Assembly: GCA_020725025.1 (NCBI GenBank)
Contig: DYFV01000003.1
Location: 1 to 64,000, forward strand
Source of the DNA: Azoarcus sp.
Lineage (GTDB): Bacteria > Pseudomonadota > Gammaproteobacteria > Burkholderiales > Rhodocyclaceae
Length of the DNA stretch: 64,000 bases
Reading direction: 5' to 3'
Both the position numbers and the translations under genes were made by a program. Below are positions 1 to 64,000 of the stretch, piece after piece (position 1 is the first letter of the stretch; each line of letters starts with the position of its first letter). The notes beneath the pieces are model-generated. The model was not told the origin of the DNA. It worked only from the letters and a program-made list of their open reading frames with translations, and searched no databases.

Positions 1-160
1 TGTAGGTATTGCGCCCGTACAGCAGCAAAGACCATGCCATTCATGGGTCAATTTCAGCCCGGGTCGCGGCTGACTCCCCTGGCACTTCCTGGGCCGCCCC
101 TCCTCGGCGGTCTCTTCCCGGTGTTGCCGATCGCGGCGCTCGCGCGCCGCCCCGTTCGAA
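1..160. other. Left edge, no gene seen
   Basis: 160 bp downstream of the first activator gene. I see no open frame with coding character, RNA gene or clear terminator; anything beyond the edge cannot be judged. Confidence 0.5.
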
Positions 161-2170
<2,010 letters not shown>

Positions 2171-2368
2171 CCGCTCCTCCAGGCCTGCCCCATTCAGGTT
2201 CTCATACCGCTTTTTTATTGGGGTGTCTCAGAACGTAGCACTTGCCACGTCTTGCAGCAACCGGGTTGTCCCGGCTGCAGCGAAGCCATCGCAATTTCCT
2301 TGCCAGCTCTTCGCCACGGTCCGAAGCACGCGGCGAATACGCCGCTTGCGGCCCTGCGGACGCTTCGG

Positions 2369-2384
2369 TGGCACACCCCTTGCA
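2369..2384 (+). promoter_or_regulatory. Sigma-54 promoter (-24/-12) of the pedF operon
   Basis: TGGCAC-ACCCC-TTGCA matches the sigma-54 consensus TGGCAC-N5-TTGCW at every position. It lies 82 nt upstream of the cytochrome ATG and points at it. The divergent neighbour is a sigma-54 activator. Confidence 0.88.
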
Positions 2385-2465
2385 GAAGCCCCTTCGAACC
2401 GACGCCAAGCGCGGATCGCAATTTCGAAGACGAACCTGCAACCTGAGGACGAAAAGGTGGAAAGC

Positions 2466-2903
2466 ATGAACCACATGGAGACAATGATCCGGAAACTTCG
2501 CAACACCGTTCTGGCAGCGGCCCTCGCGGGCACGGCCGGTGCGGTTCTCGCCCACGGCGACGTCACGCCCCAGGCGGTGGACGTATCGACCCTCAAGCCC
2601 CTCGGCGAGGAATGGCTCGTCACGAATCCGTACCGCGGCGACAAGGAAGCGATCCGTATCGGCGACTCGGCCTACAACCAGAACTGTGCCCGCTGTCACG
2701 GCCTGGGCGCCATTTCCGGCGGCATCGCCCCCGACCTGCGCTTCCTGCCCATCGACGACGACACCGACGAATACTTCATCGGCCGCGTGCGCAACGGCGT
2801 GACGCGCAACGGCGCGGTCTACATGCCCCCCTTCGAGGGGACGCTGCAGCAGGAGGCGATGTGGGCGATCCGCGCCTGGCTGGAGACCGTCCATGAGGAA
2901 TGA
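2466..2903 (+). CDS. pedF: Cytochrome c-550, PedF type
   Basis: Small exported c-type cytochrome of 145 aa, expected to accept electrons from a PQQ alcohol dehydrogenase in the periplasm. The N-terminus is a signal peptide (hydrophobic stretch ending VLAHG). A single haem site CARCHG is followed by a probable axial Met in AVYMPPFEG. The PedF family sits with ethanol-type quinoproteins in pseudomonads. Start chosen at the ATG of MNHMETM behind an AGGACGAAAAGG-type leader; the open frame extends upstream without coding character. It overlaps the next gene by 11 nt, so the two are translationally coupled. It is driven by the sigma-54 promoter at 2369. Confidence 0.88.
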   Translation: MNHMETMIRKLRNTVLAAALAGTAGAVLAHGDVTPQAVDVSTLKPLGEEWLVTNPYRGDKEAIRIGDSAYNQNCARCHGLGAISGGIAPDLRFLPIDDDTDEYFIGRVRNGVTRNGAVYMPPFEGTLQQEAMWAIRAWLETVHEE

Positions 2904-3744
2904 CCGGCGCCGCTTCCTGCTCGCCGCGGCGGCGCTCTACGCCGGCAGCCTGCTGCCGGCGCAGGCGGCCGCCCAGCTAGAGCTGCAGCAGGCCGGCGCC
3001 CTGCGCATCGCGGTATATGCCGATTTCCCGCCATGGTCGGTACGCGGCAAGGGCGTCGATGTGGCGCTCGGCAAGGCGCTGGCCGAGCGCCTGGGCCTGC
3101 GTGCCGAGTTCGTCGAGTTCCCGGCCGACGAGAGCATGAGCGACGACCTGCGCAACATGGTGTGGAAGGGCCACTACCTGGGCACCCGCCCCGCCGACGT
3201 CATGCTGCACGTACCGGTCGATGCCTACTTCGCGCGGGAGAACGACAGGGTTGCGATCTTCGGGCCGTATCACCTGGAGTCGATGGCGATGGCGCGCATT
3301 CCGGCGCGCGTGCCGCTCCCGTCCGGCTCGGCCGCGGCGGCGTTCGAGGTGTTCACCCGCGAGAAGATCGGCGCCGAGATCGACGCCCATGCGAGCGACT
3401 TCCTGCTGCACGTGCTCAACGGGCGCCTGCGCAACAACGTCGTGCATTACCGCAGCACCGAGCAGGCCGTCGAGGGCCTGAAAGCGGGGGAAGTGGCGGC
3501 CGTGATGGGCACGCGGACGCAGCTCGAGGCCGCGGTGGGCGAAACGGCAGGCATCGTCGTCGACCCCATCAACATGCCCGAGATGCGGGTGAGCGCCTGG
3601 CCGCTCGGCATGGCGGTGAAGGCCGACCACAAGCAGCTCGCTTCCGCATTGGGCGGCGCGCTCGCGGATCTTCAACGCTCCGGCGAGCTGGCGCGCATCT
3701 TCCGGCAGCACGGTCTCACCCATCGGGTGCCCGCCGACCGCTGA
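2893..3744 (+). CDS. Quinoprotein-associated periplasmic substrate-binding-like protein
   Basis: 283 aa, type II periplasmic binding protein fold (SBP_bac_3 class). An N-terminal DRRRFLLAAAAL suggests Tat or Sec export. The first lobe begins with LRIAVYADFPPWSVRGKGVDVALGKALAERLG in outline (positions about 36-68), the classic opening of this family. No permease or ATPase gene is nearby, so a role as XoxJ/MoxJ-like assembly or activation partner of a quinoprotein dehydrogenase fits better than transport (inference). It is the second gene of the sigma-54-driven pedF operon. A second, xoxF-linked homologue lies at 36074-36991. Confidence 0.8.
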   Translation: MRNDRRRFLLAAAALYAGSLLPAQAAAQLELQQAGALRIAVYADFPPWSVRGKGVDVALGKALAERLGLRAEFVEFPADESMSDDLRNMVWKGHYLGTRPADVMLHVPVDAYFARENDRVAIFGPYHLESMAMARIPARVPLPSGSAAAAFEVFTREKIGAEIDAHASDFLLHVLNGRLRNNVVHYRSTEQAVEGLKAGEVAAVMGTRTQLEAAVGETAGIVVDPINMPEMRVSAWPLGMAVKADHKQLASALGGALADLQRSGELARIFRQHGLTHRVPADR

Positions 3745-3761
3745 TCCGACTGCTCCAAAAC

Positions 3762-3794
3762 GGGACACCTGCTCCATCGCGATACAGGTGTCCC
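3762..3794. terminator. Inverted repeat between convergent genes
   Basis: GGGACACCTG (3762-3771) and CAGGTGTCCC (3785-3794) are perfect 10-bp arms around a 13-nt loop. The site sits between two convergent operons, so a bidirectional terminator is likely, though no T tract follows. A 10-mer TCGCGATACA occurs twice, in the loop region and just beyond it. The octamer ACTGCTCC at 3749 also recurs at 16936 and 39669, so an operator role is possible. Confidence 0.5.
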
Positions 3795-3852
3795 ACTCGC
3801 GATACACGAGCGTTCGTGCCGAGCTGTCGCGAGACCTCCCGAAATCCCCGTC

Positions 3853-4176
3853 TCAGTCCTTCGCGCCGTCCAGGATCCAGGCGATGGTCGCGGTGAGCTC
3901 CGCGTCGCCGATGCGGTCTTCGGGGTGCGGCGCCATCGCGATCTCGCCCCAGGCGCCCGCGCCGCCGGTGCGCACCTTCTCGAAGAGCTTTCCGGGCGCA
4001 TCGGCCTGCCCCGCATAGCGCGCCGCGATGTCCCGCAGGGCGGGCCCCACCCGCTTGCCCTCGACCGCGTGGCAGGCGTGGCAGCGCGCCTTCTTGATCG
4101 TCTCCAGGGACGCGTGGGCGGGCGCCGTCGATAGGGCGACCATGCCCGCGACGGCCAGATGAGCCAGAGCATTCAT
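3853..4176 (-). CDS. Small periplasmic cytochrome c (c551-like)
   Basis: 107 aa. Signal peptide MNALAHLAVAGMVALSTAPAHA, then CHACHA haem motif at about 32-37, and a Met in EIAMAPHPEDR as likely sixth ligand. Size and spacing fit class I c551/c552 electron carriers. The start is the ATG behind AGGAGGAATTGGA, a strong ribosome binding site; the longer open frame upstream overlaps the DUF779 gene out of frame and is not used. It is the last gene of the aldehyde dehydrogenase-DUF779-cytochrome row. It may carry electrons from the quinoproteins or link the aldehyde branch to the respiratory chain. Confidence 0.85.
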   Translation of the reverse strand: MNALAHLAVAGMVALSTAPAHASLETIKKARCHACHAVEGKRVGPALRDIAARYAGQADAPGKLFEKVRTGGAGAWGEIAMAPHPEDRIGDAELTATIAWILDGAKD

Positions 4177-4232
4177 TCCAATTCCTCCTTTCCGTATCGT
4201 CGTTTGCCGGCGGTGCCGGCGTTCGTTCGCGC

Positions 4233-4604
4233 TCACACCAGGCCGGCGCGTGTCAGCTCCGCCCACTCGTCGTCGGTGAACAGCCGCGAGCGGGTGTGGA
4301 AGGCCTTGCCTTCCGGTCCTTCCAGGGAAAAGGTGCCGCCGCCGCGCGAATCGATCACGTCGATGACGAGCTGGGTGTGCTTCCAGTACTCGTACTGGGC
4401 GCGGCTGATGTAGAACGGGCTGCCGCCGATCTCGCCGAGCAGCACGTCGGACGGCCCCACCATGAACTCGCCGCGCAGGTAGCAGTTGGCGGCGCTGCCG
4501 TCGCAGCAGCCTCCAGACTGGTGGAACATCACCGGCCCGTGCTTGGCGACCAGCGTTTCGATGAGTGCCAGCGCCTGGGGCGTGGCGACGACGCGTTCGA
4601 TCAT
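4233..4604 (-). CDS. DUF779 domain protein
   Basis: 123 aa soluble protein of the DUF779 family, which is regularly encoded next to acetaldehyde-type dehydrogenases. It shows the Cys pair and neighbouring Cys in SGGCCDGSAANCYLRGEF (about 30-47), suggestive of a metal or thiol site. CAGGAG lies 7 nt before the ATG. It follows the aldehyde dehydrogenase by 122 nt with a terminator-like hairpin in between (4619-4646), so its expression may be set by read-through. Molecular function unknown. Confidence 0.85.
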   Translation of the reverse strand: MIERVVATPQALALIETLVAKHGPVMFHQSGGCCDGSAANCYLRGEFMVGPSDVLLGEIGGSPFYISRAQYEYWKHTQLVIDVIDSRGGGTFSLEGPEGKAFHTRSRLFTDDEWAELTRAGLV

Positions 4605-4618
4605 CGAAGACTCCTGTC

Positions 4619-4646
4619 AAAAAAAGCGGGCGACCGAGGCCGCCCG
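4619..4646 (-). terminator. Rho-independent terminator after the aldehyde dehydrogenase
   Basis: Read on the minus strand: CGGGCG, an 8-nt loop, CGCCCG, then a run of seven T. It sits 81 nt past the aldehyde dehydrogenase stop and just before the DUF779 ribosome binding site. It should reduce, not abolish, transcription into DUF779 and the cytochrome. Confidence 0.75.
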
Positions 4647-4726
4647 ACAAACTCTTCCACGAGGAGAGGGAGACATCGTCCAGGCCGCGGCGGCCCGTTT
4701 CGCGCGCCGCGGCCTGTCCATGGCGC

Positions 4727-6247
<1,521 letters not shown>

Positions 6248-6303
6248 CGTGGACTCCTCCATTCCTGTTGTGCGATGACACCCAGTCGGGTCGGGAGGCG
6301 TTT

Positions 6304-6319
6304 CGCAGGCGACGTGCCA
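6304..6319 (-). promoter_or_regulatory. Sigma-54-like promoter of the aldehyde dehydrogenase
   Basis: On the minus strand the site reads TGGCAC-GTCGC-CTGCG. The -24 element is perfect, and the -12 element keeps the essential GC with correct spacing but differs at its first and last base. It would start transcription about 45 nt before the ATG. Confidence 0.68.
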
Positions 6320-6431
6320 GCAAGACCCTACCCCGCACGTGGTCTCGATGAAAACGTTTCTCATCAGCGAGTTGCATCGAAGACTCGGGCGGTGGGGCCG
6401 GAAGGCAGGGCCGTACGCGACACGGAGCCCC

Positions 6432-6448
6432 TGTCCCGATACTGGACA
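6432..6448. promoter_or_regulatory. Candidate enhancer site, TGTCC-N7-GGACA
   Basis: Perfect 5-bp inverted repeat with a 7-nt spacer. Its right arm is followed closely by a further TGTCCCG. It lies about 113 bp upstream of the sigma-54-like promoter at 6304, a typical distance for an enhancer-binding protein. The cognate protein is not known. Confidence 0.45.
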
Positions 6449-6599
6449 ACTGTCCCGCGATGCAGCGCCCTGTTTCACGACGGTGTCGTTCCCATGTCGG
6501 CCACATCGGAATGGCTGCAGTCGAGAACCCGTGCGCCCTTGCGATGCGCGCCGAGATGCGGGCCGCCCGTTTCGGCACATTTCCTGCATACCTCGGCGT

Positions 6600-8198
6600 A
6601 TGGATTCCGCACTGCCCCGACGCCCGCCTTCGCCCGAGCTCGTCGCTTCCTGGGAGCGCAGCCGCGCCTACGGCCTCAGCCCCGACCAGCCGCTGCCCGA
6701 CGCGCCGATCGCCCGCAGCGATCTCGCCGACCGGCTGGAGGAGAACGCGCGCCTGCTCACCTTCTCGCGTCCGGTCATCGAGAACCTGTACCGCCAGATC
6801 GGCAGTCCCGCCTCGACGGTGCTGCTCGCCGACAGCCGCGGCCTGGTCCTCTCTTCGGTGGGCGACGCCGAGTTTCTCGACCGCGCCGCCCGGGTGGCCT
6901 TGCACCCGGGCGCGCAGTGGGACGAGGCCGCCGTCGGCACCAACGCCATCGGCACCGCCCTCGCGGCGGGCACCACCATTACCGTGCGCGGGCGCGAGCA
7001 CTACCTGGAGCGGAACGGCTTCCTCACCTGCGTCGCGACGCCGATCCTGGCGCCCGGAGGCGGGGTCGCCGGCATCCTCGACGTGTCCACCGATTCCCGC
7101 GGAGACATCTCGCACGCGGATGCGCTGCTGCGCACCACCGCGGAGCTCATCGAGCACCGGCTCATCGAGAGCCTGGACGAAGGCTTCATGACCCTGCGCT
7201 TTCACCGTCATGCGGAACTGCTCGGCAGCCCGCTGGAAGCGCTGGCCGTGTTCGACGAGGAAGGGCGGCTCATCGCGAGCAATCGCCCGGCGCGCAGCCT
7301 CCTGGGACTGGACATGGCGCAACCTGTCGCCAGCTGCGAGGAGTGCTTCCGCACCCCGTGGAACGGCCTGGTGGGTTGGGCGGCGCTACGCCAGAACACC
7401 CCCTTTCCGCTGCGCACGCGGCGCGGACATACCTTCGCGGCGCGGGCAAGCCTGCCCATGCGACGGGTGCGCAGCACCCCCCGGCCGGCACCGGCACCGC
7501 CGGCCTCGCGACTGGCGGCGATGTGCCTGGGCGATCCGCGCATCGCCGAGATCGTCGATGTCCTGCGGGGACCGGCACGCGAGACTGCCGCGCCGCTGCT
7601 CGTGGAAGGCGAGACCGGCAGCGGCAAGACCCATCTGGTGCGCGCCTTTCACGAGGACCTCGCGGCCCCGTCGAAGCTGCCGCTGGTCACGCTCGACTGC
7701 CCGACTCTCGCCGCAGGACAGGACGGCGAGGTGGAGGCGCTCAGCGCCCTGCGCTGGGCCGCCAACGGTACGCTGCTGCTCAAGGAGGTGGGCACCCTGC
7801 CCCTGTCCCTGCAGGCGGTGCTGTGGGCCAGCAGGGAGGCGCGGGTGATCGCCACGACGACGCGCCCGATGGATGAGCTCGTCGCCGAGGGACGCTTCGA
7901 CGAGGCGGGGTTCGCCGCCCACGGCGGCCGGAACCTGGGGCTCCCCGCGCTGCGCGACCGCTCGGACTTCGATGCGCTGGTGCGGCTCTTCGTGCGCGAA
8001 GCCTGCCCCGACCGTCCGATCTACGTTTGCCCCGAAGCGCTCGCCCGCCTGCGCAGCCACCGCTGGCCGGGCAACCTGCGCGAGCTGCGCAACCAGTTGC
8101 GCCTCATCCTCGCCCTGATGGGCGACGAAGCCGGGCAGCTGTGTCCCGAGGACATCCCGGAGGAACTGTTCGAAGAGGACGAAGCGGTCGGCGAGTGA
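6600..8198 (+). CDS. Degenerate AcoR-like protein lacking GAFTGA loop and HTH
   Basis: 532 aa. A GAF domain (about 55-190) and a PAS-like region (about 195-270) closely follow the AcoR plan. The AAA+ part keeps Walker A GETGSGKT (337-344), but about 30 residues that normally hold ESELFGY and GAFTGA are absent. The Walker B Asp is replaced by Lys ([10 protein letters not shown]395). The usual FREDLYYR arginine-finger segment is also gone. The [13 protein letters not shown] helix is present, then the protein ends near 532 with no Fis-type helix-turn-helix. It therefore should neither activate sigma-54 nor bind DNA by itself. It may modulate a full-length partner through its GAF domain (inference). 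No strong ribosome binding site precedes the ATG, so the start is uncertain. Confidence 0.8.
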
Positions 8199-8240
8199 GA
8201 CACCCTGTGTCATGCCGGTACCGTCTTTCGCCGCCGCCGT

Positions 8241-8272
8241 GTAGCCCGGATGGAGTGAAACGGAATCCGGGA
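8241..8272 (+). repeat. Intergenic repeat, GTAGCCCGGATGGAG type, copy 1
   Basis: Begins GTAGCCCGGATGGAG and ends GGAATCCGGG. It belongs to a family with further copies at 20914, 32475, 43209 and 52229. It lies between the convergent activator-like gene and the TonB receptor and may help stop transcription. Confidence 0.7.
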
Positions 8273-8316
8273 CGGGCCGCGGTCGTTTCGCAGCCCTCCC
8301 TGGTTTCGCAGAGCGT

Positions 8317-10719
8317 CTAGCGTCGGGCGGGCTTGTCGAATTCGTAGCGCACGCCGACCCATACGGCACGGGGAGCGCCCGGCGCCACCAGGGCGGAGAA
8401 CTCGTCGTCGCCGCCCATGAAGGTGCCGTCGGCCTCGAAGAAGGTCTCGCCCAGCATGCCGCCGGTGTGGTACTCCCTGTCGAACAGGTTGTTCACCTTG
8501 GCGAAGAGCTGCCAGCCGGTGTTGCCGAAGTTGAAGCGCGTATCCACGTTCACCACGGTATAGCCGCTCACCTTGCCGCCGGCGCCTTGGTGATCGTTGT
8601 TCTCGTTGCCGTGGGAATACTGGTCGGAGAAGGCCACGATGTTGGCGCCGATGGTCCACTGGGGCAGCGCCTGCCATTCGCCGCGCACCTTGAGCTGATG
8701 ACGCGGGATGCCGGGGATGGTGTCGCCCTTTCCGACGAAGATCGTGTCCCCTTCCCCGTCGGAGTCGGTATCCACGGCACTGGAATTGACTTCGTTGGCG
8801 ATCGCGAACCTGGACTGGTAGGTGGCCTTGACGTAGCTGTAGCCGGCGAACCAGCGGAACTTGCCCATCTCGCCGTTCACACCGAGATCCACCCCTTCCC
8901 GGCGCGTCTTGCCGACGTTGTCGAAATAGCCGGCGCCGGTGGAGTTGGCGGCGATGAACTGGATGTCGTCGGTGTTCTGGGTGCGGTACAGGCTGACGCT
9001 GTAACCGATCCCGTTCGCGACCCTGCCGCGCACGCCGCCTTCGAAAGTCTTGGATACCACCATGTCGAGGGGCGGGTCGCCGGCCATGGCGTTGGGCAGC
9101 TTGCAGGGCTGGTCCGGATTGGCGCAGCCCAGTTCGATGGCGGTCGGGGCGCGGCTGGCTTCGTTATAGCTGGCGTAGAAGGACAGGTCCTCGCGCGGCG
9201 TGATCGCCAGACCGATCGCGGGATTGAAACGGTGGAAGCTGTGGTCGCCGGTCAGCGATTCCGGATTGCTCGGGTCCGGGATCAGCTGGTCGCGGTTCTC
9301 CACCCGGGTGTGGTTGTATCGGCCGGACAGGGTCAGGTGATACACGTCGTCGAAGGAAAAGGTGTCGGTCGCGAACAGGCTCCAGGTGCGGTTGATCCCG
9401 CGCAGCTCCACTTCGCCCTCGTCGCCGAACACGCCGATGCCGTCCACACCCCGGCCGGCGTTGATGGTGCCGAACTCGGTGGCCTGTTCGAAATCGGTCC
9501 GGCTGCGGTCGTAGCCGAGCCCGACGATGAACAGGTTCTGGTGGCCCCACAGGTCCTGGTTGAAATTGATCTGCCCCGTGGCCCCATAGCCGGTGCGCGT
9601 GGACTTGCTGCGATTGAGCGCGCCGCTGCAGGAGATCTCGGCGTCGTCCTCGTCCGCCCCGGCCACGCAATCGGCGAGGTCGAAACCGGGATCGTCCGGA
9701 TCGATGTCGTCGTTGGCATCGCCGTTCAGCGTGCGCGTGCGCACGTTCCGGTAGTAGACATTGCCGCTGAGCATGGTGTTGTCGTCCAGCCAGTGGCTGC
9801 CGTTGAAATTGAGGAAGGCGAGCTCGTTCCGGGTCTGGTCCGGCTTGGTGTTGATCGAATCCCGACCCTGGACGCGCAGGAACTCCTCCTGCACCAGGCC
9901 GTTGCCGATGAGATCGTTATCGGCCAGGGACAGGGTCAGGCTGAGATCGGTGGCGTCGTTGCGCCAGCCCAGCTGGCCGAACACCTGGCGCACTTCGGAG
10001 GGCGACGCATCGCGCCAGCCCTCCTCGTCGAAATAGTTGCCGGCAATGAAGTAGTCCACGCCGTTGGCTGCCACGCCGCCGTACTCGGCCTGGAGGTTGT
10101 AACGCTCCCAGGAGCCGCCGGAAAGCTCCGCGGCACCGCCCCGGTGGGTGTAGCCGCGCTTGGTCTGCAGCGAGATGGCGCCGCCCAGGGTATTGAGGCC
10201 GAACAGCGGATTGGAGCCCGGAATCAAGGACATGTCGGCGAGCGCGTTCACCGGGATCAGGTCCCAGCTCACCACGTCGCCGAACGGCTCGTTGATGCGC
10301 ACGCCGTCCTGGTACACGGATAGGCCCTGGGGGGTGCCGAGCAGCGGCGAGGCCGTGAAACCGCGGAAGTTCACGTTGGGCTGGAAAGGGTTGTTCTGGG
10401 TGTCGTTGACGTTCACCCCGGTCATGTTCTGCGCCATGTAGTCCGCGATGGTGAGGCTTTGCTGGTCTTCCACGGCCTTGCCCTCGACCGTCTGCACGTT
10501 GGCCGGCACCTTTTCGGCCGGCAGACCGATGCCGGGCAGGGGCGTGGTGCCGATCACCGTCACCGTGGGCGCCACCTGATCGGGAGCGGCCTGCTGGGCG
10601 TGCGCGACGGCGCCCGTGGCCGTTGCGGCGATGAAGGCGATGAGCGAGAAACCGCCTGCGGGCAGCCGGGCGGGCGCAGGACGGGTCGCCGGCCGGGCGG
10701 CGGTCGATGGAGCGAGCAT
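8317..10719 (-). CDS. TonB-dependent outer-membrane receptor, candidate lanthanide/metallophore receptor
   Basis: 800 aa. A signal peptide (to about residue 42) is followed by a plug domain, with NVNFRGFTASPLLGTPQGLS and YQDGVRINEPFGDVV in its core, and a 22-strand-type barrel ending in GVRYEFDKPARR. The start is the ATG after AAGGAG; an upstream in-frame Met at 10776 lacks a binding site. Two acidic surface stretches stand out. Residues about 333-366 hold 13 acidic residues in 34, flanked by two Cys. Residues 650-658 read DTDSDGEGD, a DxDxDG-type calcium-binding loop. The next operon encodes a lanthanide-type alcohol dehydrogenase, and both upstream regions share one operator-like motif at the same distance. 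A LutH-like lanthanide uptake role is inferred, not proven. Confidence 0.85.
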   Translation of the reverse strand: MLAPSTAARPATRPAPARLPAGGFSLIAFIAATATGAVAHAQQAAPDQVAPTVTVIGTTPLPGIGLPAEKVPANVQTVEGKAVEDQQSLTIADYMAQNMTGVNVNDTQNNPFQPNVNFRGFTASPLLGTPQGLSVYQDGVRINEPFGDVVSWDLIPVNALADMSLIPGSNPLFGLNTLGGAISLQTKRGYTHRGGAAELSGGSWERYNLQAEYGGVAANGVDYFIAGNYFDEEGWRDASPSEVRQVFGQLGWRNDATDLSLTLSLADNDLIGNGLVQEEFLRVQGRDSINTKPDQTRNELAFLNFNGSHWLDDNTMLSGNVYYRNVRTRTLNGDANDDIDPDDPGFDLADCVAGADEDDAEISCSGALNRSKSTRTGYGATGQINFNQDLWGHQNLFIVGLGYDRSRTDFEQATEFGTINAGRGVDGIGVFGDEGEVELRGINRTWSLFATDTFSFDDVYHLTLSGRYNHTRVENRDQLIPDPSNPESLTGDHSFHRFNPAIGLAITPREDLSFYASYNEASRAPTAIELGCANPDQPCKLPNAMAGDPPLDMVVSKTFEGGVRGRVANGIGYSVSLYRTQNTDDIQFIAANSTGAGYFDNVGKTRREGVDLGVNGEMGKFRWFAGYSYVKATYQSRFAIANEVNSSAVDTDSDGEGDTIFVGKGDTIPGIPRHQLKVRGEWQALPQWTIGANIVAFSDQYSHGNENNDHQGAGGKVSGYTVVNVDTRFNFGNTGWQLFAKVNNLFDREYHTGGMLGETFFEADGTFMGGDDEFSALVAPGAPRAVWVGVRYEFDKPARR

Positions 10720-10830
10720 TGCCGGGTGTCTCCTTGTTCTGATCGGAATCGCGACGCGGGCGTCCGCGTCATCCACCCGATTTTAGGGAGCCCCCCTACC
10801 CTGCACTCGGGAAGCCCGCCGGGCCGACCC

Positions 10831-10843
10831 GGGAAATTTTCCC
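10831..10843. promoter_or_regulatory. Shared operator-like motif upstream of TonB receptor
   Basis: GGGAAATTTTCCC is a near-perfect palindrome; the extended CGGGAAA-T-TTTCCCG has perfect 7-bp arms. It begins exactly 112 nt from the receptor ATG. A 12-of-13 identical copy (16864-16876) begins 112 nt from the ATG of the PQQ dehydrogenase. A weak sigma-54-like sequence, GGGCTT-N5-GTGCA on the minus strand, lies at 10802-10817. Confidence 0.6.
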
Positions 10844-10943
10844 GACACGTCGCGTCCCCGGGTGAAACGGACCCGGCTCGCGTCACAACGTGGAGCGGTC
10901 GGGACGCGAGCTGGGCCTGCGCGGCGCGATGGCGGTGCGCGGG

Positions 10944-11894
10944 CTACGGTATCGGCCCGGCGCTGCCAGCCTGCGCGGCCGGCATCGGACCGGGCGGAGC
11001 GTCAAGCATTTCGTCCGGCGCAGGCAAGGCTTCGGGCAGCCCGAGGCGCAGGGCCAGCTCGCCGATGAAGCGCCGGTGATCGGGCGCGGCGTTGCGGTAC
11101 CAGTGCCGCAGATAGCGCGGCAGCTCGGCGTCGGCGTCGCCGGGATGCCGGTTGAGCGCGTACAGCGCAGCCCAGCGCCCGGGATCCTCCTCGAAGAGCG
11201 GGAGCATCAGCCCGGCCACCACCTCGTTGTCCTGACGCCGGTAGGGATCCCGCGCCATGCGCTCGAGATGCGCCTCGAGCCAGCGCCCTGCACCCCAGCC
11301 CTCGGGCAGCCTGCGGTGCGGCTCGGAGGCCAGGCGCTCCGCGTAGGCGCGCAGCTCGGGCGCGTAGTCCTCCCACCCCGGGAAGGGGGCGGCCCTTCGC
11401 CAGGTGCGGGACATCGCACGCAGGGCGAAAAGCGCCGCCGTTTCGCACAACGCCTCCTCGAACCACTGGTTGCGCCTGGCCGTGCCGCCCCCCGCGCGGA
11501 CGCCGTAGTTCGACATGACGTGGCACAGCTCGTGGCCGAACTGATAGGCGAACTGCGCCCAGCGCCGGTCGCGCGCGGACAGGCGCACCAGATACTCGCC
11601 CCGGGGGCCGCGCCGGTAGAGCGCGACGGGGTTGCCCGGAGCGTGGGTGACGACGATCGGGTGATCGAAGACCGGGTCCGGGCGGGACACCAGTTCGTCG
11701 GCCACCGCGTAGAGCAGCGCCTCGATCTCCTCGCGTCCGGCCTTGCCCCAGCCGTCGCCTTCGACCCGGATGATGAGGCCGAAGGCGCGGCTGTCACCCG
11801 GGGCGGCAAGGGCCGGCGCGCACGCCGACCAGGCCAGCAGCGCGAGGCCGACGGCACACCAGCGACCCGAACGCCACCGCGGGAGGGGGCTCAC
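10944..11894 (-). CDS. Exported zincin-like protein with HELCH motif
   Basis: 316 aa, GTG start, with a hydrophobic leader to about residue 30 (LALLAWSACAPALA), so periplasmic or a lipoprotein-like product. A metallopeptidase signature HELCH occurs at about 140-144, followed 20-30 residues on by WFEEALCETAALFAL, where a Glu could be the third zinc ligand, as in gluzincins. The rest matches no family I can name. It starts 37 nt after the Cache-protein stop on the same strand and may be cotranscribed with it. It ends 224 nt before the TonB receptor start. A role in processing an outer-membrane or quinoprotein component is speculative. Confidence 0.65.
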   Translation of the reverse strand: MSPLPRWRSGRWCAVGLALLAWSACAPALAAPGDSRAFGLIIRVEGDGWGKAGREEIEALLYAVADELVSRPDPVFDHPIVVTHAPGNPVALYRRGPRGEYLVRLSARDRRWAQFAYQFGHELCHVMSNYGVRAGGGTARRNQWFEEALCETAALFALRAMSRTWRRAAPFPGWEDYAPELRAYAERLASEPHRRLPEGWGAGRWLEAHLERMARDPYRRQDNEVVAGLMLPLFEEDPGRWAALYALNRHPGDADAELPRYLRHWYRNAAPDHRRFIGELALRLGLPEALPAPDEMLDAPPGPMPAAQAGSAGPIP

Positions 11895-11931
11895 GCCCCG
11901 GTCCCGCGACGCCGCATGCAGCGGTGACGCA

Positions 11932-12789
11932 TCACTCGATGTAGTGGCCGACGCCGATGAGTGAATCGCCCACGCGGCGCACGTACGAGCGCTTCTTCTC
12001 TACCGCGTTGGTCACGGGGTTGCGCCAGACGTATTCGACGGAGGCCTCGTTGGCGGTCTTCAGCTTATCCACCATCTCGGCGATCAGCGCGTGCCCGGCC
12101 GCATCGCGCAGGCCCAGCGCGTCGGTGTCGGAGAGCGCCGGGTTCATGCCCATCGCCTCGAACTTCCCGCTCTCCAGATTCACCATGAACACGTACAGGT
12201 CGTCCTTCACGAACGAGCCGCTTCGATCGTTGAAGACCTTCGCCGCGTTGGCGTTGCCCTCCGCCGCGGCCAGCGCGACCGCCTTCGCGAGCATGGCGCG
12301 CGCATCGTCGGCGCTCGCCCGCGGCGCGGAGTAGCCGACGCCCAGCACGTAGGAACCGACCTTGCGCACGTAGCTCACCTTGGGCTCGACCTTGTTGGTC
12401 ACCCGATTGAGCCACATGTAGCGCACCGTCGCCTCCTGCGCCTTCCTGGTGCTGTCGATCATCTCGCGGAACAGGGCATTCCCGGCGGCGTCCGTGGTGT
12501 TGAGCACGGTGAGGCCCACCAGCGCCTCGGGCGCCGCGCCGCTCGCGTGATAGACGCCCTTGTCGTCGATCACGAACACATACAGGTCCTTGCGGACGAA
12601 CTTCCCCTTCTGGTTGTTGAAGGCCGCGAAAGCGCGCTCGGGGCCGTTCGTCTCCATGTACTCGACGGCCTGCTCGAAGAGCGAGCGCGCCTCGCGCGGA
12701 GTGGCCCGGTCCGCAGCCACTGCCGGCAGCGCGAGCCCCGCCGCGAGCGCCGCGGCGAGCAGGGTCTTGGAATGGAACACGTGTTTCAT
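11932..12789 (-). CDS. Periplasmic tandem single-Cache domain protein
   Basis: 285 aa with signal peptide ending PAVAA. Two homologous halves (about 30-155 and 160-285) each carry the single-Cache pattern: FVRKDLYVFVIDDKGVYHA and FVKDDLYVFMVNLESGKFEA, then YVRKVGSYVLGVGY and YVRRVGDSLIGVGHY. No transmembrane anchor or output domain follows, so it is a free small-molecule-binding protein. The two-component pair directly upstream on the same strand (gap 45 nt) has only a short periplasmic loop, so the Cache protein may present a ligand to that kinase. GGGAGG precedes the ATG. Confidence 0.82.
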   Translation of the reverse strand: MKHVFHSKTLLAAALAAGLALPAVAADRATPREARSLFEQAVEYMETNGPERAFAAFNNQKGKFVRKDLYVFVIDDKGVYHASGAAPEALVGLTVLNTTDAAGNALFREMIDSTRKAQEATVRYMWLNRVTNKVEPKVSYVRKVGSYVLGVGYSAPRASADDARAMLAKAVALAAAEGNANAAKVFNDRSGSFVKDDLYVFMVNLESGKFEAMGMNPALSDTDALGLRDAAGHALIAEMVDKLKTANEASVEYVWRNPVTNAVEKKRSYVRRVGDSLIGVGHYIE

Positions 12790-12834
12790 CGGGCAAACCT
12801 CCCTAGGTTCGAAAGTGAATCTGCACGCTGCCTT

Positions 12835-13485
12835 TCAGGACCCGACGGCGGCCGGAAAATCGATCAGGCCGTGGCGCACCGCCAACCGGAGCAGCTTGAA
12901 ATCGTTATCGGCTTCGAGTTTCTGGCGGATGGCCGACATGTGGTTCAGTACCGTCTTCTGGCTCAGATGCATCGTCTGCGCGATGTGTGCAGCCGATTCG
13001 CCGCCCGCCGCCATGCGCAGCACTTCGAACTCGCGCGGCGTCAGTCGCGCCAGCGCCTGCTCCCCGTCCAGTGCTGCCGAGGCGAGGGCCTGGGCCGCCT
13101 CCGGGCAGAGGGTGCGCCGGCCGCTCGCAGCCGCACGGATCGCATCGAACATTTCGGAGGGCTCGCAGTTCTTGGTGAGATATCCAAGCGCGCCGGCACG
13201 CATGGCCTGCGTCACATAGCCGGCATTGTCGTGCATGGAAAGTACGAGCACCTTGAGCTCGGGCAAACGCGCGAGCATTCGGCGAATCGCCTCGATGCCG
13301 CTGCTGCCGCGCAGACTGAGGTCGACCACGGCGACATCGATCCCGCCGCGCAGCAGGCAGGCATACGCCTCGTCGGCATTCGACGCCTCGGCGACGACCT
13401 GAAACCCCGGCTCCGCGTCGAGCAGGCGGCGGTAGCCGGTGCGCACCACCGCATGGTCATCGAGCAACAGGATCCGTATGGTCAT
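12835..13485 (-). CDS. NarL/LuxR-family response regulator
   Basis: 216 aa. Receiver domain with acidic pair Asp9-Asp10, phospho-acceptor Asp55 (VVDLSL) and Lys in YLTKN, followed by a LuxR-type helix-turn-helix (LTPREFEVLRMAAGG, then HLSQKTVLNHMSAIRQKL). AAGGAGGAGAACG precedes the ATG. Its start overlaps the kinase gene end by 29 nt, so the two proteins are coupled. Such regulators (MoxXY, ExaDE and PedS2/PedR2 types) control PQQ dehydrogenases, and the next gene upstream on this strand is one. A plausible target is the shared motif at 10831 and 16864. Confidence 0.9.
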   Translation of the reverse strand: MTIRILLLDDHAVVRTGYRRLLDAEPGFQVVAEASNADEAYACLLRGGIDVAVVDLSLRGSSGIEAIRRMLARLPELKVLVLSMHDNAGYVTQAMRAGALGYLTKNCEPSEMFDAIRAAASGRRTLCPEAAQALASAALDGEQALARLTPREFEVLRMAAGGESAAHIAQTMHLSQKTVLNHMSAIRQKLEADNDFKLLRLAVRHGLIDFPAAVGS

Positions 13486-14776
13486 CGTTCTCCTCCTTGT
13501 CATTCGCCGGCAGCCACAGCGTGAGCTCGAGGCCCCCTCCCTTCGCGTCGCCGATCTCGAGATGCCCGCAGGCCATCGCGACGCGCTCGCGCATACCCAT
13601 GAGCCCACCGCCCGGACGGATGTGCGCCGCGCGCCCGCAACCGTCGTCACTCACCGTCAGGTACACGCCATCAGTGCTTGGCGCGAGCGTCACCCACGCC
13701 CGCCGCGCACCGCTGTGACGCAGCACGTTGGTGAGCGCCTCCTGCAGCGTCCGGTAGAGCGCCAGCCCGGCCGTCGGCGCGAGCCGCGGCAGCGCTTCCG
13801 GCAGGCGGGCCTCCAGAGCGATTCCGGTCTCGCGCTGGCGCCAGCCGGCGACCAGCTCGGAGAGGGCATCCACGATCCCGAGGCCCTCCAGTCCGTGCGG
13901 ACGCAGGGCCCGCAGGAGCCCCCGCACGTGCGACGACATCTGCGCCGCCTCGCTTCGAATGTCGCGGGCGCAGGCGACCAGGCTGGCAGGCTCGGCGGTG
14001 CCGGCATGCCTCTCCACGAAGGCGGCCGCGACACCGACCGCGGTCAGCGACTGGCCGAGTTCGTCGTGCAACTCGCGTGCCAGATCGCGCCGTTCAGCTT
14101 CCTGCACATCGATGAGACGACGCGCCAGCAGGCGCTCGGCGGCGCGCGATTCGGCGAGCCCCTGGGCGAGGCGATCGATGGCGCGCGCGATGCGCCGGAA
14201 CTCCCTGAGCTCGAACGGCGGCAGGCCGGCACCGGTTTCGCCCCGTGTGAGCCGCTCCAGCCCTGCCTCGAGCTCGCGCACCGGGCCGAGCGCTCTGTGC
14301 ACCGCGTACCAGGCGGCAGCGACGCTGACCACGGCGAACGCCATCAGCACCACCAGCATGCCCATCGCGTCACGCAGGATCTCGACGGTCTCACTGCGCG
14401 GATTGCCACTCACCAGGAGCGTGTCGTCGCCGACGGGGATGCGCAGCGCCTGGGGAGCCGCGCCGGGAAGCCGGTCGGCGAACCAGTCGAGCAGTCCGCC
14501 CTCTGGTACGTCGCGGAGCGCCTGCTCCGTTCCGGAACGCTCCAGCGACACACTCACGTGGCGCAACTCGCCGCCCGCGGCCAGTCGTTCGAGCGAGGCC
14601 GGAGAGCCCTCGCGCGCCTCATGCACCGCCAGCATCAGCTCGGCCAGATGCGTGGAGGCCTCCACTTCCTCCGCGACGTCCTCGCGCAGTGCGAATCCCA
14701 CCAGAACGACCGCGGTCGCAAGCAGCGCCAGGAAAAAAGCCGAGAGCCAGGCCACCAGGCGCCAGCGCAGATCCAT
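13457..14776 (-). CDS. Sensor histidine kinase (HisKA_3 type)
   Basis: 439 aa. Two transmembrane helices (about 8-30 and 136-158) enclose a periplasmic region of about 105 aa with no named domain. A HAMP-like segment follows, then a HisKA_3 dimerisation domain with phospho-acceptor His237 in ELHDELGQSL. The ATPase core shows LYRTLQEALTNVLRHS and SDDGCGR. The start ATG follows AGAGGAG. It partners the overlapping NarL-type regulator. Kinases of this plan sense the state of alcohol oxidation in PQQ loci; the real signal is unknown, though the neighbouring Cache protein may supply it. Confidence 0.9.
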   Translation of the reverse strand: MDLRWRLVAWLSAFFLALLATAVVLVGFALREDVAEEVEASTHLAELMLAVHEAREGSPASLERLAAGGELRHVSVSLERSGTEQALRDVPEGGLLDWFADRLPGAAPQALRIPVGDDTLLVSGNPRSETVEILRDAMGMLVVLMAFAVVSVAAAWYAVHRALGPVRELEAGLERLTRGETGAGLPPFELREFRRIARAIDRLAQGLAESRAAERLLARRLIDVQEAERRDLARELHDELGQSLTAVGVAAAFVERHAGTAEPASLVACARDIRSEAAQMSSHVRGLLRALRPHGLEGLGIVDALSELVAGWRQRETGIALEARLPEALPRLAPTAGLALYRTLQEALTNVLRHSGARRAWVTLAPSTDGVYLTVSDDGCGRAAHIRPGGGLMGMRERVAMACGHLEIGDAKGGGLELTLWLPANDKEENDDHTDPVAR

Positions 14777-14882
14777 GCGTTCTCCTCTACTCGAAACTCG
14801 GTAGGTTCCGAAGCAACGCCCATGCCATTCGACGGCTGCGGGCAGGGAACCGCGCCCGGCCACGTCGCCCCGTAAACGCGGC

Positions 14883-14912
14883 GCGGCCCGGGTGCTCGCA
14901 CACCCGGGCCGC
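14883..14912. terminator. Strong hairpin after the PQQ dehydrogenase
   Basis: GCGGCCCGGGTG and CACCCGGGCCGC are perfect 12-bp arms around CTCGCA. It lies 40 nt past the dehydrogenase stop and before the kinase gene. No T tract, so it could be a stabilising or partial terminator structure. Confidence 0.6.
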
Positions 14913-14926
14913 CTGCGATCGGGTCA

Positions 14927-14944
14927 GCCCCGCTGCAGCGGGGC
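14927..14944. repeat. 18-bp perfect palindrome
   Basis: GCCCCGCTGCAGCGGGGC lies between the dehydrogenase stop codon and the larger hairpin at 14883. It probably belongs to the same mRNA 3' end structure. Confidence 0.5.
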
Positions 14945-14952
14945 GAGCCGGA

Positions 14953-16752
14953 TCAGCTCTTGTGCAGCTTGAACACCCACACGGAGCCGCCCTGCTCCAG
15001 GAAGTTCACCCGCTTGGCGACGTCGCCGCCCCACAGCGGCACCGCGCCGCCCCAGCCGGAGACCACGGCCACGAACTGCTCGCCGTTCTCTTCCCAGGTG
15101 ATCGGGGGCGCGATGATGCCGGAGCCGGTCTGGAACTGCCACAGCTCCTTGCCGCTCTTGGCGTCCACCGCCTTGAGGTAGCCTTCCGGCGTGCCGTAGA
15201 AGACCAGATCGCCACCGGTGGTGAGCACACCACCCCACAGCGGCGCGTTGTTCTTCACCTCCCACACGATCTTGCCGCTGACCGGATCGACCGCGCGCAT
15301 CGCGCCGATGTAGTCGTCATGCAACGGCTTGATGGTGAAGCCCGCGCCCAGGTAGGCCGCTCCGCGCTTGTAGGAGACCGGCTCGTTCCAGATGTCCATG
15401 CCCCACTCGTTCGACGGCACGTAGAAGTAGCCGGTCTTCGGGCTGAAGGCCATCGGCATCTGGTTCTTGCCGCCCAGGAAGGACGGGGCGTTGAACACCA
15501 CCTTGCCCTTCTTGCCGTCGCCGCCGCCCTCGGTGAAGGGGCTGCCCGGACGGTTCTCGTCCTTGTAGACCGGACGGCCGGTGGCCAGGTCGATCTTCTC
15601 GGCCCAGTCGATCTGCTTCACGAAGGGGAAGGCGTTCAGCAGCTTGCCGTTGGTGCGGTCATTGACGAAGAAGAAGCCGTTGCGGTCGGCCTTGCCGCCC
15701 GCCTTCACCATCTTGCCGGTCTTCGGGTCCTTGTACTCGAAGGAGACGAACTCGTTCACCCCGTCGAAGTCCCAGCCGTCGTGCGGCGTGGTCTGGTAGT
15801 GCCACTCGATCTTGCCGGTGTCCGGGTTGATCGCGACGGTGGAGGACGAGAACAGGTTGTCGCCCGGGCGCAGGTGGCTGTTCCACGGCGCGGGGTTGCC
15901 GGTGCCGATGAAGATCAGATTGACGTCCGGATCGTAGTAGGCCGACAGCCACGGCGCCGCGCCGCCGGTCTTCCACAGATCGCCCGGCCAGGTGGCGTTG
16001 GTCGTGCCGGAGATGCCGTTCTCGATCTTTTCGCCTTCGGGGCCGTACTTGTAGCCCATGTGGCCCTCGACCACGGGACGCGTCCACACCAGCTTGCCGG
16101 TCTTGGCGTCGCGCGCGTCGACGCGGCCGACGATACCGAACTCGCCGCCGGAGTTGCCCGTGATGACGAGGCCCTTGACGATCTGGGGCGCCGCGGTGAA
16201 GGAGTAGCCGGCCTTGTAGTCCTCGATCTTCTCCTTCCAGACGACCTTGCCGGTGTCCTTGTTCAGCGCCACGAGCTGGGCGTCCAGCGTGCCGAAGATC
16301 ACCAGGTCGCCGTAGAGCGCCGCGCCACGGTTGATCACGTCACAGCAGGGCATGATGCCGTCGGGCAGGCGGTGCTCGTACTTCCACAGCTTCTCGCCCG
16401 TCTTGGCATCGAGCGCGTAGATGCGGCTGTAGGACGCGGTGACGAACATCTTGCCATCGTGCACCAGCGGCTGCGACTGCTGGCCGCGCTGCTTCTCGCC
16501 GCCGAACGAGAACGACCACACCGGCACCAGATCCTTGACGGTCTTGGTGTTGACCTTCGCGAGCGGGCTGTAGCGCTGGCCCTTCGTGCCGAGACCGTGG
16601 GTGACCACCTGATGGGTGGTCGTGGCATCGTTCGCGATGTCGGCGTCGGTGACCTCCTTCGCCTGGATCTGAACGCTGCCCAGCGTCATCAGGGCGGCCG
16701 CCACGACGGTCAGCATGCCCGGACGGCGCACGGATTTATGGAGTCGCTCCAT
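14953..16752 (-). CDS. PQQ alcohol dehydrogenase, lanthanide type (PedH/ExaF-like)
   Basis: 599 aa periplasmic quinoprotein with signal peptide (about 1-31) and the eight-bladed propeller signature of methanol/ethanol dehydrogenases. Adjacent Cys136-Cys137 form the family's vicinal disulfide ([10 protein letters not shown]). Predicted metal ligands are Glu204 (SGGEFG), Asn286 (GTGNPAPW) and catalytic Asp328. The additional Asp330, two residues on ([11 protein letters not shown]), marks lanthanide-dependent enzymes, where calcium enzymes have Ala or Ser. Sequence style ([18 protein letters not shown]) is closest to PedH/ExaF ethanol dehydrogenases. AAGGAGG precedes the ATG. A sigma-54-like promoter (16839) and a palindromic operator (16864) lie upstream. 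It feeds electrons to a cytochrome c, probably PedF. Confidence 0.93.
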
Positions 16753-16838
16753 CGAATTTCCTCCTTGGTCTCTTGATATGTTGTTTGGCCCTTGACTCCC
16801 CGCCGGCGCCTTTCCGGCCGGGATCGGGATTCACCTTG

Positions 16839-16854
16839 TGCAAGGGGCATGCCA
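16839..16854 (-). promoter_or_regulatory. Sigma-54-like promoter of the PedH/ExaF-like dehydrogenase
   Basis: The minus strand reads TGGCAT-GCCCC-TTGCA: one mismatch to TGGCAC-N5-TTGCA, with GG and GC at the required spacing. Transcription would begin about 75 nt before the ATG. Confidence 0.75.
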
Positions 16855-16863
16855 TGTCATCCG

Positions 16864-16876
16864 GGGAAGTTTTCCC
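16864..16876. promoter_or_regulatory. Shared operator-like motif upstream of PQQ dehydrogenase
   Basis: GGGAAGTTTTCCC, inside CCGGGGAAGTTTTCCCGG. It is 12/13 identical to the motif at 10831-10843 and starts at the same distance (112 nt) from the gene's ATG. It abuts the sigma-54-like promoter, so binding here could repress or assist it. Confidence 0.6.
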
Positions 16877-16935
16877 GGCCTCGCATCATGAATTCCTGTA
16901 TTCGTCGCCGTGAAAAGCTGTGCCACATGGCAACA

Positions 16936-16956
16936 ACTGCTCCAAAGTGGAGCAGT
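16936..16956. promoter_or_regulatory. Perfect inverted repeat, candidate enhancer
   Basis: ACTGCTCCA (16936-16944), AAG, TGGAGCAGT (16948-16956). It lies 40 bp upstream of the plus-strand sigma-54-like promoter and 82 bp upstream of the minus-strand one. The half-site ACTGCTCC recurs upstream of xoxF at 39669. Confidence 0.6.
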
Positions 16957-16995
16957 CGACCGCGGGGCACGTGACAACAAGCCGGCCCAGGGCGA

Positions 16996-17011
16996 CGGCA
17001 TGAGACTTGCT
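16996..17011 (+). promoter_or_regulatory. Sigma-54-like promoter of the SoxYZ-carrier operon
   Basis: CGGCAT-GAGAC-TTGCT, with correct GG/GC spacing and a perfect -12 element. It would start transcription about 40 nt before the ATG at 17064. Confidence 0.72.
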
Positions 17012-17063
17012 TTATATTTCGCAACAGAAGCGCGGCACCGACCGCGCCCGAGGAGGAGACCCG

Positions 17064-17834
17064 ATGCGATTCGCCACGACGATGGCCGCCGCCGCCCTGG
17101 CGTGGCTCGCCGTACTGCCTGCCGCTGCCGCGCCATCCGCGTCCGACCCGCTCGATTCCGCGCGCTGGGAAGACATGCGCCGCGAGCTCTTTCGCGATGC
17201 GCCGGTGCGCTTCGATGCCCGTGTACGGGTGAGCGCGCCCGCGATCGCCGAGAATCCCCTCGAAGTCCCCGTCCAGGTCGACGCCACCGGGCTTGCAGGC
17301 GTCGAGGAAGTGGTCGTCTTCGCCGACTTCAACCCCATCCTCAAGGTGCTCTCCTTCCGCCCCGGCGAGGCCCGCCCGAGCCTGGGCTTCCGCGTGAAGC
17401 TGCAGCAGTCCTCGCCCGTGCGCGCCGCGGTTCGCACGGTGGACGGCGAGTGGCACGTGGGCGGGACCTGGGTCACCACCACCGGCGGCGGCTGTACGCT
17501 GCCCTCCACCGGCTCGGGCTCGCCGGAATGGCAGAGCCGGCTGAACGAGGTGAGCGCGCGCCGCTTCCCGCGGATCGACGGCGGCGAGCGGGTGCGCCTG
17601 CGCATCATCCACCCCATGGACACGGGGCTGGCCAACGGCATCCCGGTGTTCCACATCGAGACCCTCACCCTCGCCGACGCCGACGCCGAGCTGATGCACA
17701 TCGAGCCGGCCGAGCCGGTGGCGGAAAACCCGGTGTTCACCATCGACCTGCCGCCGCAGCGCGACCGCGGTCCGATCCGGATCACCGGGCGGGACAACAA
17801 CGGCAACCGCATCGACGCGGAGGTGGCGCGATGA
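17064..17834 (+). CDS. Quinoprotein-associated SoxYZ-like carrier, copy 1
   Basis: 256 aa exported protein (signal peptide to about 22) combining a SoxY-like half and a SoxZ-like C-terminal half (from about 170, GGERVRLRIIHPMDTG). The only Cys, Cys144, sits in TGGGCTLP and corresponds to the SoxY carrier thiol in a Gly-Gly-Cys setting. The family is found with PQQ dehydrogenases; its cargo is unknown. AGGAGGAGACCCG precedes the ATG. It overlaps the following metallohydrolase gene by 4 nt (ATGA), so the two likely act together. A paralogue lies at 33181-33999. Confidence 0.85.
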   Translation: MRFATTMAAAALAWLAVLPAAAAPSASDPLDSARWEDMRRELFRDAPVRFDARVRVSAPAIAENPLEVPVQVDATGLAGVEEVVVFADFNPILKVLSFRPGEARPSLGFRVKLQQSSPVRAAVRTVDGEWHVGGTWVTTTGGGCTLPSTGSGSPEWQSRLNEVSARRFPRIDGGERVRLRIIHPMDTGLANGIPVFHIETLTLADADAELMHIEPAEPVAENPVFTIDLPPQRDRGPIRITGRDNNGNRIDAEVAR

Positions 17835-18760
17835 GCCGCCTCGCCTTGGCCATGCTCTGCCTGCTCCTCGCCACGGCGGTGCGCGCCGCCGGGTTCGACT
17901 ACGGGCTCGCGCCGCAGAAGGTCGCGGACGGCGTGTATGTGCTCACCGGATACATGGAGGACTTCTCGCGGGAGAACGGCGGCAACATCGTGAACACCGG
18001 CTTCATCGTCGGCGAGCGGGGCGTGGTGGTGATCGACAGCGGCCCCTCGCGCCGCTACGGCGAGCAGCTGCGCGCGGCCATCGCCCGCGTCACGCCGCTG
18101 CCGGTGGTGCTGGTCATCAACACCCACCATCACCCCGACCACTTCCTCGGCAACCAGGCCTTCCCGCGGGATACCCTCGCCTCCCTGCCGGCCACCCGCG
18201 AAGGCATCCAGACCGAGGGCGAGGCCTTCAACGAGAACATGTATCGGCTCGCCGGCGACTGGATGCGTGCCACCGAAGTCGTCGCGCCGACCCGGGCGCT
18301 CGCCCCCGGGGTTGTCGAGGCGGGCGGACGCACCCTCGAGCTGCTCGCCCTCGACGGGCATACCGGCGCCGACCTGGCGGTGCTCGACCGGCGCACCGGC
18401 ACCCTCTTCGCCGGCGACCTGGTGTTCCATCAGCGCATGCCCACCACGCCCCACGCGCAGATCGCGCGCTGGAAGGCCAGCCTGGATACCCTCGAGCGGC
18501 TACCCTTCAAAGTACTGGTACCCGGTCACGGACCGGTCGCGCAGGACGCCGCGCCGATCGCCCAGACCCGCGCCTGGCTGGAGTGGCTGGAACGCACGCT
18601 CGCCGAGAGCGCGGCCGCCGGTCTCGACATGGTGGAAGTGATGGCCCTTCCCCTGCCCGAGGTCTTCGCCCGCCTCGCCGTGGCGAAGGCGGAGTACCGC
18701 CGCTCGGTCGGCCACCTTTACCCTGCCGCCGAGCAGGCCGTCCTGGAGGATGCTCGATGA
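17831..18760 (+). CDS. Quinoprotein relay system zinc metallohydrolase, type 1
   Basis: 309 aa metallo-beta-lactamase-fold enzyme with signal peptide (MSRLALAMLCLLLATAVRAA in outline). Zinc ligands are visible in NTHHHPDH (about 97-104), LDGHTGAD, FAGDLVF and VPGHGP. It resembles SoxH-type hydrolases and probably acts on a group carried by the SoxYZ-like partner just upstream (inference). ATGA overlaps link it to the carrier before it and the kinase after it (18757), forming one four-gene operon with the regulator. Confidence 0.85.
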   Translation: MSRLALAMLCLLLATAVRAAGFDYGLAPQKVADGVYVLTGYMEDFSRENGGNIVNTGFIVGERGVVVIDSGPSRRYGEQLRAAIARVTPLPVVLVINTHHHPDHFLGNQAFPRDTLASLPATREGIQTEGEAFNENMYRLAGDWMRATEVVAPTRALAPGVVEAGGRTLELLALDGHTGADLAVLDRRTGTLFAGDLVFHQRMPTTPHAQIARWKASLDTLERLPFKVLVPGHGPVAQDAAPIAQTRAWLEWLERTLAESAAAGLDMVEVMALPLPEVFARLAVAKAEYRRSVGHLYPAAEQAVLEDAR

Positions 18761-20199
18761 TGCGCCGATTCGCACGTCTGCACGATCGCATCGGACTCCT
18801 GGTCACCGCGGTGGCCGCGCTGCTGCTGATCCTGTCAAGCTTCGGCTGGGGCCGCGCCACCCGGGAAGCGATCCACGAGGAAGTCGAAGCGGCCACCCGG
18901 GTCGCCGAGCAGTGGCTGAGGGTGCTGGCCGCCGAAGCGGAGGCCGACGCCGATCCCGCCCGGCTCACCGAGCGGCTGGTGGCCGTGGGCCGGCTGCGCG
19001 CCAACGAGCTCCGGATCCTGGATGCCGACGGGCGCGTCATCTACATCTCGCCGGGCGCGACCTACAAGGCCGGGCGCGAGGCGCCGGCCTGGTTCTCCGC
19101 GCTCGTCGCCCCGACGGTGGCCGAGCGGCGCCTGCCGGCCGGCGACCGGACCCTGGTGCTGCGCCCGGACGTCTCGCGCAGCGTGCTCGACGCCTGGGAC
19201 GAGCTGCTCCTCATCGGCGGCTGGGCTTTCGGCCTGCTGGCCCTGCTGTGGCTGGCGGTGCGCCGCGTCATCGACCGCATGCTCGCCCCCCTCGCCACCC
19301 TGGAGACGGCGCTGGTGCGCGGCGCCGACGGCAGCTTCGACACGCGCCTGCCCCGCCACGGCGTGGTGGAGCTCGACCGGCTGGCGGAGAGCTACAACCG
19401 GCTCGCCGAACAGCTCGACCGCAGCCTGCTGCGCAATGCCCGCCTCGAAGAGGACCAGGCGTTCTCGCGCGCGCTCACCGCGCGGCTCGAGGAGGAACGC
19501 CGCCAGCTCGCCCGCGAGTTGCACGACGAGCTCGGCCAAGCGGTGACCGCGGTGCGCGCCATCGCCGGCGCGATCGCCCAGAGGAGCGCCGAGCAGCCGG
19601 CCCTGCACGGCAGCGCCCAGGCCATCCTCGCGATGACCGGCCAGATGCAGGACGGCGTGCGAGCCATCCTGCACCGGCTGCGCCGGCCCGACGCCCTGCC
19701 CGCCGGACGGCTCGGCGAGGCGCTCGGACAGTACTGCCGGCACTGGGCCGGCCTCTACCCCGCCGTCACCCTCACGCCCGAGCTCGCCCCGGTAGAGCGC
19801 GCCCTCTCCGAGGACTTCTGCCTCACCGTGCTGCGTCTGCTGCAGGAGAGCCTCACCAACGTGGCCCGCCACGCCGAGGCGAACCACGTGAGCGTAGAAC
19901 TCGCCTGCGACGAGGATGGGCTGGAGCTCGCGGTGAGCGACGACGGTCGCGGCTTCGACCCGACCCTGCGCACCGAGCGCTACGGCGTCACCGGCATGCG
20001 CGAGCGCGTCGCCGCCTGCGGCGGCGAGCTCCTCATCGAATCCCTGGCGAGCGGGGGCACCCGCGTGTGCGCCCGCCTGCCCTGGCCCGACACGCCGCCC
20101 GCCGAAGGTTCGGCGAGCACGCCGATGCAATCGGCCGAGGGCCGTCGCCCCGGCTCCACTCCCCACCTGACCCGTCCGGACCCGCTCCGGCCCCGCTGA
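18757..20199 (+). CDS. Sensor histidine kinase (HisKA_3 type)
   Basis: 480 aa. Transmembrane helices at about 11-31 and 149-169 enclose a periplasmic sensor of about 115 aa with a fold-like stretch ELRILDADGRVIYISPG. A HAMP segment follows, then ELHDELGQAVTAVRA with phospho-acceptor His256 and an ATPase domain (LLQESLTNVARHAEA, SDDGRGFD). The C-terminal 35 residues are low-complexity. Starts ATGATG; the first overlaps the metallohydrolase stop. Linked to the regulator 13 nt downstream. Its plan is the same as the kinase at 13457, so two parallel systems flank the PQQ dehydrogenase. Confidence 0.9.
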   Translation: MMRRFARLHDRIGLLVTAVAALLLILSSFGWGRATREAIHEEVEAATRVAEQWLRVLAAEAEADADPARLTERLVAVGRLRANELRILDADGRVIYISPGATYKAGREAPAWFSALVAPTVAERRLPAGDRTLVLRPDVSRSVLDAWDELLLIGGWAFGLLALLWLAVRRVIDRMLAPLATLETALVRGADGSFDTRLPRHGVVELDRLAESYNRLAEQLDRSLLRNARLEEDQAFSRALTARLEEERRQLARELHDELGQAVTAVRAIAGAIAQRSAEQPALHGSAQAILAMTGQMQDGVRAILHRLRRPDALPAGRLGEALGQYCRHWAGLYPAVTLTPELAPVERALSEDFCLTVLRLLQESLTNVARHAEANHVSVELACDEDGLELAVSDDGRGFDPTLRTERYGVTGMRERVAACGGELLIESLASGGTRVCARLPWPDTPPAEGSASTPMQSAEGRRPGSTPHLTRPDPLRPR

Positions 20200-20212
20200 C
20201 GAGAGGCACAAG

Positions 20213-20863
20213 ATGAGCTCGCTCCCCCTGAACGGCAAACGCATCGTCATTGCGGACGACCATGCGGTCGTGCGCATGGGTTTTCGCCTGCTCGTGGAAG
20301 GCGCCGGCGCCACCGTGGTGGCCGAGGCCGACAACGGCGAGGCGGCGCTCGCGCTCTACGCCGAGCACCAGCCCGACGCCCTCATGATGGATGTGGCCAT
20401 GCCCGGCCTGGGCGGACTCGCCGCCCTCGAGCGCCTGGTGGCGCGACACCCCGGCGCGCGGGTGCTGATGCTCTCGGCCCACGAGGACGTGCAGATCCCC
20501 ACCCGCGCCCTGCGCGCCGGCGCCACCGGCTACCTGGCCAAGCGCGCCGACCCGACCGAGCTGGTGCGCGCGCTGGCTACCGTCGCCCGCGGCCAGCGCT
20601 ACGTCGATCCGGCCCTCGCCCCCCAGCTCGCGCTGGCTCAGCTCGGCGGCGCGGCCCATCCCACCGACAGCCTCACCGACAAGGAATTCGCCGTCTTCCT
20701 GCAGCTCGCCCAGGGCCGCTCGGTGAACGAGGTGGCCGCCACCCACCACCTCTCGCCGAGCACGGTGGGCACCCACCTGTACCACATCAAGCAGAAGCTC
20801 AACGCGTCGAACGCGGCGGAGCTCACCCTGATCGCGGTGCGGGCGGGGCTGATCGAGGCCTGA
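20213..20863 (+). CDS. NarL/LuxR-family response regulator
   Basis: 216 aa. Receiver with Asp15-Asp16, phospho-acceptor Asp60 (MMDVAMPG) and conserved Lys in YLAKRA. LuxR-type DNA-binding domain at about 145-210 (SLTDKEFAVFLQLAQGRSVN, HLSPSTVGTHLYHIKQKL). Cognate to the kinase at 18757 and last gene of the SoxYZ-metallohydrolase operon. Candidate regulator of the quinoprotein genes. Confidence 0.9.
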   Translation: MSSLPLNGKRIVIADDHAVVRMGFRLLVEGAGATVVAEADNGEAALALYAEHQPDALMMDVAMPGLGGLAALERLVARHPGARVLMLSAHEDVQIPTRALRAGATGYLAKRADPTELVRALATVARGQRYVDPALAPQLALAQLGGAAHPTDSLTDKEFAVFLQLAQGRSVNEVAATHHLSPSTVGTHLYHIKQKLNASNAAELTLIAVRAGLIEA

Positions 20864-20913
20864 GTCGCCGACCTGGAATCCGTCGCACGCCATCCGGACT
20901 ATACGGGCGACGG

Positions 20914-20945
20914 GTAGCCCGGACGGAGCCCCGGGGAAATCCGGG
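20914..20945 (+). repeat. Intergenic repeat, GTAGCCCGGATGGAG type, copy 2
   Basis: GTAGCCCGGACGGAGCCCC followed by AAATCCGGG. It sits between convergent genes (response regulator and folE) and may serve as terminator. Confidence 0.65.
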
Positions 20946-20953
20946 CCGGCGGA

Positions 20954-21646
20954 TCACTCCCTCGCCCCGCCCGTCGCCCCCCCGATCAGCGCGAAAAACT
21001 CCCGCCGCGTCTGCGCATCTTCCCGGAACGCCCCCAGCAACCGGCTGGTGACCATCGCCACGCCGGGCTTGTGCACGCCGCGGGTGGTCATGCACTGGTG
21101 GCTCGCCTCGATCACCACCGCCACGCCCTTGGGCTGCAGCACGGACTGGAGGGTGTCGGCGATCTGCACGGTCATCTTCTCCTGGATCTGCAGGCGCTTG
21201 GCGTACACCTCCACCAGACGCGCGAGCTTGGAGATGCCCACCACGCGGCGGCGCGGCAGGTAGGCCACATGGGCGCGGCCGATGATGGGCACGAGGTGGT
21301 GCTCGCAGTGGCTCTCGAAGCGGATGTCGCGCAGCACGATCATCTCGTCGTAGCCCTCCACCTCCTCGAAGGTGCGGGCGAGCAGCGCCGCCGGATCCTC
21401 GCGGTAGCCGGCGAAGAACTCCTCGTAGGCGCGCACGACCCGCGCAGGGGTATCCACCAGCCCCTCGCGGGCCGGATCGTCACCCGCCCAGCGCAGCAGC
21501 GTGCGCACCGCGGCCTCGGCCTCCTTGCGCGAGGGGCGCGTGTCCGTGGTCGCCCGCTTGCGCTTCGTTGCGCCGCCCGCCTTGCGGTCGGTGCCCACGG
21601 CGGCCTCCGGGGCCCATGCGCCTTCGATGGTCGGCTCCTCAAGCAT
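20954..21646 (-). CDS. folE: GTP cyclohydrolase I
   Basis: 230 aa. Converts GTP to 7,8-dihydroneopterin triphosphate. Zinc and catalytic motifs are clear: [18 protein letters not shown] (about 110-127) and [12 protein letters not shown] (about 183-194), plus [17 protein letters not shown]. The first 40 residues are a non-conserved extension. In this context it probably supplies the pterin for tetrahydromethanopterin, since it closes the fhc/pabB operon. It overlaps the decarboxylase gene by 8 nt. Confidence 0.93.
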
Positions 21647-22949
21647 TGTCGTTCTCCTCTGGTATGGGGTTATGTGCGTCGTCCGGCCATTCGACGAGCC
21701 GCTCGCCCGGCGGCGGCTTGCCGAGGAAGGACTGGGGGCTGGCGCTCGCGCCGTAGGCGCCGGACTGGAACACCGCGACCAGGTCGCCGGGCGCGGCCCG
21801 CGGGAGCAGGACGTCTTCGGCCCAGGTGTCGTGGGGCGCGCACAGGGGGCCGCACACCGTCGTGCACTCCACGGGGCGATCGTCGGCGCCGAGCACGGCG
21901 AGCGGGAAATGCAGGTGGCGGCGCCCTTCCAGCGCCCCGGTGGCGTGCCAGTGATGATGGGCGCCGCCGTTCAGGATGAGGAAGGTCTTGCCGCGCGAGA
22001 CCTTGCGATCGATCACGCGGGTGAGGTAGAGCCCGGCCTCGCCCACCAGGTAGCGGCCGAGCTCGAGGGCGAGACGAGCGCCCGGCAGCCTGCGGGCCGC
22101 TTCGGCGGCGAGCGAGCGCAGCGCGTCGCCCACCGCTGCCAGGGCAAGCGGCGACTCGTCCGCGAAGTGCGGGATCCCGAACCCGCCGCCCAGGTTCACC
22201 AACCGAACCGGCGCCGGGGCATGGGGGGCGAGCGCGCAGGCGAGCCGCAGGGTGGCGCGCTGGGCCTCGGCGAGCGCGACTGCGTCGAGGCAGCGCGAGC
22301 CGGCATAGACGTGGAAACCCTCGAAGGCGAGCGGGAGGGTCCGGAGGGCGGAGAGCACCGCAGGGGCGCTCTCGCTGTCCACCCCGAACTTGCGGGGCCC
22401 GCCACCCATGCGCGCCTCGACGGCGAGGGAAAACGGCGGATTGATGCGCAGCGCCACCCGCGGGCGGTAGCCGCCGGTCGCGAAGGCCGCCAGCCGGCGC
22501 GCCTCCCCTTCCGACTCGAGGACGACCAGCGCGTCGGCCGCGCCCGCCGCTGCGAGCTCGGCCTCGCTCTTCCCCGGCCCTGCGAGGCTCAGGTCCCGCC
22601 CGGCCACACCCGCCCCCAGCGCGGCGGCGATCTCGGCGGCCGAGGAGACGTCGCAGCCGTCCACCTGGCGCGCGAGCCGGCCGAGCACCGCGGGCTGCGG
22701 GTTCGCCTTGACCGCGTAGAGCAGCGCCAGCCCGGGCGGCAGCTCGGCCCGCAGGCGTGCCACCCGGCGGTCGATGAGCGGGCCCGAGTAGACGTAGAGC
22801 GGCGTGCCGTGCCGGGTGGCGAGACGTTCGAGGTGAGCCGCGCCGTCGCCGGCGGGCGCGAGCCGCCAGCGGCCAAGCGCAGATTCGAGCACCCGGCTCA
22901 CGCCCCCTCCCCCCTGGCCCGGAGCGACCTCGGCGGCGCGCGGTGACAC
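21639..22949 (-). CDS. Type III PLP-dependent decarboxylase (DapDC/ODC fold)
   Basis: 436 aa, alanine-racemase-fold decarboxylase related to diaminopimelate and ornithine decarboxylases. [14 protein letters not shown] (about 75-88) carries the PLP lysine. GGGFGIPHF and [11 protein letters not shown] are the phosphate-binding and active-site stretches, and GPLCAPHD is the catalytic Cys motif. GTG start preceded by GAGGAGGGC. A diaminopimelate enzyme would not be expected between folE and pabB, so a role in an amine part of methylofuran or H4MPT is possible (inference). It resembles the PLP decarboxylases of biosynthetic clusters more than housekeeping LysA. Confidence 0.82.
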
Positions 22950-23069
22950 AACTTGCCCTCCTCGAGGGCGTGCAGCTGAACAAACTGTCCTCCCTCTGCC
23001 GAAGCGCCCCGCTGGGCTATACAGATCAGCCGGCCTGCCTCGACGCCGTCGCGAAGTTCGCCGCGCGGC

Positions 23070-23747
23070 TCAGGGCGCATCGGAAAGGTCCTCCACGATG
23101 CGCCAGCCGCGGGCCTCGGCCTCGCGGCGCAGTACCGGGTCGGGGCGCACCGCCACCGCCTCGGCCGCCCGGACGAGCAGGGGCAGGTCACTCGACGAAT
23201 CCGAATAGAACACCGTGTGGGAGAAGTCCTCCCAGGCCAAACCGAGGCCGGCGAGCCAGGCATCGACGTGGGCGGGCTTGTGCGGGCCGTGGCACAGCTC
23301 GCCTTCGACCTCGCCGGTGAAGCCGGCATGGCACCGCTCGGCCCGGCTCGCCACCAGGTGATCGAATCCCAGGGCCCGGGCGAAGGGCGCGGCCAGGAAG
23401 TCGTTGGTCGCGGTGACCAGCGCGCACAACGCACCAGCCTCGCCGTGGCGTGCCACCAGGGCGCGCGCCGCGGGCGGGACGTGTTCGCCCAGGCGCGCGG
23501 CGAACTCGTCCCGCAGGGCATCGAGCACGGCGGACCGATGGCGCGCCAGGGGTGCCATGGCGACCCGATGCAGGCTGCGGGCGTCGAGCCCGCCCGCGAC
23601 GTAGCGCCGGCAGCAATCCAGGTAGTGGTCGGCGGCGGCCGCCTCCAGCACGCCGTGCTCGACCAGGAAGCGCAGCCAGGCCATCCCGCTGTCGTAGGGG
23701 ATGAGGGTCAGGTCCAGGTCGAAGAGTGCCAGGCGGCGCTCACGCAT
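23070..23747 (-). CDS. HAD-superfamily phosphatase (SerB-like, HAD-IB)
   Basis: 225 aa. Motif I LALFDLDLTLIPYDSG (Asp nucleophile and acid/base Asp), motif II VTATN, and motif III/IV with Lys in GPHKPAHVD and FYSDSSSDLPLL. Fits HAD-IB small-molecule phosphatases of the phosphoserine phosphatase group. It overlaps pabB by 8 nt and lies in the fhc/H4MPT operon, so a phosphate-removal step in cofactor synthesis is a reasonable guess. Substrate unknown. Confidence 0.85.
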   Translation of the reverse strand: MRERRLALFDLDLTLIPYDSGMAWLRFLVEHGVLEAAAADHYLDCCRRYVAGGLDARSLHRVAMAPLARHRSAVLDALRDEFAARLGEHVPPAARALVARHGEAGALCALVTATNDFLAAPFARALGFDHLVASRAERCHAGFTGEVEGELCHGPHKPAHVDAWLAGLGLAWEDFSHTVFYSDSSSDLPLLVRAAEAVAVRPDPVLRREAEARGWRIVEDLSDAP

Positions 23748-25635
23748 GATGGGCGGGCGTGACCGTCGTCGGGACGGCCGGCGCCGGCAGGCGTCCCGCC
23801 AGGCGTGCTGCGAGCGGACCGCGCAGCGCATTGCACACCACGATGCGCTCCGCGCGGCCGAGATCGGCGGGCGTGAGCAGCGCCTCGCGCGCATCCCAGG
23901 CGGGATCGTCGAGCAACACGCCGCGCATCACGCCCGGCAACGCGCCGGAGGCGAGCGGCGGCGTCAGCCAGCGGCCGTCGATGCGCAGGAACACGTTGCT
24001 GCGGGCGCCTTCGGCGAGCTCGCCGCGGCGGTTCACGAAAAGGACGTCGAAGGCGCCCTGGCGCGCGGCGAGCGCGAGGGCCGCATCGTAGCGTGCGCGC
24101 AGGCTGGTCTTGTGGCGGACGAAGGGATCGTCGCCATCGACCGGCTCGTCGGCGACGAGCAGGCTCACCGGCTCGTCGGGCACCGGCTCGAGCGGGCTCA
24201 CCACCAGGTCGAAGCGCCCGTCGCGATGCAGGGCCAGCCGCAGCCGCGCCGGTGCCCAGGCGGGGAGATCGGGCACCTGGTCGGCCAGCGCGCGCTCGAT
24301 GTCGGCGAGCGGGCAGGCGAAGGCGAAGGCTTCGGCGCTCCCGGCGAGCCGTGCCAGATGCCGCTCGAGATGGCGGATGCCGCCGGCCCGGGTGGCGTGC
24401 AGGGTCTCGATGAGGGTGAAGCCGGGGTCCAGCCCTGTGAGGAAGCGCGCCTTGAGCGCGCACTCCTCGAATTCCTCGGCCGCGACGCTGTCGCTCACGA
24501 TCCCCGCGCCAACGCCCATGCGCCCGGCGCGCAGCCCGTGGCGCTCCGGGCCGAGGGTGAGGGTGCGGATGGTCACCGACAGGCAGAAGTCGCCGCAGGC
24601 GCGCGGGTCGTCTGCCGCGGGCGCGTCGATCCAGCCGATGCTGCCGGTGTAGAGCCCGCGCGGCGTGGTCTCGATCGCCCGGATGAGCTGCATGGTGCGG
24701 TGCTTGGGCGCGCCGGTGATCGAGCCGCAGGGAAACAGCGCGCGCACGACGGCCGGAAAGTCCGCCTCGGCGGGCAGCTCGGCCTCGATGGTCGACGTCA
24801 TCTGGAACACCGTGGCGTAGGGCTCGATGGAGAAGAGCGCCGGCACCCGGACCGTCCCGGTGCGTGCGATGCGCCCCAGGTCGTTCCTCAGCAGATCCAC
24901 GATCATCAGGTTCTCGGCGCGATTCTTCACGTCGCCGGCCAGCAAGCGCGCGATCTCGCTGTCGCCCTCCGGGGAACCGGCGCGGCTGGCGGTGCCCTTC
25001 ATCGGCCGGGCCAGAAGCCGGCCGCCCTCGTGGCGCAGGAAGAGCTCGGGCGAGCAGGACAGGATGTGGGTCGGCCCTTCCCCCGCCGGGAGCGCGATGA
25101 AGGCGCCGAAGGCCACCGGCTGGCGCTCGCGCAGGCGCCGGTAGAGCGCCACCGGATTGCCGAAGGCCTCGAAGTCGAGGCGGTAGGTGTAGTTGACCTG
25201 GTAGGTCTCCCCGTCGCCGATGGCCGCCAGGATGCGCGCGATGGCGTCCTCGAACTCCGGCCGCGTCACGCTCGGCCGCGGCGGCAGGATGCCCGCCGGG
25301 GTGGGGACGGCGGCGCCCTCCTCGGCCTGCAGCCACCGTTCGACCTCGGCGGCCGACAGGCGCGCGAGGGAGTCGAAGACCAGGAAGCGCAGCGCGCCGG
25401 CATCTTCCGGCGCGAGATCCTCGTGGCCCGCGCCCAGCAGGCGCGCACCCCACTCGTAGTCGGCGAGCACGACCACGTGGGCGCCGGCGCGCTGGTCGCG
25501 CGCAACGGCCGCCCACACCGCGTCGAGATCCTTGGGATCGTCGCAGCGGTGTTCGCGCAGGAAGCCGGTGTAGAGCCGGCTGGTGGGGGCCGCCGCGGTG
25601 GCGGTGCAGTCGTCGAGAAGGGCAAAGCAGGTCAT
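23740..25635 (-). CDS. pabB: Aminodeoxychorismate synthase component I fused to ADC lyase
   Basis: 631 aa fusion. Residues about 1-380 are the chorismate-binding PabB part, with CSPELFLRHEGG, RPMKGTASRAG and NLMIVDLLRNDLGRIA; GSITGAPKHRTMQLI and the closing GIVSDSVAAEEFEECALKA are intact. Residues about 390-631 are a class IV aminotransferase-fold ADC lyase (PabC) with HKTSLRARYD carrying the PLP Lys and EGARSNVFLRI. Together they make 4-aminobenzoate once glutaminase PabA supplies ammonia. 4-Aminobenzoate is the precursor for the MptG step of H4MPT synthesis (gene at 56432). The ATG follows CAGGAG; the longer open frame upstream crosses a repeat-rich region and is not coding. Confidence 0.92.
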   Translation of the reverse strand: MTCFALLDDCTATAAAPTSRLYTGFLREHRCDDPKDLDAVWAAVARDQRAGAHVVVLADYEWGARLLGAGHEDLAPEDAGALRFLVFDSLARLSAAEVERWLQAEEGAAVPTPAGILPPRPSVTRPEFEDAIARILAAIGDGETYQVNYTYRLDFEAFGNPVALYRRLRERQPVAFGAFIALPAGEGPTHILSCSPELFLRHEGGRLLARPMKGTASRAGSPEGDSEIARLLAGDVKNRAENLMIVDLLRNDLGRIARTGTVRVPALFSIEPYATVFQMTSTIEAELPAEADFPAVVRALFPCGSITGAPKHRTMQLIRAIETTPRGLYTGSIGWIDAPAADDPRACGDFCLSVTIRTLTLGPERHGLRAGRMGVGAGIVSDSVAAEEFEECALKARFLTGLDPGFTLIETLHATRAGGIRHLERHLARLAGSAEAFAFACPLADIERALADQVPDLPAWAPARLRLALHRDGRFDLVVSPLEPVPDEPVSLLVADEPVDGDDPFVRHKTSLRARYDAALALAARQGAFDVLFVNRRGELAEGARSNVFLRIDGRWLTPPLASGALPGVMRGVLLDDPAWDAREALLTPADLGRAERIVVCNALRGPLAARLAGRLPAPAVPTTVTPAHHA

Positions 25636-25926
25636 GTTGCGCTCCTGCGGCGGGTGACGGGGGTGGAAATCGGCAGCGTCGCGGCCCACCCATCCCCACC
25701 CCGGCCCTCCCCCTGAAGGGGAGGGAGAACACCATCTCGGCGACACCGCTGCCGCTTTGATCTGGCGCCTGTTGGAAGGTCCCCGCCCCTTCAAGGGGGT
25801 GAGGCAGGGGTTTCGGCGGGCAACGCTCGCCGCCTGCCGAACGACGGAGCGAAGCGGAGGCTCCCGGACAGGATGGGGGTGGGGGGGGACGGCGCAGGCG
25901 CCAATCACCAGCCACCTGCCTTACAA
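25636..25926. repeat. Non-coding palindrome-rich spacer
   Basis: 291 bp between fae paralogue and pabB, without a credible gene. It contains two G/C hairpins: CCCTCCCC-CTGAA-GGGGAGGG (25705-25725) and CCCCTT-C-AAGGGG (25786-25798), and C-rich and G-rich tracts near both ends. It looks like a dispersed intergenic palindromic element inserted in the operon, and could weaken read-through to pabB. Confidence 0.55.
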
Positions 25927-26457
25927 CTAGCTCCAATCATCCATGTCGTGCCGGATCGTGTGCCGGTTGGCGATCAGCTCGTCCACCGTCGGCTCGTTGG
26001 CCAGGGCCCGCTTGATGGCGAGCTTGGTGGCCTCGTAGTTGGTGCGGTACATGTCCCGCTTGTCCAGCTCGGCGTGGGTCGCGCAGCGCGGGTCGATCCA
26101 CACCAGGCTGATGATGCACAGCCGGTTCGCTTCCTCGCGGGGGATGATGCCCTCGATCAGGCAGTCGACCACGGCGTCGGCGGTGGCCGACTGCACCACG
26201 CCGCCGAAGAGCTCGATGTTGGCCGTGTCGCGCAGGGTGACCTTGGGCACCATGATGGTTGCGGGACGGACCAGCTGGTTGCAGGCGCGGATCGCGAACA
26301 TGGCGGTGTGGCCCTTGGTCTGCGCCATCATGTTGGCGAAGGCCTGCCCGACCGGGCCGTCGGTGCGGCCGATCAGGATCTCGGGCATGGCGTCGGTGTA
26401 CTGGCCGTCGGCGGCCAGCACGGTGGCTTCGCCGGCGTGGAAGAGGTAGTCGCTCAT
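25927..26457 (-). CDS. Fae paralogue lacking the catalytic His
   Basis: 176 aa, formaldehyde-activating-enzyme family, but divergent from the true Fae at 50711. The equivalent of the catalytic His (His17 in Methylobacterium Fae; HIDLIIG in the local canonical copy) is Met24 here (DAMPEILIG). The core GPVGQAFANMMAQTKGHTAM and the C-terminal IDPRCATHAELD, YRTNYEATKLAIKRAL are family features. It follows fhcC by 46 nt and is probably cotranscribed with fhc. Fae2/Fae3-type proteins are known in methylotrophs without settled function. It may bind formaldehyde or H4MPT without performing the condensation. Confidence 0.85.
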   Translation of the reverse strand: MSDYLFHAGEATVLAADGQYTDAMPEILIGRTDGPVGQAFANMMAQTKGHTAMFAIRACNQLVRPATIMVPKVTLRDTANIELFGGVVQSATADAVVDCLIEGIIPREEANRLCIISLVWIDPRCATHAELDKRDMYRTNYEATKLAIKRALANEPTVDELIANRHTIRHDMDDWS

Positions 26458-26503
26458 TGAAAGCTCCGGGTTGAGAAAACGTGTTCGGGAAGCGTCGCCG
26501 GGC

Positions 26504-27322
26504 TCAGCCCGGCAGCAGCCACTCCCCCTTGCCGTCGGCGGCAAGGTCGCCCACCAGCCGATGGGGGCGCCAGCCGGGCAGCTCGGCGAACACCCCGCCG
26601 TGGACGGCGAGGCTGCGCGAGAGCAGCGCCCAGATGACGCGGATGTCGTGGGCGGTGGCGGCGAAGGTGGCCGGCGGCTCGGGGGCCTCGCCGGCGAAGA
26701 CGAGGCTGCCGCGGCGCATGCCGTAGCCGCAGTGGGCGCCCACCGGCCCGCCCACTGCGACGGTGCCGGCCACCATGCGCGAGGCGAGGAAGTCCCCGAC
26801 GGCGCCGAACACCAGGGCGGTACCGCGGCGCATCCGGTCGCCGAAACGGGCGCCGGCATCGCCGCGCACGATGAAGAGCCCGCCGCGCATGCCGTCCATG
26901 TCGCCCGGCAGCGCGCTCGCGGCGAAGTCGCCCACGTCGCCGCCGACTTCCAGTCGCCCGCCGGCCATCTCGCAGGCTGCGAGCAGGCCGGCGCTGCCGG
27001 AGACGCGGATCTCGCCCGAGACGAGTCGGGAGCCGAGATAGTCGCCCGCGTCACCGTCGATTTCGATGAGCCCCCCGTCCATGCCGCGGCCGATGCCGTC
27101 GCAACGGGACAGATCGCCCTCGAAGTGCAGCGCGGGCGCGTCGCCCTCGACGGGGACGATGTCGAAGAATTCGCCCAGGGGCAGGCATTCGTTGCCGTGC
27201 CAGACCGGGCGACGCGCGATCTCTCTGGCGTCCTGCCCCGCCGCGGCGACGGGCGTGAGGCCGGTGAGGTCGAGACGCAGCGCGGGCCCGTTTTTCAGGC
27301 GCAGCCGGAAGGCGGTACTCAT
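26504..27322 (-). CDS. fhcC: Formyltransferase/hydrolase complex subunit C
   Basis: 272 aa homologue of formylmethanofuran dehydrogenase subunit C. Residues about 70-230 are a right-handed beta-helix of repeated G-x-x-G-x turns (GGRLEVGGDVGDFAAS, GGLFIVRGDAGARFG, GGPVGAHCGYGMRRG). Fhc moves the formyl group from H4MPT to methylofuran and hydrolyses it to formate in the cytoplasm. ATG overlaps the fhcD stop by 4 nt, so the order fhcB-A-D-C is tightly coupled. Confidence 0.93.
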   Translation of the reverse strand: MSTAFRLRLKNGPALRLDLTGLTPVAAAGQDAREIARRPVWHGNECLPLGEFFDIVPVEGDAPALHFEGDLSRCDGIGRGMDGGLIEIDGDAGDYLGSRLVSGEIRVSGSAGLLAACEMAGGRLEVGGDVGDFAASALPGDMDGMRGGLFIVRGDAGARFGDRMRRGTALVFGAVGDFLASRMVAGTVAVGGPVGAHCGYGMRRGSLVFAGEAPEPPATFAATAHDIRVIWALLSRSLAVHGGVFAELPGWRPHRLVGDLAADGKGEWLLPG

Positions 27323-28272
27323 CGCGCGCCCTCCTTGCCGATCAGCCTGTGCAGATGGAAATGGAAGGGCCCCAGCTTGCCGCCGTAGTTGCCCGCGGAG
27401 ATGCGCCGCAGGCCGGTGCCCGCGCCGCGCGCCACGGCGGCTTCGATCCCGGCACGCATGGCCGCGGCCACGGCCGCTTCGGTGAGCCCGTCGATCACCA
27501 CCTCCATCACGCAGGCCACCGTGCCGCCGAGCTCGGTCTTCTTCGCCAGCGGCACGAGCGCCGGGCAGAAGGCGTCGTTGGTGGAGGCCGGCAGCGCGGC
27601 GTACCTGCTGCCCACCTTGGAGCCGGAGCGCACCACCCCGCCCGGGAAGGGCAGGATGACGCCGGGTACGGCGCACATGGCCGAGACCGCGGCCTCCGAG
27701 GCGGCTAGCGCGGCGTCGGTGTCGTCGGCGAGCAGCAGCAGGTTGCCTCCGCCCACCGCCTTCACCATGGGCGTCGTCTCCTGGGCCACGAACTCGCCGT
27801 CCATCACGGGCACGCGCCAGTAGCGCACGCCGTCGATCATCTTGGATATCTGCCAGCCGTCGCCGAAGAAGCGGAGATTCCTGCCCAGCGGGATCGGCTC
27901 GCCCTCGGGGAGCCCCGCGTAGATGGCGGTGGTCGGGCAGGTGAGCACGCACTGGCCGACGCGGCGCTCGAGCTGCTTGGCGAGCTCTTTGGTGGAGACC
28001 GCGAAGAGCAGCACCGCCACGCCCGGGCGGCCGTCGGGGGTCTCGGCCGGCTCCAGCATGCGCTCGATGCCGGCCTCGCAGCCGCAGGCGATCACCGAGG
28101 TGGCGAAGCCGGTCATCGCGACGGCGGCGTTCCTCGCCCAGGTGTCCGTGTGGGCGGTGATGATCACGCGGGTGGCCTTCATCGGGAAGGCCTCGGCGAA
28201 GGTGTCGTCGATGCGCACCCCCTCGAGATCGAGCACGCCCGCGGCGTCCCGGGTTGCGGTCATGGCGGTCAT
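27319..28272 (-). CDS. fhcD: Formylmethanofuran:H4MPT formyltransferase, Fhc subunit D
   Basis: 317 aa, Ftr family. Recognisable stretches: DDTFAEAFPMKATRVIITAH, IACGCEAGIERMLEPAETPDGRPG (in outline), GQCVLTCPTTAIYAG, GGGNLLLLAD and the C-terminal GNYGGKLGPFHFHLHRL. It transfers the formyl group from formyl-H4MPT to methylofuran. Start MTAMTA; the ATG overlaps the fhcA stop. Normal length for the family. Confidence 0.94.
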   Translation of the reverse strand: MTAMTATRDAAGVLDLEGVRIDDTFAEAFPMKATRVIITAHTDTWARNAAVAMTGFATSVIACGCEAGIERMLEPAETPDGRPGVAVLLFAVSTKELAKQLERRVGQCVLTCPTTAIYAGLPEGEPIPLGRNLRFFGDGWQISKMIDGVRYWRVPVMDGEFVAQETTPMVKAVGGGNLLLLADDTDAALAASEAAVSAMCAVPGVILPFPGGVVRSGSKVGSRYAALPASTNDAFCPALVPLAKKTELGGTVACVMEVVIDGLTEAAVAAAMRAGIEAAVARGAGTGLRRISAGNYGGKLGPFHFHLHRLIGKEGAR

Positions 28273-29948
28273 GCGCGCCGCCCTCCCCGGCCATGCAGCG
28301 GGCACGGCAGGAGCGCCCCGCCGTTGCCGCAGGCGCACAGCTCGTCGCGGCCGATGGCGGCGTGCCGATAATCGAAGGCGAGATGCGCCTGGCTGTAGCG
28401 GGCGAGCTTCGCCTCGATGCTGCGGTCGAACTCGGGCTCCACGTAGTGGACGCCGCCCACCGGGACGGCCTCGAGCCGTCCGCGGCGCGCCACCAGGGTG
28501 CCGTCCTTGAAGACGTACTCGGGCGTGGTGAACATCGCCTCGCGGTCGGTCTCCTCGCGATAGACCGCGATGTCGGCGGCCGCGCCGACGCCGAGCTGGC
28601 CGCGGTCCGTGAGCCCCAGCAGGCGCGCCGGCGCGGCGCGGGTCATGATGGCGATCTCGTAGAGGGAGAGCTCGCGGCGGATCTCGCGCAGCTCGGCCTG
28701 GGCCGCCACGTCGGGGTGCAGCCGCGCGAGTTGCTCGTCGCGGAAGGACTTGTCCATGAGGAGCCGGATGAGATGGGGGTAGCTGGTGAAGGGCCCACCG
28801 TTCGGATGGTCGGTGGTGAGCACCACCCGCCAGGGGTCGTCCACCAGCAGGAAGAGCTCCAGGCCGATCGCCCACTGCAGGGCGTTCACGTAGCTCTGCT
28901 CACGGTAGCGGAAGGGCACCACGCCGCAGCCGGCATCGCACTCGATGTCGGCGCCGATCCACTTGCGCGGGCTGCCGAGCTCGGCGTTGGCGTGCTGGCG
29001 CATGGTGTCGCCCGAGGCGGTCACCGTCTGGCCGAAGATGATCTGGCCCACGTCGATACTGACGTTGGGCCGGGCGTTCACCGCCTCCGCGATGGCGCGC
29101 GCGGCCGAGGAGAACTTGCGCGGACCTTCCGTGCCGTAGGCGTGGAACTGGATGTGGGTGAGATGCCCGGGCAGGCCTTCCAGCGCGTCCATGGTGGCGA
29201 GGGTGGACGCCACGTTGCCCGGCACCCCGAGGTTGCTCGCGTGGATGTGCAGGGGGTGGGGCACGCCCAGCTCGTACACCGCGCGGGAGAGCGTCTGCAC
29301 CACCTGGCGCGGCGTGATGCGCCAGTGGTCGTGGTCCTGATCCACGTCGAGCTTGCGCTGGTTGAACTTGAAGGCCGAGATGCCGCCCGGATTCACCACC
29401 TTCACGCCCATCGCACGGGTGGCGTTGATCGCCCAGCCCACGTAGTCGCGCACCCGCTCGAAGTCCTCGCCTTCGGCGAGCATGCGCAGGAAGAGCTCCT
29501 CGTTGCCCAGCATCACGTAGGCGCCGTGGTCGAGGATGGGAGTGTCGCCCATCTCCAGGTGGGCATGGCGCGCGTTGGAGAAGGCCATGGCCGGCTCGAA
29601 GGCCGCGGTGTAGCCCATCTCGGCGTAGCGGTAGCCGGTGGCCAGCGTACCCGGGGTGCAGCAGCCGCTGGAGGCGAGCTCGAGCGGGTTTTCGGGCGGA
29701 CGGGCGGCGCGGTGATCCTCCGGCAGGAGCATGCGGGCGAGGTTCACCTTGCCGCCGCCGATGTGGGTATGCAGGTCGATGCCGCCGGCCATCACCACCA
29801 TGCCCGAGAGGTCGTACTCGCGGTCGACCGGCTCGGCGGCGGGCAGGTCCACGATGCGGCCGTCACGCACGCACAGGTCGCGCACCTCGCCGTCGACCCC
29901 GTTGGCCGGATCGTAGATGCGGCCGCCCTTGAGGCGCAGGGTGGTCAT
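28269..29948 (-). CDS. fhcA: Formyltransferase/hydrolase complex subunit A
   Basis: 559 aa amidohydrolase-fold subunit, the hydrolase that releases formate. GGIDLHTHIGGGKVN gives the first metal His pair. PLHIHASNLG, HIQFHAYGTEG and TTDHPNGGPF give the further His and Asp ligands. The C-terminal tail has Cys-rich CACGNGGALLPCPLHG. In Methylobacterium Fhc this subunit binds the polyglutamyl methylofuran that swings between active sites. Overlaps fhcB and fhcD by 4 nt each. Confidence 0.95.
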   Translation of the reverse strand: MTTLRLKGGRIYDPANGVDGEVRDLCVRDGRIVDLPAAEPVDREYDLSGMVVMAGGIDLHTHIGGGKVNLARMLLPEDHRAARPPENPLELASSGCCTPGTLATGYRYAEMGYTAAFEPAMAFSNARHAHLEMGDTPILDHGAYVMLGNEELFLRMLAEGEDFERVRDYVGWAINATRAMGVKVVNPGGISAFKFNQRKLDVDQDHDHWRITPRQVVQTLSRAVYELGVPHPLHIHASNLGVPGNVASTLATMDALEGLPGHLTHIQFHAYGTEGPRKFSSAARAIAEAVNARPNVSIDVGQIIFGQTVTASGDTMRQHANAELGSPRKWIGADIECDAGCGVVPFRYREQSYVNALQWAIGLELFLLVDDPWRVVLTTDHPNGGPFTSYPHLIRLLMDKSFRDEQLARLHPDVAAQAELREIRRELSLYEIAIMTRAAPARLLGLTDRGQLGVGAAADIAVYREETDREAMFTTPEYVFKDGTLVARRGRLEAVPVGGVHYVEPEFDRSIEAKLARYSQAHLAFDYRHAAIGRDELCACGNGGALLPCPLHGRGGRRA

Positions 29949-31219
29949 CGCGGCACCTCCCCGTCGCGACGGAGGCGCTGCGCGATCCCATTGGCCACCT
30001 CGGCCACCGTGGGCAGGGTGTCGGCGTAGAGCGGCGCGAGCGGCACCACCACGCCGCCGTCGGCGCGGAAGAGGTGGCCGGCCGACCCGATGCCGGGGGT
30101 GGACACCGGGATGAAGACGCCCGCCTCCGTGCCGGCGAGATCGGGATGACCCAGCACCACCCGCGGCAGCTGCGCCGCCGGCGGTGCCGGTTCGGGCCCG
30201 AAGCTCGACACCCACAGCAGCGCGTCCACCGCGCCGTCGGCGAGAAGCCGCTCGGTGGCGTAGCGCTCCGGATCGTGGGCGAGTCCGCGCGGATGGACGC
30301 CGGTACGAAGCGGCAGCCCCGACAGCCAGGTGAGCACCTGGTTGGCGGTGTAGCCGCCGTCCCCGCCGCCGCAGCAGAAGGCGGCGGCGCGGGTGCTGCG
30401 GTTGAGGGTATTCACCAGGCGCTGGACGAGCTCGGCGAAGAGCGCGCCGTGGGCCGGCAGGCGCCCCGACTCCCACACCACCACGGCGTAGCGCGCGGCC
30501 AGCATGCGGGCGGCGAGCGCCTCCAGCTCCGGCGGCACCGCCCGCGCGGCGCGTCCGGCCACGCGGGCCGCGAGCAGCGCCAGGGTGTCGAAGAGATCGC
30601 CGGCGAGCGCGACCTCCTCGGTCGCGCAGCCCTCGAGCCCCTCGCCCGTGGCCGCCGCGGCGCCGACGAACACCACCTGCCTGCCGGCCGGCGCGTCCTC
30701 GGCGGGCGCGCAGCGGCGGAAGAACTCCGGGTAGTGCTCGGCCGGGTTGGTGCCGAGGCAAACCACCAGGTCGGCCCGGTTGCGGATCTCGGCGAGGGTC
30801 GTATAGAAGACGCCCCGGTCCTGCAGGGCGCGGGTGGAATGCATCAGCGCGTCGCCGCGGGCGTGGTCGAGGATCGCACCGCAGGCGTCGGCGAGCCGGT
30901 AGAGGGCACGCATGCCGGCCACGTCGGTGGCGAGGCCGGCGAAGAGCGGCTGACGGCTCGCGGCGAGGATGTCGGCAGCGGCGGCGAGCGCCGCCTCGGA
31001 CGAGACGGCGCGCCCGTCCACCGTCGGGACGGCGTGGGCGGGGCCGTCGCCGAAGCGGGCGAGGCCCTCGGCGGCCCTGGGGCAGCGGCTGTCGGCGAGC
31101 GCGAACCGCGGGCCCGGCAGCGGCGTGTAGCCGTCACAGAGCAGCGGACAGAAGGGGCAGGTCCAGGGCCGGTCCGCGCGAGCGGGACCGGCCCCGACAG
31201 GGACGGAGGCGGCAGTCAT
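29945..31219 (-). CDS. fhcB: Formyltransferase/hydrolase complex subunit B
   Basis: 424 aa, related to formylmethanofuran dehydrogenase subunit B, with the N-terminal CPFCPLLCDGY segment. In bacterial Fhc the subunit has lost its dehydrogenase cofactor role. First gene of the long leftward operon fhcB-A-D-C-fae2-pabB-HAD-decarboxylase-folE. The start is uncertain: ATG 31219 has a weak leader, while ATG 31240 (MVCRRPRM) lies behind AAGGGTGG. Two ACAAAGTGTCA direct repeats lie about 100 bp upstream. Confidence 0.9.
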   Translation of the reverse strand: MTAASVPVGAGPARADRPWTCPFCPLLCDGYTPLPGPRFALADSRCPRAAEGLARFGDGPAHAVPTVDGRAVSSEAALAAAADILAASRQPLFAGLATDVAGMRALYRLADACGAILDHARGDALMHSTRALQDRGVFYTTLAEIRNRADLVVCLGTNPAEHYPEFFRRCAPAEDAPAGRQVVFVGAAAATGEGLEGCATEEVALAGDLFDTLALLAARVAGRAARAVPPELEALAARMLAARYAVVVWESGRLPAHGALFAELVQRLVNTLNRSTRAAAFCCGGGDGGYTANQVLTWLSGLPLRTGVHPRGLAHDPERYATERLLADGAVDALLWVSSFGPEPAPPAAQLPRVVLGHPDLAGTEAGVFIPVSTPGIGSAGHLFRADGGVVVPLAPLYADTLPTVAEVANGIAQRLRRDGEVPR

Positions 31220-31314
31220 GCGCGGTCTTCTGCAAACCATATGCCACCCTTGCGCAATCCGCACGCCGCGCGGGCTGCACCGCGGCCGGGCACGCCGCCC
31301 GCCGTGCGGCCTCA

Positions 31315-31359
31315 ACAAAGTGTCAGGGCCGGGTGCGGTCGGCGTGCCACAAAGTGTCA
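31315..31359. promoter_or_regulatory. Direct repeats ACAAAGTGTCA upstream of fhcB
   Basis: Identical 11-mers at 31315-31325 and 31349-31359, 34 bp apart, in the region shared with the divergent beta-propeller gene. A related ACAGAGTGT occurs at 57613 upstream of the mptG/mtdB/mch operon. Candidate activator or repressor sites. Confidence 0.5.
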
Positions 31360-31470
31360 CCGCAGCGGCGCGCCGCGTCCCGCTCGCGCGCCGCATTCGA
31401 CCTTGGCATGGATCCTGATTAGAGGCTTGCCGGTACGTCTTCCCGCGACCGATCGCCACGGAGAAAACGC

Positions 31471-32478
31471 ATGTCCCTCGCCCGCCCGCAGTCCCCCGTC
31501 CCGCGCCTGATCGCCGGCCTCGCGCTCGGGTTCGCGTGGACGGCCGCGGCGGCGGGCACCCTCGCCTTCATCACCAACCAGGGCTCCCACGACGTCAGCG
31601 TGATCGACGCCGCGACGCTGAAAGCCTCGGCGCGCCCCGTGGTGGGCCGCTCCCCGGCCGGCATCGCGGTGAGCGCCGCAGCCGGCAAGGCCTTCGTGAG
31701 CAACCCGGACAGCGCCACGGTGAGCGTGATCGACCTCGCCTCCCGCGCAACGGTCGCGACCCTGCCCATCGACGGCACGCCGGTGGGCGTCGCCGTCTCG
31801 CCCGACGGCGACCGGCTCTACGTCGCCGACTGGACCGGCAACCGCCTGCTCGCCTACGCCACCGACGACCTCGCGCCGCTGGGAAGCGTTGCGGTCGGCA
31901 CCGCGCCGGCCGGTGTCGCAGTGGCCCCCGACGGCGCCACGGTCTTCGTAGCGAACCGCGACGACGACAACCTCAGCGCCATCGACGCCCGCCGCCTCGT
32001 GGTGACGGCCACCCTCCCCGCCGGCCGGCATCCCTTCGCCGTCGGGATGAGCCCCTCGGGCCATCACCTGCTCGCGGCCAACGTCTACGGCGACGATGTC
32101 AGCGTGATCGACCCGGCCACCGGCCGGCTGCTCGCGACCCTGCCGGTGGGCATGGCACCCTACGGCATCGCCTTCGATCCGGAAGGCCGGCGTGCCTTCG
32201 TCACCAACCAGCAGGCCGAGAGCCTCACCGTCCTCGACCTGGAGCGCCTGGCCGTGGCGGCCACCTGGCCCACCGCCGAGTACCCGGAGGGCATCGCCTA
32301 CGAGCCCGCCGGAAACGGCGGACGGCTGTGGGTGGTGAGCTGGATGGAGGACCGGGTGCAGCTGCACGACGCGGCCTCCGGCAAGACGCTCGCCAGCGTG
32401 CCGGTGGGACGCAACCCGCGCGCCTTCGGCGCCTTTCTCGCACTCGGTGCGGACAATGAACCCGCGGTGCCCAGGTAG
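31471..32478 (+). CDS. PQQ-catabolism-associated YVTN beta-propeller protein
   Basis: 335 aa exported protein (leader to about 28) with seven YVTN-type repeats, for example FITNQGSHDVSVIDAATL, FVSNPDSATVSVIDLAS and LYVADWTGNRLLAY; each blade ends with a GxxPxGVAV-like turn. This family accompanies PQQ-dependent catabolism genes; function unproven, perhaps assembly or protection of the dehydrogenase. Its TAG stop is part of an intergenic repeat (32475-32565), so the repeat may have truncated or capped the gene. It is followed by the MxaD-like gene. Confidence 0.88.
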   Translation: MSLARPQSPVPRLIAGLALGFAWTAAAAGTLAFITNQGSHDVSVIDAATLKASARPVVGRSPAGIAVSAAAGKAFVSNPDSATVSVIDLASRATVATLPIDGTPVGVAVSPDGDRLYVADWTGNRLLAYATDDLAPLGSVAVGTAPAGVAVAPDGATVFVANRDDDNLSAIDARRLVVTATLPAGRHPFAVGMSPSGHHLLAANVYGDDVSVIDPATGRLLATLPVGMAPYGIAFDPEGRRAFVTNQQAESLTVLDLERLAVAATWPTAEYPEGIAYEPAGNGGRLWVVSWMEDRVQLHDAASGKTLASVPVGRNPRAFGAFLALGADNEPAVPR

Positions 32479-32565
32479 CCCGGATGGGGTGCAACGGAAT
32501 CCGGGAGCGGCGGCGAAACACCGACCGCCCGCCCTGGATTCGGCCGGGGCTCCATCCAGGCTACG
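32475..32565. repeat. Full-length palindromic repeat, GTAGCCCGGATGG type, copy 3
   Basis: Left end GTAGCCCGGATGGGG and right end GGGCTCCATCCAGGCTAC form a long inverted repeat of about 91 bp, the most complete copy in the window. The propeller gene stop codon TAG (32476-32478) is the second to fourth base of the element. Confidence 0.75.
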
Positions 32566-32619
32566 CAATCGTGCCGCGGCGAAACACCTTGCCACTCACC
32601 AACCTGGAGACCGACCCAG

Positions 32620-33144
32620 ATGTCCCGAAAACTGATCCTCGCCACCCTGCTCTGCACCGTCACGGCCACCGCCTGGGCCCACGGGCCGACCCGCCAGAAA
32701 GTCACCGAGAGCGTCACCGTGAGCGCGAGCCCCGACGCCGTGTGGAAGCACATCGGCGACTTCGCTGCGCTGCATGCCTGGCATCCGGCGGTGGAATCCT
32801 CCGAGACGACCGCGGGCAGCCAGCCGGGATCGATCCGCACGCTGCAGCTCAAGGGCGGCGGCACCATCGTGGAGGAGCTCACCCGCCATTCGGCCGAAGA
32901 CCGCCGCCTCGCCTACAAGATGAAGGATCCGGGGCCGGTGCCGGTCACGAACTACAGCTCCACCCTGAGCGTCGCGCCGGGCGCCGACGGGACAAGCGTG
33001 GTCGAGTGGCGCGGCGCGTTCTACCGCGGCGACCCCAACAACAACCCGCCGCCGGAGAAGAACGACGACGCGGCCATCGCCGCGGTCACCGGCATCTACA
33101 AGACCGGCCTGGAGCACCTCAAGAAGCTGGTGGAGGCGAAGTAG
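32620..33144 (+). CDS. Periplasmic SRPBCC (MxaD-like) protein
   Basis: 174 aa with signal peptide ending TAWA and an SRPBCC/START-type polyketide-cyclase fold (VSASPDAVWKHIGDFAALHAWHPAVESS). MxaD of methylotrophs has the same architecture and assists electron transfer between methanol dehydrogenase and its cytochrome. Here it lies between two sets of quinoprotein accessory genes and is convergent with the SoxYZ-like gene. Assigned MxaD-like by fold, export and context, not by close identity. Confidence 0.78.
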   Translation: MSRKLILATLLCTVTATAWAHGPTRQKVTESVTVSASPDAVWKHIGDFAALHAWHPAVESSETTAGSQPGSIRTLQLKGGGTIVEELTRHSAEDRRLAYKMKDPGPVPVTNYSSTLSVAPGADGTSVVEWRGAFYRGDPNNNPPPEKNDDAAIAAVTGIYKTGLEHLKKLVEAK

Positions 33145-33180
33145 AGCGGGAACGGAGCCGCGCGCGGCGCGGCCCGCCCC

Positions 33181-33999
33181 TTACGACGCGCCCTTCCCTG
33201 CCACCTCGGTGCGGGCGGTGAACTCGAGCCCTTCGGTGTCCACCACCCGCGCCTCGAGCGCGCCCCCGTCGGCGGGCAGGAAGCGGAACACGAAATCCGG
33301 GTTCTCGCTGATCGCGAAGCTGAGATCCGCCTCCAGCACCGGCTTTCCACGGTAGCGGACGGAGACCTCCCTCACGAAGTGCGCCTTGGCGTAGAGCCGA
33401 CTGATCTGGTCCATCACCAGCCCCGAGCTGTTGGGGTGGCGGATCATGAGGCGGGCGCGCCGCGGCACCTCGCCGATGTCCTCGCCGACCCGCAGCCGCA
33501 TCTGGCCCAGGTTGGCCGCCGCGGCGGCCGGGTCCTTGCCGGCCGGCGCCGAGCAGCCGCCGGACGCCTTCACGAAGCGGCTCGCCATGTGGAGCGAGCC
33601 GTCCTCCAGCTCGGCGATGGCGCGGATGTAGGTGTATTGCTCGACCCGTACCCGGGTCTCCACCTCGGCACGCCCGCTCTCCGGCGTGAAGCGGAACACC
33701 GCCGCCACCGGCGTCGGATTGCGGTCGATCACCAGGTACATGGTCTTCACGTAGCGCGCCGGCGACTGGTCGAACGGGCTGCGCAGGGCGATCGGCACGA
33801 CGGCCGCGTCCGCAGCGCGCGGCGGCGCCTCGAGCACCGGCAGCGCCGCGCCCTCGGTGGCGATGATGCGGTCGCCGAAGAGCAAGGTCCTCAGGGCGTC
33901 CCACTCGGGGGTGGGCATTGCCTCCTCGGCATGGGCCGCTCGAAGCAGCGAGGCGGGCACGACGGCCGCGCCGGCAAGAAGGAACTGTCTGCGTCGCAT
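33181..33999 (-). CDS. Quinoprotein-associated SoxYZ-like carrier, copy 2
   Basis: 272 aa, N-terminus MRRRQFLLAGAAVVPAS looks like a Tat signal. As in copy 1, the sole Cys (Cys149) is in a Gly-Gly-Cys motif (KASGGCSAP), and a SoxZ-like half follows (RRARLMIRHPNSSGLVMDQ). GGGAGGAGTGACC precedes the ATG. It follows the type 2 metallohydrolase on the same strand with only 2 nt between. The cargo on the thiol is unknown. It belongs to the xoxFGJ-led leftward row. Confidence 0.83.
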   Translation of the reverse strand: MRRRQFLLAGAAVVPASLLRAAHAEEAMPTPEWDALRTLLFGDRIIATEGAALPVLEAPPRAADAAVVPIALRSPFDQSPARYVKTMYLVIDRNPTPVAAVFRFTPESGRAEVETRVRVEQYTYIRAIAELEDGSLHMASRFVKASGGCSAPAGKDPAAAAANLGQMRLRVGEDIGEVPRRARLMIRHPNSSGLVMDQISRLYAKAHFVREVSVRYRGKPVLEADLSFAISENPDFVFRFLPADGGALEARVVDTEGLEFTARTEVAGKGAS

Positions 34000-34001
34000 G
34001 G

Positions 34002-34994
34002 TCACTCCTCCCATTCCAGCTCCACGTAGGCGGCCGTCAGGTTGCGCCGGTGGGTGACTTCGGCCAGGGTCCAGCCGGCGGCCAGCTGCGGGTCGGCACC
34101 TTCCACGGTTTCGACCAGGGTCCGGCCACGGGCGATCGCCGCGCGGACTTCCCCCGCGAGCCCGGAGAGATAGCGCTCCATCGGATCGAGCGCCGCCGGC
34201 CAGGGCAGGCCGAGCTCGCCGTGGCCGGGAATCACGTGCCGTGCCGGGAGCTTGCGCAACTGCCCAAGCACGGCCAGCCAGCCGCGCAGGCTGCCGTCCA
34301 CCACCGGCAGGCGCTCCTCGAAGAGGAGATCGCCCAGCCACAGGGCGCCACTCGCCTCGTCGAACACGGTGAGGTCGTTGTCGGTGTGGGCCGTCGGCCA
34401 GGACCGAAGCCGCAGCGTTCGCCCGCCCAGATCCAGGGACATCTCGCCGTCCACCAGCAGGTCCGGCACCACCAGCCGCAGCTCGCGGAAAGCCGCCGCC
34501 GCGTTCGGGCCGTTGCACGCGCACTCGGTCCCCGCCGCCGCGGCTGCGGCCGACAGGTAAAGGTTGGTACGCACCGCCATCGCCGCAGGCAGCCGGGCGC
34601 TCCCCACGAAACGCACGGCGCCGCCCGAATCGGCGAAGGCGCCGTTGCCCAGGACGTGATCCGGATGCATGTGGGTGTTGATGACGTAGCAGACGGGCCG
34701 CTCGGTGCGCCGGCGGATCGCCGCGGCGAGCGCCTGCCCGACGGAGAGGCTGCCCCCCGTGTCGATCACCGCCACGCAGCGCTCGCCCACGACGAAGCCG
34801 ATGTTGGCGATGTCGCCGGCGTTGTCCGGCGCGCTCTCCTCGTGCCGGCCCTGGTGGACGAAGACGCCCGGCGCGGTCTCGGTCATGGGCAGCGGGTCGA
34901 CCGCTTCGGCGACGGCCGCAGCGGCGAGGCCCGCGACCGCCGCCAAGAGGCGGGTCAGCCCGAAAAGCGAGGCAGCAAACCCGTTCCGATCCAC
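34002..34994 (-). CDS. Quinoprotein relay system zinc metallohydrolase, type 2
   Basis: 330 aa, metallo-beta-lactamase fold, exported (hydrophobic leader to about 31). Zinc motifs NTHMHPDHVLGN, PTAHTDND, WLGDLLF and IPGHGE are complete. It differs from the type 1 enzyme at 17831 in the middle insertion with two Cys (GTECACNG). GTG start with GGAG ahead. It pairs with the SoxYZ-like carrier downstream, as in the other locus, suggesting a shared but unknown thiol-carrier chemistry that supports quinoproteins. Confidence 0.84.
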   Translation of the reverse strand: MDRNGFAASLFGLTRLLAAVAGLAAAAVAEAVDPLPMTETAPGVFVHQGRHEESAPDNAGDIANIGFVVGERCVAVIDTGGSLSVGQALAAAIRRRTERPVCYVINTHMHPDHVLGNGAFADSGGAVRFVGSARLPAAMAVRTNLYLSAAAAAAGTECACNGPNAAAAFRELRLVVPDLLVDGEMSLDLGGRTLRLRSWPTAHTDNDLTVFDEASGALWLGDLLFEERLPVVDGSLRGWLAVLGQLRKLPARHVIPGHGELGLPWPAALDPMERYLSGLAGEVRAAIARGRTLVETVEGADPQLAAGWTLAEVTHRRNLTAAYVELEWEE

Positions 34995-35013
34995 CGCCGC
35001 AGCGCTCCGGCCG

Positions 35014-35349
35014 TCACAAGGCGCAGGACTTGCGCGCCTCGGCCTGCATCTTGCGGAAACGGAAGGCCAGGTCCTTTCCGCCGCCGTAACCGCGCATCAC
35101 CTCGCCGCGCTCGCCGCCGATGCTGAACGCGTTGGCGAGCGTCGAGTACTCCACGTACTCGTCGTAGGTGAGCTTGGTAGCGATCGCGTCGATCACGCAG
35201 GAGCACTTGTAGATGTTCTCGCGTTCGGAGCCCTTGGCATCGCGCGCGCAGCCGAGCACGTACTCGACGCGATCGATGGTGGGATACTCGTGGGCGACCG
35301 CCCCCAGGGGCAACAGGGTGGCGGCGAGCAGGAGCAAGCTTCGGATCAC
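35014..35349 (-). CDS. Small exported Cys-containing protein, unknown
   Basis: 111 aa, GTG start behind AGGAGAACGAAC. Signal peptide to about 19 (LLLLAATLLPLGAVAH). Four Cys in the mature part (VLGCARD, YKCSCVID, KSCAL) could form two disulfides. Mature region is otherwise charged and helical. It lies between xoxJ-side genes and the metallohydrolase with short gaps, so it belongs to the quinoprotein accessory row. I do not recognise the family. Confidence 0.72.
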   Translation of the reverse strand: MIRSLLLLAATLLPLGAVAHEYPTIDRVEYVLGCARDAKGSERENIYKCSCVIDAIATKLTYDEYVEYSTLANAFSIGGERGEVMRGYGGGKDLAFRFRKMQAEARKSCAL

Positions 35350-35359
35350 GTTCGTTCTC

Positions 35360-36052
35360 CTATCGTGCTGTGACGGCGGCGCGAGGCCGCGCATCCAGCG
35401 GCGCGCGCAAGGTGAGGACCTCTTCGACGAGGGGCGAAGCGCCGCCTGCGGGGTCGTCCACCACCGTCCGCAGCTGGTACACGCCGCCGGGCACCTGCGG
35501 CGCCAGGGTGAAGATGTAAGCCTTGCCCGCCTTTCCCCGGAAGCGCGCCTGCAGGGGATCGTCGGCATAGGGCCGGAAGAGCACCTCGGTGGCCGGCAGC
35601 AGACCGCCGCCGTAAGGGACGGTGACGCTGCGCAATTGGGCCTCATCGGCGAGCGCGAGGCGGATGCGGCGGCGGAAGTAGTTCTCCTGTCCGCCCAGCT
35701 CGCGGCGCATCGCGCGCACGTCGGCCTCGAGGAAGTGGAGGATGATGGGGTTGCCGTACGCCCGCTCCGCGTCGGGCAGCACCAGGCGGCGCTCCCCGTG
35801 CAGGTAATCGAGCGCCACGGTCCGCCCACGGGTGTCGTCGCCCCGGGCGGTGAGCGCCACCTCGTCGCGCACCTCCGCCTCGCCGGTGACCCGCCGCCGG
35901 TAGTCGTAATGCAGCGTGGTGCCGTCCGGGAGACCGTCGAGATGACGGTCGACGAATACCCGCTGCTCCGCGGGCGACATCTCGTCCGCGGCCCCTGCAG
36001 CCGGGCCCCCAAGGGCGAGTACCCCCAGCAACAGAGCCGTTGCCGTTCGCAT
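35360..36052 (-). CDS. Exported protein of the xox accessory row, unknown
   Basis: 230 aa with signal peptide ending AAGAAD. Mature part is a soluble beta-rich protein with segments such as DGTTLHYDYRRRVTGEAEVRDEVALTA and KAGKAYIFTLAPQVPGGVYQLRT (in part). No Cys, no haem, no catalytic motif seen. It starts 21 nt after the xoxJ stop. Likely periplasmic partner of the XoxF system; no function can be given. Confidence 0.72.
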   Translation of the reverse strand: MRTATALLLGVLALGGPAAGAADEMSPAEQRVFVDRHLDGLPDGTTLHYDYRRRVTGEAEVRDEVALTARGDDTRGRTVALDYLHGERRLVLPDAERAYGNPIILHFLEADVRAMRRELGGQENYFRRRIRLALADEAQLRSVTVPYGGGLLPATEVLFRPYADDPLQARFRGKAGKAYIFTLAPQVPGGVYQLRTVVDDPAGGASPLVEEVLTLRAPLDARPRAAVTAR

Positions 36053-36073
36053 GTCCGGTCGTCCGTCGCTCGT

Positions 36074-36991
36074 TCAGCGCGATGCCGGAGCCGCCGTCGC
36101 CACCGCGGCCGACGTCGCGGCTTGCGCCCGCGGCACCGGATCGGGGAGCAGCGGCACGCCGTGCTCGCGCAGGATGGCGTCGATCGCGTCGCGGTTACGG
36201 GCGATCAGTCCGTCGATCTGCGCCTTCCACGCCTTCTCGCCGAAACGCACCCCCATCGCCATCGCGTAGTCGAACTTCACGCCGGGCTCCGAGGCGAGGG
36301 GCACCACGCGCAGCGGCTTGTCCTTGGACTGGCGCGCGATGTAGCCGCCGATCGGCCCCCACACCACCGCCGCGTCGATCTTGCCCGCGGCCAGATCGCG
36401 GCCGATGACCTGAGCCGGTTGCTCGTCGGGGTCGGGGCTCATGCTCTTGTACGGCACCCCTGAATCCACGATGTCATGATGGGCCAGCCAGGCCGAAGCC
36501 GGGGAGCGATCGAAGACGCCGATGCGCAGCCCCCCCAGGGTCTCGCGCGGCAGGGCGAGGAAATCCTCGGGACGTTCGACGCCGGCCAGCGCCTCGGTGG
36601 GTGCAAAGACCAGCACGTAGGTCGAACGGTAATAGGGCGCGGTGGGCAGGACCTGGCCGTAATCGGCCGGTACGCCCATCACGATGTCGCAGGGGTAGTC
36701 CTCGCCGGGTACCTTGAAGCGCAGCGTGTTGCGGATGAAGCCGAGACGCTGCGGAAATTCGTAGGTCTCCACGGGCAGGCCGAGCTGAGCGGCGAAGAGC
36801 GCCGCGATCTTGTCCTCGAAGCCGTCTCCGCGGGCGTTGGTGAATGGCATGTTGCCGGGGTCCTTGCAGACGCGGAACGCCTTGCGCGGCGTATCGTCGT
36901 CCGCGGCGCCGGCAAGCGCGGTACCGCCGGCCAGCGCGAGCGCTGCGAGCAGCCGTGCGCCGTACCGGAGGGTGCTGGCGAGGGGCGCCAT
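36074..36991 (-). CDS. xoxJ: XoxJ-like periplasmic binding protein
   Basis: 305 aa, quinoprotein-associated substrate-binding-like family. Leader to about 28, then FRVCKDPGNMPFTNARGDGFEDKIAALFAAQLGLPV (outline), the characteristic opening of XoxJ/MoxJ. The Cys in RVCKDPGNMP is conserved in the family. XoxJ proteins are thought to assist activation of XoxF rather than transport, and no transporter genes are near. Order xoxF-xoxG-xoxJ on one strand supports the call. Confidence 0.9.
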   Translation of the reverse strand: MAPLASTLRYGARLLAALALAGGTALAGAADDDTPRKAFRVCKDPGNMPFTNARGDGFEDKIAALFAAQLGLPVETYEFPQRLGFIRNTLRFKVPGEDYPCDIVMGVPADYGQVLPTAPYYRSTYVLVFAPTEALAGVERPEDFLALPRETLGGLRIGVFDRSPASAWLAHHDIVDSGVPYKSMSPDPDEQPAQVIGRDLAAGKIDAAVVWGPIGGYIARQSKDKPLRVVPLASEPGVKFDYAMAMGVRFGEKAWKAQIDGLIARNRDAIDAILREHGVPLLPDPVPRAQAATSAAVATAAPASR

Positions 36992-36993
36992 GG

Positions 36994-37401
36994 TTATTTC
37001 TCCAGTTGAACCTTCGCCCGGGTGATCGCTCCGTCCGAGCGCCCTTTCAGATAGGCGTAGAGCTGGTCGATGTGCTCACGGACCTTGTTGTTCTGTCCGA
37101 AGCTGGGCATGCCCTTGTCGAGGCGTCCGTTCAGCACGGTGGCCTTGAACTCCTCCGGCGTGAGGACCTTCAGCGATTCGATCAGCGACGGACCCACCAT
37201 GCCTTCCTGGTTGGGGCCGTGACAGCGGTCGCAGGCCGCGGCGCGCCAGGTGCGAAAGCCCTCCATGGTGAACGCGTCGACCTTGTAGCCGTCCTTCACC
37301 GTGTAGGGCGCCTTGCCGGCACCGTTGTCGCTCAGGGCGGTCGCCGGGATCGCCACGCTCGCCATCAGGGCTGCCAGGGACCAGTAGAAAACGCCTTTCA
37401 T
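36994..37401 (-). CDS. xoxG: XoxG cytochrome c
   Basis: 135 aa with signal peptide ending ATAL. Single haem motif CDRCHG (about 57-62) and axial Met in DKGMPSFGQN. It is the expected electron acceptor of XoxF and lies directly downstream of it. CGGAGGAGACACTCG precedes the ATG. A 20-bp hairpin in the xoxF-xoxG gap may set its lower expression. Confidence 0.9.
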   Translation of the reverse strand: MKGVFYWSLAALMASVAIPATALSDNGAGKAPYTVKDGYKVDAFTMEGFRTWRAAACDRCHGPNQEGMVGPSLIESLKVLTPEEFKATVLNGRLDKGMPSFGQNNKVREHIDQLYAYLKGRSDGAITRAKVQLEK

Positions 37402-37443
37402 CGAGTGTCTCCTCCGTGTTCGGATGGTTTTTGGTTGTGATGT

Positions 37444-37486
37444 GCGGTCCGGCGTTCCGGGCGCTCCGCCCGGAACGTCGGACCGC
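37444..37486 (-). promoter_or_regulatory. 20-bp intercistronic hairpin between xoxF and xoxG
   Basis: Arms 37444-37463 and 37467-37486 pair over 20 bp with one G-U pair and a 3-nt loop. It has no T tract, so it is not a typical terminator. It begins 8 nt past the xoxF stop and may protect the xoxF message end and lower xoxG output. Confidence 0.75.
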
Positions 37487-37493
37487 CGAGCCC

Positions 37494-39296
37494 TTAGTTG
37501 GGCAGCGCGAAGACCGTCAGCGAACCGCCGAGGGCGGTGAACCTCTGGAGGTCGCGGTAGCCACCCACGGCACCCAGGCCGTCGTTGTCCTTCTCGAGGC
37601 CCGCCGCCATGCCGATGCCGGCCCAGCCGCCGATACCCGAGTAGACGCCCACGTACTGCTTGCCGCCGTGCATGTAGGTGAACACGTTGCCGATGATGCC
37701 GGACGGAGTCTTGAACTTCCACAGCTCCTTGCCGTCCTTGAGGCTCACCGCCTTCAGGTAGCCCTCCAGGGTACCGTAGAAGATCACGTCACCCGCCGTG
37801 GTGAGCGCCCCGCTCCACACCGAGAAGCGCTCCGGCTTGGACCATACGATCTTGCCCTTGCCGGCATCCCAGGCGATGAAGTTGCCCATGCCGCCGTGGC
37901 TGTTGGGCGCGGGATACATCGCCAGGGTGGCGCCGACGTACGGCTGCCCCGCGGTGTATTCCACCTCGAACGGCTCGTAGTCCATGCACACGTGGTTGGT
38001 CGGGACGTAGAACAGGCCGGTCTTGGGATGGAAGGTCGCCGGCTGCTGGTCCTTGGTGCCGAGCGCCGCGGGGCAGATCCCCTTGGTGTTCACGTCGGGA
38101 CCGTTCTGCGCCGTGCTGTACTTCGCCACCACCTGAGGCCGGCCGGTCTTCATGTCCACGTGGGTCGCCCAGTTCACCACCGGATCGTACTTCTCGGCGA
38201 CCAGCAGGGCGCCGTTGGTGCGGTCCAGGGTGTAGGCGAAGCCGTTGCGGTCGAAGTGCACCAGCGCCTTGGTCTTCTTGCCCTTGACGTCGATGTCGGC
38301 GAGGATCATCTCGTTGATCCCGTCGAAGTCCCACTCGTCGTGCGGCGTCATCTGGTACGCCCACTTCGCCACGCCGGTGTCGAGATCGCGGGCGAAGATG
38401 GTCATGGACCACTTGTTGTCGCCCGGCCGCTGCGCGGGGTTCCAGGTAGAAGGGTTGCCCGTCCCGTAGTAGACCAGGTTCAGGTCCTTGTCGTAGCTGT
38501 ACCAGCCCCAGGTGGTGCCGCCGCCGATCTTCCACTGGTCGCCCTTCCAGGTCTTCAGGGACGAGTCCTTGCCCACCGGCGCGAGCTTGCCGTCGGTCCA
38601 GGTCATCGTCTTGTCCGGATCCATCAGCATTTCGTCGTCGGGCCCGGTGCTGTAGGCGCGCCATACCTGCTTGCCGGTCTTGATGTCGTAGGCGGTCAGA
38701 TAGCCGCGCACGCCCCACTCGCCGCCGGAGATGCCGGTGATGATCTTGTCCTTGAAGACGTGCGGCGCGTTGGTGTTGACCGCGCCCAGCTTGGGATCGC
38801 CGTTGACCACCGACCATACGACCTTGCCGGTCTTGGCGTCGAGGGCGTCGAGCACGCTGTCCGCCCGCTGCAGGAAGATCTTCCCGTCGCCGTAGGCCAG
38901 GCCGCGGTTCACCGTGTCGCAGCACATCTGCGCCACCACCGCCGAGTCCTGCTTGGGCTCGTACTTCCACACGATCTCCTGGGTCTTCAGATCCAGCGCG
39001 AAGACGTTGTTGGGGAAGGGGGTGTGGATGTACATCATGTCGCCGATCACCAGCGGCGAGCCCTCGTGGCCGCGCAGCACGCCGGTCGAGAACGTCCAGG
39101 CGACCTGCATCTTGCCTACGTTGCCGGCATTGATCTGCTTGAGCGGGCTGTAGCGCTGGTTGTAGTAGTCACCCGCCTGGGTCGTCCAGTTGGCCGGATC
39201 CTTCATGGCCTTGTCCAGCGCCGGGTCGGCCAGGGCGGGCCAGGCGCAGGCGCAGGCCAGCGCCGGCAGGACGTGAAGCTTGAAGCTAAATTTCAT
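37494..39296 (-). CDS. xoxF: Lanthanide-dependent methanol dehydrogenase XoxF
   Basis: 600 aa, periplasmic, signal peptide to about 23. XoxF-type sequence [20 protein letters not shown] and [18 protein letters not shown] with the vicinal disulfide Cys125-Cys126. Predicted metal ligands: Glu193 (SGGEWG), Asn281 (GTGNPSTW), Asp323 and the extra Asp325 ([11 protein letters not shown]), the lanthanide signature. Oxidises methanol to formaldehyde (some XoxF enzymes to formate) with PQQ. AGAGGAG precedes the ATG. A sigma-54-like promoter at 39466 would give a 5' leader of about 158 nt. No mxaF is seen in the window. Confidence 0.96.
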
Positions 39297-39465
39297 CGAA
39301 ATGTCTCCTCTTGTTATACCGAGTGCTTCGGATTCCGATCACCGGCCTGAGCCGCGATCCTGACTACCCCGAATCGCTGCAGAGACGAGATCGTGCCGGC
39401 CATCCCTCGACCAGCGGACGGACGCAAGAACGGATACGTCGCCGTGCCCGTCTTGGGGGAGCAAA

Positions 39466-39481
39466 CGCAAGTGACGTGCCA
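39466..39481 (-). promoter_or_regulatory. Sigma-54-like promoter of xoxF
   Basis: Minus strand reads TGGCAC-GTCAC-TTGCG, matching TGGCAC-N5-TTGCW except the last base. It lies 170 nt upstream of the xoxF ATG. Confidence 0.78.
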
Positions 39482-39668
39482 TCACGCCGAGAAGCGCACC
39501 AGCACAGGGCATGAACCGGGTATCCGGGCCCGGAGAGTGCGCCGCAGATCAGGCTTCCGGGCGAGCGCCGGCTCCTCGCAGCGCCCATCGGCCTGCCCGG
39601 CCGGGCTGCCGCCGACCGTCGAAGGCGGGGACGAAGGGTCGTCACGATTACACAGTGCCCCGTGACAC

Positions 39669-39689
39669 ACTGCTCCTGTTCGCGAACAG
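39669..39689. promoter_or_regulatory. ACTGCTCC octamer with CTGTTCGCGAACAG palindrome
   Basis: ACTGCTCC (39669-39676) runs into a perfect 14-bp palindrome (39676-39689). The octamer also forms the arms of the inverted repeat at 16936. Position upstream of the xoxF sigma-54-like promoter suits an enhancer. Confidence 0.55.
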
Positions 39690-39808
39690 TCTCCGCCCGG
39701 CGCAGCGCCGGCAGCGGCCCAGCCTTCGCGCCGGCGCGGGGCGGGCCCTTGGCATGGTTCGTGTTTCATCCCTTCGGTAAGGCCCGGGTGCCCCCGGAAA
39801 GCAGGGGG

Positions 39809-40513
39809 TCAGAGGGCGGCGTGCGGGGCGATCCGGCGATCGTGAAGCGCGGAGGCCACCAGCCAGGCGTCGGCACCTGCCGCCGCCGCGGCCCGAAGGT
39901 CGGCCTGGTCGCGGATGCCGCCCGCACCGACGATGACGGCATCGGGCGCACGGCGACGCACCGCGGCCAGGGTGGAGAGGTCGGGACCGGTAAAGGCCCC
40001 GACACACTCGAGCGTCATTACGATGATACGCTCCGGCCACCATGCCTCGTGGTCCCAGCAGCCCGCCGGATCGAGGGGCAGGCCGGCGCGCCGGTCGAGG
40101 GACAGGACGGCTCGCGCGGGGTCCGCAAGGCAGCCGCGGGCGGTCTGCGCGTCGGGCAGCGATTCGCTGCCGAAGACCGGCGTGAGCCGCGCCGCGGCGG
40201 GGCCGAACTGCCGGGCCAGGTCTTCGAGGCCCGCGGCGTTGCGGAAGCCGCCGTCGAGCCAGATCGCGGTGCTCGGCAGCGCCTGCAGCAGCCGCGCCAG
40301 ATGGCCGGCTTGCACCGGGCCGCCGAGCAGCGCGTCGAGGTCGGCGACGTAAAGGGTATCGGCGCCGCTGTAATCGAGCAGCGCGCGGGCGACGGCAACG
40401 GGATCGCTGCCGGCGCACAGGGCGGAGCGCACCGGCCGGTAGGCGGCGCGTTCTCCGCGGACGGCACGCACCACCTGGCCGGCCATGAGATCGATGACGG
40501 GAATGACGCGCAT
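39809..40513 (-). CDS. HisA-like TIM-barrel protein of the C1-cofactor cluster
   Basis: 234 aa, HisA/HisF-fold (starts MRVIPVIDLMAGQVVRAVRG, with YVADLDALLGG and a C-terminal phosphate-binding VIVGAGGIRDQADLRAA). It is diverged from histidine-pathway HisA, and no his genes are near. HisA-like proteins of unknown role recur in bacterial H4MPT/methylofuran clusters. Its ATG and the ATG of the divergent ATP-grasp gene share the tetramer CATG, so the two leave no spacer. A phosphate-sugar or furan precursor is a plausible substrate (inference). Confidence 0.85.
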   Translation of the reverse strand: MRVIPVIDLMAGQVVRAVRGERAAYRPVRSALCAGSDPVAVARALLDYSGADTLYVADLDALLGGPVQAGHLARLLQALPSTAIWLDGGFRNAAGLEDLARQFGPAAARLTPVFGSESLPDAQTARGCLADPARAVLSLDRRAGLPLDPAGCWDHEAWWPERIIVMTLECVGAFTGPDLSTLAAVRRRAPDAVIVGAGGIRDQADLRAAAAAGADAWLVASALHDRRIAPHAAL

Positions 40514-41510
40514 GGGGATGAAGGAAAGAGTACTGGTCTACGAATTTATCAGCGGTGGCGGCCTCGCGGCGAGCGACGCCGCCACCGCGTCGCCCCGAGC
40601 CGATCTCCTCGCCCAGGGGACGGCGATGCGCGACGCGCTGCTCGCCGACCTGCAGGCCCTGGCGGACGTCGAGGTGTGCTGCGTGAGCGCCCCCTTCGCC
40701 CCCCTGCCCCCGGCCCTGTCCCGGGTGCGGGTGCTCGCGCCCCCCGCCCGCGTCGACCCGGCCTGCTTCCTTGCCCGCGAGGCCGAACGCCACGACCGGG
40801 TCTGGGTGGTGGCCCCGGAGAGCGACGGCCTGCTCGCCACCCTGGCAGCGGCGGTCGGCGCCGAGCGCTGGATCGGCTGTGCCCTGCCGGCGATCCGCCT
40901 CGCATCGTCGAAGGCTTCGACCCGTGCGCTGCTCGCCACCCAGGGCATCGCCGTGCCCGCCGCCTGGCGACCCGGCGAAGCCGAGCCGCCCGTGGGCGCG
41001 CGCTGGGTGGTCAAGCCGGACGATGGCGCGGGCTGCGTGGAGACCCGTCTTCACGAAGGCTTTCCCGGGGCGCGCGACGACCTGCTCGCCCGCCTCGCCC
41101 GCGGCATCCCCGGCACCCTGGAGCGCTGGGTGGACGGCACCCCGCTGAGCCTGTCCCTGCTCTGTGCCGACGGCCGGGCGGAGCTGCTCGCCATCAACCG
41201 GCAGCGCGTGGCCGCCCGCGCCGACGGGGTCGTCGCCTACCATGGAGTGGATGTCGGCGTCGTGGCGCTCGACAGCCCGGAGGGTCGACAGCTGGTCGAG
41301 CTCGCGAAGCACGTCGCCGCCCTCGTGCCGGGGCTCGCCGGCTACGTCGGGATCGACCTGGTGTGGTCGGCGGCCGGCCCGGTCGTGATCGAGATCAATC
41401 CCCGCCTCACCTGCGCCTACGCCGGCCTGTCGGCCGCATTGGGACGAAAGCTCGCAGGAGAGATCCTGCGCATCCACCACCCGGAGGCGGCCGTCCATGA
41501 TGTCCACTGA
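40512..41510 (+). CDS. ATP-grasp ligase, MfnD-like (tyramine/tyrosine-glutamate ligase type)
   Basis: 332 aa from ATG 40512 (330 aa from ATG 40518, which gives MKERVLVYEFISGGG). ATP-grasp signatures: ARWVVKPDDGAGCVETR (about 170-186) and the metal-binding PVVIEINPRLTCAYAGLS near the end. MfnD adds glutamate to the aromatic amine of methanofuran in archaea; bacterial orf17-type homologues lie in H4MPT/methylofuran clusters and may start the glutamate side chain of methylofuran. It overlaps the MfnF-like gene by 14 nt. Confidence 0.85.
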   Translation: MGMKERVLVYEFISGGGLAASDAATASPRADLLAQGTAMRDALLADLQALADVEVCCVSAPFAPLPPALSRVRVLAPPARVDPACFLAREAERHDRVWVVAPESDGLLATLAAAVGAERWIGCALPAIRLASSKASTRALLATQGIAVPAAWRPGEAEPPVGARWVVKPDDGAGCVETRLHEGFPGARDDLLARLARGIPGTLERWVDGTPLSLSLLCADGRAELLAINRQRVAARADGVVAYHGVDVGVVALDSPEGRQLVELAKHVAALVPGLAGYVGIDLVWSAAGPVVIEINPRLTCAYAGLSAALGRKLAGEILRIHHPEAAVHDVH

Positions 41511-42579
41511 GCTCCGGAATGCCGTGCCCCCCGTGATCGGCTGGGACGTGGGCGGCGCTCACGTCAAGGCGAGCCTGTTTCACGAAGGCGCGGTGCGCGA
41601 CGTCGCCCAGTGGCCGGCGCCCCTGTGGCAGGGCCTCTCGCACCTGGACGCGGCCGTCGAGGCCGCCCGCGGGCGCTGGCCGGCCCTCGATCGGGCGAGC
41701 CACGGCGTGACCATGACCGCCGAGATGACCGACCTCTTTCCCGACCGAGAAGCCGGCGTGCTGGGCCTGGTCGACCGCCTCGCGAGCCGGCTCGGTCCCG
41801 GCGTCCGCTTCTTCGCCGGCGACGCGGACTGGCCCACGGCCGCCGAGGCGGGCGGGCGCTGGCGCGACATCGCCTCGGCCAACTGGCTCGCCACGGCCCG
41901 CGGCGTGGCCGCCGCGCGGCGCGACGCCCTCCTGGTGGACATCGGCAGCACCACCACCGACCTCATCCCGGTGCGCGACGGCGAGCCGCAGCCCCAGGGC
42001 CGCAGCGACGCCACACGCCTCGCCTCCGGCGAGCTGGTCTACCTGGGGGTGGTGCGCAGCCCGCTGTGCGCCCTGGCGCGGCAGATTGCGTTCGACGGCA
42101 TCGAGCGGAACGTCATGAACGAGTGGTTCGCCACCACCGCCGACGTGTTCCGCGTCACCGGCGAGCTCGACCCGGCCCACGACCAGCAGCCCACGGCCGA
42201 CGGCGGCGACAAGAGCCTCGACGCGAGCCGACGCAGGCTGGCGCGGATGATCGGGATGGACGCCCGGGATGCCGAGCCGCCGGCGTGGCGCGAGTTCGCG
42301 GCGACCTGGCGGGCGGCGATGCTCGACGAGATCGGCCGCCACCTCCTGCGCGTCGCCCGGACGGCGCAACTGCCTCCCGACGCCCCCGTCGTGGGCGCGG
42401 GCTGCGGCGCCTTCCTGGCCCGCGAGCTCGCCGCCCGCCTCGACCGCCCCTTCCTGCCCTTCCACTCGCTCGCCGCCCTGTCCGGCCCTGCCCGCGAAGT
42501 CGCTTCGTGGGTCGACGTCTGCGCGCCGAGCGTCGCCGTTGCCCTCCTCCTCTCGCACCGGAGCCAGCCATGTGGATAG
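41497..42579 (+). CDS. MfnF-like H4MPT-linked C1 pathway protein
   Basis: 360 aa of the hydantoinase/oxoprolinase-related, ASKHA-fold group. Nucleotide motifs IGWDVGGAHVKASLF (about 14-28) and ALLVDIGSTTTDLIP (about 146-160) and PVVGAGCGAFLAREL. In archaea MfnF joins the aminomethylfuran phosphate to the tyramine-glutamate part of methanofuran. Start ATGATG behind GGAGGCGG. It is flanked by MfnD-like and MfnE-like genes, supporting a methylofuran role. Confidence 0.87.
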   Translation: MMSTELRNAVPPVIGWDVGGAHVKASLFHEGAVRDVAQWPAPLWQGLSHLDAAVEAARGRWPALDRASHGVTMTAEMTDLFPDREAGVLGLVDRLASRLGPGVRFFAGDADWPTAAEAGGRWRDIASANWLATARGVAAARRDALLVDIGSTTTDLIPVRDGEPQPQGRSDATRLASGELVYLGVVRSPLCALARQIAFDGIERNVMNEWFATTADVFRVTGELDPAHDQQPTADGGDKSLDASRRRLARMIGMDARDAEPPAWREFAATWRAAMLDEIGRHLLRVARTAQLPPDAPVVGAGCGAFLARELAARLDRPFLPFHSLAALSGPAREVASWVDVCAPSVAVALLLSHRSQPCG

Positions 42580-43172
42580 TCAAGATCGGCGGCAGCCTCG
42601 CCAAGGATCCCCTGCTGGTGGACTGGCTGGAGCAGCTCGGCGACCTGGGCGGCGGCCGCGTGGTGATCGTCCCGGGTGGCGCGGTCTATGCCGACGCGGC
42701 GCGCCACGCCCAGGCCGAATGGCATCTGGACGACGTGGTCGCCCACAACATGGCGGTGCTCGGCATGGGCCAGTTCGCCTTCCTGCTCCAGGGACTGTGC
42801 CCGGATCTCGTGCTGGCCGCCGAGGAGCGGGACCTGGAGCGCGCGGTGCGCAGCGGACGGGTCGCGCTGTGGATGCCGCTGGGGCTGTTGCGGCGCGAGG
42901 CGGACGAGCTCACAAACTGGGACGTCACCTCGGACAGCCTGTCACTCTGGCTCGCCAACCGTCTGAACGCGGAGCGGGTGATTCTGGTGAAGTCCTGCCC
43001 GGTGCCCTTCGCCATGCCCACCCGCGGCCAGTGGGAAGAGCTGGCCGGGGACGGCGTGGTCGACGGGCGCTTCCCCTCGCTCGCTGCCGAGGCGGCCTAC
43101 CCGATCCACCTCTTCGAGCGCACCGAGCTCATGCGCATGCGGGACCTGCTGCTGGACGAGACGATGGTCTGA
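42570..43172 (+). CDS. Amino-acid-kinase-fold protein, MfnE-like
   Basis: 200 aa, short member of the aspartate/uridylate kinase fold: WIVKIGGSLAKDPLLVDWL at the N-terminus, VVIVPGGAVYADAAR and WDVTSDSLSLWLANRL. Archaeal MfnE phosphorylates 5-(aminomethyl)-3-furanmethanol phosphate to a diphosphate. Overlaps the MfnF-like gene by 10 nt; GGAG precedes the ATG. Confidence 0.87.
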   Translation: MWIVKIGGSLAKDPLLVDWLEQLGDLGGGRVVIVPGGAVYADAARHAQAEWHLDDVVAHNMAVLGMGQFAFLLQGLCPDLVLAAEERDLERAVRSGRVALWMPLGLLRREADELTNWDVTSDSLSLWLANRLNAERVILVKSCPVPFAMPTRGQWEELAGDGVVDGRFPSLAAEAAYPIHLFERTELMRMRDLLLDETMV

Positions 43173-43208
43173 GGGCGCGCCGCTGGCCATTCGGTCGGCG
43201 ACAACCTC

Positions 43209-43238
43209 GTAGGCCGGCGGAGTGCAACGGAACCCGGG
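43209..43238 (+). repeat. Intergenic repeat, GTAGCCCGGATGG type, copy 4 (diverged)
   Basis: GTAGGCCGGCGGAGTGCAACGG... ending AACCCGGGA. Lies between the convergent kinase-fold gene and the chemoreceptor. Confidence 0.55.
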
Positions 43239-43267
43239 AACAGCGACGCCCGCCGGAACGCCGCCCG

Positions 43268-44446
43268 TCACGCCGCCAGCCGGAACTTCCCGACGATGCC
43301 CTGCAGTTCCTGGGCCAGGCGGGTCAGGTCGTCGCTGGCGCTGGCCGTCTGCTCCGCTCCCTGCGCCGTTCCGACGGCGATGTCGCTGATGGTCTCGACG
43401 TTCCGGCTGATCTCCTCGGCGGTGGCATGCTGCTGCTCGGCCGCCCCGGATATCTGCACGTTCATGTCCTTGATGGCATCGACCACCCGGGTGATCGACG
43501 CGAGCGAATCCCCGGCCTTGGCCGCCTGCTGCACGACGGCCTGCGCGCCGCTGTGGCCGCGATTCATGGCCAGAACGGCATCATTGACGCGAACCTGCAG
43601 GCGCTCGACCCGGTCGCGGATCTCCTGGGTGGATTCCCGGGTGCGGGTCGCGAGGGAGCGCACCTCGTCGGCGACGACGGCGAAGCCGCGCCCCTGTTCG
43701 CCGGCTCGGGCCGCCTCGATGGCGGCGTTGAGCGCCAGCAGGTTGGTCTGCTCGGCGATGTCCCGGATGACGTCCATCACCGCGCCGATGGCCTCGCTGT
43801 CGTCCTTGAGGCGGGCAATGACCTCCGAGGCCTGCTGCACTTCCGTGGCGAGTCCGTCGATCTCCTCGAGGGTACTGCGGACCATCCGATGCCCCAGCTC
43901 GGCCTCCTGGTCCGCCTGCACGGCGCCGCTGGCGGCGCTGGCGGCGTTGCGCGCGACCTCCTGGACGGAAGCCGCCATCTGGGTCATGGCCGATGCCACC
44001 TGCTCGGTCTGCTGCTTCTGTCTCACCACCCCGAGCCTGGTCTCCTCGGTCACGGCCGAGAGCTGACGGGCCGCTTCGGCCAGGCTCGCCGCGTGCCCCT
44101 CGATCTCCCCCACCATGCCCTTGAACGCCTTGCGGGCACAGGAATACTCCCATGCCATCCAGGCCATCTCGTCCTTGCCCGGCAGGTCCACCCGGTGCGT
44201 CAGATCGCCCTGCGCCATGGCCTTGAGGGCACCGACGATGCGTTCGGCGCGCCGGCCGACGGAGATTCCCTGGAAATGCGCAAGGCCGAGGCTGACCACG
44301 GCCACCGCCACGACGAGGGCGCCGAGCGCCCAGCGCCCCTCGCCGATGTCGGCCGCCGCCAGCCCGGTCAGGCCGAGCAGCGGGACAGCCGCAGCGAGGT
44401 ACATCTGCTGCCGCAGGGACAGCTTTTCCAAGAGCTTTGCGAGCAT
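43268..44446 (-). CDS. Methyl-accepting chemotaxis protein without periplasmic sensor
   Basis: 392 aa. Two closely spaced transmembrane helices (about 15-33 and 39-57, with only about 6 residues between) leave no ligand-binding domain outside. HAMP follows, then the signalling hairpin with the canonical tip [25 protein letters not shown]. It may sense an internal state or work with a partner. It starts 51 nt after the MfnB-like stop on the same strand, so it could be cotranscribed with methylofuran genes and couple C1 metabolism to motility (inference). Confidence 0.9.
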
Positions 44447-44497
44447 GGTGTCTCCTCGGGGTACTGCACTTTGTAGTTTTTCGAAGGACTGCCCGGC

Positions 44498-45202
44498 CTA
44501 GACGACCGGCGCGCAGGCCTCGGCTTCCAGGGCAAGGCGCAGCCGAGCGACGTTCTCCGGCACGATCGCGGCGGCACGCCCGCCCGCGCACAGGGCGCTG
44601 CGGAAGCCGGCGAAATCGGGGGCGAGCTCGGCCAGGGCCGGCAGGTGCTGCTGGCGCAGGGCGCCGGACAGGCCCGCCAGCCTGCCGGCCCGACGCACGA
44701 TGCCGACGAAGGCGGCGAGAACGGGTGCCGGGCAGCAGTCGAACAGGCTGCCGGCGAGCTTGTTCTGGGTATCGGCCATGAGGCCGGGGAACGGCAAGCG
44801 GGCGGCCGCCTCGACGACGGCCAGGTCGAGGCCGTCGTCCGCGATGAACACCGGCACCACCGCATACGGGGCGGCGGCCAGGCGGCCGAGCAGCGAGACG
44901 GCCGCGAGGCGATCGCCGCCGGCGATGCCCACCTTCACGTAATCGACCCCGCAGTCGCCGACCTCGGCCACCCGGTCGGCGATGCGCTCGACCTCGTGCG
45001 CCCCGTGGTCGCCGATGGTGGCGCTGATGGGCAGCGCCGGATGGGCCTGCCGCAGCACGGCGACGATTTTCCGTATCGTTTCGGCCGGCAGGCCGCCGAG
45101 GGCGCCGGCCCGCGGCTCCTTGAGATCGATGAAATCCGCGCCGGCGGCCGCGGCGGCGAGCGCCTCCCCGACATCACGGACGCTGGCGAGCAGCCGGATC
45201 AT
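44498..45202 (-). CDS. (5-formylfuran-3-yl)methyl phosphate synthase, MfnB-like
   Basis: 234 aa, DUF556 family TIM barrel. N-terminal LLASVRDVGEALAAAAAGAD and FIDLKEPRAGALGGL, then ISATIGDHG, VKVGIAGGD and GLMADTQNK carry the family's Lys and Asp residues. MfnB makes the furan ring of methanofuran from two glyceraldehyde-3-phosphate. Its ATG overlaps the DUF447 gene by 4 nt. Confidence 0.9.
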   Translation of the reverse strand: MIRLLASVRDVGEALAAAAAGADFIDLKEPRAGALGGLPAETIRKIVAVLRQAHPALPISATIGDHGAHEVERIADRVAEVGDCGVDYVKVGIAGGDRLAAVSLLGRLAAAPYAVVPVFIADDGLDLAVVEAAARLPFPGLMADTQNKLAGSLFDCCPAPVLAAFVGIVRRAGRLAGLSGALRQQHLPALAELAPDFAGFRSALCAGGRAAAIVPENVARLRLALEAEACAPVV

Positions 45203-45777
45203 GCCGCCGCCTTGCCGGCGCGGGCGCGATGGGCGGTCACCGCGTCCTTCAGCCAGCCCCAGGCCTCCAGCTCCGCTGGGCCCGCGGTCTTGTCGATGGC
45301 GATCTGCAGGTAGGCCAGCTCCCGGTCGATCTTCTCCGCTGGCAGCATGGAGAGCCGGCTCGCCAGCACCGCCCCTTCGATGACGGCGGCCTGGGCGCGG
45401 TTGAAGCCCGGGAAAGGCGCGTGGGTCTGCTCCCACACGCGGGCGAAGCGCAGCACCGGGCGCTGCGGGTCGTCTTCGCAGGCCACCAGGGAGAGCTCCA
45501 CGTGGGCGAGCGCGCCCGCCAGGCGCCGCCCGGCGACCCGCTCGGCGGCCACGGTGGGCCAGTCGCGCCGGCCGGTGACGCAGCCGGCGAAGATGCGCAC
45601 GTCGTTGGTGAGATTCATCACTGCCGAGCCGCGCGCGAGGATGTTGTCCAGGGTGGCGGAGGGGCGGAAGGGTTTCAGCACGACCTCGTCCCCCTCGTAT
45701 TGCGCCCCCATGGGCGCGCAGTGGACGTCGCCCGCGGCGTTCAGGGTGGTCACCAGGGTCTCATAGATCATCGGCAT
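45199..45777 (-). CDS. DUF447 family protein, flavin-reductase-like fold
   Basis: 192 aa. IYETLVTTLNAAGDVHCAPMGAQ at the N-terminus, VVLKPFRPSATLDNI, and a conserved ALAHVELSLVA strand. DUF447 genes are a stable part of bacterial and archaeal H4MPT clusters (orf7 group); activity unknown. It overlaps the DHPS-like gene by 17 nt. Function in cofactor synthesis is inferred from context alone. Confidence 0.85.
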   Translation of the reverse strand: MPMIYETLVTTLNAAGDVHCAPMGAQYEGDEVVLKPFRPSATLDNILARGSAVMNLTNDVRIFAGCVTGRRDWPTVAAERVAGRRLAGALAHVELSLVACEDDPQRPVLRFARVWEQTHAPFPGFNRAQAAVIEGAVLASRLSMLPAEKIDRELAYLQIAIDKTAGPAELEAWGWLKDAVTAHRARAGKAAA

Positions 45778-47209
45778 GGCGAACGGCGGAACGCTCCTCG
45801 TGATGGGCGGACCCGTCCGGTCCGCGATGACGCGCCTGCCGGGTCGGCCCCGGGGCGCACTGGGCGAGCAGGTCGGGCGCGGCCCGCTCGACGGCGCAGC
45901 CCCACTCCAGGGGCTGGTCCTGGGTGTAGCGCTTGCCCAGGGACCAGGCGATCTCGGCGCGGGCGAGCTCCACGCCCATGTAGAAGGCGTGGCTCCCGTC
46001 CGACTCCAGGCCCAGGCGGGGAAAGAGCGCAAAGGGGTCGCGCTCCACGTGATGTCCGTCGCGGTTGTAGACGTGCAGGCCGCGCGCGGAGATCTGCACG
46101 CGGAAGCTCGGGTCGCGCACCCCGCGCGCGGTCTCGTCGATCTCCTCGGGCGAATCCGGGAAGGGGTACTTGCCGTGCACCGTCATCAGCGCCTCGGTGA
46201 GGCCCTTGGGCAGCGCGCTCGTCTCGCGGGCGCGGTACATCACGCGCCGCGCCACGTCGGCCTCGCGCACCGCGCGGCGCGCGTGATTGCTGACCTGGGT
46301 GGTGAGCACCGCCGAGGCGCGAAGCTCGGCGGCGATGCCCAGGAGCACCGCATTGATGCCGCTGGTGTCGGCCTCGGTGAGCTCGGTCACGTTGCCGATG
46401 CCCATCATGATGGCCACCTCGGGAAAGCGCTCGCGCAGGCGCTTGTAGCGGCACAGGGAATCGAGCAGGCCGAAGGGGATGGGGTCCAGGATGGCGTCGG
46501 CGAGGAAGGGCCGTCCGCGCCGCGCGAGGCTTTCCACCGCGGCATGAAAAGACGCCTCCTCGTCGGGCTGGCGCGGGATCAGGACGGGCGTGGCGGCCAC
46601 CTCGTCGGCGAGCCACAGGGTGTCGGGGGTGAGGCTCAGCAGGAAGTCCGCGCCGGCGCGCCCGCCGCGCAGCAGTTCGTCGGCGTCGAGGGAATCCACG
46701 CTCACCCGGTGCCCCTCGCCCTTCAGCGCGGCCACCGCATCTTCGAGATGCGGAAAGTCCGTGGCGGGCAGGCAGCCCAGGTCGATCACGTCTGCACCGT
46801 CCGCGCGCAGACGGGCCGCGCGCGCGACGATGGCCTCCACGTCGAGCCTCGGCGCATCCACGATCTCCGAGAAGATCCGGATGTCGTACTCGGAAAGGCT
46901 GTCCGCCTGCGCCGGGCGGTTGAAGTGGCGCGGCAGGTCCTTGAGCTCGTCGGGCCCGCGCTCGACGGGCACGCCGAAGTGGGCGGAGAGCGCCTCCAGA
47001 TCGCCCCGGCAGCGCCCCGGCACCATCACCCGGTCCACACCCGGGGGCAGCGTCAGCCGGCGCCGGATCATGTCCGCCGTCATGAGCCCGGCCACCTGCA
47101 GGCCGAGCTCGCGTACTTCCCAGGTGAAGGGTGCCGGCGCCATGCCGGCCAGCACCCGCTCGAGACTGTGCTGCGCAAGTCGTCCCGTCAGGAAGACAAT
47201 GTGCTCCAT
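45761..47209 (-). CDS. Dihydropteroate-synthase-related protein (DUF6513 + pterin-binding)
   Basis: 482 aa. N-terminal DUF6513-like part (IVFLTGRLAQHSLERVLAGM), then a DHPS-type TIM barrel: FSEIVDAPRL, LRADGADVIDLGCLP, VSVDSLDADELLRG, VLIPRQ and PFLADAILDPIPFG. It is probably the enzyme class that joins a pterin to the ribosyl-aminobenzene moiety in H4MPT, in place of folate DHPS (inference from gene context and archaeal homologues). ATG in the frame behind TCTGAAATG; overlaps the flavoprotein gene by 22 nt. Confidence 0.86.
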   Translation of the reverse strand: MEHIVFLTGRLAQHSLERVLAGMAPAPFTWEVRELGLQVAGLMTADMIRRRLTLPPGVDRVMVPGRCRGDLEALSAHFGVPVERGPDELKDLPRHFNRPAQADSLSEYDIRIFSEIVDAPRLDVEAIVARAARLRADGADVIDLGCLPATDFPHLEDAVAALKGEGHRVSVDSLDADELLRGGRAGADFLLSLTPDTLWLADEVAATPVLIPRQPDEEASFHAAVESLARRGRPFLADAILDPIPFGLLDSLCRYKRLRERFPEVAIMMGIGNVTELTEADTSGINAVLLGIAAELRASAVLTTQVSNHARRAVREADVARRVMYRARETSALPKGLTEALMTVHGKYPFPDSPEEIDETARGVRDPSFRVQISARGLHVYNRDGHHVERDPFALFPRLGLESDGSHAFYMGVELARAEIAWSLGKRYTQDQPLEWGCAVERAAPDLLAQCAPGPTRQARHRGPDGSAHHEERSAVRHADDL

Positions 47210-47772
47210 TTCAGAGACAGCTCCGCGAGACGCGCATTCAGGGCCTGCTCCAGGGTTGCGGGGGTTTCGACGACCCGGCAGTGGTCGATGCGCCGCAGGC
47301 GCTCCACGTTCTCGAGGTCGATGTTGCGCGGCCGCAGCTCGACCCACTCGCGCGGACTCCGCGTGATCACCACCGGTTCGCTGTCGCACGCAAAGACGAT
47401 GCCAGGAATCCCCAGCTTGCCCGCCTGGGCGAACATGTTGGTGGGCAGCGTGTCGGAGAGCCCGATCACGCACTTGGCCACGGTGTTGCTGGTGGCGGGC
47501 GCCACCACCACGGTGTGGTAGACGTCGTCGTAGAGCATCCCCACCGGCACCGAGCTGGCGCTCTTGTCCCGAAAGACGCGGAAGCGCTCGCGCAGGCGCT
47601 CCATGGGATAACCGTAGAGGGGCAGCACCTCCTCGGCGGCGGCGGAGAGAAAGAAATCCACCTCGGGCAGGCGGAAGGCGAGCTCCAGCGCCTCGGTCAG
47701 GAAGTGGCCCGAGCCGGTGATCGCCCAGGCGAAGCGGCGGCGCCGGCCCGGGTCGCTCGCCCGGGGCCGCAC
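47188..47772 (-). CDS. Archaeal-type flavoprotein, dihydromethanopterin reductase-like
   Basis: 194 aa from GTG 47772. HFCD/flavoprotein fold: FAWAITGSGHFLTEALELAF at the N-terminus, FLSAAAEEVLPLYGY, VVVAPATSNTVAKCVIGLSDTLPTN and ELRPRNIDLENVERL. DmrB/AfpA-type proteins reduce dihydromethanopterin to H4MPT. A longer frame (ATG 47886) would overlap the preceding activator gene by 95 nt; the shorter start, just after TGAGGA, is preferred but not certain. Confidence 0.82.
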   Translation of the reverse strand: MRPRASDPGRRRRFAWAITGSGHFLTEALELAFRLPEVDFFLSAAAEEVLPLYGYPMERLRERFRVFRDKSASSVPVGMLYDDVYHTVVVAPATSNTVAKCVIGLSDTLPTNMFAQAGKLGIPGIVFACDSEPVVITRSPREWVELRPRNIDLENVERLRRIDHCRVVETPATLEQALNARLAELSLKWSTLSS

Positions 47773-47791
47773 GCCGCCGGGCGGTTCGTCC

Positions 47792-49783
47792 TCAGTGGGA
47801 CGCGGAGTCGGTGGAAAGGGGGATGCGCAGCCGATGCAATCTTCGGTAGAGGGTGTTGCGACTGATGTCGAGGGCTTTGGCGACATTGCTCACGTTCCAG
47901 CGTTGTTCTTGAAGCAGGCCGAGCAGTACCGCACGCTCGCTGGCCTGGATCGGATCGAGCTTCACGTCGTCGTCGCCCGCTACCGCAGCCCCCGTCGGAG
48001 TTGGGCCTGCAACCGCCAGCGGCGCAGGCGCCGCAAGCCGCTCGCGGCCTGCCTGGCGCAAGGCCGGCGGCAGCGCCGCCATGCTCAGGCGCCCGCCCTC
48101 GGCGAGCACCGCCGCGGTACGCAGCACGTGCCGCAGCTGGCGCAGGTTCCCCGGCCAGGGGTAGCTCATGAGCAGCGTCTCCGCATCGGGGTCGATGCTC
48201 ATGCGCGCGCCGGCCTCTTCCTGCAGCACCCGGCAGATGAGGTCCCGCTTGTCGCTGCGCTCGCGCAGCGGCGGCAGGGTCACCTCCAGGCCGGCAAGCC
48301 GGTAGTAGAGGTCCTCGCGGAAGGCGCCCTCGGCCACGAGCCTGGGCAGGTCGCGATGCGTGGCGCTCACCAGCTGGAAGTCCACCGGGATGACCTCTTC
48401 CGAGCCGAGCGGCGAGACGCGACGTTCATCGAGCACCCGCAAGAGCCGTGCCTGCAGCGTCAGCGGCATGTCGCCGATTTCGTCCAGGAAGAGCGTGCCG
48501 CGATCGGCCTGCAGGATCTTGCCCCGCCGGCCGTTGCGCTGGGCGCCGGTGAAGGCGCCGGCGCGATAGCCGAACAGTTCGCTCTCGATGAGCGTCTCCG
48601 GCAGCGAGGCGCAGTTCACCGCCACGAACTGGCCGGAGGCATAGGGGCTGCCCTCGTGCAGCGCCCGCGCGAAGACCTCCTTGCCCGCCCCGGTCTCGCC
48701 GTGCAGCAGCACCGGGATGCGCTTGGCGACCACGCGCGCGGCCACGCTCATCTGCGACACGATGCGCTCGTCGCCGAACTGCTCGGCGGCCTTCCCCGGC
48801 GCCGACTCTTCCACCGGCGCCGGCACGCCGACGCGCTCGGACGAGATCAGCGACTGGGCGGCCGGCTGCTGGGCCACCACGAAGAAGCGGTTGGAGCGCC
48901 CGGCGCAGAAGGTCGGGACCGGATGGAAGGAGCTGCGCGTGCTGCGCTGGAGGATGTCTGGCAGGGTCGTCTGGAAGACCTGCTCGATCTGCTTGCCGCG
49001 GATCTCGTCCACCGAGGGATAGCCCAGCTGGAACAGCGCGCTGCGGTTCGCGGCGCGGATGCTGCCGTCGTGGGACACGACCAGCTTGCCTTCGTGCAGC
49101 GTGTAGACGAACTCCGGCCGGCTGTGGAAGTGAACCGGGCAGGCGTCCTGGAAGCGAAGATCCAGGAGCCGGTTCTCGATCATCTGGGCCGTCATCCCGA
49201 GCAGCACCAGGGAGTGCTGCTGCATGAGCTGGGAGCGGCTGGTGACGTCGAGCACGGCGACAACCTCGCCGTCCGGGTCGAAGATCGGCACCGCCGAACA
49301 GGTGAGCGAGGTGTAGGCGCCGTAGAAGTGGTCGTGCTGGCGCACCACCACCGGCTCGCGCGCCACCAGACAGGTCCCCATGCCGTTGGTACCCACCGCC
49401 GGCTCGCTCCAGACGGCGCCCGGGCAGAAGCCGACCTGGGCCATCATGGAGGAGAACTCCGGGGCCGCCACCATGTGCAGGATCACACCCTCGGTGTCGA
49501 CCAGCACGACGGCGGACTCGCGATCGCCCAGCTGCTGGAACAGCGTGGTCATCTCGAGCTTGGCGCAGTCGATGATGTCGCGCGAGCGGTCGCGGTGCTT
49601 CTCGAGCAGCCGCTCGCCCAGGATGTCCGGGCGGGCCGGCCTTTCCGGATCGAGACCGTAGTCGGTCAGGCAGCGGGTCCAGGAACGGGTCACGAGGTCG
49701 GTGGTGAGGGCACGGGCACGCCCATCCACGACGTCGTGCACCCGGCGTGCGTGGTCGCGCACTTCCGGCATCGAAGAGTTCAC
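47792..49783 (-). CDS. Sigma-54-dependent activator, AcoR-like (GAF-AAA-Fis)
   Basis: 663 aa, GTG start behind AAGGAGGAGACC (an ATG four codons later lacks spacing). GAF region about 75-200 with WSEPAVGTNGMGTCL; PAS-like part to about 310. AAA+ with Walker A GETGAGKE, GAFTGA and Walker [11 protein letters not shown] all intact, and a Fis-type HTH (VAKALDISRNTLYRRLHRL). It heads the leftward operon of flavoprotein, DHPS-like, DUF447, MfnB-like and perhaps the chemoreceptor. It may couple cofactor supply to alcohol use. Confidence 0.93.
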   Translation of the reverse strand: MNSSMPEVRDHARRVHDVVDGRARALTTDLVTRSWTRCLTDYGLDPERPARPDILGERLLEKHRDRSRDIIDCAKLEMTTLFQQLGDRESAVVLVDTEGVILHMVAAPEFSSMMAQVGFCPGAVWSEPAVGTNGMGTCLVAREPVVVRQHDHFYGAYTSLTCSAVPIFDPDGEVVAVLDVTSRSQLMQQHSLVLLGMTAQMIENRLLDLRFQDACPVHFHSRPEFVYTLHEGKLVVSHDGSIRAANRSALFQLGYPSVDEIRGKQIEQVFQTTLPDILQRSTRSSFHPVPTFCAGRSNRFFVVAQQPAAQSLISSERVGVPAPVEESAPGKAAEQFGDERIVSQMSVAARVVAKRIPVLLHGETGAGKEVFARALHEGSPYASGQFVAVNCASLPETLIESELFGYRAGAFTGAQRNGRRGKILQADRGTLFLDEIGDMPLTLQARLLRVLDERRVSPLGSEEVIPVDFQLVSATHRDLPRLVAEGAFREDLYYRLAGLEVTLPPLRERSDKRDLICRVLQEEAGARMSIDPDAETLLMSYPWPGNLRQLRHVLRTAAVLAEGGRLSMAALPPALRQAGRERLAAPAPLAVAGPTPTGAAVAGDDDVKLDPIQASERAVLLGLLQEQRWNVSNVAKALDISRNTLYRRLHRLRIPLSTDSASH

Positions 49784-50100
49784 GGTCTCCTCCTTGGATA
49801 CTGCCCGCGGCCGTTGCCGGACATCTCTTGCGTCAGGTCGCCCGCCGCGCCGTTTCGGTGCCCCTCCTCGGAACCGCGTTCCGACTCCCCCCCGGAGCCG
49901 TGCGTCCTGCCGGACCACCGAATCATGATTTCGCCAAAAGTATAGGCCTCCAGGGCGGGGATGGACAGCCTGCCGCGAATGCTTCTTGCTTCCGCGTTGC
50001 AGCGCTCCGCGCATGGCCTGGTTTTCGCTTGATGTCGCGGGCGGCGTTCACCATTCCGGCGCGCCGCGTCCCGGAAAACCCCACCCAGGAGCCCGTCATC
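49784..50100. other. Divergent region, activator / folB
   Basis: 317 bp without a credible gene. It holds a rightward sigma-54-like sequence (50014-50029). Leftward, TATACT (in the complement of 49937-49950) could be a -10 element of the activator, but no good -35 partner was seen. Confidence 0.5.
50014..50029 (+). promoter_or_regulatory. Weak sigma-54-like promoter of folB
   Basis: TGGCCT-GGTTT-TCGCT keeps the -24 GG and -12 GC at correct spacing but has mismatches in both elements. About 85 nt upstream of the GTG start. Confidence 0.4.
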
Positions 50101-50604
50101 GTGCAATCGCCCCATCCCCTGCAGCGCCTGCCCACTCGCTTCGACCCCGCTGCGCAGCTCGACGACGCGCCGATGGACATCATCTTCATCGACGGCTTCC
50201 GCGGCAATACGGTCATCGGCATCTGCGACGACGAGCTGCACGAGCCGCAGCCGGTGCGCATCGATCTCGCCGCCGGCGTGCCGCGCAGCCTCGCCTGCAG
50301 CACGGACCGCATCGGCGACACCATCGACTACGGCGAGGTCCGTCAGGCCCTGCGCGAGCTCATGGAAACCCATCGCTTCCAGCTCCTCGAGGCGTTCGCC
50401 GAAGCGATCGCCAATCTCGTCCTCAACCGCTTCGGCGCCCACTGGCTGCGGATCGCCGTCACCAAGCCCGCCAAGTTCGACGACGTGGACGGCGTGGGCG
50501 TGGTCATCGAGCGGCGCCGCCCCGCCGGCGACGCGCAGCGCCGCTCCGCCGAGGTCCTGCACGTCCTGGGTGCGGGCCTGGTCCCCGGAACTCGCGAGGA
50601 CTGA
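50101..50604 (+). CDS. folB: Dihydroneopterin aldolase (FolB family)
   Basis: 167 aa. FolB core from about residue 25: MDIIFIDGFRGNTVIGICDDE, then RIDLAAG, DTIDYGEVRQALRELMETH and the catalytic-region LLEAFAEAIANLVLNRF, KPAKFDDVDGVGVVIERRR. GTG start behind CAGGAG gives a 24-residue extension; ATG 50173 has no binding site. It makes 6-hydroxymethyldihydropterin, needed for both folate and H4MPT. Placed within the H4MPT cluster. Confidence 0.88.
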   Translation: MQSPHPLQRLPTRFDPAAQLDDAPMDIIFIDGFRGNTVIGICDDELHEPQPVRIDLAAGVPRSLACSTDRIGDTIDYGEVRQALRELMETHRFQLLEAFAEAIANLVLNRFGAHWLRIAVTKPAKFDDVDGVGVVIERRRPAGDAQRRSAEVLHVLGAGLVPGTRED

Positions 50605-50613
50605 AACGCACGC

Positions 50614-50656
50614 GGGGCGGGAAAGGCCGAAGCGATCCTTCGACCTTTCCCGCCCC
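50614..50656. terminator. Bidirectional terminator between folB and fae
   Basis: GGGGCGGGAAAGG and CCTTTCCCGCCCC are perfect 13-bp arms around a 17-nt loop whose CGAAG and CTTCG can pair further. It sits between convergent genes. Confidence 0.8.
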
Positions 50657-50710
50657 GGCCGGGCGATGGGGCAAGCAGCCGCCCCGTCGTCCGACGAACA
50701 CGTTCGAATC

Positions 50711-51220
50711 TCAGTGCGCAGCGAACGGGTGTTCCGCGGTGCGCTTCTTCTCGACCACCTCGGCCGCCGTCGGCTGGCCGGCAACCGCGCGCTGGATGGC
50801 CTCGCGGGTGGCGCGGTAGTTGTAGTCCTGGATCTTCTTGTCGTCCTCGGCGAGCCAGTGGATGAACACGCCCACGCAGATGAAGAGGTTGTCGGCCTCG
50901 TCCAGCGGGATGGTGCCGTCCTCGACGCTGTCGGCGACCGCCATGGCCACGGCCCGCTGGGCCGGGCCGAACATCTGCACGGCCTGCTTGGCGCCCTTGA
51001 TGGTCACCTTGTTGAACATCACGGTGTTGGGCTTGGCCAGGAGGTTGGGGGCGACGACGGCGAGCAGCGAGGTGAAGCCGTCCTTGTTGTTCGTCAGGGC
51101 GTTGGCGAACGCCGTCTCGGCGGCGCTGCCACGCGGTCCGATGATCAGGTCGATGTGGGCGACCTCGTTGCCGTCTCCTACCAGCGACTCACCCACCAGC
51201 ATGCGATCGATTTTTGCCAT
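50711..51220 (-). CDS. fae: Formaldehyde-activating enzyme
   Basis: 169 aa, canonical Fae. Condenses formaldehyde with H4MPT to methylene-H4MPT. The catalytic His22 is present in [35 protein letters not shown] and [26 protein letters not shown] (outline) follow. AAAAGGAGCACAACA gives a strong ribosome binding site. Last gene of the leftward operon beginning with the MptG-like gene. Its start overlaps the end of the CitG-like gene by 32 nt. Fae is usually made in large amounts, which fits the strong site and the terminator after it. Confidence 0.96.
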
Positions 51221-52196
51221 TGTGTTGTGCTCCTTTTGATTTCACCGTCCCCTCCTCGAGGAAGGGATGCACTACGTCGGACGTCGGAATCGGTCCGATG
51301 CCGGCGTGTTCAATACACGATCCGTGCCAGCTCTCCCCCGGACGCATTCCGATCAGCCCCGGCCGCGTCAGCGCGGCGGCGAAAAGGGTGCAGACGGTGA
51401 GATCGGCGGTCGTGCCGGGGTTGATTCCCGCGGCCTTCAGGCTTTCGTCCCACTGCACGAACGCGTCGCTGTCGCCGGCGGCCGGCTCGTCGGCGAGCCG
51501 GGCGCGCCAGGCGGCGGCTTCGGTGGTGACACTCTGCGCCACGCCCGCCCCGTGTTTTCGCACAATGTGTGAATCGGGCCGGCCGGCGAGGAAGCCGACG
51601 AAGAGCGCCTGCACCGCGTCGGCCAGACGGCCGCGCGAAGCGGCCAGCGCGGCGAAGCCCGCGCCGAAGATGTCGGCATAGTCCTCGGCATACTGGCGGG
51701 CGACGCTGTCGCGGTCGGCGGCGAGCGCCATCGCCACGCGCAGGTCGACGGCGGGCGGGGCGGACACGTCCTCGTTCTCGACCCGGCCGAGTCCGCCCGG
51801 GTTGGCCAGCAGGATGCCCCGGTAGGCGGCGCACGCATCGTCCACGTCCAGCCTCGCCAGCACCCCGCGGACAGCCGCGCGCAGGCTGGGCAGGCCGGAC
51901 TCCAGCGCAGCGGCGATCGGCGCGCACAGCAGCACGATGCCCAGGTTGGTGTTGCAACCCACCGCCGCCCGGGTGGCCGCCACCGCAGCCTCGATGCGCG
52001 CGCCCACCGGGGCACCGCGGGCGAAGAGCGGATCCACCGCCGCCCGGGCACTGACGAGGAACTGCTCCGCGTGCATGGCGTGCCCATCGGAGACGAGGCT
52101 CACGTTGCCGGGCTTGCGCACGGCGACGTCCAGCCCGCAGGCCCACAGGAAGGCCGCGCGGCCTTGCGCGAGAGCTTGGTCGAGCGTACTCACCAC
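51189..52196 (-). CDS. CitG-like (triphosphoribosyl-dephospho-CoA synthase family) protein
   Basis: 335 aa, GTG start behind GGAGG. ATP:dephospho-CoA triphosphoribosyl transferase family: [56 protein letters not shown]-like and [16 protein letters not shown]. No citrate lyase or malonate decarboxylase genes are near. Homologues are a regular part of bacterial H4MPT clusters; a ribosyl-phosphate transfer step in H4MPT synthesis is a plausible role (inference). Confidence 0.85.
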
Positions 52197-52228
52197 CGCA
52201 CCTCCATGGCGAATGCGGCCGCAACCCT

Positions 52229-52264
52229 TAGCCTGGATGCCGCCGGGGCTCCATCCGGGCTACG
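52229..52264. repeat. Intergenic repeat, GTAGCCCGGATGG type, copy 5
   Basis: TAGCCTGGATGCCGCC then GGGGCTCCATCCGGGCTA, an inverted repeat. It lies within the mtdB-mch operon, between the RimK-like and CitG-like genes. Confidence 0.65.
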
Positions 52265-52292
52265 CGGGGCTGCGGCAAGACGTTTCATACGC

Positions 52293-53261
52293 TCACCCGG
52301 CGCAGGCCGCGGCGGTCAGATCCAGGCCCAGCCGGCGCTGCAGCAGGTCGTCGACCATGGCCTGGGCGATGTCCAGGTCGGTGACCGACTGCAGGCCGCG
52401 CCAGGCGGCCACGCCGTTCACCTCGAGCACCTGGGCGCCGCCGGGTGCAGCGGGGTCGGGGACCAGGTCGACGCCCGCGTAGTCCATCCCGAGGGCGGCC
52501 GCGGCACCTTGCGCCAGCGCGGCCACCGGCGGCGTCAGCGCCGCCGGGATGCAGCGCGCCCCCTGCGCGACGTTGCGCACCCAGTGCCCGCTCACCCGCT
52601 TCATCGCCGCCACCGCCCGTCCGCCCACCACCAGCACCCGCCAGTCGAAGCCGGGAGCGCCCGGCCCCTCGGGCTGGGACACGAAGCGCTGCAGGTAGGC
52701 GAGCCCACCGAGCGGGGCGAGATCCGGCAAGGGCACGGCGCGGCCATCCACCAGCCCCACCTGCTGCAACCCCTTGCCCTGGGAGCCGAACAGCGGCTTG
52801 AGCACCAGGCATCGGCCGGCCGCCGTCTCGGCCATCACCAGGCGCCGCGCCTGGGCCTCGGACTCCAGTGCCCAGGCGGCCGGGGTGGGGATGCCGGCGC
52901 CGTGCAGCAGGAAGCTCGTCATCGACTTGTCCACGCTGCGCTCGATGGCCCGGGCGTCGTTGTAGACCGGTACGCCGAGTTCCCGCAGCCCGTGGAGGAT
53001 GCCCAGTCGCTTGGTGATCTGCTCCAGGCTGCCGCCGGCGATGCCGCGCACGATGGCCGCCACCGGCAGCTCCCGCCCGAAACCGGGGATGACGATGCCG
53101 GTCCCGGTGCGCGAGGTGTCGAAGCGGCAGTCGGCCAGATCCGCGCAGCGTCCCTCGAAGCCGCGCCTGGCGAGCGCCCGGCGCAGGCGCGCGGTGTGCC
53201 AGCCGGTCTCGTCGGTGAGGATGGCCACGCGCGGGCGCGCCGAACCGCTTCCCGTGCTCAT
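52293..53261 (-). CDS. RimK/MptN-type ATP-grasp ligase
   Basis: 322 aa. ATP-grasp of the RimK group: GRCLVLKPLFGSQGKGLQQ (about 160-180), WRVLVVGGRAVAAMKR and GAQVLEVNGVAAWRGLQ. MptN adds glutamate to tetrahydrosarcinapterin/H4MPT; a role in side-chain glutamylation of H4MPT or methylofuran is likely. ATG 53261 overlaps the mch stop by 4 nt; the longer frame upstream would overlap mch. Confidence 0.88.
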   Translation of the reverse strand: MSTGSGSARPRVAILTDETGWHTARLRRALARRGFEGRCADLADCRFDTSRTGTGIVIPGFGRELPVAAIVRGIAGGSLEQITKRLGILHGLRELGVPVYNDARAIERSVDKSMTSFLLHGAGIPTPAAWALESEAQARRLVMAETAAGRCLVLKPLFGSQGKGLQQVGLVDGRAVPLPDLAPLGGLAYLQRFVSQPEGPGAPGFDWRVLVVGGRAVAAMKRVSGHWVRNVAQGARCIPAALTPPVAALAQGAAAALGMDYAGVDLVPDPAAPGGAQVLEVNGVAAWRGLQSVTDLDIAQAMVDDLLQRRLGLDLTAAACAG

Positions 53262-54280
53262 GCCTGCTCCAGCCACAGCCCGCGCAGCAGCGCCATGTCG
53301 GTCTTGCCCGCGTGCCAGGTCGTGCCGCTTTCGAGGCTGCTCACCCACACCTCGGCGGGGGCGAAGAGCGCCGGGTCGATGCGGTAGAAGTCGTATTCGT
53401 AGTCGCGGAAGATGTCCGCGAAGGAGCGGCCGTAGTCGCGGGAGTTGCCCGACGGCAGCCGGCGCGCCAGATCGCGGGCGGCGTCCGCGTCGCCCGCCAC
53501 GGTGAGGTGCACCTGGCCGCCGTAGAGGATGGCGTCGTTGGTCCGCCCCATCGCCACGCCCGGGTCCGGGCTCACCGCCGGCAGCGGCGCGCGCGCGCTT
53601 CCGTCCACGATGTCGCCGAGGGGGAAGCCCAGCTCGTGGGCCTTGTGCAGGGCCACCTCCAGGACGCGCGCCACCACCTGGGTGGTGCCGGCAAGGCTGT
53701 TGGTGGGCGTGAGCACGATGGTGAGCCCCGCCGGCTCCAGGCCGCAGTCGCGCAGGATCTTGTCGACCACCACCGGCGGCGGCGGACGGTCCACCTCCAG
53801 CACCAGTACGCCGGTCGGCGCGCGGTCGCGGTAACCCAGCTCCTCGAAGAGCGCCTCGCGGGCGGCGAGCGCGCGTGCCGGCCCGGAACCGAGGGAGAAG
53901 AACTTCTTCCCGCCCGCCTCCTCCTTGCTCGCAGCGAGGCTCCAGCCGGCGTACTGGCTGGCGAGGCAGGCAAGCACCGGCTGCGGGCTCGACACCTCCA
54001 GCCAGGTCGGCCAGCCCGCGCCGTCGTCGGCAGCGAGCCGCACCCGCCCGAGTCCGCCCAGGCAGATCTCGCCGACGGCCATGCCGGCCGCCACGCTGCC
54101 CGGTACGGCGATGCCGGCGTCGATCACCGTCACCCCGTTGTCGAGCCGCGACACGCCCAGGCGCAGCTCGGCCGCGCGGGCGATCAGGTCGGCGACGCGG
54201 GTTGCCGCCAGCTCATTGACACTCGGCCGTCCGCCCTGCCCGGGCGCGGCCTCCTGCGGAAACATCGCCGCTTGAATCAT
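53258..54280 (-). CDS. mch: Methenyl-H4MPT cyclohydrolase
   Basis: 340 aa, close to the usual length. Converts methenyl-H4MPT to formyl-H4MPT in the cytoplasm. Family stretches SVNELAATRVADLI, GGLGRVRLAADDGA, SPQPVLACLASQYAGW, FFSLGSGPARALA and GRTNDAILYGGQVHLTV. Starts inside the upstream ATP-grasp gene (68-nt overlap) and ends in a 4-nt overlap with the RimK-like gene. Confidence 0.95.
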   Translation of the reverse strand: MIQAAMFPQEAAPGQGGRPSVNELAATRVADLIARAAELRLGVSRLDNGVTVIDAGIAVPGSVAAGMAVGEICLGGLGRVRLAADDGAGWPTWLEVSSPQPVLACLASQYAGWSLAASKEEAGGKKFFSLGSGPARALAAREALFEELGYRDRAPTGVLVLEVDRPPPPVVVDKILRDCGLEPAGLTIVLTPTNSLAGTTQVVARVLEVALHKAHELGFPLGDIVDGSARAPLPAVSPDPGVAMGRTNDAILYGGQVHLTVAGDADAARDLARRLPSGNSRDYGRSFADIFRDYEYDFYRIDPALFAPAEVWVSSLESGTTWHAGKTDMALLRGLWLEQA

Positions 54281-55418
54281 CCTGGAGCTCCAAGAGAGAG
54301 GGAATCTGTCGCCGGCGCCGGGCGAGCAGCGCCCGGACCCCGGCGGCGCTGCCGCCCTCGGCCGAGACGGTGCACACCGGTGCGCCGGGCAGGACCGGGC
54401 TGCCCGCGAGCGGCAGGTCGTGACACCAGTCGAGGCCCGCCAGGGCGTCCGCCGTCACCGCCCCGATGCGGCCGCGCGCCCTTGCGAACACCACCTCGAA
54501 GCCGCGAACCGGCACCGGAGGCGGTGCCCGCCTGCCTTCGCGCGGCAGGTGCCCGGCAGCGCTCGCCAGCAGATGAGCGCGGATCAGGCCGCCCGGCAGG
54601 ACACCGCGGTACAGCGCCATGCTCGCCGGCGGACGCGGGTTCACCTCGAGCACGGCGATGCGCTCGCCGTGGAGGAGAAAGTCCACGCCGTTCGCACCGC
54701 GCAGCCCGAATGCCGCCGCCAGGGTGTCGCACAGGACCTGCAGGCGTTCGCGCAGCATGGGCGCCACGGGCAGCGGGCCGATACATCCGCGGAATACGAA
54801 GGGCAGGCCGCCGGACCTGCGCACGATCTGCCGATTCACGCCGAGGAGCCGGGCGCGCCGCCCATCGGCCAGGAAGAGCGCCGACATGGCCCTGCCGGGC
54901 GCATGTCGCTGGTAGTACGCGCCCTGCCCTTCCGGCTCGCACGGACCGTCTCCCGCCGGCCGCACCCCGCGGCCGCCGCAGCTCGCCGCATCCTTGCGCA
55001 GCCAGCCGGAGGGATCCGGCGGCGGGTCGAGCCGGGTGTCGGGATAGGGAATGCCGAGTGCCGCCAGCCGCCCGAAGAAGACGACCGGATCGCGCACCGC
55101 CGCCACGGCTTCGGCGGGATTGCCGATGAGCGGCAACCGCCGGGCCCCTTCCGCGAGCAGGCTCGGCTCGCCGTCGAAGCCGCTGCCGGCGATCCAGCCC
55201 AGCGCGCCCGCATCCCGCAGCTGTGCGAGCGTCGCAAGCAATCGCTCGGGGTCGAGGACGAGCCGCTCGGGATGGCCCACCTGCCACCATCCGACCGCGG
55301 CGCGGCGCGTGTCGGCGTCGCCGAACAGATCCAGGGCGATCGGGCGAAAACCGCCGTCGCGGGCGGACTCGGCGAGGGTGCGGGCGGACAGGCCGGCGAG
55401 CGCGAGCAGGCGGGACAC
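54213..55418 (-). CDS. ATP-grasp protein of the H4MPT cluster
   Basis: 401 aa, GTG start. ATP-grasp core: GWLRKDAASCGGRGVRPAG (about 138-156), RRARLLGVNRQIV and IAVLEVNPRPPASMALYRGV. The N-terminal part is a preATP-grasp fold (LLALAGLSARTLAES). The C-terminal 60 residues overlap mch for 68 nt and read as low-complexity, so the true stop or an error is worth checking. Such ATP-grasp genes accompany mtdB and mch in methylotrophs; substrate unknown. Confidence 0.84.
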   Translation of the reverse strand: MSRLLALAGLSARTLAESARDGGFRPIALDLFGDADTRRAAVGWWQVGHPERLVLDPERLLATLAQLRDAGALGWIAGSGFDGEPSLLAEGARRLPLIGNPAEAVAAVRDPVVFFGRLAALGIPYPDTRLDPPPDPSGWLRKDAASCGGRGVRPAGDGPCEPEGQGAYYQRHAPGRAMSALFLADGRRARLLGVNRQIVRRSGGLPFVFRGCIGPLPVAPMLRERLQVLCDTLAAAFGLRGANGVDFLLHGERIAVLEVNPRPPASMALYRGVLPGGLIRAHLLASAAGHLPREGRRAPPPVPVRGFEVVFARARGRIGAVTADALAGLDWCHDLPLAGSPVLPGAPVCTVSAEGGSAAGVRALLARRRRQIPSLLELQDDSSGDVSAGGRARAGRTAECQ

Positions 55419-55454
55419 GGACGGCGCTTCCTTGCGCGGCCGGACGCGGACGGC

Positions 55455-56363
55455 TCAGGCGGCCGTCTCGGCCACCACCTCGCGGGCCTTGGCGAAGGCC
55501 TCGCGAAAACCGAGGTAGAGCGGCTTGTCTGCGTTGCGCATGGCCGCCAGCAGCCGGTGCTCCACCTGGTACTTGACGTTGCCCACCGCCAGCGCGCCGA
55601 TGCCCACCGCGCGCCCTTCGGGCAAGGCCTTGCCGTCGTCCATCACCCCGACGCCCGCGATGCCTTCGGGCGGCACCGCGTTGACGTCCGCCGCCACCAG
55701 GAGGCGCGAGGCTGCGGCGCGCTCCTCGGTGCTCACCACCTGAACCCCGGCCGCCGCCGTGGCGAGCACCACGTCGGCGTCGGCAAGCAGGGCACGCCGC
55801 GCCTGCGGCGTGCTCGCATCCACGCCTTGCAGCGCGCAGTCGAAGCGCGCGCCGGTCTCGCGGGCCGCCTCTTCGGCTTTCGCGCCGCTGCGATGGTGGC
55901 CCAGGGCGACCCGGGCGCCCAGGCCTGCGGCGAGCACGCCCGCGATGCGGCCCACCGTCCCGGTGCCGCCGAGGATCACCACCCGCTTGCCGTCCACGCC
56001 GGTGTCGTGGGCCCGCCGCAGCTCGCGCTCCACGCAGGCCACCAGCGCGGCCGCGGTGGTGTAGGAGCCGCTGGGATCGGCCATGACCGACACCTCGAAG
56101 GGCGGCACCATGGCCTTGCGGGCGGTGTCGAGCATGTCGGCGGCGACGAGCACGTCACGCCCGCCGATGAAGATCGCGGTGGCCTTCACCCCCTTCGGGC
56201 CGCGGGAGAAGATCGCGTCCTGGGTGAGGCCCCGGATCTGCTCGGGGGCGACCTCGCAGTAGGGCACCACGACCTGATAGCCGGCATCGACCGCCATGTT
56301 GACGTCGAAGGGGCTCATCTGCCGGGCGGGGGTGAACATGTGCAGGATGTATTGGCGGTCCAT
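55455..56363 (-). CDS. mtdB: NAD(P)-dependent methylene-H4MPT dehydrogenase
   Basis: 302 aa. Oxidises methylene-H4MPT to methenyl-H4MPT. N-terminus YILHMFTPARQMSPFDVNMA, YCEVAPEQIRGLTQDAIFSRG in outline, then the Rossmann motif VVILGGTGTVGRIAGVLAAGLG (about 127-148). The C-terminus GFREAFAKAREVV is typical. MtdB rather than MtdA by the H4MPT context and N-terminal sequence. 68 nt separate it from the MptG-like gene. Confidence 0.94.
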   Translation of the reverse strand: MDRQYILHMFTPARQMSPFDVNMAVDAGYQVVVPYCEVAPEQIRGLTQDAIFSRGPKGVKATAIFIGGRDVLVAADMLDTARKAMVPPFEVSVMADPSGSYTTAAALVACVERELRRAHDTGVDGKRVVILGGTGTVGRIAGVLAAGLGARVALGHHRSGAKAEEAARETGARFDCALQGVDASTPQARRALLADADVVLATAAAGVQVVSTEERAAASRLLVAADVNAVPPEGIAGVGVMDDGKALPEGRAVGIGALAVGNVKYQVEHRLLAAMRNADKPLYLGFREAFAKAREVVAETAA

Positions 56364-56431
56364 GTCGTCTTCTTCGCGGATCTAGTGGGAAATCGAAAAG
56401 AGGAGGCCGGTGGCGCCAGGGGGGATGCCGC

Positions 56432-57466
56432 TCACCGGCCGTCCAAGGGAGGAAGGTCGTCGTTGGTGACGCGCGCCCCGCAGTTGCGCCCACCCACCAC
56501 GAGCAGCCTCAGCGCCGGGTGCACCACGCCGGCGGCGCGCACGGCCGCGATGATCTCTTCGGCCCGCGCCGCCGAGGGCAGGATGGCGAAGCCGGTCGGC
56601 CCCCAGGAGCTCTGGCCGATGCCGGCGCGCCATCGGGGACGGATCCATTCCAGCACCCGCTCCACGTCGGGGCTGGTGTACATGGAGCCGCCCTGGGCGG
56701 GGGCGTAGTAATCGCCGATCGCCTGCTGGATGGCCGAGATCCCGGCGGCGAAGGGCTCGAAATCGGCCTCCAGGGCGGCCGGCAGGACGCGCATCACCGC
56801 CTGGTGACAGAGCTTCGCCGCCAGCGCCTCGGGAAAGGGCGGGAGGCCATCCATGGCGCAGCGCTCGGCCGAGCCGTGCAGGCCGTCGATGCGCCCGTCG
56901 AGGACGAGGAGCACCCGCCAGGCACCTGGAAAGGCGGCACGGGCGAGCAGCGGCGCGGGCATGCCGTCGCTTCCCGGACCGCCGTCGAGGAGCAACCCTC
57001 CCTGGTCGAAGCCGGCGATGCCGACGCCCGAGCGCGCCCCACGGCCGAGCAGCGCGGCGATGCGCCGGGTGCCGAGGGCGAGCCGATGCAGGCTGGCGAA
57101 GGCACGGCCCAGTGCGAGCGCGAGCTGGGTACCCGAGCCGAATCCGGAATGGGCGGGCGGGGTATACATCACGGTGACCCGCACCGGCTGGCTCGCCCCG
57201 GTTTCGTGCTGAAGGGTGGCGAGGTAGCCGGCCAGGCGCGTGCGCAGGGCGTCGTCCTGCCCCGGCACCACCACCTCGTTCCGGCTCGCCGGCGCCAGCT
57301 GCAGGCCGGTACCCATGCCGTCGATCACCAGCCCCAGGCTCGCGAAACGGCGCCCCAGGCTGCCGCTGGGGTCGAGGAAGCCCAGATGCAGGCGTGCCGG
57401 GGCCTCCACGGAAGCGGAGAGGTGCGGAGCAGAACGGGTCGCGATCGAAACCGAGTTCGTGAACAT
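56432..57466 (-). CDS. Beta-ribofuranosylaminobenzene 5'-phosphate synthase
   Basis: 344 aa, MptG family, GHMP-kinase fold. Condenses 4-aminobenzoate with PRPP, the first committed step of H4MPT. SVEAPARLHLGFLDPSGSLG (about 17-36), PAHSGFGSGTQLALALGRA and GRGARSGVGIAGFDQGGLLLDGG, and SSWGPTGFAI near the end. First gene of the operon ending in fae. 4-Aminobenzoate comes from the pabB fusion at 23740. Confidence 0.92.
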   Translation of the reverse strand: MFTNSVSIATRSAPHLSASVEAPARLHLGFLDPSGSLGRRFASLGLVIDGMGTGLQLAPASRNEVVVPGQDDALRTRLAGYLATLQHETGASQPVRVTVMYTPPAHSGFGSGTQLALALGRAFASLHRLALGTRRIAALLGRGARSGVGIAGFDQGGLLLDGGPGSDGMPAPLLARAAFPGAWRVLLVLDGRIDGLHGSAERCAMDGLPPFPEALAAKLCHQAVMRVLPAALEADFEPFAAGISAIQQAIGDYYAPAQGGSMYTSPDVERVLEWIRPRWRAGIGQSSWGPTGFAILPSAARAEEIIAAVRAAGVVHPALRLLVVGGRNCGARVTNDDLPPLDGR

Positions 57467-57805
57467 GGTCGCCTTGCCGAATCGGGATGACGCACAGCCG
57501 CGGCCTTCCCGCGGCTGTCGGGTCGTTTCGCCCGACCTTCAGCAAGGTCCATTCCAGTCGCGTGAATCCCTTCGCCGGCGCGGATCCTGTTCCACAGCCC
57601 GCCGCGGGCGGGACAGAGTGTGTCATTGCATCCGTCACGCAATGCGCTGTGCCGCCCTGCCCTGCGCCGCGCCGACCACTCGTCGGCGATATGCGCACAC
57701 GGCGTGCCATAGTTGGCACCGCTCGTCCCGAGCGGTGCCACGCCGCAGACGCGCGTGGCTAGAATCGTCTTCACTACGCGTGGGCACACCCGAAGGAGAT
57801 TCTGC
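57467..57805. other. Divergent region, mptG operon / cheY
   Basis: 339 bp with no credible gene. It holds an ACAGAGTGT element (57613-57621), ATTGC-N9-GCAAT, and a cluster of three GTGCCA/TGGCAC boxes (57704-57740) that form two alternative hairpins: GTGCCA-TAGT-TGGCAC and the 12-bp TGGCACCGCTCG-TCC-CGAGCGGTGCCA. A weak leftward sigma-54-like sequence TGGCAC-N5-GTGCG falls at 57694-57709 but lies 228 nt from the gene. Confidence 0.6.
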
Positions 57806-58174
57806 ATGCCGACCCGGATACTCGTCGTCGACGACTCGGCCATGGCGAGAAAGATGTTGATCAAGGCGCTGCCGGCGAGCTGGGATGTCGAGATCGAGCA
57901 GGCGAGCAACGGCGAGGAGGCGCTCGCCGCATACCGCGCGGCCGAGTTCGACGTGATGTTCCTCGACCTCACCATGCCCGGCATGGATGGTTTCCAGGTC
58001 CTGGAGGCGCTGCGCCGGGAGGAGCTCAACTGCCTTGTCGTCGTGGTTTCGGCCGACATCCAGCCGGCGGCCCGCGCACGCGTCCGGGAGCTCGGCGCGA
58101 TCGCCTTCGTGCCGAAGCCGATCGATGCGGCACGGATCGGCGCCGTGCTGCGCGAATACGGAGTCTGCCCATGA
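57806..58174 (+). CDS. CheY-like single-domain response regulator
   Basis: 122 aa receiver only: Asp9-Asp10, phospho-acceptor Asp54 (MFLDLTMPGMDG), and Lys in FVPKPID. AAGGAGATTCTGC precedes the ATG. Its stop overlaps the CheC-like gene by 4 nt. With the CheC-like phosphatase and PAS kinase it forms a small phosphorelay. The target may be the chemotaxis motor or the activator nearby. Confidence 0.92.
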   Translation: MPTRILVVDDSAMARKMLIKALPASWDVEIEQASNGEEALAAYRAAEFDVMFLDLTMPGMDGFQVLEALRREELNCLVVVVSADIQPAARARVRELGAIAFVPKPIDAARIGAVLREYGVCP

Positions 58175-58782
58175 CCGAGGGACTGCTGTCCGAAGACCAG
58201 CGCGACGCGCTGCAGGAGATCGCCAACGTGGGCATGGGCCAGGCGGCCGCCTCGATCGCCACCGTGCTGGGCGAGTTCGTGCAGCTCTCGGTGCCGCGCA
58301 TCCTCATCCTGCGCCCCGCGCTCATCGGCCCGGCCCTGGAGCGCATGGTCGGGAAGGAGTCGGTCACCGCGGTCCGTCAGGGCTTCCACGGCGAGTTGCG
58401 CGGCGAAACGCTGGTCATCTACGGCCGCGAGCAGTGCCGCGAGCTCGCCGGCCTGATGGGGTACGGCGAGACGCTCGATGCTGCGAGCGAGCACGAGCTG
58501 CTGCTCGACGTGAGCAACCTGATGGTCGGTGCCTGCCTGGGCGGGATCGCCGCGCAGATCAAGTTCGAGCTCGGTTTCTCCGCCCCCTCGCTGATGGCCG
58601 AGGACGCAGCCCCGGCCTCGCTGCTCGACAGCCGGGGGATCGGCACGCCCTGCGCGCTGTTCCTCGAGGTGAATTTCCGCCTCGAGCGGCGCGATTTCGC
58701 CTGCCACCTCGTGATGCTCATGCCGGAAGAGGAAATCCTTGTGATCCGCGCCGCCCTCGATCGCTTCCTGGAGAGCCTGTGA
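58171..58782 (+). CDS. CheC-like phosphatase
   Basis: 203 aa, CheC/FliY/CheX family. The first active-site motif is intact (LQEIANVGMGQAAASIA, Glu and Asn); in the second (LLLDVSNLMVGACLGG) the Glu position reads as Asp or Val. CheC removes phosphate from CheY-P. Starts by ATGA overlap after CheY and overlaps the kinase start. Confidence 0.88.
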   Translation: MTEGLLSEDQRDALQEIANVGMGQAAASIATVLGEFVQLSVPRILILRPALIGPALERMVGKESVTAVRQGFHGELRGETLVIYGREQCRELAGLMGYGETLDAASEHELLLDVSNLMVGACLGGIAAQIKFELGFSAPSLMAEDAAPASLLDSRGIGTPCALFLEVNFRLERRDFACHLVMLMPEEEILVIRAALDRFLESL

Positions 58783-60095
58783 TGAGCACAGCCATCGATC
58801 TGCCGCGGCTGGCCGACTTCGTGGTCGACCGCGTCGCGGTCGGCGTCTTCGCGGTCGACCGCGAGCTCACCGTCACGCTGTGGAACCGCTTCATGGCCAC
58901 CCACAGCCGGCGCCCGGCCGAGACCGTGCTCGGGCGCAAGCTCTTCGACTGCTTTCCCGAGCTGCCGCGGGAGTGGTTAGAGCACAAGATCCATACCGTG
59001 CTGACCCTGGGCAACTACGGCTTCACCTCCTGGGAGCAGCGTCCCTTCCTTTTCCGCTTCGACCACAACCGCCCCATCACCGGGGGCGTGGACGCGATGC
59101 GCCAGAGCTGCACCTTCCTGCCGGTACGGAGCCCGGACGGCACGGTCGAGCAGGTCTGCGTGACCGTCTTCGACTACACCGACGCCGCCCTCGCCCACGC
59201 CGAGCTGGCGCGCACGGTGCAGGCCCTGGAAGCCGAGCAGGCCGCCCAGCGCAAGCTCATCGACGAGCTCGAGCAGGCCCACAACCAGCTCCTGCAATCG
59301 GAAAAGCTCGCCTCCATCGGCCAGCTCGCCGCGGGGGTCGCCCACGAGATCAACAACCCGATCGGCTTCGTCAACTCCAACCTCGGCACCCTCGACGGCT
59401 ACGTGAGCGACCTGTTGCGCGTGATCGACGCCTATCGCGAGGTGGAGGCGGCCCTGCCGCCCGAGTCCCGCGCGAGGGTCGAGGCGGTCAAGCAGGAGGT
59501 GGACCTCGCCTACCTGCAGGACGACGCGGGCGCGCTGGTGAAAGAGAGCCGCGACGGGCTCGATCGGGTCACGCGCATCGTGCAGGACCTCAAGGATTTC
59601 TCGCGCATGGGCACCGCCGACTGGCAGTGGGCCGACCTGCACCGCTGCCTCGACAGCACCATCAACGTGGTGACCAACGAGATCAAGTACAAGGCGGAGC
59701 TCGAGCGCCGCTATGCCGAGCTCCCCGAGGTCCGCTGCGTGCCTTCGCAGCTGAACCAGGTCTTCATGAACCTGCTGGTCAACGCGGCCCAGGCCATCCC
59801 GGAACGCGGACGGATCACCATCACCACCGGGCGGAACGGCGACGAGGTCTTCGTGGCGGTGCGCGACACGGGTGCCGGCATCCCGCCCGACATCCTCAAG
59901 CGCGTCTTCGATCCCTTCTTCACCACCAAGCCGGTCGGCACCGGCACCGGTCTGGGCCTGTCGGTCTCCCACGGCATCGTCGAGCGCCATCGCGGCCGCA
60001 TCGAGGTCGACAGCGAGCCGGGCGCCGGCACCGAGTTCCGGGTGTGGCTGCCCATCGACGCGCAGCCGGCAATGGGAGCACAGGACGCGGTGTAA
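58782..60095 (+). CDS. PAS sensor histidine kinase
   Basis: 437 aa, soluble. PAS domain about 10-135 (VGVFAVDRELTVTLWNRF), coiled linker about 140-175, then HisKA with His188 in GVAHEINNPIGFVNSNL and HATPase with NQVFMNLLVNAAQAI, DTGAGIP and GTGLGLS. Likely phosphorylates the CheY-like protein encoded two genes before. The PAS has no visible cofactor Cys or His set. Starts ATG overlapping the CheC-like stop. Confidence 0.92.
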   Translation: MSTAIDLPRLADFVVDRVAVGVFAVDRELTVTLWNRFMATHSRRPAETVLGRKLFDCFPELPREWLEHKIHTVLTLGNYGFTSWEQRPFLFRFDHNRPITGGVDAMRQSCTFLPVRSPDGTVEQVCVTVFDYTDAALAHAELARTVQALEAEQAAQRKLIDELEQAHNQLLQSEKLASIGQLAAGVAHEINNPIGFVNSNLGTLDGYVSDLLRVIDAYREVEAALPPESRARVEAVKQEVDLAYLQDDAGALVKESRDGLDRVTRIVQDLKDFSRMGTADWQWADLHRCLDSTINVVTNEIKYKAELERRYAELPEVRCVPSQLNQVFMNLLVNAAQAIPERGRITITTGRNGDEVFVAVRDTGAGIPPDILKRVFDPFFTTKPVGTGTGLGLSVSHGIVERHRGRIEVDSEPGAGTEFRVWLPIDAQPAMGAQDAV

Positions 60096-60101
60096 CGGCC
60101 G

Positions 60102-60126
60102 GATCGCGGCTGCAGCCGCTCCTACA
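60102..60126 (-). repeat. REP-like palindrome containing GTAGGAGCGGCTGCAGCC
   Basis: On the minus strand, GTAGGAGCGGCTGCAGCCGC with a 14-bp perfect core (60106-60119). The family is common between genes of Pseudomonas and relatives. It lies between convergent genes; its TAG is also the stop codon of the activator at 60122. Confidence 0.65.
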
Positions 60127-61207
60127 AGCGGCCCAGCTTGCGATACAGGGTGTTGCGGCTGATCCCCAGGCGGCGTGCCGCGGCGGAAACGTTGCCCCCT
60201 TCGTCGGCGAGCACTTCCTCGATGGTGCGCCGCTCGAGGCTGCGCAGCGACTCGTCGGAACCCGCATGCGGCGTCCCGACGGTTTCCCGCGCGGCCGGTG
60301 GCGGGCGCGGCTGCTCGTCCCCGTCGCTCTCCAGGGCGAACAGTTCCTCGGGCAGGTGCTCGGAGGCGATGATCGACTCGCTGTCGTCGAGCAGTGCGAG
60401 CGCCACGCGCAGGCTGTTGTGCAGCTGGCGCAGGTTGCCGGGCCAGGGGTAGCGCCGGAAGAAGGCGAGCACGTCCGGGGCGACATCCACGGCACGCTGC
60501 CCCTCGGTCTCCATGTCGAGCAGGATGCGCACCAGGCGATCGATGTCGCTGCGCTCGCGCAGCGGCGGCAGCGTGACCGCGAGCCCGTTGATGCGGTAGT
60601 AGAGATCCTGCCGGAAGGTGCCGGAGCGCACCGCCTCGGCCAGGTTGCAGTGGGTTGCGCAGACCAGCGCGAACGACACGGGCAGGGTCCTGCTGCTGCC
60701 GAGCGGCGTCACGCAACGCTCCTGGAGCACCCGCAGCAGACGGCTCTGGAGCCCCAGGGGCATGTCGCCGATCTCGTCGAGGAAGAGCGTGCCGCCGTTG
60801 GCCTGCCTGAGCTTGCCCGCGAAGCCCTCGCGCCGTGCGCCGGTGAAGGCGCCGCCCACGTAGCCGAAGAGCTCGGATTCGATGAGATGCTCGGGAATGG
60901 CCGCGCAGTTGACCGCCACGAAGACGCCTTCGCGCTGCGGTCCGCCGTTGTGGAAAGCCTTGGCGAAGAGCTCTTTCCCGACCCCCGACTCGCCGAGGAC
61001 GAGGAGCGGGATATCCCGCCCCTCGACCCGCCCCGCGCGCCGTATCGCCTCCGCCATGCGCGGGTCGCCGGTGTCGAGCCGCGCCAGCGTCAGACGGCGC
61101 TCCACCGGCGCGCGGGCATCGGCCTGCGGGAACGGGCCGTGGCGCGCGGTGTCCGGTGCGACCTTGGGCGTTTCTTCATCGGGGACGGATCGGAGCGGCA
61201 ATCGCAT
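60122..61207 (-). CDS. Sigma-54 activator lacking an N-terminal sensor
   Basis: 361 aa. Only about 45 residues precede the AAA+ domain, so there is no GAF/PAS sensor. AAA+ has [24 protein letters not shown] and FRQDLYYRI; a Fis-type helix-turn-helix closes it (SAAARRLGISRNTLYRKLG). It is the mirror of the protein at 6600, which keeps the sensor but lost activator parts. It should activate constitutively or be controlled by a partner, such as the adjacent two-component set (inference). No strong ribosome binding site precedes the ATG, so a longer start cannot be excluded. Confidence 0.88.
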   Translation of the reverse strand: MRLPLRSVPDEETPKVAPDTARHGPFPQADARAPVERRLTLARLDTGDPRMAEAIRRAGRVEGRDIPLLVLGESGVGKELFAKAFHNGGPQREGVFVAVNCAAIPEHLIESELFGYVGGAFTGARREGFAGKLRQANGGTLFLDEIGDMPLGLQSRLLRVLQERCVTPLGSSRTLPVSFALVCATHCNLAEAVRSGTFRQDLYYRINGLAVTLPPLRERSDIDRLVRILLDMETEGQRAVDVAPDVLAFFRRYPWPGNLRQLHNSLRVALALLDDSESIIASEHLPEELFALESDGDEQPRPPPAARETVGTPHAGSDESLRSLERRTIEEVLADEGGNVSAAARRLGISRNTLYRKLGRL

Positions 61208-61240
61208 GGGCTTCCGGATGGCGACCGGGACGCTGCCCGG

Positions 61241-61969
61241 TCAGGGTCTCACTTCGAGATGGTTGAAGACTTCGTTCACCCCGGGCACGCACCAGACGTC
61301 GCGCTCGGCACGCTCGCGCTCGTCGCGACGCGACACGACGCCTTCCAGCGTGACCACGCCCAGGTTGGTGACGACGCCGATCTGGTCCGCATGCACCAGG
61401 GGATCGAGTTCCAGGACGAGGCGCACGGCGTCGTTCACCTCGTGGTCGTGGTCGTCCTCGGCGGGCAGCACCTGCAGGCGGTTCACCACCTGGCGGCAAC
61501 CCGGCACCCACCACGCCAGCACTTCGGTCACGCGCCGGTGCGAGAGGCTGATCACGTGTCCTTCCAGGTAGATGGTACCGTCTTCCACGGCGAACAGGAT
61601 GTTGCCGCTGCTGTCGTCGCCCATGGCCTCGTGGAGGATCTCCACCTTGCCCTTTTCGCCCCGGCGCAGAGTGCAGTTCTTGAGGTCGCATTCGCGCAGC
61701 AGGCTCTGCTCGAGGGCATCCAGGATCTCGCCGTCGCCGCGCGGCTCGGAAGCGGCCAGGCGCAGGCGGTCCACGACCTGCTCGACCCCCGCCGCCTCGC
61801 TTGCCCGGCGCAGGGCAAGCCGGCGTGCGGCGATGCTCTCCACCTCCCCTTCCAAAGTGAGCGCGCCCGCCTCGACTTCGAGGTGGATGGGAAATTGGTG
61901 CAGGTTGATCCGCGGCTCGGTCTCCAGCGCGGCCTGCACCCGCTTCAATATTTCTTCATCGTTCGCCAT
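61241..61969 (-). CDS. BON-domain protein
   Basis: 242 aa, three repeats of about 70 aa of the BON type, each with a beta-strand such as GALTLEGEVESIAARRLA, GTIYLEGHVISLSHRRV and GVVTLEGVVSRRDERERA. No signal peptide, so probably cytosolic or membrane-associated. Start at ATG 61969 after GGAGGCGAG; the TTG start at 61987 is less likely. BON domains bind phospholipid; role here unknown. Confidence 0.85.
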   Translation of the reverse strand: MANDEEILKRVQAALETEPRINLHQFPIHLEVEAGALTLEGEVESIAARRLALRRASEAAGVEQVVDRLRLAASEPRGDGEILDALEQSLLRECDLKNCTLRRGEKGKVEILHEAMGDDSSGNILFAVEDGTIYLEGHVISLSHRRVTEVLAWWVPGCRQVVNRLQVLPAEDDHDHEVNDAVRLVLELDPLVHADQIGVVTNLGVVTLEGVVSRRDERERAERDVWCVPGVNEVFNHLEVRP

Positions 61970-62191
61970 GGTGCTCGCCTCCGACAAGGACGCGCCGCGG
62001 CGCCGTCGGCGCCGGACGCGCGATCGCGCCGCCCGGATGGAGTGCCGGCCCCGGCCGGCGGCAGCGCCCGGGGCCGGCGGGGCGTAAGTCGGGGCAGGCC
62101 GCTAGCGGCGTGCTCTGTCATTACGTTAGTCCTTCGGGCGAGGAAGGTGAAGCCCGGGGGGGTAGGTCCCGATATTGCTGGCACGCCGCCC

Positions 62192-63244
62192 ATGCCGTAC
62201 ATCGCCCCCCGCCACCGCTCCTTTCCGCCCCTCCTGAACGACCTGCGTCCGACCCGTGTGGCGGTCTTCCGCGCCCTGCGGCTGGGCGACATGGTGTGTG
62301 CCGTGCCCGCCCTGCGCGCGCTGCGCAAGGCACTCCCGGACGCCTCGATCACCCTGGTCGGGCTGCCGTGGGCCGGCACCCTGGCCACGCGCCTGCATCG
62401 CTACGTGGACGAGTTCGTCGCCTTTCCGGGCTATCCCGGGCTGCCCGAGCAGGCGCCCGACGCGGCCGCCCTGCCCGCCTTCTTCACGGCGATGCGCGCA
62501 CGCCGCTTCGACCTCGCGATCCAGATGCACGGCGACGGCCGCATCTCCAACGCGATCGTCGCGCAATTCGGCGCCGCGCGGACCAGCGGCTTCCACGGGG
62601 CGGGAACGCCCGCCACGCCGAGCTTCCTGCCCTATCCCGAGCACGGAGCCGAGATCCGGCGCCTGTTGCGGCTCACCGGTTTCCTCGGCGCGCCACCCGA
62701 CGGCGAGGACCCGGAATTCCCGCTCCTTCCGGCGGACGCCGCGGAAGTGGCGGCATGGGAAGCCGCCGCCACTCTGCCCGAGGAAGGCTACGTCTGCCTG
62801 CACGCCGGCGCGCGCGCGGTCGAGCGGCGCTGGCCGCCGCACTGCTTCGCCGCCGTGGGCGACGCCCTGCACCGCGCCTGGGGCCTGCCGGTGGTCCTCA
62901 CCGGCTCCCAGGACGAAGGCCCCATCGTGGGCGCGGTGAAGCGCGCCATGCGCACGCCGGCCATCGACACCGCCGGCCCCATTTCGGCAGGTGCCCTCGC
63001 CCACATCCTGGCCCGCGCACGGCTGGTGGTCTGCAACGACACGGGGGTGTCTCATCTCGCCGCCGCCCTGCGCCGTCCCAGCGTGATCGTCTTCCGCGCC
63101 TCCGAGATGGGGCGATGGGCGCCGCTCGACCGGCGCCGCCATCGTCCGGTGTGGGATCCGTCCGGCCGTGCCGTCGGCCGGGTGCTGGCCCACGCCCACA
63201 CCCTGCTCGCCATGCCGCCGGCCGCCCCTTCCGGACGGGCCTAG
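62192..63244 (+). CDS. Glycosyltransferase family 9 (heptosyltransferase-like)
   Basis: 350 aa GT-B protein. VAVFRALRLGDMVCAVPALRAL at about 23-44, then YVCLHAGARAVERRWPP and LVVCNDTGVSHLAAALRRP, the ADP-heptose-binding motifs of the family. Probably adds heptose to lipopolysaccharide core. Upstream 222 bp carries no other gene. It marks the change to cell-envelope genes at the edge of the C1 island. Confidence 0.9.
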   Translation: MPYIAPRHRSFPPLLNDLRPTRVAVFRALRLGDMVCAVPALRALRKALPDASITLVGLPWAGTLATRLHRYVDEFVAFPGYPGLPEQAPDAAALPAFFTAMRARRFDLAIQMHGDGRISNAIVAQFGAARTSGFHGAGTPATPSFLPYPEHGAEIRRLLRLTGFLGAPPDGEDPEFPLLPADAAEVAAWEAAATLPEEGYVCLHAGARAVERRWPPHCFAAVGDALHRAWGLPVVLTGSQDEGPIVGAVKRAMRTPAIDTAGPISAGALAHILARARLVVCNDTGVSHLAAALRRPSVIVFRASEMGRWAPLDRRRHRPVWDPSGRAVGRVLAHAHTLLAMPPAAPSGRA

Positions 63245-63254
63245 CGGCGGTCGC

Positions 63255-64000
63255 TCACTGGCCGGCCACGTCCAGCACGAGGGGCGCGTCGACCTTGCGC
63301 ACGGGAACCGTGGTGGGCAGCTCCTGGTGATAGGCGCCGGACGGAATGACGCCGCAGCCGCCGTAGCGCGCCATGACCCGCAGCTGGGCGAGCACATCCT
63401 CGCCGCAGTGCTGATCGGGCAGGTCCTGCCAGAATTCGAAGCCGCCCACGGCGCGCAGCTTTTCGGCGTCGAAAAGGACGCATCCGCCGATCCAGGCCAC
63501 CCGGTAGAGGCGCTGACAGGTCGCGGTGAGCCCCAGCCGCTGCTGCACATGGTAGAGATTGGCCGCGCTGTGCAGATGGTGGCGTTCCCACTGGGGGCTG
63601 CCCGGCAGCACCTCCTCGGGCTCCACCGGGCCGTCCCAGAACTCGATCGCCTGCTGGTGCGGGCGCACGTCGTCCAGATAGCTCAGCCCGATCACGGCGC
63701 TGCCGACGAAACCGCAGCCCTCGGTGCGCAGGGTGTTCGCCAGGCGCGCGAGCAGGTCGGGCTCGAGCACCACGTCGTCGTCGAGAAAGAGCACGTAGGG
63801 CGCGCGCGACTGCCCGAGCAGGAAGGCGCGCTGCTCGGCCAGCCCCCGCCGCGGCAGGTGGCGATGCACCTCCACCTCGATCCCGCGCGTGCGCAGCAGG
63901 CGCAGCACCGCGGCGACCTCGGGCGCGGACGCGGCCTCGATCGTCTCGCCCTGGTCGGAGACGACGATGCGCGCCGGGCCCAGGTTCTGTGCGAAAAGCG
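63255..64000 (-). CDS. Glycosyltransferase family 2, partial (5' end outside window)
   Basis: At least 248 aa; the open frame continues past the window end, so the true start is missing. GT-A motif YVLFLDDDVVLEPDLL with the DDD metal site; WIGGCVLFDAEKLRAVGGFEFW and the GED motif in HCGEDVLAQL. Convergent with the family 9 gene, 10 nt between stops. Likely envelope polysaccharide synthesis. Confidence 0.85.
   Translation of the reverse strand, partial: LFAQNLGPARIVVSDQGETIEAASAPEVAAVLRLLRTRGIEVEVHRHLPRRGLAEQRAFLLGQSRAPYVLFLDDDVVLEPDLLARLANTLRTEGCGFVGSAVIGLSYLDDVRPHQQAIEFWDGPVEPEEVLPGSPQWERHHLHSAANLYHVQQRLGLTATCQRLYRVAWIGGCVLFDAEKLRAVGGFEFWQDLPDQHCGEDVLAQLRVMARYGGCGVIPSGAYHQELPTTVPVRKVDAPLVLDVAGQ

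Follow-up and report, generated by a model that had tools for sequence, protein, structure and literature searches.

Predicted sigma-54 control of xoxF in an Azoarcus one-carbon gene island, with a candidate GAF-type activator

The timing of lanthanide methanol dehydrogenase synthesis is an open question beyond a few model methylotrophs, and the locus considered here raises it for an Azoarcus sp.: which promoter, and which regulator, drive its xoxF gene? The xoxF controls described in the available part of PMC6115532 are two-component systems and MxaY. A sequence-only reading of the window, by which we mean the whole 64,000-nucleotide stretch of DNA analysed, had claimed that xoxF appears to be driven by sigma-54. 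In this study, we found strong support for this claim in a conserved -24/-12 element above xoxF, in the presence of rpoN in the genome and in a GAFTGA activator gene in the same cluster, and further support in relatives whose -24/-12 element accompanies an adjacent activator. Judged from sequence, sigma-54 control of xoxF is predicted with high confidence.

The genes at the centre of the question are the following.
37494-39296, minus strand: xoxF, lanthanide-type PQQ methanol dehydrogenase of 600 aa, with an ATG start and an AGGAGA ribosome site
36994-37404, minus strand: xoxG-like cytochrome c gene (TIGR03874, below its cut-off)
36074-36991, minus strand: xoxJ-like periplasmic binding protein gene (TIGR03871, over cut-off)
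50711-51220, minus strand: fae, formaldehyde-activating enzyme, adjoining the activator gene 47792-49783

The product of 37494-39296 scored over the cut-off of TIGR03075, and the PDB entries that it matched best, 6dam and 6oc5, are XoxF. Among PQQ dehydrogenases it is closest to XoxF and carries the extra Asp two residues after the catalytic Asp. Aligned with 6dam, 6oc5 and 4mae, it reads WDFDG where 6dam and 4mae read WDYDG, and we take WDFDG to be the lanthanide Asp-x-Asp. Downstream of xoxF lie the xoxG-like and then the xoxJ-like gene, and the surrounding island holds fae, mch, mtdB-like, fhcA and formyltransferase genes together with SoxYZ-like and metallohydrolase partners. A PedH-like PQQ dehydrogenase gene is found in the same one-carbon island, 21 kb from xoxF. 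Besides fae, a second Fae domain is present in the fhc region, at residues 208-371 of the open frame 25927-27054 (minus strand).

Sigma-54 promoters follow a consensus near TGGCACG-N4-TTGCW, with GG at -24 and GC at -12. The boxes above xoxF are as follows.
39476-39481, minus strand: -24 box TGGCAC of the predicted sigma-54 promoter, exact match, conserved
39467-39470, minus strand: -12 box TTGC of the predicted sigma-54 promoter, exact match, conserved

The near-consensus TGGCAC-N5-TTGCG said to lie 170 nt above xoxF is indeed present at 39481-39466 on the minus strand (TGGCACGTCACTTGC / TGGCACGTCACTTGCG) as an exact TGGCAC-N5-TTGC, extending from 185 nt (first base) to 170 nt (last base) ahead of the A in the xoxF ATG. 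In TGGCACGTCACTTGCG, ten bases separate the GG at -24 from the GC at -12, and the final W position is G. Transcription usually starts 11-12 nt from the -12 box, and this spacing would place the xoxF start near 39455. An RNA family search over 39200-39860 found none. Two genes of the genome encode the rpoN DNA-binding domain PF04552 over cut-off, with no internal stops. They lie on contigs C98 and C28 (L001 and L002), and 5% contamination of the assembly could explain one of them.

How much a -24/-12 match means depends on its form. With two mismatches allowed, TGGCAC-N5-TTGC gave 69 matches in the window against 67 expected, which is no signal. Exact matches number 20 in the 5.44-Mb genome, 3 of them in the window, against 3 in the genome for the reversed pattern, so that a given exact match is probably, though not certainly, real. 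TGGCAY-N5-TTGC has 8 sites in the window, 7 of them on the minus strand, and the relaxed element defined below appears in 1% of 200 dinucleotide shuffles of the window's xoxF upstream region. The other exact matches of the window lie at 2369 (plus strand), about 510 nt above a gene start, and at 14068-14082 (minus strand), inside a histidine kinase gene. That some of the other sites in the window stand above or inside other genes counts against the reading. No -24/-12 element was found within 420 nt of the assumed starts of fae, mch, mtdB and fhcA. Further sites on the minus strand of the window are a strict-form one at 31232-31246 above the fhcA region, one with a single mismatch at 6305-6319 above an ExaC-type aldehyde dehydrogenase gene, and a -24/-12-like one at 47390-47404 above a DUF6513 gene.

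Conservation separates the xoxF element from this background. XoxF was sought in 101 relatives, and among the 17 same-genus genomes xoxF was found in four: the window's own, G012, where XoxF matches as two pieces in different frames, G014 and G015. With L033, whose XoxF is 87% identical, these give five orthologous upstream regions, which are pairwise 46-89% identical, G012 and G015 being the near pair. The -24/-12 element is conserved above xoxF in all five, with 13 of its 16 bases invariant against 19% of the columns outside the box. Three conserved islands stand out in these regions, namely the -24/-12 box, a repeat (about 39648-39677) and, further up, a third box (about 39748-39764). Conservation in relatives puts the xoxF -24/-12 element far above chance.

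A wider comparison used named xoxF loci, the best 80 of at least 596 matches, together with 11 loci from relatives; one of these 91 (L070) was too short, which left 90, and the count excludes L014 (no upstream sequence), L015 (match starting inside the gene) and L016 (51% identity). The 330 nt above each match start were searched with plain patterns, relaxed (.GGCAY-N6-TGC) or strict (TGGCAY-N5-TTGC), the scoring weights of an earlier locus scan having been ad hoc and not a published matrix. The relaxed element stands above xoxF in 46 of these 90 loci (best 80 of at least 596 matches, plus relatives), against 2.0 expected from shuffles and 4 on the opposite strand, and the strict element in 9 of the same 90 against 0.13 expected. 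After removal of similar upstream regions from this best-80-of-at-least-596-plus-relatives set, 18 of 50 loci retained the relaxed form. Strict elements outside the genus include those of a Thauera MAG (L037), L039, L045 (Nevskia), L007 and L090; TGGCACGNNNNGTGCT is found in three of five Massilia loci and in Pollutimonas and Candidimonas, and a weaker CGGCATGGAATATGC in most Paraburkholderia and Caballeronia loci, where the form CGGCAT-N5-TATGC is a weak sigma-54 match. The relaxed element is missing in 44 of the 90 loci (again the best 80 of at least 596 plus relatives), among them Methyloversatilis and alphaproteobacteria, and no element was found in the fetched loci of Methyloversatilis, Methylopila, Ancylobacter, Grimontia and Enterovibrio.

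A sigma-54 promoter calls for an upstream activator site. Three features stand above the -24 box.
39676-39689, minus strand: palindrome CTGTTCGCGAACAG, 14 bp, perfect, 195 bp above the -24 box
39648-39672, minus strand: CAGTGTGTCACGGGGCACTGTGTAA, a candidate upstream activating sequence that lies 167-191 bp above the -24 box
39748-39762, minus strand: third conserved box ACGAACCATGCCAAG / ACRAWCCATGCCAAR, kept above xoxF in five orthologs

The 14-bp palindrome reported about 190 bp above the element was found, CTGTTCGCGAACAG being one of 12 perfect palindromes of 14 bp or more in the window. Its proposed part as an enhancer did not hold up: it occurs in the window's region only, aligning next to the conserved repeat, which lies just downstream, and is absent from the four orthologous regions compared. 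Its 12-bp core has no other site at up to one mismatch in the window, and it is unlikely to be a working enhancer. The better enhancer candidate is likely the TGTGTMAC repeat beside it at 39648-39672, which is kept in all five orthologs. Without mismatch, this repeat occurs once per genome, always above xoxF, in the four same-genus genomes with xoxF; at up to two mismatches the pattern has a single match in the window's genome (with 0 mismatches) and one extra match in G014, and the reversed control gave single matches in the window's genome, G012, G014, G015 and G085. Across 50 xoxF loci (from the best 80 of at least 596 plus relatives), GTGACAC/GTGTCAC ranks first among 7-mers once the ribosome site is set aside, in 15 loci against 2.1. 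However, in these loci such repeat-like words show no significant association with the -24/-12 element (p 0.15), their positions vary, and GTGACAC is also found above xoxF in alphaproteobacteria. A repeat word common to all xoxF promoters was thus rejected, and the repeat is claimed for the five close orthologs only. The third box (CCATGCCAA) has many degenerate copies in the genome (37, compared with 6 for the reversed control), and therefore no claim is made for that box. An inverted copy of it with one mismatch lies between promoter and xoxF in G012, G014 and G015, and another one-mismatch copy at 31402-31416 (minus strand) above the fhcA region in the window.

Two genes of the window encode full activators of the type that could act at such a promoter.
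47792-49783, minus strand: P0001, candidate activator, a GAF - AAA+ (GAFTGA) - HTH_8 enhancer-binding protein identified from domain matches and orthologs
161-2170, minus strand: P0002, second GAF-AAA+(GAFTGA)-HTH_8 activator, 669 aa, 42% identical to P0001

P0001 scored over the cut-offs of PF01590, PF00158 and PF02954 (GAF, sigma-54 interaction AAA+ and Fis-type HTH), and its GAFTGA loop, the part that contacts sigma-54, is intact (ELFGYRAGAFTGAQ). Its start is likely the GTG at 49783, after AAGGAGGAG, in a frame that is open from 50014. All the NCBIfam equivalogs listed for P0001 (PrdR, DhaR, NifA and others) scored below their cut-offs, so no such name is given to it. A third, short sigma-54 activator gene, in which no sensor domain was found, lies at 60122-61207 (minus strand) beside a PAS histidine kinase gene at 57987-60095 (plus strand). 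Elsewhere in the same genome, at 90292-96990 of contig C122, a PQQ dehydrogenase-like frame with one internal stop lies between two convergent activator genes of the P0001 family, the first of which also has one internal stop.

Within the genus, the distribution of P0001 follows that of xoxF. Among the 101 relatives, orthologs of 76-77% were found only in G012, G014 and G015, the same-genus genomes with xoxF, so that within the genus a P0001 ortholog is present in 4 of 4 genomes with xoxF against 0 of 13 without (Fisher, p 4e-4, uncorrected for kinship). At E 1e-160 or better (at least 45% identity), a match is present in 8 of the 13 genomes whose XoxF is at least 68% identical, against 2 of 88 others, likewise uncorrected for kinship; this limit excludes the match of G097 (46%, E 1.3e-124). 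At E 1e-120 or better, which also admits paralogs, P0001 matches were found in 26 of 30 genomes picked for spread from the best 80 of at least 596, and the four without a match (Grimontia, two Methylopila and Ancylobacter) are also without the -24/-12 element. In a tree built by a quick method, P0001 falls in a supported group of 25 rows with Burkholderiales proteins; the Massilia-Pollutimonas-Nevskia group is weakly supported, and several branches are long.

Gene neighbourhoods bear on the same point. In five Massilia loci and in Pollutimonas, Candidimonas, L039, L045 (Nevskia) and L090, xoxF and a relative of the activator are no more than about 8 kb apart, and H4MPT genes, which were sought in the fetched stretches of these loci, some of them short, were not found. 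A piece of the activator, adjoining fae and some 10 kb from xoxF, appears at the edge of 12 Paraburkholderia/Caballeronia-type loci. The Ramlibacter locus (L038) has ghmp, mtdB, mch, citG, fae and xoxFGJ in one direction, with the activator on the other strand at their head, an arrangement that may account for the lack of a separate xoxF element there. A full-length GAFTGA activator was present in the fetched stretch of 11 named loci, 8 of them with the element (L038, L064 and L072 are without); these are small numbers in the expected direction. On the other side, no clear element stands at xoxF in G021, G085, Azohydromonas (L035) and Methyloversatilis (L068), although each of these genomes has a P0001 relative. 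A similar protein, encoded 9 kb away in L035, lacks GAFTGA, and intact P0001 relatives are also present in that genome. Furthermore, the P0001 gene lies within the H4MPT cluster, and its co-occurrence with xoxF could thus reflect C1 metabolism as a whole. Taken together, the gene 47792-49783 is a reasonably likely candidate for the activator of xoxF.

Two sets of loci provide contrasts. G084 has several xoxF-like genes, whose matches (48-68%, several in pieces) were excluded from the 13 xoxF genomes. Its C3 and C15 copies (L212 and L213) each have a divergent activator about 0.4 kb away, with 44 and 40% identity to P0001, as well as a strict -24/-12 element (TGGCACACGCTTTGCC and TGGCATGCAGCTTGCT), 146 and 160 nt above the match start. 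The two C14 copies (L214 and L215), in contrast, have no strict or relaxed element in 400 nt and no activator match at E 1e-100, a search that scored 10 of 13 first-look candidates at that limit only, so that a weaker activator near C14 is possible. This contrast covers the C3, C15 and C14 copies named; further XoxF-like copies lie on C11 and C3. The second set has enhancer-binding-protein relatives within about 0.5 kb upstream of xoxF (L009 128-1066, L063 193-2079 and L067 7653-9542). In L009 and L063 the GAFTGA loop is altered to GEITGT or GEVTGT, in L067 it was not found, and no -24/-12 element stands above xoxF in any of the three, which suggests a possible shift of the same regulator line to ordinary sigma-70 control there. 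That this shift took place, and that much of the betaproteobacteria and some gammaproteobacteria control xoxF through a GAF-type sigma-54 activator that is dedicated to it and moves with it, separate from the two-component lanthanide switch, is a broader idea that could equally well prove right or wrong.

Several other explanations of the xoxF promoter have to be weighed. It is highly improbable that the -24/-12 match is a product of chance or part of another element, such as the small hairpin GTGATGGCACGTCAC over the site. Degenerate matches in the window are indeed no more frequent than chance gives, exact ones occur inside coding sequence too (14068-14082), and a terminator-like stem overlaps the site (2 found in the stretch against 0.5 expected); however, the 3' arm of the hairpin differs in the orthologs whereas the -24/-12 bases are kept, and the enrichment genome-wide and across species argues against chance, as does the G084 contrast. 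It is also quite unlikely that the element is a real but secondary promoter and that the lanthanide switch is a two-component system acting on another start site. Such an arrangement would agree with the two-component systems and MxaY described for xoxF in the available part of PMC6115532, with the two histidine kinase/LuxR-type pairs in the window and with the third conserved box further upstream. Yet the best conserved parts of the region are the -24/-12 box, the repeat and the third box, with no other promoter-like island, and a simple sigma-70 consensus scan upstream of xoxF gave no site, a silence that weighs little because 0.0 sites are expected by chance.

The choice of activator leaves more room. 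The xoxF promoter might be sigma-54-dependent but served by another protein, P0002 or a LuxR-type response regulator as for exaA, which we consider unlikely, if worth keeping in view. The window does hold this second GAFTGA activator and LuxR-type regulators, the exaA of Azospirillum brasilense provides a precedent for a LuxR-type partner (available part of PMC6115532), and in G025 a relative of P0002 (L134) lies 6 kb from an xoxF whose upstream region has a strict -24/-12 element and a TGTCAC-N5-GTGACA dyad. G025 is, however, the exception among the 8 tree rows that group with P0002, the other 7 coming from genomes without this XoxF type; 35 kb separate the P0002 gene from xoxF, and 13 kb from the PedH-like gene; and it is P0001 rather than P0002 that tracks xoxF in the genus.

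The explanation that we favour, and regard as probable on the sequence evidence, is that xoxFGJ is transcribed from the sigma-54 promoter at 39481-39466, most likely with P0001 acting at the repeat 39648-39672. Sigma-54 RNA polymerase would be held at this promoter as a closed complex, and the transcript, with a leader of about 160 nt, would carry xoxG and xoxJ together with xoxF. An enhancer-binding protein of the AcoR/BmoR type, most likely the 47792-49783 product, would bind the TGTGTMAC repeat at 39648-39672, where binding of P0001 is presumed, and sensing of a signal by its GAF domain would lead to ATP hydrolysis and opening of the promoter through a DNA loop. The signal may be a C1 compound or an alcohol, with lanthanides possibly linked to it. 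Promoters of the sigma-54 class normally stay off unless an activator with a sensor of its own acts on them. Thus xoxF would answer to a signal that a single protein reads within the cell, and not solely to metal sensed in the periplasm. The outcome is a named gene and named bases, and possibly a part for a methanol or formaldehyde sensor.

xoxF is not the only PQQ dehydrogenase gene of the island with such an element.
16840-16854, minus strand: second -24/-12 element TGGCATGCCCCTTGC, upstream of the PedH-like PQQ dehydrogenase gene (14953-16752)

A strict -24/-12 element stands above the PedH-like gene in 15 of 16 loci of relatives (L017-L032, L017 being without) as well as in the window, and sigma-54 control of PQQ alcohol dehydrogenases may therefore be usual in this group. 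The expectation that sigma-54 control would be unusual thus stands in part. A literature search, with subscription journals mostly outside its scope, found no report of a sigma-54 xoxF promoter in the available text (PMC6115532, PMC12997753, PMC12403871, PMC5874634, PMC5023235 and PMC8899819 included). On the other hand, the PedH-like element recurs as described, and exaA of Azospirillum brasilense, the gene of a related PQQ alcohol dehydrogenase, is already reported to depend on sigma-54 with a LuxR-type regulator, as cited in the part of PMC6115532 available. exaA resembles the present case in this dependence; it differs in that the target is exaA rather than xoxF and the partner is LuxR-type, where the candidate here is GAF-type. 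The xoxF/mxaF switch of MxcQE, MxbDM and MxaB (Methylobacterium) and MxaY (Methylomicrobium) acts on the same class of enzyme, but through two-component control, with no sigma-54 step described in the available part of PMC6115532. Our results point to an xoxF control that differs from the two-component switches described so far.

Sigma-54 systems of other oxidation genes offer further comparisons. BmoR at Pbmo of Thauera butanivorans is likewise an activator without a phosphorylation site at a sigma-54 promoter, and the accessible part of PMC8899819 places a putative activator site 193 bp above the -24/-12 boxes, a spacing similar to the 167-191 bp here, which speaks for our reading; the same source reports that removal of this putative site left activation like wild type, which counts against our reading. 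BmoR, likened here by features other than sequence comparison, is an alcohol-sensing activator of an alkane monooxygenase operon, whereas the target here is a lanthanide methanol dehydrogenase. Also counting against our reading, an RpoD motif predominates above the methane genes of Methylosinus sporium 5, according to the available part of PMC12403871. The mmo operon of methanotrophs, by contrast, is under sigma-54 with its activator MmoR in the operon, said in the accessible part of PMC5874634 to be close to GAF-type activators; it resembles the locus described here as a one-carbon oxidation operon under sigma-54 and differs in encoding a methane monooxygenase, not a methanol dehydrogenase.
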